From Betaproteobacteria bacterium (GTDB taxonomy: Bacteria; Pseudomonadota; Gammaproteobacteria; Burkholderiales; Casimicrobiaceae), in the NCBI GenBank assembly GCA_029884335.1, contig JAOUIA010000033.1, positions 1-41,182 of the forward strand: a DNA stretch of 41,182 nt, written 5' to 3'. The position numbers and the translations under genes are program-made. Positions 1-41,182 of this stretch are shown piece by piece. The notes beneath the pieces are model-generated. The model made no database searches. It saw only the letters and a program-made list of their open reading frames with translations, and had not been told where the DNA came from. Every line of letters starts with the position of its first letter. Position 1 is the stretch's first letter.

Positions 1-927
1 TGGCGTGACGGATAGCTTGCGGAACTCGGCGGCGATGTCCGCCGACGAGGCGGTGATGCCGCCCTCCCACTTGATCTTCAGCGCATCGCGCCCCTTCTTC
101 GCTGCCCAGAAGTGCGTCGCGAGCACGGCCACGCCGGTGCGGATCTGGATCACCTGTCGCACGCCCGGGATGCCCTGAACGCCCTCCACGTCGAACGAGG
201 CGACCTGCGCGCCGAAGCGCGGCGCGTGCGCGACGACCGCGACCAGCATGTCGGGGAGCTTCACGTCCTGCGTGAACACCGCCGAGCCGTTCGCCTTGGC
301 GCGCGCGTCCACGCGCGGGACGTGCTTGCCGATGTAGGTCCAGTCCTTCGGGTCTTTCGGCTTGGCGTCCGTCGGGACGGGCAGCGTCGCGGCTGCGGCG
401 GCGAGCTCGCCGAACGTCGCGCTGCGCTTGCTCGCCGCATGAGCAACGCGGCCGTCCTTGACCGTCAGCGACGAGGCCGGCACGTTCCACTTCTGCGCCG
501 CGGCGGCGACCAGCATCGCGCGGCCCGTCGCGCCTGCCGCGCGCAGCTGCTCCCACGAGTTGGCGATCGCGGTGGAGCCGCCGGTGCCCTGCACGCGGCC
601 CCAGAGGGTGTTGTTGAAGCGCGCAGCGTCGGCAGGCGCTCCCTCGGTGCGCACTTGCGACCACGCGGCGTCGAGTTCGTCGGCGACGATCGTCGCGAGC
701 CCCGTGTGGCTGCCTTGACCCATTTCGAGGTGCTTGCAGATGACCGTGACCGTGTTGTCGGCGCCTATGCGCAGGAACGCGTTGGGCTCGAACGCCGGCG
801 CGGCGGCCTGCGCGCCCTGCGCACGGGCGAGCCCGGGCACGTGCACGCCGAGCACCAGCCCGGCGGCGGCGCCGCTGCCGGCCTTGAGGAAGTCGCGTCG
901 GGAGACGTTGTCGATGCGTATCGTCAT
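1..927 (-). CDS. Molybdopterin-binding subunit of an aldehyde oxidase/xanthine dehydrogenase-family enzyme (IorB-like), C-terminus cut off
   Basis: The reading frame is open from an ATG at 927 to the window edge (309 codons), so only the N-terminal part is present; family members usually run to about 700-770 residues. The protein starts with a twin-arginine signal (SRRDFLKAG, residues 9-17) and an alanine-rich segment ending near an ARAQ site, so export of a folded cofactor-loaded enzyme is expected. It continues with the family-typical stretches HLEMGQGSHTGLATIVADEL and GGSTAIANSWEQLRAAGA. By family knowledge this subunit carries the molybdenum cofactor and hydroxylates an N-heterocycle or aldehyde; the substrate cannot be read from sequence. 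Its start lies 11 bp after the stop of the 2Fe-2S subunit gene, so the two are one operon. Confidence 0.87.
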   Translation of the reverse strand, partial: MTIRIDNVSRRDFLKAGSGAAAGLVLGVHVPGLARAQGAQAAAPAFEPNAFLRIGADNTVTVICKHLEMGQGSHTGLATIVADELDAAWSQVRTEGAPADAARFNNTLWGRVQGTGGSTAIANSWEQLRAAGATGRAMLVAAAAQKWNVPASSLTVKDGRVAHAASKRSATFGELAAAAATLPVPTDAKPKDPKDWTYIGKHVPRVDARAKANGSAVFTQDVKLPDMLVAVVAHAPRFGAQVASFDVEGVQGIPGVRQVIQIRTGVAVLATHFWAAKKGRDALKIKWEGGITASSADIAAEFRKLSVTP

Positions 928-938
928 GGCGGGTCCCG

Positions 939-1403
939 TCAGGCGAGCGACTTCGCCGCTTCCTTGATCGCGGCGCGGATGCGGGGATAGGTGGCGCAGC
1001 GGCAGAGATTGCCTCGCATTGCCTGGTCGATCTCGGCGTCGCTCGGACGCTTGTTCTTCGCGAGCAGCGCCGCCGCGGCCATCACCTGCCCGGACTGGCA
1101 GTAGCCGCACTGGGGGACGTCGAGCTTCGTCCACGCCGCCTGCACCGCCTGCGCCTCCTTCGTCCTGGCGCCTTCGATCGTGGTGATCTCCGCGCCCTGC
1201 TTGATCGCCGACAGCGGGGTCGCGCAGGCGCGCACCGGCTGCCCTTCGATCCAGACCGTGCAGGCGCCGCACACGGCGATGCCGCAGCCGTACTTCGTGC
1301 CCGTCATCGACAGGAGGTCGCGCAGGATCCACAGCAGGGGGGTGTCGCCGGGGACGTTCGACGCGACGTCGACGCGTTCCCTGTTGATGAACAGCGTGGG
1401 CAT
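939..1403 (-). CDS. 2Fe-2S electron-transfer subunit (IorA-like)
   Basis: A 154-residue protein with the two-cluster layout of the small subunit of molybdenum hydroxylases. The plant-ferredoxin-type cluster is bound by Cys40, Cys45, Cys48 and Cys60 ([10 protein letters not shown]...RAC). The second, helical cluster is bound by Cys99 and Cys102 (QCGYCQSGQ) and by Cys134 and Cys136 (NLCRC). Length and spacing are normal for isoquinoline 1-oxidoreductase alpha-type subunits. It passes electrons from the molybdenum centre of the downstream IorB-like partner to an external acceptor; no cytochrome subunit is seen here. The ATG at 1403 is preceded by a weak GGAG. It has no signal peptide, so it is probably carried across the membrane with its Tat-signal partner (inference). 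Confidence 0.9.
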
Positions 1404-1444
1404 GGGAGGGGCTCCGGGAGCGGGCGGCGGGGAGCGCCGGCGCG

Positions 1445-1450
1445 TATAAT
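1445..1450 (+). promoter_or_regulatory. Possible -10 box for prfB
   Basis: A perfect TATAAT lies 26 bp before the prfB ATG, in the gap between the divergent 2Fe-2S subunit gene and prfB. No good -35 hexamer is seen at 16-18 bp upstream, where the sequence is purine and GC rich, so the call rests on the -10 match and its position. Confidence 0.5.
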
Positions 1451-1475
1451 CGACAGTTTATCGCCGGACGACCCG

Positions 1476-2580
1476 ATGGAAGCCGAACAGCTCAACCAGA
1501 TCGCCAGCACGCTCGCCGGCCTCGCCGACCGCGCGCAGGCGATGCGGAGGTATCTTTGACTTCGACGTCAAGGCGGGACGGCTGACCGAAGTCACGCGGG
1601 AGCTCGAGGACCCGAAGGTCTGGGACGACCCCGAGCGCGCGCAGGCGCTGGGCAAGGAGAAGAAGGCGCTCGACGGCATCGTCGGCACGATCACGGCCAT
1701 CGACGCGGGCCTTGCCGACGGCCGCGACCTCTTCGAGCTCGCGCGCGCGGAGAACGACGACGCCACGCTGGAGGCGGTGCGCGCCGACCTGGGCGCGATC
1801 GAGAGGCTCGTCGCCGACCTCGAGTTCCGCCGCATGTTCCATCACCCGATGGACCCGGCGAACTGCTTCCTCGACATCCAGGCCGGCAGCGGCGGCACCG
1901 AGGCGCAGGACTGGGCGCAGATGCTGCTGCGCATGTACACGCGCTACTGCGAGCGCCGCGGCTACAAGGTCGAGGTGCTCGAGGTCTCCGAGGGCGACGT
2001 CGCCGGCATCAAGAGCGCCTCGCTCAAGGTCGACGGCGACTACGCGTACGGGTACCTGCGCACCGAGACCGGCGTGCACCGGCTGGTGCGCAAGAGCCCG
2101 TTCGACGCCAACGCGCGGCGGCACACCTCCTTCGCCAGCGTGTTCGTCTATCCCGAGGTCGACGACTCGATCGAGGTCGAGATCAACCCGGCGGAGCTGC
2201 GCATCGACACCTACCGCGCCTCCGGCGCCGGCGGCCAGCACGTCAACAAGACCGACTCCGCGGTGCGCATCACGCACCTGCCGACGAACATCGTCGTGCA
2301 GTGCCAGAACGACCGCTCGCAGCACCGCAACCGCGCCGAGGCGTTCGCCATGCTGAAGGCGAAGCTCTACGAGCTGGAGCTGCGCAAGCGCCAGGCCGAG
2401 CAGCAGAAGCTCGAGGACTCCAAGACCGACATCGGCTGGGGCCACCAGATCCGCAGCTACGTGCTCGACCAGTCGCGGATCAAGGACCTGCGCACGAACC
2501 ACGAAGTGGGCAACACGCAGGCCGTGCTCGACGGCGACCTCGGCGACTTCATCGAGGCGAGCCTGAAGCAGGGCGTATAG
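1476..2580 (+). CDS. prfB: Peptide chain release factor 2 (programmed +1 frameshift)
   Basis: RF2 recognises UGA and UAA stop codons and triggers peptide release at the ribosome. Translation starts at ATG 1476, runs 27 codons to an in-frame TGA at 1557-1559, then shifts +1 (the T at 1557 is skipped, GAC at 1558 is read next) and continues to 2580, giving 367 residues, against 365 in E. coli. The stop-recognition tripeptide SPF is at residues 207-209 and the catalytic GGQ at 252-254. A gene call that ignores the shift would begin falsely inside the protein. lysS starts 12 bp after the stop, as in many proteobacteria, so the pair is probably co-transcribed. Confidence 0.96.
1545..1560 (+). promoter_or_regulatory. 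prfB: prfB recoding site
   Basis: An internal Shine-Dalgarno-like CGGAGG (1545-1550) is followed after TAT by the slippery CTT-TGA-C. The three-nucleotide spacing and the TATCTTTGAC core match the classic RF2 autoregulatory frameshift signal. When RF2 is scarce the ribosome pauses at UGA and slips +1, so the cell makes more RF2. Confidence 0.95.
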
Positions 2581-2592
2581 GGAATCCCGGCG

Positions 2593-4107
<1,515 letters not shown>

Positions 4108-4112
4108 GCGCC

Positions 4113-4130
4113 GCAGGGTCCCGGCCCTGC
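4113..4130 (+). terminator. Weak stem-loop after lysS
   Basis: GCAGGG (4113-4118) and CCCTGC (4125-4130) form a perfect 6-bp stem with a TCCCGG loop just after the lysS stop. No run of T follows, so intrinsic termination is uncertain. Confidence 0.3.
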
Positions 4131-4160
4131 CGGGCGGGGTTCCGCGCGGACTTGCGCGAT

Positions 4161-4177
4161 ATACCGGGTAGGGGTAT
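4161..4177 (+). promoter_or_regulatory. Probable CsoR operator upstream of copA
   Basis: ATACCGGGTAGGGGTAT is a quasi-palindrome with perfect ATACC/GGTAT ends around a G-rich centre, the layout of known CsoR operators. It ends 9 bp before the copA ATG. A weak promoter can be drawn with -35 TTGCGC (4152-4157) and -10 TATCGT (4175-4180) at 17 bp spacing, so a bound repressor would cover the spacer and the -10. A CsoR gene at the end of the same operon supports autoregulation by copper. Confidence 0.65.
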
Positions 4178-4186
4178 CGTGGCGGC

Positions 4187-6427
4187 ATGGCGTCCCCCAC
4201 GCTTGCCGTCACGGACGCGCCGCCGCGCCCGGCGCAGCCGCCTTCAGCCCGCGTCGAGCTGGCCCTCGAGGGGATGACCTGCGCGGCCTGCGCCGCCCGC
4301 ATCGAGAAGGTGCTGAACCGGATGCCGGGCACGCAGGCGAGCGTCAACTTCGCCACCGAGTCCGCGGTGGTCCGCCACGACCCGGCGGCCGCACCGGTCG
4401 ACGCGCTGATCGAGACCGTGCAGCGCGCCGGCTTCGGCGCGCGCGTGAAGCGCGACGTCGAGGCAGAGCGCGCGGCCGGCGAGGCGCGCAAGGCCGCCGC
4501 GTACAAGTCGTTGCGCACCGAGTTCATCGTCGCGGCGGTCTTCACGCTGCCGCTGCTGCTGCAGATGCTGCCGATGCTCGCCGGCGCCGGCCACGACGTC
4601 ATTCCGCGGTGGTGGCAGTGGCTGCTCGCCACCCCGGTGCAGCTGTGGGTCGGACGCCGCTTCTACGTCGGCGCGTGGAACTCGCTGCGCGGCGGCGGCG
4701 CGAACATGGACGTGCTGGTGGCGCTGGGCACGACGATGGCCTACGCGTGGTCGGCGATCGTCACGCTGCTCGATCGCCACGACCTGCACGTCTACTTCGA
4801 GGCCGGCGCGGCCGTCATCACGCTGGTGCTGCTCGGCAAGCTGCTGGAGGCGCGCGCGAAGGCGGGAACGTCCGTCGCGCTCGAGGGGCTGCTGAGGCTG
4901 CAGCCGAAGACTGCATTCGTCGAGCGCGACGGTGCGATCGTCGAAGTGGCGCTCGCGAGCGTGGCGGCCGGCGACCGCTTCGTCGTGCGTGCCGGCGACT
5001 CCGTGCCGGTCGACGGCATCGTCGTCGACGGCACGTCCAGCGTCGACGAGAGCATGCTGACCGGCGAGAGCCGCGCGGTCGCCAAGGGCGCCGGCGACCG
5101 CGTCTTCGCCGGGACCGTGAACCACGACGGCACGCTGCGCGCCACCGCGACCGGCGTGGGCAGCGCGACGCTGCTCGCCGGCATCGTGCGCCTGGTCGGC
5201 GAGGCGCAGGGCTCGAAGGCGCCGATCCAGCGCCTTGCCGACCGCATCGCCGGCGTGTTCGTGCCGGTGGTCGTGGCGATCGCGCTCGTCACGCTGGCCG
5301 CGACGTGGTGGCTGACCGGCGAGCTCGCGCAGGCGCTGGTGAACTCGGTGGCCGTGCTGGTGATCGCCTGTCCCTGCGCGCTCGGTCTCGCCACGCCGAC
5401 TGCAGTCATCGTCGGCACCGGCCGCGCCGCGCAGCTCGGCGTGCTGATCCGCAACGCCGAGGCGCTCGAGCAGGCGGGGCGCGTGACCACACTGATCGTC
5501 GACAAGACCGGCACGCTGACCGAAGGCAGACCGGAGGTCGTCGCGGTGGACGCGTTCGCCGGCGCGAGCCGGGCCGACGTGCTCGCCCTGGCGGCCGGTC
5601 TCGAGCAGGGCGCATCGCACCCGCTCGCGCAGGCCATCGTCGCGCGCGCGCAGCGCGAGGGCGTCGTGCCGATCGCCGTGCGCGACTTCGCGTCGGTGCC
5701 GGGCAAGGGTGTTCGCGCCGTCGACGAGCGGGGACGCGCGCTGCAGTTGGGGTCGCCCGCGTTCCTCGTCGAGCAGGGACTGGATGCGGCGGCGCTCGGC
5801 GCGGAACACGCCGCGGCAGGGCGCACGGTCGTCGGCATTGCGCGCGGCGGCGTCCTCATCGGTGTCGTGGCGCTCGCCGACCGCGTGCGGCCGACCTCGC
5901 GCGCGGCCGTCGCCCGCCTGCGCGATGCCGGCATCGACGTCGTGATGATCACCGGCGACCACGAGGCGACTGCGCGGGCCGTCGCTGCCGAGGTCGGCAT
6001 CGGCGAGGTGCGCTCCGGCGTGCTGCCGTCCGGCAAGGCCGAGGCGGTGGCCTCGCTCAAGTCCGCGGGCCGCGTCACCGGCATGGTCGGCGACGGCGTC
6101 AACGACGCGCCTGCGCTCGCGGCGGCCGACGTGGGCTTCGCCATCGGCGCCGGGTCGTCGATCGCGATCGAGGCGGCCGACGTGACGCTGGTGCGCGACG
6201 ACCTCGACGCCGCCGTCGACGCGATCCTGCTGTCGCGCGCGACCCTGGCCAAGATCCGCCAGAACCTCTTCTTCGCGTTCGCCTACAACGTGCTCGGCAT
6301 CCCGCTGGCCGCCGTGGGCCTGCTCAACCCCGTGATCGCGGGCGCGGCGATGGCCGCAAGCTCGGTGTCGGTGGTGAGCAACGCGCTGCTCCTGCGCCGC
6401 TGGCACCCGCCGCGGCGCGTCTCGTGA
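4187..6427 (+). CDS. copA: Copper-translocating P1B-type ATPase
   Basis: A 746-residue inner-membrane pump that exports Cu(I) from the cytoplasm at the cost of ATP. It has one N-terminal heavy-metal-associated domain with GMTCAAC (Cys32, Cys35), several membrane helices, and the actuator TGES. The CPC metal site in the membrane is Cys395-Pro-Cys397, typical of the Cu(I) subclass. The phosphorylated aspartate is Asp439 (DKTGT), followed by the HP nucleotide-binding motif (SHPLAQA) and the hinge GDGVNDAPAL. Length is normal for a single-HMA CopA. It is followed after 11 bp by a small copper chaperone gene and then by a CsoR repressor, which confirms copper rather than zinc or cadmium. Confidence 0.95.
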   Translation: MASPTLAVTDAPPRPAQPPSARVELALEGMTCAACAARIEKVLNRMPGTQASVNFATESAVVRHDPAAAPVDALIETVQRAGFGARVKRDVEAERAAGEARKAAAYKSLRTEFIVAAVFTLPLLLQMLPMLAGAGHDVIPRWWQWLLATPVQLWVGRRFYVGAWNSLRGGGANMDVLVALGTTMAYAWSAIVTLLDRHDLHVYFEAGAAVITLVLLGKLLEARAKAGTSVALEGLLRLQPKTAFVERDGAIVEVALASVAAGDRFVVRAGDSVPVDGIVVDGTSSVDESMLTGESRAVAKGAGDRVFAGTVNHDGTLRATATGVGSATLLAGIVRLVGEAQGSKAPIQRLADRIAGVFVPVVVAIALVTLAATWWLTGELAQALVNSVAVLVIACPCALGLATPTAVIVGTGRAAQLGVLIRNAEALEQAGRVTTLIVDKTGTLTEGRPEVVAVDAFAGASRADVLALAAGLEQGASHPLAQAIVARAQREGVVPIAVRDFASVPGKGVRAVDERGRALQLGSPAFLVEQGLDAAALGAEHAAAGRTVVGIARGGVLIGVVALADRVRPTSRAAVARLRDAGIDVVMITGDHEATARAVAAEVGIGEVRSGVLPSGKAEAVASLKSAGRVTGMVGDGVNDAPALAAADVGFAIGAGSSIAIEAADVTLVRDDLDAAVDAILLSRATLAKIRQNLFFAFAYNVLGIPLAAVGLLNPVIAGAAMAASSVSVVSNALLLRRWHPPRRVS

Positions 6428-6438
6428 AAGGAAGGACG

Positions 6439-6648
6439 ATGGAGATTGTGAAGCTGGACGTGCAGGGCATGACCTGCGGTGGCTGTGTCGCGAGCGTCAC
6501 CCGCGTGCTGAAGGCAACGCCCGGAGTGAGTGAGGCGCAGGTGACGCTGCAGCCGGGGGCTGCGACCGTGACCTTCGACCCGGCGAAGGTCCAGGTCCCG
6601 CAGCTCAAGGCCGCGATCGTCGGGGCGGGCTTTGAAGTCGCCGGCTGA
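6439..6648 (+). CDS. copZ: Small copper chaperone (HMA domain)
   Basis: A 69-residue single heavy-metal-associated domain with the Cu(I)-binding motif GMTCGGC near the N-terminus and the usual ferredoxin-like fold pattern ending in [10 protein letters not shown]. It probably hands Cu(I) to the HMA domain of CopA in the cytoplasm. The start ATG has a strong ribosome binding site (AAAGGAAGG) 4-12 bp upstream. Its last 17 nucleotides overlap the start of the csoR gene in another frame. Confidence 0.92.
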
Positions 6649-6937
6649 GAGGCCCGCCGCGCGCGTCGCGCGCAAGCCGCAGGACAAGGCCGCGCTCGCC
6701 CGCCGCATCAACCGCATCGAGGGACAGGTGCGGGGGATCGGCAAGATGATCGACGAGGACCGCTACTGCGTCGACGTCCTCACCCAGGTCAGCGCCGTGC
6801 GCTCGGCGCTCGACTCGCTAGCGCTCGGCCTGCTCGACCGTCACCTGCACGGTTGCGTGCAGCGCGCGGTGCGCACCGGCGAGGGCGATGCGGCGATGGA
6901 CGAGGCGATGGACGTCGTCAGCAAGTTCGTCCGCTGA
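6632..6937 (+). CDS. csoR: CsoR-family copper-sensing repressor
   Basis: A 101-residue all-helical repressor of the CsoR/RcnR (DUF156) family. The metal ligands Cys46, His71 and Cys75 keep the 25 and 29 residue spacing of the Cu(I) sensors and differ from the RcnR (nickel/cobalt) and CstR (sulfide) patterns. The family core [22 protein letters not shown] is present, starting at residue 25. Copper binding should release it from the operator upstream of copA. The start is a TTG at 6632 inside the chaperone gene, which implies translational coupling; no ATG fits before the conserved core. The stop codon touches the left arm of a palindromic repeat. Confidence 0.9.
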
Positions 6938-7019
6938 AAAGTAGGGTCAGACTCGACTTTCCTGGCACGACCGCCCGCTTCTTGTCGGCGCTCACGGAAA
7001 GTCGAGTCTGACCCTACTT
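6936..7019. repeat. 24-bp perfect inverted repeat (REP-like hairpin)
   Basis: The arms at 6939-6962 and 6996-7019 are perfect reverse complements (24 bp) around a 33-nt spacer. The arm core is GTAGGGTCAGACTCGACTTT. The left 27 nt (6936-6962) occur again without change at 38131-38157. A further GGGGGCCTGACCCC just right of the element (about 7029-7042) carries the same kind of core. It resembles REP/RAYT-type intergenic repeats and may act as terminator of the copper operon. Confidence 0.8.
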
Positions 7020-7057
7020 CTCGAAGTGGGGGCCTGACCCCGGTTTGTTGCAACGGG

Positions 7058-7066
7058 TGGCATAAT
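7058..7066 (+). promoter_or_regulatory. Extended -10 promoter for tRNA-Pro
   Basis: TGGCATAAT reads as an extended -10 (TGn followed by CATAAT). It ends 8 bp before the first base of tRNA-Pro, which places transcription start at or just before the tRNA. No matching -35 is seen. Confidence 0.45.
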
Positions 7067-7074
7067 CGCCCCGT

Positions 7075-7151
7075 CGGGGTGTAGCGCAGCCCGGTAGCGC
7101 GCTTGCTTTGGGAGCAAGATGTCGCAGGTTCGAATCCTGTCACCCCGACCA
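7075..7151 (+). tRNA. tRNA-Pro (anticodon TGG)
   Basis: The 77-nt sequence folds as a full cloverleaf. The acceptor stem is CGGGGTG/CACCCCG with discriminator A and an encoded CCA end. The anticodon stem CTTGC/GCAAG holds the loop TTTGGGA, anticodon TGG. The T arm is intact (GGTTCGAATCC). Confidence 0.97.
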
Positions 7152-7193
7152 GGACACACGCCCGGCGCACGCGGGACGACGCGGGAGGGCACG

Positions 7194-8408
7194 ATGCCGT
7201 TGACCGCAGCCTTGTTCCGCTCGCTCGCCATCGCGGGTGCGCTCGCCGCGGCCGACGCGAGCGCGCAGGTCTCCGACGGCGTCGTGAAGATCGGCGTACT
7301 GACCGACATGTCGAGCCTGTACGCCGACGCGACCGGGACCGGCTCGGCGCTCGCGGCGCGGCTCGCGGTCGAGGACTTCGCGCCCGAACGCCGCGGGCTC
7401 AAGGTGCAGGTCGTCGAGGCCGACCACTTGAACAAGCCGGACGTGGGCGCGGCCATCGCGCGGCGCTGGTACGACGTCGAGCAGGTTGACGCCATCGCCG
7501 ACGTGCCGAACTCCGCCGTCGCGTTCGCCGTCCACCAGCTGACGCGCGAGCGCGGCAAGGCGCTGCTCATCTCGGGCGCGGCGAGCTCGGACCTCACCGG
7601 CAAGGCCTGCTCGCCCAACACGGTCCACTGGACGTACGACACCTGGATGCTCGCCAGCGGCACCGGCAGCGCGGTCGTGCGCACCGGGGGCGACAGCTGG
7701 TTCTTCCTCACCGCCGACTACGCGTTCGGCCACGCGCTCGAGCGCGACACCGAGGCGGTGGTGGCGCGCTCCGGCGGCAAGGTGCTCGGCCGCGCCCGCC
7801 ACCCGCTCAACACGCAGGACTTCGGCTCGTTCCTGCTGCTCGCGCAGGCGTCGAGGGCGAAGGTGATCGGGCTCGCCAACGCCGGCGGCGACACGACGAA
7901 CGCGATCAAGCAGGCTGCCGAGTTCGGCATCGTCAAGGGCGGGCAGCGGCTCGCCGGGCTGCTGGTCGGCATCACCGACGTCCACGCGCTGGGCCTGCCC
8001 ACTGCGCAGGGGCTGACGTTCGTCGAGGCCTTCTACTGGGACCGCGACGAGCGCACGCGCGCCTTCGCGCGCCGCTTCGCCGAGCGCAACCGCGGCATCC
8101 ACCCGACGATGATCCACGCCGGCGTGTACTCGGCTGTGCTGCACTACCTCAAGGCGGTCGAGGCGCTGGGCAGCGACGACGGCACGCGCGTGGTCGCGAA
8201 GATGAAGGAGCTGCCCACCGACGACCCGCTGTTCGGCAGGGGCACGATCCGCGCCGACGGCCGCAAGCTGCACCCCGTTTACCTGGTCGAGGCGAAGGCG
8301 CCCTCCGAGTCGCGCGCGCCGTGGGACTACTACCACGTGCGCGCCACGATCCCCGCCGAGCAGGCGTTCCGGCCGCTCGCGGAAGGCGGTTGCCCGCTCG
8401 TCAGGTGA
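7194..8408 (+). CDS. Periplasmic substrate-binding protein, branched-chain amino acid ABC transporter type
   Basis: A 404-residue type I periplasmic binding protein (Peripla_BP_6 class, LivJ-like). The N-terminus is a signal peptide (FRSLAIAGALAAADASAQ) followed directly by the family opening VKIGVLTDMSSLYADATG. Later family stretches include FFLTADYAFGHALERDTE and IGLANAGGDTTNAIKQAAEF. The ATG at 7194 is chosen because of the GGGAGGG just upstream and the signal peptide; an open frame further upstream runs back into tRNA-Pro. No permease or ATPase gene lies nearby, so its transporter partners must be elsewhere, or it serves another system. The ligand is unknown: relatives bind amino acids, amides or aromatic acids. 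Confidence 0.92.
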   Translation: MPLTAALFRSLAIAGALAAADASAQVSDGVVKIGVLTDMSSLYADATGTGSALAARLAVEDFAPERRGLKVQVVEADHLNKPDVGAAIARRWYDVEQVDAIADVPNSAVAFAVHQLTRERGKALLISGAASSDLTGKACSPNTVHWTYDTWMLASGTGSAVVRTGGDSWFFLTADYAFGHALERDTEAVVARSGGKVLGRARHPLNTQDFGSFLLLAQASRAKVIGLANAGGDTTNAIKQAAEFGIVKGGQRLAGLLVGITDVHALGLPTAQGLTFVEAFYWDRDERTRAFARRFAERNRGIHPTMIHAGVYSAVLHYLKAVEALGSDDGTRVVAKMKELPTDDPLFGRGTIRADGRKLHPVYLVEAKAPSESRAPWDYYHVRATIPAEQAFRPLAEGGCPLVR

Positions 8409-8467
8409 CCAAGCGCGACCGCGCGCGGTCATTCTTCACCTGCGCCGCCAGGACCCTGGGCCCCCGC

Positions 8468-8490
8468 CCCCCGACTGCAGAACTCGGGGG
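8468..8490 (+). terminator. Stem-loop after the binding-protein gene
   Basis: CCCCCGA (8468-8474) and TCGGGGG (8484-8490) form a perfect 7-bp stem with a 9-nt loop, 60 bp after the stop. No T run follows. It separates the binding-protein gene from the three-gene operon. Confidence 0.35.
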
Positions 8491-8544
8491 CAGGCTTCGC
8501 GGGGGCGACGGCGAATCGGCGTCATCCCCGCGCGGACCTGCTGT

Positions 8545-8573
8545 TTGACCTCGTCACGCGAATCGTGGACACT
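8545..8573 (+). promoter_or_regulatory. Possible promoter of the SIR2-TIR/STAND/cyclase operon
   Basis: TTGACC (8545-8550) is a good -35. GACACT (8568-8573) is a poor -10 at exactly 17 bp spacing. Transcription would start near 8580, which fits translation from ATG 8646 and not from the GTG at 8565. Confidence 0.3.
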
Positions 8574-8645
8574 CTGCGCGCGCTGCGCGAACGTGCGACA
8601 GACACCGCGCGCGGCCCACTCATCCGACGGAGCGACGTAGCGGCG

Positions 8646-10022
8646 ATGGCTAGCGTGCTGCCCTTGCAGGTCCCGGCGCAGGAGCTGGACGACGACGCGT
8701 GGGACGACCTGCTCTCGTTCATCGAGGAGAGGCGCGTCATCCCGATCATCGGGCCGGAGCTTCTCGAGGTCGAGACTCCCGCCGGCCCTCGCCTGCTCTA
8801 CGAGTGGGTCGCCGAGCGGCTGGCCGAGAAGCTCGGCGTGGACGCCTCGCAGCTGCGCCAGCCGCTCACGCTGAACGACGTCATCTGCCTGTACCTCGCC
8901 GCGCGTGGCCGCCGCGAGGAGGCGTACGCGCGCATCCGCGCCATCCTGCGCGACGCCGACTTCGCGCCGCCCACGGCGCTGCGCCAGCTCGCCGCGATCA
9001 CCGACTTCGACCTCTACGTCACCACGACGTTCGACCCGCTGCTCGAGCGCGCGCTCAACGACGTGCGCTTCGCCGGCGCGCAGTCGACCGAGGTCGTCGC
9101 GTACTCGCCGAATCGCGTCGCCGACATTCCCTCCGAGCGCGAGCGCCTGCAGCGTCCTGTCGTCTACCACCTGCTCGGGCGCCTGTCCGCCTCGCCGACC
9201 TACGTCGTCTCCGACGAGGACACGCTGGAGTTCATCTGCGCGCTGCAGAGCGAGCACCTGACGCCCGAGAAGCTGTTCCACGAGCTCGAGCACAACCACC
9301 TGCTGTTCATCGGCAGCAGCTTCACGAACTGGCTCGCGCGGCTGTTCCTGCGCATGGCCAAGCGCCGCCGGCTCTCGGACCCCCGCGACGTCGGCGAGGT
9401 GCTGGCCGACAGCCACAGCGGGGCCGATACGCGCCTCATGGGCTTCCTGCAGCAGGTCAGCGTGCGCACGCGCGTCTACAGCGGCGCGCAGAAGTTCGTC
9501 GACGAGCTGCACCGGCGCTGGACGACGCGCCGCGGCCCCGGCGAGGTGATCGCGCTCGGCGCCGCGCCGCGCCGGTTCCTGCCGCCCGAGCGCGAGATGC
9601 CCGACAACGCCGTGTTCGTGAGCTACGCGCGCGACGACCTGCCGGCGGTGCAGCGCCTCAAGGCCGGCCTCGACGCCGCCGGCATCACCGCGTGGTTCGA
9701 CATGGAGCGCCTCGAGGGCGGCGACGACTACGACCGCAAGATCCAGCGCAACATCGCGCGCTGCTCGTACTTCGTGCCCGTGGTCTCGGCGACCACGCAG
9801 CGCCGCCTCGAAGGCTACTTCCGCCGCGAGTGGAGCTACGCGGTCGACCGCACGCGCAACATGGCCGACGAGGCCGTGTTCATCCTGCCGGTGTGCATCG
9901 ACGACACCGACGCCTCGACGGCGAGCGTGCCGGACAAGTTCAAGTCGGTGCACTTCACGCGCCTTCCCGGCGGCGAAGTCACGCCGGAGTTCGCGAAGCG
10001 GCTGGCGGACCTGCGCAAGTGA
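8646..10022 (+). CDS. SIR2-like/TIR domain fusion protein
   Basis: A 458-residue cytoplasmic protein without membrane segments. Residues about 18-300 match the SIR2-like fold of bacterial defence proteins: VIPIIGPELL takes the place of the GAG loop, TTTFDPLLE (T126-D130) that of TTNYD, YHLLG carries His175, and LLFIGSSFTNWLARLF ends the domain. The usual catalytic Asn is Thr128 and the GAG loop reads GPE, so this half may not cleave NAD. The C-terminal TIR domain (from about residue 320) has FVSYARDD, WFDMERLEGGDDY and FRREW, with Glu395 a good catalytic candidate. The start is uncertain: ATG 8646 puts 18 residues before the conserved WDDLL, and GTG 8565 is the alternative. It overlaps the STAND gene by GTGA. 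No close family is recognised for the whole protein; it is probably a nucleotide-sensing or NAD-cleaving effector (inference). Confidence 0.85.
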   Translation: MASVLPLQVPAQELDDDAWDDLLSFIEERRVIPIIGPELLEVETPAGPRLLYEWVAERLAEKLGVDASQLRQPLTLNDVICLYLAARGRREEAYARIRAILRDADFAPPTALRQLAAITDFDLYVTTTFDPLLERALNDVRFAGAQSTEVVAYSPNRVADIPSERERLQRPVVYHLLGRLSASPTYVVSDEDTLEFICALQSEHLTPEKLFHELEHNHLLFIGSSFTNWLARLFLRMAKRRRLSDPRDVGEVLADSHSGADTRLMGFLQQVSVRTRVYSGAQKFVDELHRRWTTRRGPGEVIALGAAPRRFLPPEREMPDNAVFVSYARDDLPAVQRLKAGLDAAGITAWFDMERLEGGDDYDRKIQRNIARCSYFVPVVSATTQRRLEGYFRREWSYAVDRTRNMADEAVFILPVCIDDTDASTASVPDKFKSVHFTRLPGGEVTPEFAKRLADLRK

Positions 10023-13000
10023 ACGAAGTCCGCGAAGCGGCCGCCGCCGCGACGGCGGACGCCGCCACCGTCGACCGCCAGCACCCCTGGCTCGGGCTCG
10101 CCTCGTTCACCGAGGAGACGCGCTCGTACTTCCACGGCCGCGAGGAGGAGGTGGGCGAGCTCGCGCGGCGCGTGCAGCGCAAGCTGCTCACGATCCTCTT
10201 CGGCCAGTCGGGGCTGGGCAAGACCTCGATCCTGCGCGCGGGGCTGGTGCCGAAGCTGCGGCCGGAGGGCTACTGCCCGGTCTACGTGCGCATCGACTAC
10301 TCGCCCGAGTCGCCGCCGCCCTCCGAGCAGATCAAGCAGGCGATCTTCCGCGAGACGAAGTCGTCGGGCACGTGGACGCAGACCGGCGTGGCGGTCGAGG
10401 GCGAGTCGCTGTGGGAGTTCCTGCACCACCGCGACGACGTGCTGAAGGACGCCGACGGCCGCACGCTCGTGCCGCTGGTCATCTTCGACCAGTTCGAGGA
10501 GGTGTTCACGATCGCGCAGGGCGACGCTTTCGGCCGCGACCGCGCCCACCAATTCCTCGCCGACCTCGCCGACCTGGTCGAGAACCGCCCGCCGAAGGCG
10601 CTGGAGGCGAAGCTCGACGAGGACGACACCGCGGTCGAGCGTTTCGACTTCGCCCGCGCCGACTACCGCATCCTGATCGCGCTGCGCGAGGACTACCTCG
10701 CGCACCTCGAGGGCCTCAAGGGCATGATGCCCTCGATCACCCAGAACCGCATGCGGCTCGCGCGCATGACCGGGACGCAGGCGCTGGCCGCCGTGACGCG
10801 GCCGGGCGGCAGGCTCGTGACCGAGGAGGTCGCCGAGGCGATCGTGCGCTTCGTCGCCGGCGGCGCCGAGCTGCGCAACGCCGAGGTCGAGCCGGCGCTG
10901 CTCTCGCTCGTCTGCCGCGAGCTCAACAACGCGCGCATCGCGCAGGGCAGCGCGGAGATTTCGGCGGACGTGCTCGCCGGCTCGCGCGACACGATCCTCG
11001 GCGAGTTCTACGAGCGCGCGCTGGCCGACCAGCCCGAGCGCGTGCGGCAGGTGATCGAGGACCACCTGCTCACCGACTCGGGCTACCGCGAGAGCCTCGC
11101 CGAGGAGCGGCTGCAGAAGCTGCTGAACGAGGCGGGGGCCGCGCCCGGCACGATGGGCAAGCTCGTCGACCGCCGCCTGCTGCGCGTCGAGGAGCGCCTC
11201 GACGTGCGCCGCGTCGAGCTGACCCACGACGTGCTGACCGGCGTGGTCAAGGCGAGCCGCGACCTGCGCCTCGAGCGCGAGGCGCGCGAGGAGGCGGAGG
11301 CGAAGCTCGCGGCGCAGCGCGAACGCGAGCAGGCCACGCGCCGCGCGCTGGTGCGCGCGCGCCAGATCGCCGCTGGCTGTGCGGTGCTGGCCGTGGTGGC
11401 GATCGGCAGCGCCGTGTACGGCTACTTCGCGACCGAGCGCGCGAAGGCCGCCGAGGCGAAGTCGGAGGAGACTCGCCTCATGGCCGAGCAGGCGCGCGGC
11501 GAGGCGGAGAAGCTCGTCGTCTACCTGCTCGACGACTTCCAGCTCGAGCTCGCGCCCGTCGGGCGGCTCGACATCGTCGCGGAGCTGGCCAAGCGCGCGA
11601 TCGACTACTACAACGGGCTGCCGGCGCCGCTGCGCACACCGCAGTCGGAGCGAAACCGCGCGCTCGCGCTGGTGCGCTACGGCAGCGTTCTGCGCACCCA
11701 GGCGCGCATGGACGAGGGCAGCAAGGCGGTCGACGAGGCGGTGAAGATCCTCTCCGACCTGCGCGAGCAGGGCGACCGCTCCGAGCCGACGACGATCGGC
11801 CTGGCGATGGGGCTTGCCGCGCAGGCGCGGCTGGTGCAGGGCGGGGGCGGGGGCAACGACAAGGCGGCGCTCGCGCTCGCCGAGCGCGCAGCCGAGGTAA
11901 TCCGGTCGGCGGCCGGCGCGCCGAACTCTTCGGTCGCGCTGCGCCGCACGCTGGGCGAGGTGCTGACCGGGCAGGGGTTCATTCTCGACCGCCTGCGCGA
12001 TCCGCGCACATTCACGGTCCTCGACGAGGCGCGCGAGGCGTTCCGCTCGATCGACGGCCTTGCGATGACGGACCTGCCTTCCGCAGCCGGCTACGCGGAG
12101 TCGACCGTGTGGAAGGTCCAGGCGCTGATGAACGCCGGCCGCGCCGACGAGGCCGCCGAGCTGGGCAAGGAGAGCCTGGCAGTGTCGCGGCGGATCATCG
12201 AGAAGCGCCCCGGCCACATGCAGGCGCTGCGCGCGCAGGCGGTCAGCACGTCCACGCTCGCCCGCGCCCACCTCGACCGGCTGCAGCCGTCCGAGGCGCT
12301 GAAAATGTCCGATGCGACCGTCGCGGCGTGGGAGGAATTCCTGCGGCTCGATGCGAGCAACATCATCTCGTTGTCCAACCTCGGCGTGGCGCGGTTCGGT
12401 CGCTCGAACGCATTGCTGGAACTGGGCCGGGTGGGGGAAGCCGCGGCGACGCTGCGCGAAATGACGAGGCGCTACGAGAGCGCGACGCCGAGCCTCTTCC
12501 TCAACGACCAGATTTCGTTCGCCAACACCCGCCTGGCCAATGTCGAGGCGTCGCGCGGCAATGCGCGCGCGGCGGAGGAGGCAATGCGCCGAGGCGACGC
12601 GGCTCGCGACTGGCAGGTGAAGAACTCGCCGGCCGGGAGCTGGCGGGCGCAGTCGCGGCCCCTGTACAACCCGTTCACGCAGGCGCTGGTCGCGGGCCAG
12701 CTGGGCGACGATCGTCGGGTACTCGAGCTTGGCCGCGACCTCGCGCCGAAGCTGGCGGCGCTGACCGCCACGGACCAGGGCAGCACGCTCGAGAAGGCGA
12801 ACACCCGCCGCTCGCTGAGCGTATTGATGGCGCTGGCGGCGTACCGGCTGGGCGACTACGCGGCCGCCGAGAGGGCCACGGCGGTTGCGCTCGAGCAGTG
12901 GAGCGTTCTGCGGCCCGACGAGCAGGGCGAGCGGCGCGACGAGGCAAGTGACCGCGCGTTGCGCGCGCTGGTGCTCGTGCGGCTCGGGCGGCAGGACGAA

Positions 13001-13249
13001 GCGCGCGCGCTGGCCGGCCCCGTGCTGGCGCTGCAACGCGGCCTCGCGTCGAAGAACCAGGGCAGTGCGGGGCAGCGTTTCGAACTCGCTCAGGCGCTCA
13101 TCGCCGCAGCCGCGTCGGGCATCGGCGACGCGCGCGCGCAGCGTGCCGAGGCCGCGCGCCTCATCGACGGCCTGCCCGAGGAGTTCCGCGACACCAGCGA
13201 CGTGAAGTTCTGGCGCGCGCGCCTCGCGGAGGTGGCGGCGCGGCCGTGA
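10019..13249 (+). CDS. Membrane-anchored STAND NTPase (nSTAND1-like) with C-terminal helical repeats
   Basis: A 1076-residue protein starting at GTG 10019, which overlaps the TIR gene stop. The N-terminus has the nSTAND1 opening WLGLASFTEETRSYFHGREE, a Walker A GQSGLGKT (residues 62-69, Lys68) and a Walker B LVIFDQFEEVF with Asp157. A winged-helix-like region reaches about residue 440 (LVDRRLLRVEERLDVRRVEL), then a charged coiled-coil stretch (EREAREEAEAKLAAQREREQ). One transmembrane helix lies at about residues 450-471. The rest, to 1076, is alpha-helical and TPR-like with diverged repeats, the usual place for a ligand-sensing superstructure in STAND proteins. STAND proteins are ATP-driven switches that oligomerise when the sensor meets a trigger. 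It probably controls the SIR2-TIR protein and/or the cyclase encoded beside it (inference from the operon). Confidence 0.88.
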   Translation: MNEVREAAAAATADAATVDRQHPWLGLASFTEETRSYFHGREEEVGELARRVQRKLLTILFGQSGLGKTSILRAGLVPKLRPEGYCPVYVRIDYSPESPPPSEQIKQAIFRETKSSGTWTQTGVAVEGESLWEFLHHRDDVLKDADGRTLVPLVIFDQFEEVFTIAQGDAFGRDRAHQFLADLADLVENRPPKALEAKLDEDDTAVERFDFARADYRILIALREDYLAHLEGLKGMMPSITQNRMRLARMTGTQALAAVTRPGGRLVTEEVAEAIVRFVAGGAELRNAEVEPALLSLVCRELNNARIAQGSAEISADVLAGSRDTILGEFYERALADQPERVRQVIEDHLLTDSGYRESLAEERLQKLLNEAGAAPGTMGKLVDRRLLRVEERLDVRRVELTHDVLTGVVKASRDLRLEREAREEAEAKLAAQREREQATRRALVRARQIAAGCAVLAVVAIGSAVYGYFATERAKAAEAKSEETRLMAEQARGEAEKLVVYLLDDFQLELAPVGRLDIVAELAKRAIDYYNGLPAPLRTPQSERNRALALVRYGSVLRTQARMDEGSKAVDEAVKILSDLREQGDRSEPTTIGLAMGLAAQARLVQGGGGGNDKAALALAERAAEVIRSAAGAPNSSVALRRTLGEVLTGQGFILDRLRDPRTFTVLDEAREAFRSIDGLAMTDLPSAAGYAESTVWKVQALMNAGRADEAAELGKESLAVSRRIIEKRPGHMQALRAQAVSTSTLARAHLDRLQPSEALKMSDATVAAWEEFLRLDASNIISLSNLGVARFGRSNALLELGRVGEAAATLREMTRRYESATPSLFLNDQISFANTRLANVEASRGNARAAEEAMRRGDAARDWQVKNSPAGSWRAQSRPLYNPFTQALVAGQLGDDRRVLELGRDLAPKLAALTATDQGSTLEKANTRRSLSVLMALAAYRLGDYAAAERATAVALEQWSVLRPDEQGERRDEASDRALRALVLVRLGRQDEARALAGPVLALQRGLASKNQGSAGQRFELAQALIAAAASGIGDARAQRAEAARLIDGLPEEFRDTSDVKFWRARLAEVAARP

Positions 13250-15054
13250 GCGACGCTGAAGCGGGGTTGCGCGAACGCGTCCGCGCGCACCTCGACCGCG
13301 GCGCGCCGTGGGACGCGTGCGACGCGTTCCGCGAAGCCGAGCCGTGCGACGACCCGGAGTGGCTGTTCCTCGGCGCGCTGGCGCACGCGCGCGCCGGTGC
13401 TGTAAGCGAAGCGCACGCGCTGCTCGATCGCGCGGCAGGCGCATCCGGGGCGGAGTGCGCGGCGCTGCACGGCGAGATCCTCGCGCTGCGCGGCCGGCTG
13501 TGGAAGGACGCGCTGCACCGCTCCGCATCAGGGCCGTCGGCACTCGCGGCCGCCGCGCGCGCGCGCGACGAGTACCGTGCGGCCTACGCGCTTGCCCGCG
13601 AGCCCTTCCCCGGCATCAACGCCGCGACGCTGTCGATGCTGCTCGGCGAGCAGGAAGCCGCACGCGCCCTTGCGGGGGAGGTCGAGGCGACGCTCGCCGC
13701 GCGCGGCGTCCCGCTCGCCGGTTGGGACCTGTTGACCGCAGCGGAGGCTGCGCTGTTGCGCGGCGACGTGGCCGCTGCGCGCGACCGGTACGCTCAGGCG
13801 TGGGCGGAGGCGAAGCACGACACCGGCCGCATCGCCAGCGCGCGCCGCCAGCTGCGGCTGCTCGCGCGTGCGCTGCCCGCCGCTGCGGACATGCTGCCCG
13901 TGCTGCGCGCGAGCGATGTCGTCGCTTTCACCGGCCACATGATCGACGCGCACGACCGCCCCGACCCGCGCTTTCCCGCTGCGCTGGAGCCTGCCGTCGC
14001 CGCGGCGCTGCGCGAGCGCGTCGCGCACTGGCACGCGCCGGCGGTGTTCGCCTCGGCGGCGTGCGGGGCCGACATCCTCATGCTGGAGGCGGCGCTCGAT
14101 GCCGGCGCCGAGGTCAACGTCGTGCTGCCGTTCCCGCGCGACGAGTTCGTGCGCACCAGCGTCGCGCCCGGCGGCGAAGGCTGGGGGAAGCGTTTCGACA
14201 CGGTGCTCTCCCGCGCATCGCGCGTGATCCTCGCTACCACCGAGGGCTACCTCGGCGACGACGTGCTCTACGAGTACGCTGCGCTGCTGGTGGAGGGGTT
14301 GGCCACGTTGCGCGCCACGCAGCTCGAGACGGCGCCGCTGCTCGTCGCCGTGCTCGAGCCGGGCTCCCCCGCGCATACAGGCGGCACGCGACATGCCGTG
14401 GAGCGCTGGCGGCAGGCGGGCGGCACGGCGGACGTGATCGACCTCTCGGCGCTGCGTGCGGGCAGGGGCGCAGCCGGAGCTGCGCGCGCGGCGGCGGACG
14501 CTGCGAAGGAGCGGGCGTCGCACTCGCGCCGGACGCTCAAGTCGATGCTGTTCGCCGACATCGCCGGCTACAGCCGCCTGCGCGACGAGGAGGTGCCGCG
14601 CTTCCAGCGCATCTTCTGGGACCTGGCCGCACGCGAGCTGGCGGGCGCGGACGAGCCAAGGCTCGCGAACACCTGGGGCGATGCGGTGTTCGCGGTGTTC
14701 GACACGCCACGGCAGGCCGCGGCGTGCGCGCTGCGCCTGCGCGACGCGATGCGCACGACCGACTGGCGCGCGGCCGGCCTGCCGGAGACGACCGCGATCC
14801 GCATTGCGCTGCACGCCGCTCCCGTGTTCAGCGGCCACGATCCGGTCATCGGCCGCGAGAACTACTTCGGCGCCGGCGTCACGCGCGCCGCGCGCATCGA
14901 GCCCGTCACGCCGCCGGGGCTCGTCTACGCCAGCGAGGCGTTCGCGGCCACACTCGCCGCGCAGGACGCAAGCTGGTCGCTGGAGTACGTCGGGACGCTC
15001 AAGCTCGCCAAGCAGTACGGCGAATCAAGGCTTTACCGCGTCGAGGGACGGTAG
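13246..15054 (+). CDS. TPR-like/SLOG-like/class III nucleotidyl cyclase fusion
   Basis: A 602-residue protein starting at GTG 13246 that overlaps the STAND stop by GTGA. Residues 1 to about 215 resemble the TPR-S (TRAFs-binding-type) repeat domain, with PFPGINAATLSMLLGEQEAA as the key stretch. Residues about 222-405 look like a Rossmann-type SLOG (LOG/DprA-like) ligand-binding domain (VVAFTGHMID, SAACGADILMLEAALDAGAE, VNVVLPFPRDEF). Residues about 432-600 are a class III cyclase domain with metal aspartates Asp438 (FADIAGYS) and Asp479 (NTWGDAVFAVF). The residues that normally select ATP are changed: Asn475 sits where Lys is expected and Asn539 where Asp is. The transition-state Asn is Thr546, while Arg550 is kept. 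It could make an unusual cyclic nucleotide or be a pseudo-enzyme that senses nucleotides. SLOG domains are predicted nucleotide-ligand sensors, which fits an immune signalling role (inference). Confidence 0.85.
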   Translation: MSDAEAGLRERVRAHLDRGAPWDACDAFREAEPCDDPEWLFLGALAHARAGAVSEAHALLDRAAGASGAECAALHGEILALRGRLWKDALHRSASGPSALAAAARARDEYRAAYALAREPFPGINAATLSMLLGEQEAARALAGEVEATLAARGVPLAGWDLLTAAEAALLRGDVAAARDRYAQAWAEAKHDTGRIASARRQLRLLARALPAAADMLPVLRASDVVAFTGHMIDAHDRPDPRFPAALEPAVAAALRERVAHWHAPAVFASAACGADILMLEAALDAGAEVNVVLPFPRDEFVRTSVAPGGEGWGKRFDTVLSRASRVILATTEGYLGDDVLYEYAALLVEGLATLRATQLETAPLLVAVLEPGSPAHTGGTRHAVERWRQAGGTADVIDLSALRAGRGAAGAARAAADAAKERASHSRRTLKSMLFADIAGYSRLRDEEVPRFQRIFWDLAARELAGADEPRLANTWGDAVFAVFDTPRQAAACALRLRDAMRTTDWRAAGLPETTAIRIALHAAPVFSGHDPVIGRENYFGAGVTRAARIEPVTPPGLVYASEAFAATLAAQDASWSLEYVGTLKLAKQYGESRLYRVEGR

Positions 15055-15094
15055 GCGCCGGTGCGGGCGGCTTCGCCTGACCCCTCGCCTGTGG

Positions 15095-15100
15095 TAGAGT
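15095..15100 (+). promoter_or_regulatory. Possible -10 box for the tRNA-Arg/tRNA-His unit
   Basis: TAGAGT (4 of 6 matches) is preceded at 17 bp by a weak TTCGCC (15072-15077). It lies about 70 bp before tRNA-Arg, in the only gap between the cyclase gene and the tRNAs. Confidence 0.3.
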
Positions 15101-15171
15101 TTTGCCTCTTCCCGGGCCGCGCGATGCCGTGCGTTCCGGGGCCGCGTCCCGCGGGTTCGGCTTCGTTCGAG

Positions 15172-15248
15172 GCGCCCGTAGCTCATTCGGATAGAGCACC
15201 GGCCTTCTAAGCCGGCGGTAACAGGTTCGAATCCTGTCGGGCGCGCCA
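15172..15248 (+). tRNA. tRNA-Arg (anticodon TCT)
   Basis: A 77-nt cloverleaf with acceptor GCGCCCG/CGGGCGC, discriminator G and an encoded CCA. The anticodon stem CCGGC/GCCGG holds the loop CTTCTAA, anticodon TCT, which reads the rare AGA and AGG arginine codons in this GC-rich genome. Confidence 0.97.
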
Positions 15249-15259
15249 GTCTTTCCAGC

Positions 15260-15335
15260 GGTGGCTGTAGCTCAGCGGTAGAGTCCCGGATTGTGATTCC
15301 GGTTGTCGTGGGTTCGAATCCCATCAGCCACCCCA
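15260..15335 (+). tRNA. tRNA-His (anticodon GTG)
   Basis: A cloverleaf with acceptor GTGGCTG/CAGCCAC, the His-specific extra G at -1 (15260) facing C73, and an encoded CCA. The anticodon loop TTGTGAT gives GTG. It begins 12 bp after tRNA-Arg, so both are probably cut from one transcript. Confidence 0.97.
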
Positions 15336-15385
15336 GTGTTCCTGCAAGTCGCCGACTTGTCTGCACCCTGCGACGGTTCGTTCAC

Positions 15386-15982
15386 GTGACACCGCTGTTC
15401 GGGGACACGGCTCAGCGCGCACGACGACTTGCGCGCGGATCGCTCGCAGCCGTGTTCGCAGTTGTGCTTGCACTGCTGGGCGCCTGTTCTCCCGAGAAGC
15501 CATCGGCCGATGGAGTTCCTGCCGGGAGTGGCTGGAGCGAGTTCCAGGGGACCTGGACGGCCGCCGGCAGCCGCCATGTCATCCGACTCGGCAGCGATCG
15601 CCAGGCCTCCGTTTCGAATCTCAGCGGCTCCGTGATGCTCGCCGGCGCGTCGCGGCCGGGCGTGGGCTTTCGTGCCGAGGCGGTGGTCCTGAACGACAGC
15701 GCAACCGGCATGGTGGGCCGTTCCGTCTGGACGGATGAGCGCGGCGACCAGGTCTACAGCGAACTCAAGGGCGAAGGAACGGCAACGGGCAGTCGCATCG
15801 CCGGCACGTTCCTGGGTGGCACGGGGCGCTACGCGGGCGCGTCGGGCACCTTTGAGTTCTCCTGGCGATTCGTGCTCGAGTCCGAAGACGGCGTGGTGCA
15901 GGGACAGTCCGTCGGGCTCAAGGGCCGTGTGCGCATCGAGGCGCCGGCGAACAGGACCTCCGCCGAGCGATCGCGACCATGA
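15386..15982 (+). CDS. Lipoprotein of unknown function
   Basis: A 198-residue protein with an N-terminal positive patch (RARRLARG), a hydrophobic stretch and the lipobox LLGAC, so it should be lipid-anchored at the outer or inner membrane. The mature part is rich in Gly and beta-type sequence. Phrases such as GTFLGGTGRYAGASGTFEF recall small beta-barrel, allene-oxide-cyclase-like folds, but no family is claimed. GTG 15386 is chosen because it places the hydrophobic core and lipobox at a normal distance; the frame is open further upstream into tRNA-His. Its stop overlaps the start of the DASS transporter gene (ATGA), so the two are translationally coupled and may act together. Confidence 0.75.
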   Translation: MTPLFGDTAQRARRLARGSLAAVFAVVLALLGACSPEKPSADGVPAGSGWSEFQGTWTAAGSRHVIRLGSDRQASVSNLSGSVMLAGASRPGVGFRAEAVVLNDSATGMVGRSVWTDERGDQVYSELKGEGTATGSRIAGTFLGGTGRYAGASGTFEFSWRFVLESEDGVVQGQSVGLKGRVRIEAPANRTSAERSRP

Positions 15983-17382
15983 TGAGCGCCGGCTTGCTGG
16001 TCAGGCGCGCCATGCCGTTCGTCCTGGCGGCCGGCATCTGGTTCGCGCCGGTCCCGGAAGGGCTGACCGCGCCGGCGTGGCACCTGTTCGCGGTGTTCGT
16101 GGCCTCGATCGCGGCGGTCCTGCTCGGGGCTTTCCCGCTGCTCACCTCCACCATGCTGGCGGTGGCCGCGGTGGTGCTGACCGACACCCTGTCCGCGGCC
16201 AAGGCATTCAGCGGCTTCGCCAACTCGAGCGTCCTGCTCGTGGTCATCGCGTTCATCGTTGCGCAGGCCGTGGTGAAGTCCGGCCTGGGCAAGCGCATCA
16301 GCCTGTTCATGGTGAGCCGGTTCGGCAAGTCCTCGCGTGGCCTCGCCTACAGCATCGTGATCACCGACGCGCTGATCGCCCCCGCGTTTCCGAGCAACAC
16401 CGCGCGGGGCGGAGTGTTGTTTCCGATCGTGCTCTCGGTGGCGCAGGGCGCGGGCTCGCGACCCGACGATCCCGCGGGCCGCCGTCTTGGCGCCTATCTG
16501 ATGTTCTGCGCCATGGCGAGCCTCGCGGTCTCTTCCGCGCTCTGGATGACGGCGACTTCCGCCAATCCCGTCGGCATCCAGGTGGTCAAGGACTTCGGCG
16601 TGAGCATCGGCTTCGGAAGTTGGCTCATCGCGTCTTCGGTGCCGGCGCTGACGGCGATCCTGTTGCTGCCGATCGTGGTCGCCTGGCTGTTTCCGCCGGG
16701 GGTGGGCGACACGCCGGAAGCACCGGTCGCCGCGCGCAAGGCCCTGGCGGAACTGGGCCCGCTGAAGCGCGACGAGCGCATCACGGCCATCGTGTTCGTG
16801 CTCATGGTCGCAGGCTGGATCCTGGGCGACACGCTTAAGTTGAACGTCACCAGCGTCGCCTTCGGCGGGCTCGGCGTGCTGCTGCTGGCCAATGTGTTGA
16901 CGGCCGACGACATCGCCAAACAGGGCGACACGCTCGCCACCTTCCTCTGGCTCGCGGTCCTGTTCGCCATGAGCGGGCAGCTCAACGAACTCGGGTTCAT
17001 GGGCTACGCGGGCCAGCGGCTGGCGTCGCACATGGGCGGGCTGTCGTGGCCGGCGACCTACGTGACGCTGATCGTCCTGTACGTCGCGATCCACTACATG
17101 TTCGTGAGCCAGTCCTCGCAGGTCCTCGCGCTGCTGGGCGTGTTCCTCGACGTCGGCGTGCGCGGCGGCGTGCCGGCGCCGCTGATGGCCTTCGCGCTGC
17201 TGTTCGCGAGCAGCTATTTCTCGGTGATCACGCCGCAGGGCGGCAGCCAGAACGTCATCTTCGTCGGCAGCGGCTACCTGAAGCAGCAGGAACTCTACCG
17301 GCTCGGCTTGTTTGTCACCGTCTTCTTCCTGGTCGTGTTTCTCGTCATCGGCACGGCCTGGATCTCCCTGGTCGCCGGGTGA
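15979..17382 (+). CDS. DASS (SLC13) family anion/dicarboxylate transporter
   Basis: A 467-residue polytopic inner-membrane protein with roughly 11-12 hydrophobic segments, which is normal for the divalent anion:sodium symporter family. Both family signatures are visible: the first Ser-Asn-Thr region (APAFPSNTARGGVLFPIV) and TATSANPVGIQV, with the matching second-half element near ITPQGGSQNVIFVG. Relatives import or exchange succinate, malate, 2-oxoglutarate or sulfate; the substrate cannot be fixed from sequence. The start could be either of two adjacent ATGs (15979 or 15982); the first overlaps the lipoprotein stop. It is unrelated to the binding protein at 7194, which serves a different transporter type. 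Confidence 0.9.
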   Translation: MMSAGLLVRRAMPFVLAAGIWFAPVPEGLTAPAWHLFAVFVASIAAVLLGAFPLLTSTMLAVAAVVLTDTLSAAKAFSGFANSSVLLVVIAFIVAQAVVKSGLGKRISLFMVSRFGKSSRGLAYSIVITDALIAPAFPSNTARGGVLFPIVLSVAQGAGSRPDDPAGRRLGAYLMFCAMASLAVSSALWMTATSANPVGIQVVKDFGVSIGFGSWLIASSVPALTAILLLPIVVAWLFPPGVGDTPEAPVAARKALAELGPLKRDERITAIVFVLMVAGWILGDTLKLNVTSVAFGGLGVLLLANVLTADDIAKQGDTLATFLWLAVLFAMSGQLNELGFMGYAGQRLASHMGGLSWPATYVTLIVLYVAIHYMFVSQSSQVLALLGVFLDVGVRGGVPAPLMAFALLFASSYFSVITPQGGSQNVIFVGSGYLKQQELYRLGLFVTVFFLVVFLVIGTAWISLVAG

Positions 17383-17447
17383 CCATTCGATTCCGGGTGA
17401 GCGGACGCCGGCGGGTCGACAGGGCGTTTGCCGCGGGAGCCCATGGT

Positions 17448-17476
17448 TTGATTCCGGCAAGCTGATCCGAAATACT
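17448..17476 (+). promoter_or_regulatory. Possible promoter for the cyclase-ATPase-TPR gene
   Basis: TTGATT (17448-17453) and AATACT (17471-17476), 4 of 6 matches each, are separated by exactly 17 bp in the 176-bp gap before the TTG start at 17559. Confidence 0.4.
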
Positions 17477-17558
17477 CCCCTTCGCGCAGTCGACCCTTCC
17501 GTCCTTCGCGCCGCGCTTCCCCGATCGCCCGTCTTCCATCCCTGCACCCAGGCACGAC

Positions 17559-20500
17559 TTGAGCGAATTCCTCGCCCTGCTGCTGACGGACGTCGTCGAC
17601 AGCACCCGCATCGCCGAGGCCGTCGGCGATGCGGTGATGACGGCGCACTGGGTTGCGCACGACCGTGCTGCGCGCGACCTGCTGCGCACCTGGCGCGGCC
17701 GCGAGGTCGACAAGACCGACGGCTTGATGGCGGTCTTCGACTCCGCCGCCGATGCCGCCGCGTTCGCCATCGACTACCACCGTGCGCTGGCCGCGCTGGG
17801 CGTGCCGTTCAAGGCGCGCGCCGGTGTGCACGTCGGGTCCGTGACGTTGCGCGAAAACAGCCCGGCCGACGTGCTGCTGGGCGCCAGGCGGTTCGAGGTG
17901 GACGGCGTCGGCGTGTCCATTGCCGCGCGGGCCATGGCCGCGGCCCTGGGCGGGCAGACGCTGCTGACGGCCGACGCCCGGCGCGCCCTTGGCGACACCC
18001 GCTTTCGCATCGAGTCGCACGGATTCTGGCGCCTGAAGGGCCTGAACGACCCGGTCGAGCTCTTCGAAATCGGCGACGCGCAGGCTCCATTCACGCCGCC
18101 GCCCGAGGCGGACAAGGCCTACCGCGTCCTGCTCATCGACGGGCTGTGGCAGCCGCTGCGCACGGTGCGGCACAACCTGCCGCCGGAGCGCGACGCGTTC
18201 GTCGGCCGCGTCGCCGAGCTGCAGGGCCTGGCGCTGCAACTGCAGGCGGGGACGCGGCTCTTGTGCCTCCTCGGGCCGGGAGGTACCGGCAAGACTCGCC
18301 TTGCGCGCCGCTACGCGCTGGCGTGGTTGGGCGAGTGGCCCGGCGGCGTGTATTTCTGCGACCTCTCCGAGGCCCGCGGCCTCGACGGCATCTACTTCGC
18401 CGTGGCTTCGGCGCTTGGCGTGCCGCTGGGCAAGGGTGATCCCGCCGCGCAGTTGGGGCACGCCATCGCGGGTCGCGGCCGCTGCCTTTTGATCCTCGAC
18501 AATTTCGAGCAGGTTCAGCAGCACGCAGTCGCCACGGTCGGGCGATGGCTCGACCGGGCCGGCGAGGCGGCGTTCGTGGTCACGAGCCGTGAGCGGTTGC
18601 ACCTCGAAGGCGAGCAGGTGCTCGTCGTCGAGCCGCTGCGACTGGATGGCGAGGCGATCGAGCTGTTCGCGGTCCGCGCCCGCGCGCAGCGGCCCGGGTT
18701 CGAGGTAGACGACGGCAATCGCTCCGTCGTGGCCGAGGTGGCGAGGCTGCTCGACGGGCTGCCGCTGGCCATCGAGCTTTCCGCCGCGCGAATGCGCGTG
18801 CTGTCGCCCGCGCAGATCGTCGAGCGCCTGAAGGACCGGTTCGCGCTGCTCGCCGGGGTCAAGGGCGCCGCGAAAAGGCAGGCGACGCTGCGCGCGGCTA
18901 TCGACTGGTCGTGGGATCTGCTGGCGCCCTGGGAGCAGAACGCGCTGGCGCAGTGCTCTGTGTTCGAAGGCGGTTTCACGCTGGCGGCGGCCGAGGCCGT
19001 ACTCGACCTTCGCGCCTGGCCCGAGGCGCCGCCGCCGATGGATGCGGTCCAGTCCCTGGTGGACAAGAGCCTGCTGCGGTTCTGGGTGCCGGCGCAAGCC
19101 CACGGTCGGCTTAGCCTCGACGAGCCTTACTTCGGCATGTACCTGTCCATCCACGAGTACGCCGCCGAGAAGCTGCAGCTCGGCGGCGCGGACGAGGTGC
19201 GGCGCGTGCAGGAGCGACACGGCCGCTGCTACGCCCGGCACGGGGCGAGCGACGCCGTCGCGGCGCTGGGAACGCACGAAGGCGTCGGCCTCCGGCAGGC
19301 GCTGGCCTTCGAGCTCGAAAACCTGATCGCGGCGTGCCGGCGCGCGGTCCAGCGATGCGATCCGGAAGTGGCGGCGCCGAGCTACCGGGCGATCTGGGAA
19401 GTCCTGCACCTGCAAGGACCGTTCGCGATGTGCCTGGAGCTGGGTTCGCAGGTGCTCGCGCTCGACGGCGTCCCCGCGCGGTCGCGGATCGACGTCGAGT
19501 TCGCGATGGCCGACGTCCTTCTGCGCGTGGGTCGCATCGACGACTCGCGTGCGCTCCTCGAGCATTCGCTGGCGAGGGCGCGCGAACTCGGCGACCGACG
19601 CCGCGAGGGCCTCGCGCTCGGGCTGCTGGGCGATGTCGACCGCGAGCAGGGTCGCATGGACCGCGCCAGGACGAATCTCGAAGCCGCCCTGGCCATTCAT
19701 CGGGAAGTCGGCAACGCCCGTGGCCAGGCGACCGTGCTGCAGAACCTGGGCAATCTGCTCGACCAGCGCGGGGAGGCCTCGCAGTCGCGATCCTGTCACG
19801 AATCGGCCCTCGCGATCTTCACCGCCCTCGGCCATAGGCACGGCGTCGCGCAGGTGCGCGCCAGTCTAGGCATCCTGAACCGGCATCAGGGCCGGATGGA
19901 CGAAGCCCGGGAGCACTACGAAGCGGCGCTGGCGATCTTCCAGGAGGTGGGCGATCGCCGCTCCGAAGGCATCGCGCTCGGCAATCTCGCCAACCTGCTG
20001 GACGATCAGGGACACAGCGACGAGGCGCGAGTACGGCACGAGGCGGCGCTCGCCATTCACCGCGAGGTCGGCAGCCGCGTGGTCGAGGCCTATGCGCTCG
20101 GCAACATCGGCTTGCTGCACTGCCATCTGGGACGCCGTGACGAGGCGCGCGCCTGTCTCGAGCAGGCGCTGGCGATCGATCGCGAAACGTCGAACCGGAT
20201 CCACGAAGGGGTCGTGCTGCTGAACCTCGGAGAGCTGGATCTCGCCGAGGGTCGGTTCGCCGAAGCGCAGGCCCGGCTGGACCAGGCGCAGCGGATCAAC
20301 CGCGCGACCGGCGATCGTCTCGGCGAGGGCATGGCGCTGGGTCTGCTCGGCGAACTGGCGCGGAGGACGGAGGGCTTCGCCAGAGCGCTGGAAGTGCTCG
20401 GGGAGGGAGAGGCGCTGATGCGAGCGATCGACGATCCCGTCGAGCTGGCCCATCTGCTGTGCTCGAAAGTTCGCGCCGCGCTGGATGCGGGCGACCACGA

Positions 20501-20615
20501 GCTCGCGCGGACTACGCTGGCCGAGGTCGCGGGCATCGCCAAGGGAATCGCTGCGACGGCCGATTCGAGGCTTGCGCGCGAGATCGACAAGTTGCGGGTG
20601 ACCGTGGGCAGCTAG
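17559..20615 (+). CDS. Class III cyclase-like/NB-ARC-type ATPase/TPR multidomain protein
   Basis: A 1018-residue protein that starts at TTG 17559. Residues 1 to about 170 are a class III cyclase-like domain: Asp11 (LLLTDVVDST) and Asp54 (EVDKTDGLMAVF) fit the two metal sites, but the Gly before Asp54 is Thr and the substrate-binding positions are not canonical, so activity is doubtful. An ATPase of the NB-ARC/COG3903 type follows, with Walker A GPGGTGKT (residues 239-246, Lys245) and Walker B CLLILDNFEQ (Asp314). From about residue 640 to 950 there are tetratricopeptide repeats of about 40 residues with an EAALAI...GDRR.EG.ALGNL pattern. Such proteins act as signal-responsive switches or transcription-linked regulators. 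It has no DNA-binding or membrane domain, stands alone and points away from tRNA-His. Its output is unknown. Confidence 0.88.
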   Translation: MSEFLALLLTDVVDSTRIAEAVGDAVMTAHWVAHDRAARDLLRTWRGREVDKTDGLMAVFDSAADAAAFAIDYHRALAALGVPFKARAGVHVGSVTLRENSPADVLLGARRFEVDGVGVSIAARAMAAALGGQTLLTADARRALGDTRFRIESHGFWRLKGLNDPVELFEIGDAQAPFTPPPEADKAYRVLLIDGLWQPLRTVRHNLPPERDAFVGRVAELQGLALQLQAGTRLLCLLGPGGTGKTRLARRYALAWLGEWPGGVYFCDLSEARGLDGIYFAVASALGVPLGKGDPAAQLGHAIAGRGRCLLILDNFEQVQQHAVATVGRWLDRAGEAAFVVTSRERLHLEGEQVLVVEPLRLDGEAIELFAVRARAQRPGFEVDDGNRSVVAEVARLLDGLPLAIELSAARMRVLSPAQIVERLKDRFALLAGVKGAAKRQATLRAAIDWSWDLLAPWEQNALAQCSVFEGGFTLAAAEAVLDLRAWPEAPPPMDAVQSLVDKSLLRFWVPAQAHGRLSLDEPYFGMYLSIHEYAAEKLQLGGADEVRRVQERHGRCYARHGASDAVAALGTHEGVGLRQALAFELENLIAACRRAVQRCDPEVAAPSYRAIWEVLHLQGPFAMCLELGSQVLALDGVPARSRIDVEFAMADVLLRVGRIDDSRALLEHSLARARELGDRRREGLALGLLGDVDREQGRMDRARTNLEAALAIHREVGNARGQATVLQNLGNLLDQRGEASQSRSCHESALAIFTALGHRHGVAQVRASLGILNRHQGRMDEAREHYEAALAIFQEVGDRRSEGIALGNLANLLDDQGHSDEARVRHEAALAIHREVGSRVVEAYALGNIGLLHCHLGRRDEARACLEQALAIDRETSNRIHEGVVLLNLGELDLAEGRFAEAQARLDQAQRINRATGDRLGEGMALGLLGELARRTEGFARALEVLGEGEALMRAIDDPVELAHLLCSKVRAALDAGDHELARTTLAEVAGIAKGIAATADSRLAREIDKLRVTVGS

Positions 20616-20624
20616 CTCGCTCTC

Positions 20625-20641
20625 CCGCGGGCGACCCGCGG
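20625..20641 (+). terminator. GC-rich hairpin after the cyclase-ATPase-TPR gene
   Basis: CCGCGGG (20625-20631), loop CGA, CCCGCGG (20635-20641): a perfect 7-bp stem 10 bp after the stop codon. No T tract follows, but the position suits a terminator or 3' end stabiliser. Confidence 0.4.
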
Positions 20642-20707
20642 CAAGCGTCGCCGCAGGACCGCTCGCGCGCAGGGCGGCGAGCTGGCCGAGCAGGCTGGCC
20701 CCCCGAG

Positions 20708-20759
20708 AGCCCGAGCGGGCCGTCGCCTCTCCGTCAGCGCGATGGCCGCCGCTCGGGCT
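20708..20759. repeat. 11-bp perfect inverted repeat
   Basis: AGCCCGAGCGG (20708-20718) and CCGCTCGGGCT (20749-20759) are perfect reverse complements around a 30-nt loop. It lies in the 490-bp gap before the glutamate dehydrogenase gene and may be a second terminator or a repeat relic. Confidence 0.5.
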
Positions 20760-20776
20760 TGAGCGCACGCTCATTT

Positions 20777-21006
20777 GGGGACAGACCACGACTTGCCACT
20801 GTTGCCGCGCTGGATGAGATGCAGCGGTACGCCGGCGGGTTGGCGGCGGGCACGGCGAGGCAGGGGCGGGCCTGCCCCATGTCAAAGCATTCCCGAACGG
20901 CTCTACCGGTAACGTGTCACTCCGTCATCGGCCGTTTGGTCGGGTTGCGGCGTAATCGTGGTCTGTCCCCTATTTGCTCTGAATGGGGGTCTGTCCTCTA
21001 TTTGTT
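20777..21006. repeat. Small inverted-repeat element (REP/RAYT or MITE-like relic)
   Basis: GGGGACAGACCACGA (20777-20791) and TCGTGGTCTGTCCCC (20956-20970) are perfect 15-bp inverted ends enclosing 164 bp. A diverged second copy of the right end follows: 20960-20978 and 20988-21006 share GGTCTGTCC.CTATTTG. The enclosed DNA has a short hairpin (GGCAGG...CCTGCC) and no convincing coding sequence. Ends of this kind often flank or derive from REP-associated tyrosine transposase units; no transposase is present here. The remainder of the 20616-21105 gap shows no gene. Confidence 0.65.
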
Positions 21007-21105
21007 CGCTAACATGGCGCATGGACGCGCCGCTCGGTCCCGCCGGGCGGGCGGGTCGGTGCCGCAGCTGCGTACGCTGCGCACGATTCGCTCTGGGAGA
21101 TCCTC

Positions 21106-24100
21106 ATGACCGCCAGCATCGACGCCGCCACCCGCGAACGCATCGACGGCGCGCTCGCGCTGATCCGCGAGCGCGCGCCCGAAGCCGAGCGCGAAGGGCT
21201 TCTCGCGTTCGCGCGCGCCTACCTCTCCGGCATCGACGCGGAGGACGTCGCCGAGCGCGAGGTCCTCGACCTCTACGGGGCGGTCCGCTCGCTGTGGCAG
21301 TTCGCCGCCGCGCGCGAGCCGGGCCGCCCGAAGGTGCGCGTGTTCAACCCTGCCGTCGAGGAGCACGGCTGGCAGTCGACGCACACGGTCGTCGAGATCG
21401 TCAACGACGACATGCCGTTCCTGGTCGACTCGCTGCAGATGGAGATCCTCCGGCAGAAGCTCACGCTGCACTTCATCGCGCACCCGATCCTCGCGGTGCG
21501 GCGCGACGGCGCGACGCGCGCGGCCGCGGGCGAGGAGCGGCGCGAGTCGATGATGCACGTCGAGGTCGACCGCATCGCCGACCCGGCGCGGCGCAACGGA
21601 CTCGCCGCCGACGTCGCGCGCGTGCTGGGCGACGTGCGCACCGTCGTGGGCGACTGGAAGCCCATGCGCGAGCGAATGCTCGCCGTCGACGCCGAGCTCG
21701 CCGCCGCGAAGCTGCCGCAGCCGAAGGAGGAAGTCGACGAGACGCGCGCGTTCCTGCAGTGGCTCGCCGACAACCACTTCACGTTCGTTGGCTACCGCTG
21801 CCACGACCTCGCGGACGCGGGCGACGGCGCGGCGCTGGCGATCGTGCAAGGCTCGGGGCTGGGGCTGCTGCGCGAGCGCGACGGCGAGAGCCGCTCGGTG
21901 TCCTTCGCGCAGCTCCCCGCGAGCCTGCGCGAGCACGCGCGCGCGCCGAGCCTGCTCGTCATCACGAAGTCGAACACGCGCTCGACCGTCCACCGCCCAG
22001 GCTATCTCGACTACATCGGCGTCAAGCGCTTCGACGCCGCGGGCAAGGTCGTCGGCGAGCACCGCTTCATCGGCCTGTACACCTCCGCCACGTACAGCGC
22101 CATCCCCGAGAACATCCCGCTGCTGCGGCGCAAGGTCGCGCGCATCCTCGGCCGCACCGGCTTCGCCCCCGGCAGCCACGCGCACAAGTCGCTGGTCAAC
22201 ATCCTCGACACCTATCCGCGCGACGAGCTGTTCCAGATCCGCGAGGACGAGCTCGCGGCGGTCGCGCTCGGCATCCTCAAGCTCGAAGGCCGGCAGCGCT
22301 TCCGCCTGTTCGTGAGGCGCGACCTCTACGAGCGCTTCGTCACCTGCCTCATCTACGCGCCGCGCGAGCGCTACACCACCGAGCTGCGGCGCCGCTGGCA
22401 GACGCTGCTCGAGGAGGCGTTCCGCGGCACCGGCGCGGAGTTCGCGGTGCTGCTCTCGGAATCCACGCTGGTGCGCGTGCTGATCACTGTGCGCACACAG
22501 CCGGGGAAGGTGCCCGAGATCGACCGCGACGCGCTGGAGAGACGGCTCGCGGAGGCCTCGCGGCGCTGGGAGGACGACCTCGCCGACGCGCTCGGCCGCG
22601 CGCTCGGCGAAGCGCGCGCCGCGCCGCTTGCGCAGCGCTACGCCGACGCGTTTCCCGCGGCCTACCGCGAGGACTTCCCCGCGCGCGCGGCGGTGCCCGA
22701 CATCGAGCTGGTCGAGCGGGCGCTCGCCACCGGCGAGGCCGCGATGAACCTCTACCGTCCGGTCGACGCCGCGCCCGGGCAGCTGCGCTTCAAGCTCGCG
22801 AAGGCGGGCGGCCCGGTCACGCTGTCGCAGGCGCTGCCGATGCTCGAGCGCATGGGCCTCACGGTGACCGAGGAGCGGCCCTACCGCGTCTCGCCGGAGG
22901 GTGCTGCGCGCACCTGGCTGCACGACTACGGCCTGCAGGCCGCCGGCGCCGACCTCGACGTCGACGAGGCGCGCGCGCTGTTCGAGGAGGCGTTCGCCCG
23001 CGTGTTCCGCGGCGAGGTCGAGAGCGACGACTTCAACCGCCTCGTGCTCGCCGCGCGGCTCTCCGCCGACGAGGTGACCGTGCTGCGCGCCTATGCGCGC
23101 TATTCGCGGCAGCTCGGCTTCCCGCTGTCGCAGGCGTTCGTCGAGGCCACGCTCGCGGCGCACCCGGCGATCGCCTCGCAGCTCGTCCGCCTCTTTCGCC
23201 TGCGCTTCGATCCGTCGGCCGCCGACGCCGAGACCGAGAGGCGGCAGGTCCGCGCGATCGAGCTCGCGCTGGAGAAGGTGGCCAACCTCAACGAGGACCG
23301 CGTGCTGCGCCAGTACGTCGCGCTGATCCTCGCGACCACGCGCACGAACTTCTGGCGCCGCGACGCCTCCGGCGCGCGCCGGGCGTTCCTCTCGTTCAAG
23401 CTCGACCCGGCTCGCGTGCCGGGCATGCCGCCGCCGCGGCCGAAGTTCGAGATCTTCGTCTACTCGCCGCGCTTCGAGGGCGTGCACCTTCGCGGCGGGC
23501 CCGTGGCGCGCGGCGGCCTGCGCTGGTCGGACCGTCCCGAGGACTTCCGCACCGAGGTGCTGGGGCTGGTCAAGGCCCAGATGGTGAAGAACGTCGTGAT
23601 CGTGCCCGTCGGCTCGAAAGGCGGCTTCGTGCTCAAGCGCGCGCCTTCCCCGGCGGAGCGCGACGCCTACCTTGCCGAGGGCGTGGCCTGCTACAAGGAC
23701 TATCTCCGCGGCCTGCTCGACCTCACCGACAACCGCACGCCCGCGGGCATCGTGCCGCCGCCGGACGTGCGCCGCCACGACGGCGACGACCCCTATCTCG
23801 TGGTCGCCGCGGACAAGGGCACGGCGGCGTTCTCCGACTACGCGAACGCCGTGTCCGCCGAGTACGGCTTCTGGCTCGGCGACGCGTTCGCCTCCGGCGG
23901 CTCGGTCGGCTACGACCACAAGAAGATGGGCATCACCGCGCGCGGCGCGTGGGAAGCGGTCAAGCGCCACTTCCGCGGCATGGGCGTCGACACGCAGTCG
24001 CAGCCGATCACCGTCGTCGGCATCGGCGACATGTCGGGCGACGTGTTCGGCAACGGGCTCCTGCTCTCGCCGCACGTGAAGCTCGTCGCGGCGTTCGACC

Positions 24101-25926
24101 ACCGTCACGTCTTCCTCGATCCCGACCCCGATCCGGCGGCGTCGCTGGCCGAACGCAGGCGACTCTACGACCTGCCGCGCTCCAGCTGGGCCGACTACGA
24201 CACGAAGCTGATCAGCGCCGGCGGCGGCGTGTGGCCGCGCTCGGCGAAGTCGATCCCGGTCTCGCCGCAGGCCCGTGCCGCGCTGGGCATCGATGCGGAG
24301 CAGCTCGCGCCTGCCGAGCTGATTTCGGCGATCCTGCGCGCTCCCGTCGACCTGCTCTACAACGGCGGCATCGGCACCTACGTGAAGGCGCACGACGAGA
24401 GCCACGCCGACGCGGGCGACCGGGCCAACGACGCGGTGCGCATCGACGCTCGCGAGCTGCGCTGCAAGGTCGTCGCAGAGGGCGGCAACCTGGGGCTCAC
24501 GCAGCGCGGCCGCATCGAGTACGCCCTTCGCGGCGGGCGGCTCAACAACGACGCGGTCGACAACTCCGCCGGCGTGGACACGTCGGACCACGAGGTCAAC
24601 ATCAAGGTCCTGCTCGCGATCCCGGTCGCGGAGGGCGCGCTGACGCTTCGCCAGCGCAACGACCTGCTCGCGAGCATGACCGACGACGTCGCCGCGCTGG
24701 TGCTGCGCGACAACTACGAGCAGACGCAGGTGCTCGCGGTCGGCGGGCAGGTCGCGGCGAAGCTGCTCGACGACTACGCGCGCTTCATCCGCTTCCTCGA
24801 GCGCGAAGGGCGCCTCGACCGGGCCATCGAGTTCCTGCCCTCCGAGGAGGCGCTCGCCGAGCGCGCCGCCGCCGGCCTGGGGCTCACGACGCCTGAGCGC
24901 GCCGTGGTGCTGGCGTACGCCAAGCTTTGGCTGTACGACGTCGTGCTCGCCTCGCCGCTGCCCGACGACCCCTGGGTGGCACGGGCGCTCGTCGACTACT
25001 TCCCCGCGCCGCTGCGCGAGCGCTACGCCGACACGATGGCGCGCCACCCGCTCAAGCGCGAGATCATCGCGACGGTGGTCGTCAACGAGACGGTGAACCG
25101 CGTCGGGCCCACGTTCGTCCACCGCGCCGCCGAGGCGACCGGCGCGCACCCCGCCGAGGTGGTGCGCGCCCACCTGCTGGCGCGCGAGGTGTACGGTCTT
25201 TCCGGGCTGTGGCGCGACGTCGAGGCGCTGGACAACGTTGTCGCCGACGACGTGCAGGCGCGCATGCTGATCGACGCCGGTCGCCTCGCTTCGCGCGGCG
25301 CGTTCTGGTTCCTGCGCAGCCCGAGGCTCGCCGCCGGCATGGGCGAGACGATCGCCGCGTTCGCCCCGGCGGTGGCGACGCTGCAGGAGCGCGTGGCGGG
25401 CATGCTCGAAGGCGCGGCGCGCGACGACACGTCGGCGCGCGCGCAGGCGCTGCGCGAGGCCGGCGTGCCGGAGGCGCTCGCGCAGCGCGTCGCGGCGCTC
25501 GATGCGATGGGCGGCGCGCTCGACGTCGCCGAGGTCGCGCAGGCGCTCGGCCGCGACGTCGCGGACGTGGCGGAGGTCTACTTCCGTCTCGGCCACCGCC
25601 TCGGCCTGGACTGGCTCGCGGGCCGCGCGGGCGCGCTGGCGGCGCCGGGACACTGGCAGGCGCTGGCGCGCAACGCGCTGCGCGACGACGTCGCCGGCCT
25701 GCAGCGTGCGCTGACTCGCGACGTGCTGGCGCACCGCACCGTCGGCTCGGCGCAGGAGCGCATCGGGGCGTGGGAAGCGGCAAGCCGGGCCGCGCGCGAT
25801 CGTGCCGCGCGCGTCGTCGAGGAGGTGAAGTCCGCTCCCGAGCCCGACCTCGCGATGCTCTCGGTAGCGCTGCGCGAGCTGCGCAACCTGGCCGGCGGCG
25901 AGGCGGCGCCCGCGCAGCGCGGCTGA
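21106..25926 (+). CDS. NAD-specific glutamate dehydrogenase, large (180-kDa) class
   Basis: A 1606-residue enzyme that converts glutamate and NAD to 2-oxoglutarate, ammonium and NADH, feeding amino-acid carbon into the TCA cycle. Length is normal for the large bacterial GDH class. A long N-terminal regulatory region with ACT-like parts (from about residue 30) contains [20 protein letters not shown]. The catalytic core has [20 protein letters not shown] (near residue 802), [11 protein letters not shown] (near 835) and the nucleotide-binding region [13 protein letters not shown] (near 972). A helical C-terminal domain ends the protein. ATG 21106 has GGGAGA 6-11 bp upstream. The gene stands alone, after a 490-bp non-coding stretch. 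Confidence 0.97.
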   Translation: [1606 protein letters not shown]

Positions 25927-25953
25927 GCAGGCGAGCCGCGTTTCGCTACCATT

Positions 25954-25974
25954 GGGGATCGCGTTGCGATCCCC
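25954..25974 (+). terminator. Strong hairpin between the GDH and endonuclease-family genes
   Basis: GGGGATCGC (25954-25962), loop GTT, GCGATCCCC (25966-25974): a perfect 9-bp stem in the 60-bp gap. It ends 12 bp before the next start codon and has no T tract, so it may equally act on the downstream ribosome binding region. Confidence 0.45.
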
Positions 25975-25986
25975 GGCCCCGACCAC

Positions 25987-26763
25987 GTGCGCATCACCGT
26001 CGCCACCTACAACATCCACAAGGGTTTCTCGCACTTCAAGCGCCGCGTGGTGATTCACGAGCTGCGCGAGCGTCTCGAGGGGCTGGACGCCGACCTCGTG
26101 TTCCTGCAGGAAGTGGTCGGAGTGCACGAGCGCCACGCCGGCCGCTACCACGACTGGCCGCGCAAGCCGCAGCACGAGTACATCGCCGGCGAGCGGTGGA
26201 CGGAGATCGCGTACGGCAAGAACGCGACCTACCGCGACGGCCACCACGGCAATGCGCTGCTGTCGCGCTTCCCCATCGTCGCGCAGGAGAACGAGGACAT
26301 CTCGGCGCACCCGTTCGAGTCGCGCGGCATGCTGCACTGCGTGGTGCAGCTGGGCGAGCGCCTGCCGGACCTGCACTGCATCAACGTGCACCTCGGCCTG
26401 TTCGAGCGCGGCCGCGAGTGGCAGGTGCGCGCGCTGTGCGAGCGCATCCGCGCCACCGTGCCCGAAGGCGCGCCGCTGGTGATCGCGGGCGACTTCAACG
26501 ACTGGCGGCACCGGGCCAACCGCACGCTCGTCGACCAGCTGGGCGTCGTCGAGGTGTTCGAGGCGGTGAAGGGGCGGCCGGCGCGCACCTTCCCCTCGAT
26601 GATGCCGGTGTTCCGCCTCGACCGCATCTACGCGCGAGGGCTCGCCGTCGTCGAGGCGCACGTCCACTGCGCGTTCCCGGCCGCGCGCATTTCCGACCAT
26701 GCCGCGCTGGCGGCGACCTTCGAGACGCGGCCACGGCGCGCGCCGAAGCGCGCCGGCGCGTAA
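25987..26763 (+). CDS. Endonuclease/exonuclease/phosphatase-family enzyme
   Basis: A 258-residue metal-dependent hydrolase of the EEP superfamily. The N-terminal VATYNIHKGF, the metal-binding Glu of DLVFLQEVVG, the catalytic GDFNDWRHRANR and the C-terminal ISDHAAL (Asp-His pair) are all present and in order, so the fold should be active. Substrates in this superfamily range from DNA to sphingolipids and phosphoinositides and cannot be told apart here. The start is GTG 25987, directly before the conserved first strand. In proteobacteria such genes often sit beside clsB (YbhP-YbhO arrangement in E. coli), and here clsB follows, which suggests a phospholipid-related job. Confidence 0.92.
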   Translation: MRITVATYNIHKGFSHFKRRVVIHELRERLEGLDADLVFLQEVVGVHERHAGRYHDWPRKPQHEYIAGERWTEIAYGKNATYRDGHHGNALLSRFPIVAQENEDISAHPFESRGMLHCVVQLGERLPDLHCINVHLGLFERGREWQVRALCERIRATVPEGAPLVIAGDFNDWRHRANRTLVDQLGVVEVFEAVKGRPARTFPSMMPVFRLDRIYARGLAVVEAHVHCAFPAARISDHAALAATFETRPRRAPKRAGA

Positions 26764-26877
26764 GGTTCATCGGGCCAGCGCGCCGAAATGGGCACATCGT
26801 TGGCGTCGCGCTCGTTGTTGCGTGGCCGTCCGGGGCGGCGGCGCACGGCCGCCCGAAGCCGCCGCCATGACTACGGC

Positions 26878-26922
26878 TCGTCGGAAAACGCGGGCACGAT
26901 CTTCGCCCGCGTTTTCCGACGA
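26878..26922 (+). promoter_or_regulatory. 18-bp perfect hairpin directly before clsB
   Basis: The arms 26878-26895 and 26905-26922 are perfect reverse complements (TCGTCGGAAAACGCGGGC and its complement) around a 9-nt loop. The hairpin ends 8 bp before the clsB GTG and covers the space where a ribosome binding site would lie. It may be a terminator for the endonuclease-family gene or a translational control element. The rest of the 167-bp gap shows nothing else. Confidence 0.6.
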
Positions 26923-26930
26923 AACCGCTC

Positions 26931-28166
26931 GTGAACCGGTTCCGGCCGGGCAACGCCCTGCGGCTGCTGCGCAGCGGCGCGGAGTACTTTCCGGCGCTGA
27001 TGGAGGCCGTGAACGAGGCGCGCTCCGAGGTCTGGATCGAGACGTACATCTTCGCCGACGATCCGTCGGGGCGCGCGGTCGCAGGCTCGCTGGTCGAGGC
27101 CGCGGGCCGCGGCGTGGCTGTGCGCGTGCTGGTCGACGGCTGGGGCGCGAAGCACTACCTCACGGGGTCGCTCGAGCGCTACCTCGTCGAGGGCGGCGTG
27201 CGGCTGCTGCGCTACCGGCCGGAGGTGGCGCCGTGGCAGTTCCGCTCGCACCGGCTGCGGCGGCTGCACCGCAAGATCGCGCACGTCGACGGCCGCGTCG
27301 GCTTCGTGGGAGGCATCAACCTGATCGACGACATGAACACGCCGGGCCACCGACCGCCGCGCGTCGACTTCGCGGTGCGCGTCGAGGGGCCGTCCGTGGC
27401 CGGGATCGTGCACGCCACGGCGCGCGTGTGGGCGCTGTGCGAGCTGGTGCAGTTCCGCACGCGCGAGGTGCCGCTGTTCCCCGAGCCGCACCACGTCCCC
27501 CGCGCGGGCGGGCAGACGGCGAAGTTCACCATCCGCGACAACCTTTCGCACCGGCGCGACATCGAGCGCGCCTACCTCGCCGCCATCCGCACCGCGAAGA
27601 AGGAGATCGTCGTCGCGTGCGCGTACTTCTTCCCCGGCATCCGGTTCCGCCGCGCGCTCATCGTTGCCGCGGCGCGCGGCGTGCAGGTCACGCTGCTGCT
27701 GCAGCACCGCGTCGAGTACCGGCTGCTGCACTACGCCTCGCGCGCGCTGTACGGCCAGCTGCTCGCCGGCGGCATCGCGATCGAGGAATACCACCGCTCC
27801 TTCCTGCACGCGAAGGTCGCCGTGGTCGACGGGCGCTGGGCGACCGTGGGGTCGTCGAACATCGACCCGTACTCGCTGCTGATGTCGCGCGAGGCGAACA
27901 TGTTCGTGCGCGACGCGGGCTTCGCCGGCGAACTGCGCCTCGAGCTCATGCAGATGGTGCAGGCCGGCGCGCGGCGCGTCGGGCCGCAGCACTGGGCGGC
28001 GCGCTCGCCGCTGGCCAAGGGGCTGTGCTGGGTGGCCTACGGGTGCGTGCGCGTGGCGATGGGCATGCTGGGCTATGGCGGCAACGAGTGGTGGAGCGGC
28101 CGCCGCCGCCACCACCGCCGCGGCTTCGGCGAGACGATCACGCGCATCACGCGGGGGAGAAAGTAG
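26931..28166 (+). CDS. clsB: Cardiolipin synthase B
   Basis: A 411-residue phospholipase D-superfamily enzyme, almost the length of E. coli ClsB (413). Two HKD motifs are complete: His113-Arg-Lys in LHRKIAHVDGRVGFVGGIN, and His293-Ala-Lys in FLHAKVAVVDGRWATVGSSN. It joins phosphatidyl groups to make cardiolipin at the inner membrane. It lacks the N-terminal membrane helices of ClsA, as expected for ClsB. The start is GTG 26931, next to a strong hairpin; MNRFRPGNALRLLRSGAEYF is the normal N-terminus for the family. The ABC exporter gene starts 2 bp after the stop, so the two are co-translated. Confidence 0.94.
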   Translation: MNRFRPGNALRLLRSGAEYFPALMEAVNEARSEVWIETYIFADDPSGRAVAGSLVEAAGRGVAVRVLVDGWGAKHYLTGSLERYLVEGGVRLLRYRPEVAPWQFRSHRLRRLHRKIAHVDGRVGFVGGINLIDDMNTPGHRPPRVDFAVRVEGPSVAGIVHATARVWALCELVQFRTREVPLFPEPHHVPRAGGQTAKFTIRDNLSHRRDIERAYLAAIRTAKKEIVVACAYFFPGIRFRRALIVAAARGVQVTLLLQHRVEYRLLHYASRALYGQLLAGGIAIEEYHRSFLHAKVAVVDGRWATVGSSNIDPYSLLMSREANMFVRDAGFAGELRLELMQMVQAGARRVGPQHWAARSPLAKGLCWVAYGCVRVAMGMLGYGGNEWWSGRRRHHRRGFGETITRITRGRK

Positions 28167-28167
28167 C

Positions 28168-30024
28168 GTGCGGGGCCAGGGCGTGAGCGGCCCGCTTCCC
28201 GCCGACCGCGGCGTGGGGCGCACCGCGCGGGGGGACTGGGCCACGACGCGCCTGATCCTGCCCTACCTGTGGGAGCACCGCGGGCGGGTCGTCGCCGCGC
28301 TGGCGTGCCTGGTGGCGGCGAAGCTCGCCAACGTCGGCGTCCCGCTGGTGATGAAGGAGATCGTCGACGGGCTCGACCGCGACGCGGCGCTGCTCGCCGT
28401 GCCGCTCCTGCTGCTGGTCGCCTACGGCGCGCTGCGGCTGTCCACGACGATCTTCACCGAGCTGCGCGAGTTCCTGTTCGCCAAGGTCACGCAGCGCGCG
28501 GTGCGCAAGGTCGCGCTGCAGGTGTTCCGCCACCTGCACGCGCTGTCGATGCGCTTCCACCTCGCGCGGCAGACCGGCGGGCTCACGCGCGACGTCGAGC
28601 GCGGGCAGCGCGGCATCGCCACGCTGATCCAGTACGCGCTGTTCTCGATCCTGCCCACGCTGGTCGAGATCGCGCTGGTGTGCGCGATCCTCGTGGCCCG
28701 CTACGACTGGACGTTCATCGCCATCACGCTCGTCGCGCTGGCCGCGTACATCGCCTTCACCGTCGCCCTGACCGAGTGGCGCACGGCGTTCCGGCGCACG
28801 GCGAACGAGCTCGACAGCAAGGCGAACACGCGCGCGATCGACAGCCTCATCAACTACGAGACGGTCAAGTACTTCGGCAACGAGGCGTGGGAGGCGGCCC
28901 GCTACGACGAGAGCCTGCAGCGCTGGGAGAAGGCCGCCGTGGTCAGCCAGACCTCGCTTTCCGCGCTCAACATCGGGCAGAGCGCGATCATCGCGGTGGC
29001 GGTGACGCTGATCATGTGGCGCGCGACGGCGGGCGTCGTCGAGGGGACGATGACCATCGGCGACCTCGTGCTGGTCAACGCGTTCATGATCCAGCTCTAC
29101 ATTCCGCTCAACTTCCTCGGCGTGCTCTATCGCGAGATCAAGCAGGCGCTCGCCGACATGGAGCGGCTGTTCGGCCTGCTCGACGAGCACGCCGAGATCC
29201 GCGACGCGCCGGACGCGCGACCGCTGGCGCTCGCCGGCGGCGAGGTGCGCTTCGAGCACGTCGACTTCGCCTACGAGCCCGGGCGGCAGATCCTGTTCGA
29301 CGTCTCGTTCACGATTCCCGCGGGCCGCACGGTGGCGGTCGTCGGGCCGTCGGGCTCCGGCAAGTCCACGCTCGGCAGGCTGCTCTACCGCTTCTACGAG
29401 CCCCTCGGCGGGCGCATCGCGATCGATGGCCAGGACCTGCGCGGCGCCACGCAGGCGAGCGTGCGCGCGGCGATCGGCATCGTGCCGCAGGACACGGTGC
29501 TGTTCAACGACACCATCGAGTACAACATCGCCTATGGGAGGCCCGGCGCGACGCGCGGGCAGATCGTCGCCGCGGCGCAGCTCGCGCAGATCCACGACTT
29601 CGTGAGCCGGCTGCCGGACGGCTACGCGACGCCGGTCGGCGAGCGGGGCCTCAAGCTTTCCGGCGGCGAGAAGCAGCGCGTGGCGATCGCGCGCGCGATC
29701 CTCAAGCGTCCGACGATCCTCATCTTCGACGAGGCGACCTCGGCGCTCGATTCGCGCGCGGAGAAGGCGATCCAGGCGGAGCTTCGGGCGATCGCGCGCG
29801 AGCACACCACGCTCACCATCGCGCACCGCCTGTCCACGGTCGTCGAGGCCGACGAGATCCTCGTGCTGGAACACGGGCGGATCGTCGAGCGCGGGGCGCA
29901 CCTCGCGCTGCTCGCTGCAGGCGGCACCTACGCGCGCATGTGGCAGCTGCAGCAGGACGAGGCGCTCCGCACGCGCGCGGCGCTGGAGGAGGCCGAGGAC
30001 GGGGCGCCGGGCGGGGGGCCCTGA
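28168..30024 (+). CDS. Atm1/HMT1-type ABC exporter
   Basis: A 618-residue half-transporter (membrane domain plus ATPase) that works as a homodimer in the inner membrane. About six membrane helices cover residues 30-310, with the Atm1-class signature INYETVKYFGNEAWEAARYD. The nucleotide-binding domain has Walker A GPSGSGKST, the ABC signature LSGGEKQRVAIARAI, Walker B ILIFDEATSALDS and the switch His in TIAHRLSTV. Relatives in proteobacteria export glutathione-linked metals or sulfur species. GTG 28168 is used: it follows the strong site GGGGGAGAAAG and the clsB stop. An open frame 93 bp further upstream lies inside clsB and is rejected. Confidence 0.93.
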   Translation: MRGQGVSGPLPADRGVGRTARGDWATTRLILPYLWEHRGRVVAALACLVAAKLANVGVPLVMKEIVDGLDRDAALLAVPLLLLVAYGALRLSTTIFTELREFLFAKVTQRAVRKVALQVFRHLHALSMRFHLARQTGGLTRDVERGQRGIATLIQYALFSILPTLVEIALVCAILVARYDWTFIAITLVALAAYIAFTVALTEWRTAFRRTANELDSKANTRAIDSLINYETVKYFGNEAWEAARYDESLQRWEKAAVVSQTSLSALNIGQSAIIAVAVTLIMWRATAGVVEGTMTIGDLVLVNAFMIQLYIPLNFLGVLYREIKQALADMERLFGLLDEHAEIRDAPDARPLALAGGEVRFEHVDFAYEPGRQILFDVSFTIPAGRTVAVVGPSGSGKSTLGRLLYRFYEPLGGRIAIDGQDLRGATQASVRAAIGIVPQDTVLFNDTIEYNIAYGRPGATRGQIVAAAQLAQIHDFVSRLPDGYATPVGERGLKLSGGEKQRVAIARAILKRPTILIFDEATSALDSRAEKAIQAELRAIAREHTTLTIAHRLSTVVEADEILVLEHGRIVERGAHLALLAAGGTYARMWQLQQDEALRTRAALEEAEDGAPGGGP

Positions 30025-30107
30025 CGCCGGAAGCTCGGCCTCCCCTCCGCGGCAGCCGCCGGCCGTCGGCCGCGGGACGCCGCCAACCCGTTGAGCCGGC
30101 GAGGGGA

Positions 30108-30138
30108 TTGCCATTCCCCCGGGAAACCGTGCTATAAA
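30108..30138 (+). promoter_or_regulatory. Probable promoter of pbpG
   Basis: TTGCCA (30108-30113, 5 of 6) and TATAAA (30133-30138, 5 of 6) with a slightly long 19-bp spacer, 22 bp before the ATG at 30160. Confidence 0.5.
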
Positions 30139-30159
30139 CGCGGTTCCTTCGCGTTGCAC

Positions 30160-31101
30160 ATGATCAAGCGCTTCCTCGCCCTTGTTTTTGCTTGCGTTGC
30201 GGGCATCGCCGCCGCGGCGCAGGATCCCGATCCGGCCAAGCTGCAACTCGCGTCGGCGAATGCGCTCGTCCGCGACGCCGTGACCGGCCAGCCGATCTAC
30301 GCGAAGGCCGCCGACGAGGTCACCGCGATCGCGTCGCTGACCAAGCTGATGACGGCGATGGTCGCGCTCGACGCCGGCCAGCCCCTCGACGAGCTGATCT
30401 CCGTCGGCATCGACGACTTCGACTACCTGAAGGGCACGCGCTCGCGGCTCGGGCTTGGCACGCAGCTGCCGCGACGCGAGATGCTGCGGCTGGCGCTGAT
30501 GTCGTCGGAGAACCGCGCCGCTTCGGCCGTTGCGCGCCACTACCCCGGCGGCCTGCCCGCGTTCGTCGCGGCGATGAACGCGAAGGCGGTATCCCTGGGC
30601 CTGGCGCGCACGCGCTTCGCCGACCCGACGGGCCTGTCGCCGCGCAACGTCTCCACGGCGAACGACCTCGCGACGATGGTCACCGCCGCCGCGCAGTACC
30701 CGCTGATACGCGAGTACTCGACCACGCCGTCGGCGTTCGTCGAGGTGGATTCCACCGGGCGCATCGTCGGCTTCAACAACTCGAACCGGCTGGTCGCTTC
30801 CGGCAGCTGGGAGATCCTGCTCCAGAAGACCGGCTACATCCGCGAGGCCGGTCGCTGCCTCGTGATGCTCGCCAACGTCGCGAGCAAGCCGGTGGTGATC
30901 GTGCTGCTCGACTCGGTGGGCAAGTTCACGCGGCTGGGCGACGCCGAGCGCGTCAAGCACTGGCTGGAGACGGGCAGCGCGCTGCCGCTCAAGGCGGCGA
31001 TCCGGGCCGCCGTGCCCCGGGGCGCCACCAGCGCCCCTGCGCGCTCCGCCGCCGCGCCGGTGCGCGGGTCGTTCAAGAGCACCGCCTCGCGTTCCCGCTG
31101 A
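30160..31101 (+). CDS. pbpG: D-alanyl-D-alanine endopeptidase (penicillin-binding protein 7 type, peptidase S11)
   Basis: A 313-residue periplasmic serine peptidase that cuts D-Ala-meso-diaminopimelate cross-links in peptidoglycan. The signal peptide (MIKRFLALVFACVAGIAAAA) is clear and sets the start at ATG 30160. All three penicillin-binding motifs are present: Ser59-Leu-Thr-Lys62 (ASLTKLM), Ser116-Glu-Asn118 and Lys223-Thr-Gly225 (QKTGYI). The basic, Ala/Ser/Pro-rich C-terminal tail is not part of the domain. It appears to be a single gene with its own promoter, and a stem-loop follows it. Confidence 0.94.
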   Translation: MIKRFLALVFACVAGIAAAAQDPDPAKLQLASANALVRDAVTGQPIYAKAADEVTAIASLTKLMTAMVALDAGQPLDELISVGIDDFDYLKGTRSRLGLGTQLPRREMLRLALMSSENRAASAVARHYPGGLPAFVAAMNAKAVSLGLARTRFADPTGLSPRNVSTANDLATMVTAAAQYPLIREYSTTPSAFVEVDSTGRIVGFNNSNRLVASGSWEILLQKTGYIREAGRCLVMLANVASKPVVIVLLDSVGKFTRLGDAERVKHWLETGSALPLKAAIRAAVPRGATSAPARSAAAPVRGSFKSTASRSR

Positions 31102-31128
31102 GCGCCGCCGGCCGGGAGGGCCGCGCGC

Positions 31129-31156
31129 GAGCGTTGCCGATCCGGCGGGAACGCTC
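31129..31156 (+). terminator. Stem-loop after pbpG
   Basis: GAGCGTT (31129-31135) and AACGCTC (31150-31156) form a perfect 7-bp stem around a 14-nt loop that can itself pair (GCC..GGC). There is no T tract. It lies 28 bp after the pbpG stop, in the gap before the Bug-family gene. Confidence 0.35.
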
Positions 31157-31234
31157 CACACTACGCAGCGCGGCAATGCCACAGGCCAGGACGGGGGCCA
31201 CCGCGCCGGCCGAAAACACTTTCCAGGAGGAGTG

Positions 31235-32206
31235 ATGTCCATGCTCATGACGTGGGCGCGCCGCGCCCTTGCGCTCGCCGTGCTCGCGCCGGCGCTCGCG
31301 TCCGCGCAGTCCTGGCCGAACAAGCCGGTGCGCCTGGTCAGCCCGTTCCCCGCCGGGGGCGGCACGGACGCTTTCGCGCGGCCGCTCGCCGCGCAGCTGT
31401 CGCAGCAGTTCGGCCACCAGTTCGTCATCGACAACCGCGGCGGCGCGGGCGGCACGATCGGCGCCGAGCACGTCGCGAAGTCGCCCGCCGACGGCTACAC
31501 GTTTCTCGTCGGCGCGGTGCACCACACGATCGCGGTCAGCGTCTACTCGAAGCTGGGCTACGACCTCGAGAAGGACCTGGTCCCGGTGACGCTGGTGGCC
31601 CTCGTCCCCAACGTCGTCGTGCTGCACCCGAAGGTGCCCGCGAACACGCTGCGCGAGCTCGTCGACTACGCGAAGGCGAACCCCGGCAAGCTCAACTACG
31701 GCTCGGCGGGCAACGGCACGTCGCACCACCTCGCCGGCGAGCTGTTCAAGACGCTGACCGGCACGCAGATCAACCACGTGCCGTACAAGGGCGCGGGTCC
31801 TGCGATGCAGGACCTGCTCGGCGGGCAGGTCGACATGATGTTCGACGGCATGGGGTCGAGCGCGCCGCAGATCCGCGGCAACAAGCTGCGCCCGCTCGCC
31901 GTCACGACGGCCGCGCGCTCGCCTGCCTTCCCCGACGTGCCGACGGCGCAGGAGGCCGGCGTGCCGAACTACTTCGTGACCACGTGGTACGGCATCTGGG
32001 CGCCCGCGGGCACGCCGCCGGAGGTCATCGCCAAGCTGCAGATCGAGGTGAACAAGGCGATGCAGACGGCCACCATCCGCGACGTCTGGGCCCAGCAGGG
32101 CGCGTCTCCCGGCGGGAACTCGCCCGCCGAGTTCGGCGCCTTCGTGAAGGCCGAGATCGCGAAGTGGGCGAAGGTGGCGAAGGAATCCGGCGCGCGCGTC
32201 GACTGA
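31235..32206 (+). CDS. Tripartite tricarboxylate transporter substrate-binding protein (Bug family)
   Basis: A 323-residue periplasmic solute receptor (TctC/Bug type) with a signal peptide ending near ALASAQ. The mature protein opens with WPNKPVRLVSPFPAGGGTDA, the Bug hallmark. It also has the second family stretch VIDNRGGAGGTIGAEHVAKS and, later, YGSAGNGTSHHLAGELFK. Ligands in this family are carboxylates and related small molecules; this one is not assigned. ATG 31235 follows AGGAGG (31225-31230) closely; ATGs at 31241 and 31247 are alternatives with better spacing. No TctA or TctB membrane subunit is adjacent, which is common for Bug receptors in Burkholderiales. Confidence 0.93.
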   Translation: MSMLMTWARRALALAVLAPALASAQSWPNKPVRLVSPFPAGGGTDAFARPLAAQLSQQFGHQFVIDNRGGAGGTIGAEHVAKSPADGYTFLVGAVHHTIAVSVYSKLGYDLEKDLVPVTLVALVPNVVVLHPKVPANTLRELVDYAKANPGKLNYGSAGNGTSHHLAGELFKTLTGTQINHVPYKGAGPAMQDLLGGQVDMMFDGMGSSAPQIRGNKLRPLAVTTAARSPAFPDVPTAQEAGVPNYFVTTWYGIWAPAGTPPEVIAKLQIEVNKAMQTATIRDVWAQQGASPGGNSPAEFGAFVKAEIAKWAKVAKESGARVD

Positions 32207-32220
32207 GCATTCACCCCCGC

Positions 32221-32361
32221 GCCCGCCGTCAGGCGGGAGAGGGGCGGGGGCGAGGGGCCTTCGTCTCCCCTCGCCCGCCGTCAGGCGGGAGAGGGGCAGG
32301 GGTGAGGGGCCTTCGTCTCCCCTCGCCCGCCGTCAGGCGGGAGAGGGGTCGGGGGTGAGGG
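32221..32361. repeat. 52-nt tandem repeat, 2.7 copies, between convergent genes
   Basis: Copies begin at 32221, 32273 and 32325 (exact 52-nt period) and differ at only a few bases. Each has a hairpin CCCGCC-GTCA-GGCGGG followed by GAGAGGGG. It resembles the GC-rich intergenic repeats of Burkholderiales that read LTPDPSPA in one frame. The third copy runs into the 3' end of the minus-strand NAD(P)-binding gene and supplies its stop codon. It may end transcription from both sides. Confidence 0.85.
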
Positions 32362-32989
32362 TGCGGCGCACGCTGACGATCCCTACGCGCTTGCCGTACG
32401 ACTCCGGCTCGTCCAGCAGCTCGACGATCGCCGCCGCGAGGTCGTCGTAGCCGGTCAGCGTCCCGCCTGCCGGCAGCGTCTCGTAGGCGCGGCGCGCGTT
32501 GCCCGCCGGCACGTCGTCGACGAGGTCGACGGCACACATCAGCGTCCAGTCGAGCCCCGAGGCCGCCAGCGTGCGGTAGTTGCGCGCGTGCTCGGCGTTG
32601 ACGTTCGTGTAGGGGCCGGGTGCGGCGTGCTCGCTCGCGAGCCCCCCGCGCGGGTCGGGAAGCGCGCCGGCCGACGCGATCGCGACGATGCGCCGCACGC
32701 CCGCGTCCTTCGCGGCGGCGACGATCGCGCGCACGCCGTCCGAGAACGCGGTGGAGGGCCGCGCGATGTCGTCCATGCCGAGGCACACGACGATCGCCTC
32801 GGCGCCGCGCACCGCGCCCTCCACCGCCGCGGCGTCGTGCGTGCCTCCGGCGATCGCGGTCAGGTTCGCGTGCGCGGGCAGCCGGGAGGGGTCGCGCGCG
32901 AGCGCGCGCACCTTGCGTCCCTGCGCGAGCAGGCGGTCGAGCACGCGGCGGCCGGTGCGGCCGGTCGCGCCGAACAGGGCGATCGTCAC
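32333..32989 (-). CDS. NAD(P)-binding epimerase-like protein (atypical SDR)
   Basis: A 218-residue Rossmann-fold protein beginning MTIALFGATGRTGRRVLDRL, the GxxGxxG dinucleotide site of NmrA/BVR-like atypical short-chain dehydrogenases. IVVCLGMDD and RRIVAIASAGALPDP follow the fold order. The catalytic YxxxK is not obvious, so it may be a redox sensor, reductase or epimerase. The start is GTG 32989: GGAG lies 7 nt upstream and recN stops 1 nt before. An in-frame start at 33022 inside recN is less likely. The last residues (RTLTPDPSPA) are encoded by the adjacent tandem repeat, so the native C-terminus has probably been replaced. Confidence 0.85.
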   Translation of the reverse strand: MTIALFGATGRTGRRVLDRLLAQGRKVRALARDPSRLPAHANLTAIAGGTHDAAAVEGAVRGAEAIVVCLGMDDIARPSTAFSDGVRAIVAAAKDAGVRRIVAIASAGALPDPRGGLASEHAAPGPYTNVNAEHARNYRTLAASGLDWTLMCAVDLVDDVPAGNARRAYETLPAGGTLTGYDDLAAAIVELLDEPESYGKRVGIVSVRRTLTPDPSPA

Positions 32990-32990
32990 G

Positions 32991-34667
32991 TCACTTCTCC
33001 TGTGCGCGGCGGTGCTGCTCATAGAGCTCCTTCGCGTGCGCGCGCGTCTTCGCGGTGACCTCGCTGCCGCCGAGCATGCGCGCCAGCTCCTCGAGGCGCT
33101 GCGCGCGCGACAGGCGCTCGACGCGGCTCGTCACGGCGTCGCCGTCGCCGTCCTTGGTCACGCGGAAGTGCGCGTCGGCGAATGCCGCGACCTGCGGCAG
33201 GTGCGTGACGCACAGCACCTGGCGGCGCGAGCCGAGCGACTGCATGAGCCGGCCCACCGTGGCGGCCACCGCGCCGCCTATGCCGGCGTCGACCTCGTCG
33301 AAGACGAGCGTGCCCGTGTCGCCGACCTCGCTCGCGACCACCTGGATCGCCAGCGCGATGCGCGACAGCTCGCCGCCCGAGGCCACGCGGGCGAGCGGCC
33401 CCGAGGGCTGCTTCGGGTGCGTGGCCACGCGGAACTCGACGCTCTCGAGCCCGAAGCTCGCCGGCTCGGCGAGCGGCACGACGGCGGCCTCGAAGCGCCC
33501 GCCGTCCATCGCCAGCGACTGCATCGCCTCGGTGACGCGGTGCGTCAGCTCCATCGCCGCCAGGCTGCGCTTGTGCGACAGCGTCTCGGCCAGCGCGCGA
33601 TAGTCGGCCTCGGCGCGCTGCGCGGCGCGCGCGAGCCCGCTGGCATCGGCGGACGCGTGCAGGGTGGCGATGCGCGCCTCGGTCTCCGCGAGCAGCGCCG
33701 GCAGCGCCTCCGCCTTCACGCGGTGCTTGCGCGCAACGTCGTGGACCGCGGCGATGCGCTCCTCGACGCGCGCGAGCTCTCCGGGGTCGAGGTCGAGGCG
33801 TCGCCGGTACTCGCGCAGCATTCGCGCGGCCTCGTCGACCTGGATCGCCGCCGGCACGAGCAGCGCGACGACCTCGCGCAGCGCGGCGTCGTGCTCCGCG
33901 GCCGCCTCGAGCCGCTGCACGAGTTGCGCGAGCCGCGTCGCGATCGCGTCGTCGCTCTCGGCGAGCAGGGCCTCGCCTTCGCCCGCGGCGGCGATGAGCG
34001 ACGCCGCGTTGGCGAGGCGGGACTGCGTCGCGTTGAGCGCCTCCCACTCCTCGGCCGACACGTCGAGGTCCGACAGCTCGCGTTGGCGCTCGCGCAGGAA
34101 CTCGACCTCGGCCGCGCTCGCGCGCGCCGCCGACTGCGCCGCGTCGCGCCGCTCCACAGCTACGCGCCACTTGCGCCACGCGTCGGCCGTCTCGCGCGCG
34201 AGGATGGCAAAGCCGCCGAAGCCGTCGACCAGCGCGCGCTGCGCCGCCGCCTGCCCGAGCGACTGGTGCGCGTTCTGCCCGAAGATGTCGACCAGGCGCT
34301 CGCCCAGCTCGGCGAGCTGCGCCAGCGTGACCGGGTGGCCGTTGACGAACGCGCGCGAGCGTCCCTGCGCGTCGAGCACGCGGCGCAGCAGCACCTCGTC
34401 GGCGTCGCCCGCGAGCTCGTGCTCGACGAGCCAGGCGGCGACGCCCGGCTCGTCGCCGGTGGCGAACGCCGCCGCCAGCTCGGCCCGCTGCGCGCCCGCG
34501 CGGAGCTGCCCCGGCTCGAAGCGGTCGCCGAGCAGCAGCGCGAGCGCGTCGACGAGGATCGACTTGCCCGCGCCGGTCTCGCCGGTCAGCACGGCGAAGC
34601 CGGCGCCGAACTCGACGTCGAGGGCGTCGACGAGGACGAAGTTGCGGATCGCTAGGTTGCGCAGCAT
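32991..34667 (-). CDS. recN: DNA repair protein RecN
   Basis: A 558-residue SMC-like ATPase that helps join broken DNA ends during recombinational repair. The N-terminus MLRNLAIRNFVLVDALDVEF is followed by Walker A GETGAGKS. A central region of about 300 residues, rich in Ala, Glu and Arg, forms the coiled coil. The C-terminal part has the signature region ASGGELSRIALAI and Walker B LVFDEVDAGIGG. Length is normal. It lies 27 bp downstream of nadK on the same strand and 1 nt before the NAD(P)-binding gene, so the three form an operon. No LexA box was recognised. Confidence 0.96.
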   Translation of the reverse strand: MLRNLAIRNFVLVDALDVEFGAGFAVLTGETGAGKSILVDALALLLGDRFEPGQLRAGAQRAELAAAFATGDEPGVAAWLVEHELAGDADEVLLRRVLDAQGRSRAFVNGHPVTLAQLAELGERLVDIFGQNAHQSLGQAAAQRALVDGFGGFAILARETADAWRKWRVAVERRDAAQSAARASAAEVEFLRERQRELSDLDVSAEEWEALNATQSRLANAASLIAAAGEGEALLAESDDAIATRLAQLVQRLEAAAEHDAALREVVALLVPAAIQVDEAARMLREYRRRLDLDPGELARVEERIAAVHDVARKHRVKAEALPALLAETEARIATLHASADASGLARAAQRAEADYRALAETLSHKRSLAAMELTHRVTEAMQSLAMDGGRFEAAVVPLAEPASFGLESVEFRVATHPKQPSGPLARVASGGELSRIALAIQVVASEVGDTGTLVFDEVDAGIGGAVAATVGRLMQSLGSRRQVLCVTHLPQVAAFADAHFRVTKDGDGDAVTSRVERLSRAQRLEELARMLGGSEVTAKTRAHAKELYEQHRRAQEK

Positions 34668-34694
34668 CGCTGTCGTCGGCGACGTTCGCGCGGG

Positions 34695-35603
34695 TCAGGC
34701 GTCGTGGGACGGGCCGCGCAGGCGGTCGGGCGTCTCGCTCCAGTGCAGCTTCTGGCGCAGCATCGCGAAGTAGTCGTGGCCCTCGGGATGCAGGAGGCGC
34801 GCGGTGAAGGCCGCGCGCCTCACCGTCACGCCTTCGCCCTCGGCGAGCGGGAAGCGCACCTGCCCGTCGCAGTGCGCGGCGGCGTCCCGGCCGCGGATCA
34901 CGGTGAGGCGGATCGTCGTGGTGTCGTCGACGACGATCGGCCGGTGCGTGAGCGCGTGCGGCGCGACCGGGATCAGCGCCCAGGCCGGCACGCCGGGCGC
35001 GACGATCGGCCCGCCGGCCGACAGCGCGTACGCGGTGGAGCCGGTCGGGGTGGCGACGATCATGCCGTCGGCGCGCATCGTGAACATCGGCCGGCCGTCG
35101 ATGTCGACGCCGCAGTCGATCATCGTGCCGAGCGACCCGCGGTTGATCACCACGTCGTTGAGCGCGAGCGCGCGCTCCTGCCCGCCGTTGCGCGTCACCG
35201 TCGCGTCGAGCAGCGTGCGCCGCTCCTCGACGTAGCGACCCGCGAGCATCGCCTCGAGGGAGGACTCCATGCGCGCGAGCGGGATGTCGGTGAGGAAGCC
35301 GAGCCGGCCCTGGTTGACGCCGATCATCGGCACGTCGAGCGCGGCCAGCCGCCGCGCGATCGACAGCATCGTGCCGTCGCCTCCGACCACGATCGCGAGG
35401 TCCGCCTGCGCGCCGATCTCGGCGGCCGGGACGCTGGCGAAGGCCGCGCCGTCGACCTGCGCGGCGGTCTCCGCCTCGACGACGACCTGGTGGCCGCGGG
35501 CGCCGAGGAACGCTGCCAGCCGCGCCAGCGGCTCGTCCAGACCGGGACTCGACGGCCGGCCGACCAGCGCGATGCGGGGAAAGCGGTCGGGCGCCTCGGG
35601 CAT
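34695..35603 (-). CDS. nadK: NAD kinase
   Basis: A 302-residue cytoplasmic enzyme that phosphorylates NAD to NADP with ATP (or polyphosphate). The catalytic GGDGTML, the second motif NDVVINRG and the glycine-rich TPTGSTAYALSAGGPIV are all present in order. ATG 35603 gives MPEAPDRFPRIALVGRPSSP, a normal N-terminus; the frame stays open another 80 codons upstream, but that part is low-complexity Arg/Pro-rich and is rejected. It is divergent from hrcA, an arrangement found in many betaproteobacteria. Confidence 0.96.
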   Translation of the reverse strand: MPEAPDRFPRIALVGRPSSPGLDEPLARLAAFLGARGHQVVVEAETAAQVDGAAFASVPAAEIGAQADLAIVVGGDGTMLSIARRLAALDVPMIGVNQGRLGFLTDIPLARMESSLEAMLAGRYVEERRTLLDATVTRNGGQERALALNDVVINRGSLGTMIDCGVDIDGRPMFTMRADGMIVATPTGSTAYALSAGGPIVAPGVPAWALIPVAPHALTHRPIVVDDTTTIRLTVIRGRDAAAHCDGQVRFPLAEGEGVTVRRAAFTARLLHPEGHDYFAMLRQKLHWSETPDRLRGPSHDA

Positions 35604-36010
35604 GTCAGTGACGCCGGGCCGCCGCAAGCCACAGGCCCGCCGGCCTCTTCGGGCAGTCGCGGGTAGCGGGCACCTGCGCGTCCGCCGGCGCGGTGATTCG
35701 CATGGGCGAAGATCCCTGTGCGCTCCGCGTCGCGGGCCGGCGATGGGCCCGGTCGCCTGCGCATGCCTCTTGACCGCTGGCCCTCGCGCCAGCCTCGGGT
35801 CGCATCCCCGCCAGCGGGGCCCCTGCTCCGCCTCGGCAGTCACCCCTCGCCGCCGGGCGAACGCCGCTCCCCCTGGGGGCAGCGAGCGCGGCGAGCGTGG
35901 AGGGCCGTTTCATCCCAGCGATTTAACCACACGCTCGCCGGAGTGCCGGATCGGCCGGTCGGACGTCCCTGCGGCCGGTATGCCGACGGCTCGGATAGAA
36001 TCGTCCCGCA
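35604..36010. other. 407-bp divergent intergenic region (nadK/hrcA)
   Basis: Contains no convincing gene. A TAGAAT at 35996-36001 is a likely -10 for hrcA, 9 bp before its ATG. CCCCCTGGGGG at 35869-35879, inside a GCTCCCCCTGGGGGCAGC context and followed by GAGCGCGGCGAGCGTGG, resembles an intergenic repeat frequent in Burkholderiales. No TTAGCACTC/GAGTGCTAA (CIRCE) pair was found. Confidence 0.5.
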
Positions 36011-37033
36011 ATGCTCGACCCGCGCGCACGCCACCTGCTGAAGACGCTCGTCGAGCGCTACATCGCCGAGGGCGAGCCGGTCGGCTCGAGGGCGCTGTCG
36101 CGGGTGTCCGGGCTCGAGCTGTCGCCGGCGACCATCCGCAACGTGATGGCGGACCTCGAGGAGCTGGGCTACATCGCGAGCCCCCACACCTCGGCCGGCC
36201 GGATCCCGACGCCCAAGGGGTACCGCTTCTTCGTCGACAGCCTGATGGTCGTGCAGCCGCTCGGCGAAGTCGAGATCCACCGCCTCGAGGACGAATTGAC
36301 CGCCGAGCGGCCGACCGAGCTGGTCGCGGCCGCGGCTTCGCTCCTGTCGCAGCTCACGCACTTCGCGGGCGTGGTCGCCGTGCCGAAGCGGCGCGAAGCC
36401 TCGTTCCGCCACCTCGAGTTCCTCAGGCTCGCCGAGCGCCGCGTGCTGCTCATCGTCGTCACGCCCGAAGGCGAGGTGCAGAACCGCGTGCTCCACACCG
36501 AGCGCGCGTACACGCACGCCGAGCTCGTCGAGGCGACGAACCTGTTCAACCAGCAGTTCGCCGGCACGCCGTTCCCCGAGGTGCGTCACCGCCTCGCGGC
36601 GGAGCTGCGCGCGCTGCACGGCGACATCGCACTGCTCATGAACGCCGCGGTGGAGGCCGGCGAGGGCGCGCTCTCGACGGGCGAGAGCGTGGTCGTCGCG
36701 GGGCAGGGCAACCTGCTCTCGGGCGGCCTGGTGACGAGCATGGACCGCCTCAAGCGGCTGTTCGAGGTGTTCGAGCAGAAGACCTCGCTGATGCATCTGC
36801 TCGACGCGTCGCAGCGAGCGCAGGGCGTGCAGATCTACATCGGCGGCGAGTCGGGGCTGGTGCCGCTCGACGAGATGAGCGTGGTGACGGCGCGCTACGA
36901 GGTCGACGGGCAGGTGATCGGCACCGTCGGCGTGATCGGCCCCACGCGCATGGCGTACGAGCGCGTCATTCCGATCGTCGACGTCACTGCGAAGCTGCTC
37001 GCCAACGCACTCGCGCAGCAGCGCGCCGACTGA
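36011..37033 (+). CDS. hrcA: Heat-inducible transcription repressor
   Basis: A 340-residue winged-helix repressor of heat-shock genes. The N-terminal DNA-binding domain shows [20 protein letters not shown] and the linker region [20 protein letters not shown]. The C-terminal GAF-like and dimerisation parts include [20 protein letters not shown] and [19 protein letters not shown]. In many bacteria HrcA is refolded by GroEL and binds CIRCE operators; no CIRCE is visible upstream of grpE here, so its targets (perhaps groESL) lie elsewhere. hemH begins just after its stop. Confidence 0.96.
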
Positions 37034-37038
37034 AGCCC

Positions 37039-38139
37039 TTGCCGAGCGCCGCCTTCTCGCACGACCGCGCGCCCAAAGTCGGCGTGCTGCTGGTCAACCT
37101 CGGCACGCCCGACGAGCCCACGCCGTCGGCGGTGCGCCGCTACCTCGCGCAGTTCCTGTCGGACCCGCGCGTGGTCGAGATTCCCGCCGCGATCTGGAAG
37201 CCGATCCTGCACGGCGTGATCCTGCGCGTGCGCCCCGCGGCCTCGGCGCGCAAGTACCGGGCGATCTGGACGACGGACGGCTCGCCGCTCGCCGTGCACT
37301 CCGCGCGCCAGCGCTCGCTGCTGCTGGGCTACCTCGGCCAGCGGCTGAGGAAGGCCGGACTGCCCGCCGACCTCTGCCCGGTCGAGATTGGCATGCGCTA
37401 CGGCAACCCGTCGATCGCGTCGGCGATCGATCGCCTCTTCGCCGCGGACTGCGAGCGGTTGCTCGTGCTGCCGCTGTACCCGCAGTACTCGGCGAGCACG
37501 ACCGCGACGACGCTCGACGAGGTCGCGCGGCACCTGCGCGGCGTGCGGCGCGTGCCGGGGCTGCGCTTCGTCGAGGCATTCCACGACGACTCCGGCTACG
37601 TGCGCGCGGTCGCGCAGTCGATCAACGACTACTGGATGAAGAACGGCCGGCCGGACAGGCTGCTGTTCTCGTTCCACGGCCTGCCGCGGCGCACGCTCGA
37701 GCGGGGCGACCCGTACTTCTGCATGTGCCACAAGACCGCGCGGCTCGTGGCCGCGGAACTCGGCCTCGACGGCAAGCAGTGGCAGGCGACTTTCCAGTCC
37801 CGCTTCGGGCGCGCGGAGTGGCTGCAGCCGTACACGGCCGACACGCTCGTCGCGCTCGCCCGGGAGAAGGTGGGGCGTGTCGACGTGGCCTGCCCGGGGT
37901 TCGTGTCCGACTGCCTGGAGACGCTCGAGGAAATCGGCATCGAGGGCAAGGCGTCGTTCCTGGGCGCGGGCGGCAGGGAGTTCCACGTGATCCCCTGCGT
38001 CAACGAGCACCCGGTGTGGATCGCCGCGCTGGCCGACCTCGCGTGGCGGCACTTGCAGGGCTGGCTGGCCCCCCCTCCCGATCCCGCCGCCCGCGAGGCC
38101 ACGCAGCTACGCGCCCGGGCCCTGGGCGCCGAAAAGTAG
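37039..38139 (+). CDS. hemH: Ferrochelatase
   Basis: A 366-residue enzyme that inserts Fe2+ into protoporphyrin IX, the last step of protoheme synthesis, at the inner face of the membrane. The family opening VGVLLVNLGTPDEPTPSAVR, the active-site His in LLFSFHGLPRRTLERGDPYF, and the C-terminal acidic segment VACPGFVSDCLETLEEI are present. The start is not certain: TTG 37039 gives 13 residues before the conserved region; CTG 37030, overlapping the hrcA stop, is a weaker option. The last codons and the TAG stop lie inside a 27-nt repeat that also occurs at 6936-6962, so the C-terminus was probably altered by its insertion. Length is still normal. Confidence 0.93.
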   Translation: MPSAAFSHDRAPKVGVLLVNLGTPDEPTPSAVRRYLAQFLSDPRVVEIPAAIWKPILHGVILRVRPAASARKYRAIWTTDGSPLAVHSARQRSLLLGYLGQRLRKAGLPADLCPVEIGMRYGNPSIASAIDRLFAADCERLLVLPLYPQYSASTTATTLDEVARHLRGVRRVPGLRFVEAFHDDSGYVRAVAQSINDYWMKNGRPDRLLFSFHGLPRRTLERGDPYFCMCHKTARLVAAELGLDGKQWQATFQSRFGRAEWLQPYTADTLVALAREKVGRVDVACPGFVSDCLETLEEIGIEGKASFLGAGGREFHVIPCVNEHPVWIAALADLAWRHLQGWLAPPPDPAAREATQLRARALGAEK

Positions 38140-38157
38140 GGTCAGACTCGACTTTCC
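38131..38157 (+). repeat. Second copy of the 27-nt repeat
   Basis: Identical to 6936-6962 (core AGTAGGGTCAGACTCGACTT). Unlike the first copy, no matching inverted arm follows, so only one arm is present. Its TAG serves as the hemH stop. Confidence 0.85.
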
Positions 38158-38212
38158 GCACCCGGCGGCACGGCCGGCCGGACGGCGGGAGTGAGGATCA
38201 AAGTGCCGTTGC

Positions 38213-38291
38213 GGAAATGCGGGTCTGGCCCTCATTTCCGACCCCAATTGCCGGCGCGGGATCCGGAAATGCGAGTCTCGCCCTCATTTCC
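38213..38291. repeat. Two tandem REP-like hairpins
   Basis: 38213-38239 and 38265-38291 are 27-nt imperfect copies that differ at two positions (GCGGGTCTGGCCC against GCGAGTCTCGCCC). Each is a palindrome with GGAAATG/CATTTCC arms. They lie between hemH and the heat-shock promoter and share the GGGTCnG-type core of the other repeats in this window. Confidence 0.8.
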
Positions 38292-38302
38292 GCTCCTTTC
38301 CG

Positions 38303-38330
38303 CTTGAAATCGGACGCTGGCTCCCCAACG
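38303..38330 (+). promoter_or_regulatory. Sigma-32 heat-shock promoter of grpE-dnaK-dnaJ
   Basis: CTTGAAA (38303-38309), a 13-nt spacer, then CCCCAACG (38323-38330). This matches the RpoH consensus CTTGAAA-N11..16-CCCCATnT, with a perfect -35. Predicted transcription start is near 38337, about 34 bp before the grpE ATG. Confidence 0.9.
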
Positions 38331-38370
38331 TGCGGGGGTGTTTCAGGCACCTCGACAGGAAGCGCGCCCG

Positions 38371-38907
38371 ATGCAGGATCAAGGACCCAACGCCGCCGCC
38401 GAGCCGGCAGCGCCCGCCCCGGAGGGCGCGGCCGGGACCCCCGAGGCCCTCGACCCCGCCGCAGAGCTCGCCAGGGCGCAGGCCGAGGTCGCGGAGCTCA
38501 AGGATGCGTGGATGCGCGCCCGCGCCGAGACCGAGAACGTCCGCAAGCAGGCCGCTGCCGACGTCGCCAAGGCGCACAAGTTCGCGATCGAGCGCTTCGC
38601 CGAGGACCTCCTTCCGGTCAAGGACTCGCTGGAGCAGGCCCTCGGCGTCGAGTCCACCCCCGAGCAGCTGCGCACCGGTGTCGACCTGACGCTCAAGCAG
38701 CTCGCCGGCGCATTCGCCCGTGCCCGCATCGACGAGGTCGCTCCGGCGGGCGAGAAGTTCGACCCGCACAAGCACCAGGCGGTGCAGATGGTGCCGTCCG
38801 ACCAGCCGGCCAACACGGTCGTCCAGGTGATCCAGAAGGGCTACCTGCTGAACGACCGGGTGCTGCGCCCGGCGATGGTGACCGTCGCCAAGCCCTCGGA
38901 AGGCTGA
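38371..38907 (+). CDS. grpE: Nucleotide exchange factor GrpE
   Basis: A 178-residue cochaperone that releases ADP from DnaK. After an Ala/Pro/Glu-rich tail come the long dimer helix ([20 protein letters not shown]), the four-helix segment ([20 protein letters not shown]) and the C-terminal beta domain, with [12 protein letters not shown] and [23 protein letters not shown] 38371 has AGGA 11-14 bp upstream; an in-frame GTG at 38338 lies at the predicted transcription start and is rejected. It is the first gene after the sigma-32 promoter, 75 bp before dnaK. Confidence 0.96.
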
Positions 38908-38908
38908 C

Positions 38909-38933
38909 GCCGCCCTTTAAGGCGCCGGGCGGC
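38909..38933 (+). terminator. Stem-loop between grpE and dnaK
   Basis: GCCGCCC (38909-38915) and GGGCGGC (38927-38933), a perfect 7-bp stem with an 11-nt loop, starting right after the grpE stop. There is no T tract. It probably shapes RNA processing or relative expression and is unlikely to stop transcription into dnaK. Confidence 0.4.
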
Positions 38934-38982
38934 ACCCCCACCTTCCAGGCATCCCGAACCACGCTACCCACCCAGGCAAACC

Positions 38983-40947
<1,965 letters not shown>

Positions 40948-40948
40948 C

Positions 40949-41024
40949 GATACTGCGTCGCGGTCGCGACGCGGTATCCGGCCGGATCGGAGCGATCGCC
41001 TTGCGGCGGCGCTCGATCCGGCCG
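40949..41024 (+). promoter_or_regulatory. Two strong hairpins in the dnaK-dnaJ gap
   Basis: Hairpin 1 (40949-40978) pairs GATACTGCGTCGCG with CGCGACGCGGTATC: 13 Watson-Crick pairs plus one G-T around a 2-nt turn, right after the dnaK stop. Hairpin 2 pairs CGGCCGGATCG (40979-40989) with CGATCCGGCCG (41014-41024) across 24 nt. They may reduce dnaJ relative to dnaK through attenuation or RNA processing. Confidence 0.6.
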
Positions 41025-41066
41025 TTCGCGTTTCGTGAGTGCTGGGAAGCCGTGAGGGTGAGCTAA

Positions 41067-41182
41067 TTGGCGAAGCGCGACTACTACCAGGTGCTGGGCG
41101 TCAACCGCGACGCATCCGAGGAGGACCTCAAGAAGGCCTACCGGAAGCTCGCGATGAAGCACCATCCGGACCGCAACCCGGA
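41067..41182 (+). CDS. dnaJ: Chaperone DnaJ (N-terminal part only)
   Basis: The first 38 complete codons are inside the window. The J domain opens with [20 protein letters not shown] and reaches the HPD motif (KHHPDRNP) that stimulates the DnaK ATPase. The start is TTG 41067, with GAGGG about 9-13 bp upstream. The rest lies beyond the right edge. Confidence 0.95.

Follow-up and report, generated by a model that had tools for sequence, protein, structure and literature searches.

The window, by which the whole stretch of 41,182 nucleotides analysed here is meant, carries three genes in succession on its forward strand. Gene 1 (8646..10022, 458 aa) encodes a SIR2-like domain with replaced catalytic residues and a TIR domain, as read from the ORF, Pfam, alignment and fold matches. 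Gene 2 (10019..13249, 1076 aa, GTG start) encodes an nSTAND1 NTPase (aa 23–431), one predicted transmembrane (TM) helix (aa 444–462) and a TPR-like C-terminal region, according to ORF, Pfam, alignment and hydropathy, and gene 3 (13246..15054, 602 aa, GTG start) encodes a TPR-S domain (about aa 1–215), a SLOG-like domain (about aa 223–400) and a class III cyclase (aa 428–602), according to ORF, Pfam, alignment and a structure model. The ORF ends place a forward-strand GTGA overlap between genes 1 and 2 at 10019..10022 and another between genes 2 and 3 at 13246..13249, confirming the layout given in a preliminary description of this DNA. The main domains named there are also real, that is, SIR2-like, TIR, STAND and cyclase by Pfam and the membrane helix by hydropathy, with the SLOG-like domain standing at modest confidence.

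The genes lie in a variable interval bordered on the left by tRNA-Pro(tgg) (7075..7151, forward strand) and on the right by tRNA-Arg(tct) and tRNA-His(gtg) (15172..15335, forward strand), all located with ARAGORN, the right border being given also by the empty site in relatives; gene 3 is flanked by gene 2 upstream and by these tRNA genes downstream. The same interval holds a called gene resembling, by eye, that of an ABC-type substrate-binding protein (7194..8408, forward strand), which probably lies outside the system: its best match in four examined relatives has no window neighbours alongside, and it was rejected as a system part. By eye, no integrase is apparent among the genes called in the window, and border direct repeats were also set aside, the single 9-base word common to short stretches at three borders being probably due to chance. 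The start of gene 1 is ambiguous, as its frame is already open from a GTG at 8565; among the best 80 of 207 loci, tblastn matches to gene 1 relatives reach residue 1, counted from the 8646 start, in 21 and set in at residues 2–32 in the remaining ones.

First of all, gene 1 matches SIR2_2 (4e-13) and TIR_2 (6e-18) above the Pfam family cut-offs, and its SIR2_2 fold is found by both the Pfam profile and the fold matches. In the residue alignments (84 rows for gene 1, 81 for gene 2 and 17 for gene 3; L088 is absent from A4 and A6), the position of the aligned SIR2 catalytic Asn is Thr in 83 of the 84 members and Ser in one, and that of the catalytic His is Leu or Phe in all 84. In the window these are Thr128 (codon 9027..9029, forward strand), where catalytic SIR2_2 domains have Asn, and Leu177 (codon 9174..9176, forward strand), where they have the His of 'HG'. 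In a control set of 30 SIR2_2 domains, Asn is kept in 17 and the HG motif in 15; a first comparison set contained another degenerate SIR2_2 family and was unusable as a control. That is to say, gene 1 lacks the Asn and His of a catalytic SIR2-type NADase, and its SIR2 part is probably not an active one. His175, two residues from the lost aligned His, is conserved in 83/84 members and could in principle be a substitute for it.

The TIR domain has both the fold and the conserved Glu of a TIR NADase: Glu395 (codon 9828..9830, forward strand), its candidate catalytic residue by alignment, is Glu in 81 of the 84 rows, the other three having a gap there. Since the SIR2 part is without its catalytic Asn and His, the TIR is the only predicted NADase of gene 1. 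The two NADase-type folds proposed earlier, SIR2_2 and TIR, are indeed present, but with the aligned SIR2 Asn and His lost they do not amount to two effectors, and from this residue comparison two active NADases in gene 1 are unlikely. Against the PADLOC models, gene 1 matches the TIR portion of several, Argonaute and SAVED models among them, with weak matches to ThsB (E 0.0015) and ThsA (E 0.0054).

Gene 2 matches nSTAND1 at 6.5e-32, above the family cut-off, and the Walker A and B residues of a STAND NTPase, Lys68 and Asp157, are kept in 81/81 aligned proteins. In a simple hydropathy scan of the gene 2 proteins longer than 900 aa, plus L063 and L071 (n = 62), one TM helix was found in 54, two in six and three in two; in 51 of the 54 single-helix proteins, Lys and Arg are richer in the 15 residues before the helix than after it, and the TPR part is predicted to lie on the outer side of the membrane. 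This placement had not been considered in the preliminary description. The TPR region diverges fast, whereas the switch part does not. No PADLOC model matches gene 2 at E 0.1.

Gene 3 matches TPR-S, a family of conflict systems (3.4e-13), and Guanylate_cyc (3e-6) above their Pfam cut-offs; the TPR-S domain had previously been overlooked. For the middle domain of the window protein, Pfam gives no match, and cpYpsA, a SLOG family, is matched there by two of the 14 aligned members (best E 0.0078). The predicted structure model of gene 3 matches a DprA-like phage protein of 153 aa (E 3.5e-4, TM 0.72 on the target), and we infer that this match falls on the middle domain. In a profile comparison with DprA, the middle domain gave no significant result, no better than that of an unrelated profile; a sequence search for a SLOG domain against solved structures returned nothing meaningful, and the YAcAr search added nothing. 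On the cpYpsA and model matches, the SLOG-like assignment is kept with modest confidence. In the cyclase, the metal-binding Asp residues are kept in the gene 3 proteins, and at the alignment site that we take to correspond to the Asn typical of class III cyclases there is Thr, Ser or Val in 15/17; the activity of the cyclase may therefore be low or changed. Position 475, presumably the site of the base-specifying residue in purine cyclases, is Asn in 10, Glu in four and Lys in three of the 17. The gene 3 alignments do not include L080, L083, L084 and L091, the gene 3 proteins of which were found by similarity. PADLOC models gave no match to gene 3 at E 0.1 either, which agrees with the earlier statement that the set corresponds to no named defence system.

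The reading favoured here, held with moderate confidence, is that the TIR, gated by STAND, produces a signal derived from NAD, that this signal is read by the TPR-S/SLOG part of gene 3, and that the cyclase converts it, the whole being an accessory signalling or conflict module. At the membrane or outside it, the gene 2 TPR region would sense a trigger; ATP-driven STAND assembly would then cluster the separately encoded SIR2-like–TIR protein, with the SIR2 domain as a scaffold or as a regulator binding NAD or another ligand. The TIR would consume NAD+ and yield an ADP-ribose-type signal, and the TPR-S/SLOG part of gene 3 may bind it and activate its own cyclase, turning an NAD-derived message into a cyclic nucleotide. 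The likely end point would be that the infected cell stops growing or dies, by loss of NAD, by cNMP signalling or by both routes.

The first two genes are not peculiar to this genome. A genome scan of one species-level genome collection found 207 gene 1 relatives, and the best 80, nearest to the window, were examined, with genes called by a simple codon-usage script; because of this choice, the proportions of partners below do not represent the family at large. An nSTAND1 gene accompanies the SIR2-TIR gene in 78/80 (L099 and L102 are without a STAND match), and the exact 4-base overlap of genes 1 and 2 is seen in 53 of these 78, so the pairing of SIR2-TIR with STAND is more than chance. This two-gene core recurs in many uncultured bacteria, and its switch and enzyme portions show strong conservation.

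The third place is more variable. Gene 3 lies downstream of the core in eight of the 80 loci and divergently upstream in 11; among the alternative partners, a SLOG-like membrane protein is found in eight and a PGDYG+SLATT pair in 11, the SLATT_1 matches of partner proteins (24.6 and 25.2 bits) falling just below the Pfam cut-off of 26.3. In sister loci, this slot is taken by membrane-domain proteins of SLOG-like or PGDYG type, which looks like an exchange of the output while the reading part stays. Among the 38 well-flanked cores, that is, those with at least 2.5 kb on each side, 10 have a gene-3-type protein and in 16 no third partner was recognised, so the core can occur alone; the production in fixed ratio that had been read from the overlaps need not hold for gene 3. 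Conversely, 18 genomes have a gene-3-type protein outside the core, and none of them holds a SIR2-TIR (four of the genomes show weak matches to its TIR part); gene 3 therefore does not belong to the core alone, and its candidacy as a dedicated third gene was dropped.

These counts bear on a rather doubtful alternative, namely that gene 3 is a co-transcribed passenger tuning expression via cNMP, and that the two genes of the core already form a full abortive system, with direct activation of the TIR by STAND. The cores without a recognised partner and the 18 genomes without any SIR2-TIR are what it would lead one to expect. However, gene 3 occurs near the core in two orientations and changes setting at least three times on its own tree (gains and losses are not told apart), which suggests repeated pairing of gene 3 with the core. 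Moreover, in the eight other genomes of the window genus with a full-length gene 1, gene 3 is kept downstream in seven, and in the eighth the contig ends too early. Both trees were made by a quick method without bootstrap, and L062 and L063 are absent from the tree other than that of gene 3.

Within the window genus, the module is present, at different sites, in nine of 22 genomes, several of these genomes being incomplete; in the relatives G287, G292 and G280 the insertion site is empty, with tRNA-Pro followed directly by tRNA-Arg. The module is accessory, and the patchy distribution with empty sites by which defence systems are judged is found here. Since it is accessory and recurs in other genomes, neither outcome named in the preliminary description as speaking against it (conservation as core genes in all relatives, or no recurrence elsewhere) is what was found. 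Spread by viruses or phages was rejected, as no gene 1 relatives were found in viral or phage collections and no gene 3 relatives among viral contigs. In the plasmid search, gene 1 has two matching records, of which the better is a SIR2-TIR on a 2.6 Mb replicon (32% identical over 76%); for gene 3 there are 35, with no match extending over 80% of that gene.

A defence role is plausible from family resemblance and patchy spread. It is unlikely that the module is instead a regulator sensing stress or the envelope, in which the STAND TPR region senses the periplasmic state and the cyclase feeds Crp-type transcription factors. The TPR region predicted on the outer side in 51/54 single-helix proteins and the 11 cNMP-binding matches in the window genome fit such a regulator, as do the surroundings, the window neighbours being housekeeping-like and no defence island being evident around the window genes, both judged by eye. 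Against it stand the patchiness, differing sites and empty sites in the genus, the fast divergence of the TPR region beside a switch that does not diverge so, and the partner family TPR-S, which is typical of conflict systems. The partner families SLATT and TIR are likewise described in published work as families of conflict systems.

As for the order of the steps, gene 3 relatives outside the core have a TIR gene nearby in at least 9/17 cases and a Crp-type regulator in at least 8/17; these counts are lower bounds, since the neighbours scanned with Pfam were chosen by eye (10 TIR-like, eight Crp-like and two small proteins), and the tenth TIR-like neighbour (L295) shows WD40 families only, among the matches listed. 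Because gene 3 relatives stand close to further TIR genes and to cNMP binders of the Crp type, a cyclic nucleotide downstream is suggested, and the order with the TIR first is likelier than the earlier proposal of cyclase first and TIR last. That proposal gives the sensing to STAND and the relay, a cNMP, to the cyclase, and leaves the TIR (with SIR2) as a terminal NAD-depleting effector that the cNMP switches on. It is quite improbable, for although all parts share one operon and the TIR Glu is kept, Pfam finds no cNMP-binding domain in gene 1 or gene 2, a gene-3-type cyclase protein is present in only 10/38 well-flanked cores, the SIR2 is degenerate, and the neighbours just named point the other way.

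The TIR-first reading can be extended, tentatively, to a two-step relay: the STAND-gated TIR would yield an NAD-derived nucleotide, a TPR-S/SLOG receptor related to the regulatory region of animal ASK1 would read it, and the class III cyclase joined to that receptor would turn it into a cyclic mononucleotide, with a sirtuin pseudoenzyme gating or scaffolding the TIR and with the core taking SLOG-SLATT or PGDYG+SLATT partners as well. If the relay is true, NAD-derived and cyclic-nucleotide signalling are linked in series, and the TPR-S/ASK1 sensor fold has a bacterial setting. The core is also widespread (207 relatives in one collection, 80 examined), while genes 2 and 3 have no match among the PADLOC models, and the natural partner swaps have already been made around one conserved switch. 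A further warning is that 'SIR2 plus TIR' need not equal two NADases.

Among known systems, Thoeris differs in several points. In ThsA a catalytic SIR2 is joined to SLOG or a different sensor, whereas the window SIR2 is degenerate and fused to TIR, with the SLOG-like domain fused to a cyclase and a STAND protein added. ThsB is a TIR making a cADPR signal for SLOG; the window has a TIR and a SLOG-like domain, and the match to the ThsB model is the weak one given above. In Avs5/SIR2-STAND and other STAND anti-phage proteins the effector is fused, in Avs at the N terminus with a sensor at the C terminus, whereas here it is a separate gene, and gene 2 is of the nSTAND1 type, with a membrane helix separating the NTPase from the TPR region and without a match in PADLOC. 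Gene 3 is not a PycC-type cyclase as in Pycsar, the system of cCMP or cUMP synthesis, by these searches, the PADLOC library presumably including a PycC model. Kongming KomC and DSR2 keep the catalytic SIR2 residues (the His is named in entry titles), and so do the SIR2 subunits of SPARSA, whereas the window SIR2 is without the aligned Asn and His. In the literature searched, in which subscription journals are thinly covered, no description of the SIR2-TIR/nSTAND1 pair was found.

With the central regulatory region of ASK1 (MAP3K5) the comparison lies in the TPR-S part, the window protein being bacterial and having SLOG-like and cyclase domains, not a kinase. There is likeness to loci of TIR, pNTSase1, TPR-S-SLOG-cyclase and Crp genes, which were reportedly predicted by Burroughs and Aravind in J Bacteriol in 2020 (families TPR-S PF20308 and pNTSase1 PF20301). 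No pNTSase1 or Crp-type gene was seen beside the window operon, farther neighbours being judged by eye. What the two share is a homologous TPR-S, SLOG-like and cyclase protein near a TIR enzyme; what sets the window apart is a TIR that shares its protein with a degenerate SIR2 domain and is coupled to nSTAND1.

The SIR2-TIR gene (gene 1, 8646-10022) and the gene for nSTAND1, a transmembrane (TM) helix and a TPR region (gene 2, 10019-13249) were followed as a core through a genome contig collection, in which a scan with gene 1 aligned to three of its relatives recovered 207 relatives. Among the best 80 of these 207, nearly all from metagenome assemblies and titled Burkholderiales/Betaproteobacteria, Gammaproteobacteria and Opitutae/Verrucomicrobia among others, nSTAND1 adjoins gene 1 or lies one small gene away in 78, and the two genes overlap by 4 bases in 53 of these 78. 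The median identity to the window at these loci is 73% for SIR2, 75% for TIR and 74% for STAND, and falls to 33% in the TM-TPR portion of gene 2. The gene 1 values are inflated because gene 1 was the query; the contrast of STAND and TM-TPR within gene 2 is unaffected. Of 62 gene 2 proteins, 54 have a single predicted helix in a simple hydropathy scan, and because Lys/Arg are more abundant ahead of this helix than behind it in 51 of the 54, the TPR part is predicted to lie outside the membrane.

Two far relatives keep the pair in other forms: in G174, SIR2 and TIR are separate overlapping ORFs followed by nSTAND1; in Paraburkholderia caribensis, SIR2-TIR overlaps nSTAND1 by ATGA, and a MAP3K_TRAF_bd/TPR-S protein is encoded two genes upstream. 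The core of a locus titled Mycobacteriaceae (L094) clusters with cores titled Gammaproteobacteria and the like, and its title or bin may be wrong. At five loci titled Opitutae, Opitutus, Opitutia or Lacunisphaera (L097, L114, L132, L133 and L141), TIR genes pointing in one direction follow each other in runs on one or both sides of the pair. In TIR they are about 45-52% identical to gene 1, and the one scanned consists of TIR and TPR.

The TIR residue Glu395 is conserved in all 81 rows that have a letter there, and the STAND residues Lys68 and Asp157 in 81 of 81. The preliminary description had credited the gene set with two NADase-type folds; as two effectors these are not supported, both the Asn and the aligned His of SIR2 being absent from 84 of 84 rows. 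The window carries Thr at the aligned Asn place and Leu-Gly at the aligned HG place; across the family, the Asn place is occupied by Thr in 83 rows and Ser in 1, and at the His place 56 rows have Leu and 28 have Phe. As a control, 120 genomes from the order were found to contain 51 SIR2_2 matches, and in the 30 examined as loci, the window's own among them, Asn stands two residues ahead of the motif Asp in 17 and the HG motif occurs in 15. According to PMC12700824, Asn and His are both required in FAM118 sirtuins, and His is required in ThsA. Since the aligned counterparts of the residues required in FAM118 sirtuins are replaced, the SIR2 part of gene 1 is probably no NADase. His175, two residues ahead of the lost His place, is conserved in 83 of 84 rows and might substitute for the catalytic His. 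A second degenerate SIR2_2 family (L227, L236-L244), in which Trp replaces the Asn and HG is missing, accounts for 10 of the 30 order-wide matches examined.

The third component is the TPR-S/SLOG-like/class III cyclase protein (gene 3, 13246-15054) in the window. The preliminary description had proposed a search for the three-gene order elsewhere, and within the genus, where gene 1 is full-length in 8 further genomes, 7 of them have this same order, the contig of the eighth being too short. Among the best 80 of the 207 relatives, a gene-3-type protein lies downstream on the same strand of 8 cores and upstream and divergent at 11, in three of which at least one TIR gene intervenes; a SLOG-like protein with membrane segments accompanies 8. 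PGDYG together with a SLATT-type two-helix membrane protein is a recurrent third component at 11 of the 80 (L090, L093, L101, L110, L111, L118, L120, L128, L139, L140 and L145), the two SLATT_1 matches tested both falling slightly below the Pfam cut-off. Where at least 2.5 kb is available on both sides (38 loci), a partner is found in 22, gene 3 in 10 of them, and none was recognised in 16. On a core tree built by a quick method, the five partner states require at least 18 changes and the presence of gene 3 at least five. Four of the 8 SLOG-like proteins with membrane segments are matched in their SLOG part by the gene-3 profile, so it seems that the reader and the output are each swapped as a unit.

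Gene 3 also occurs outside the core. Of 398 genomes of the phylum, 24 match the gene-3 profile with an E value of 1e-30 or lower: the match spans at least 500 of 614 positions in 14, counting the window's own, and is confined to TPR-S and SLOG in 4 and to the cyclase in 6. SIR2-TIR was found in none of 18 genomes (the 17 others with a near-full or TPR-S and SLOG match, plus G038), in 4 of which there are weak matches to its TIR part. Of these 17, at least 9 have a Pfam-confirmed TIR gene adjoining or one small gene away, and at least 8 have a cNMP-binding regulator of Crp type nearby; two small neighbour genes tested both belong by Pfam match to pNTSase1 ("predicted novel nucleotide synthetase"), one barely above the cut-off. 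Compact loci (L298, L301, L304 and L308-L311) combine TIR(-TPR), a small gene (both of those tested match pNTSase1), TPR-S/SLOG with or without cyclase, and a Crp-type regulator, and are likely a separate conflict system. On a Caballeronia plasmid (L072, 5833-8987), a gene-3-type protein overlaps by 4 bases a 463-aa gene with a lipoprotein-like start, with annotated TIR and DUF4231 genes nearby. The cyclase residues Asp438, Asp479 and Arg550 are conserved in 17 of 17 gene-3 proteins; where class III cyclases usually have Asn, only 2 of the 17 do.

On a quick gene-3 tree, the SIR2-TIR core setting versus the rest requires at least three changes, gain and loss being indistinguishable. Gene 3 appears to pass from one core to another, because the downstream copy in L079 and the divergent copy in L088 are sisters with support 100 and their cores are not. 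The settings and tree of gene 3 are evidence against a fixed three-gene machine and in favour of a protein that reads TIR products and has a cyclic nucleotide as its output.

Full-length gene 1 occurs in 9 of 22 genus genomes, the window's own included, several of these genomes being incomplete. In the window, the interval from tRNA-Pro to tRNA-Arg (7152-15171, about 8.0 kb) holds the module and a substrate-binding-type gene. Without the module, the gap is 119 bases in G287, 68 in G292 and 72 in G280, all of which share left-hand genes with the window (relatives of those at 2593-6937, by eye lysS, copA, copZ and csoR); G280 does carry the module, but on a different contig from its empty tRNA site. 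Different cargo of 1.55 and 1.89 kb occupies the interval in G278 and G276, and the interval is a variable cargo site in the genus. No border repeats were seen at its borders, nor any integrase by eye among the called window genes. The substrate-binding-type protein (7194-8408) has a 76% identical second copy on another contig of the same genome (C115). Further along, 17559-20615 encodes a protein of 1018 aa in which a weak match to class III cyclases is accompanied by an AAA domain and numerous TPRs. In two other members of the genus (L221, 7248-9443; L223, 950-3193), relatives of this protein at 34% identity directly adjoin the same tRNA-Arg/tRNA-His pair that borders the interval in the window.

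The best reading, given about even odds, is that STAND gates signalling by TIR and that gene 3 reads and amplifies the signal downstream. Judging from Thoeris and from SLATT/SLOG theory, together with the neighbour data, STAND would switch on TIR, TIR would produce an ADPR-type signal, the TPR-S/SLOG part of gene 3 would bind it, and the cyclase would respond. Phage defence is a plausible role because of the usual company of these domains and their patchy spread. Among PADLOC models, none was found for the variant of degenerate SIR2-TIR, membrane nSTAND1 and exchangeable partner. The parts and the general plan (STAND with TIR, TPR-S with TIR, and SLOG readers) are of known or predicted conflict-system kinds, and what makes this a variant is that TIR is fused to a degenerate SIR2, that the fusion stays paired with a membrane nSTAND1, and that the SLOG-type partners are exchangeable.
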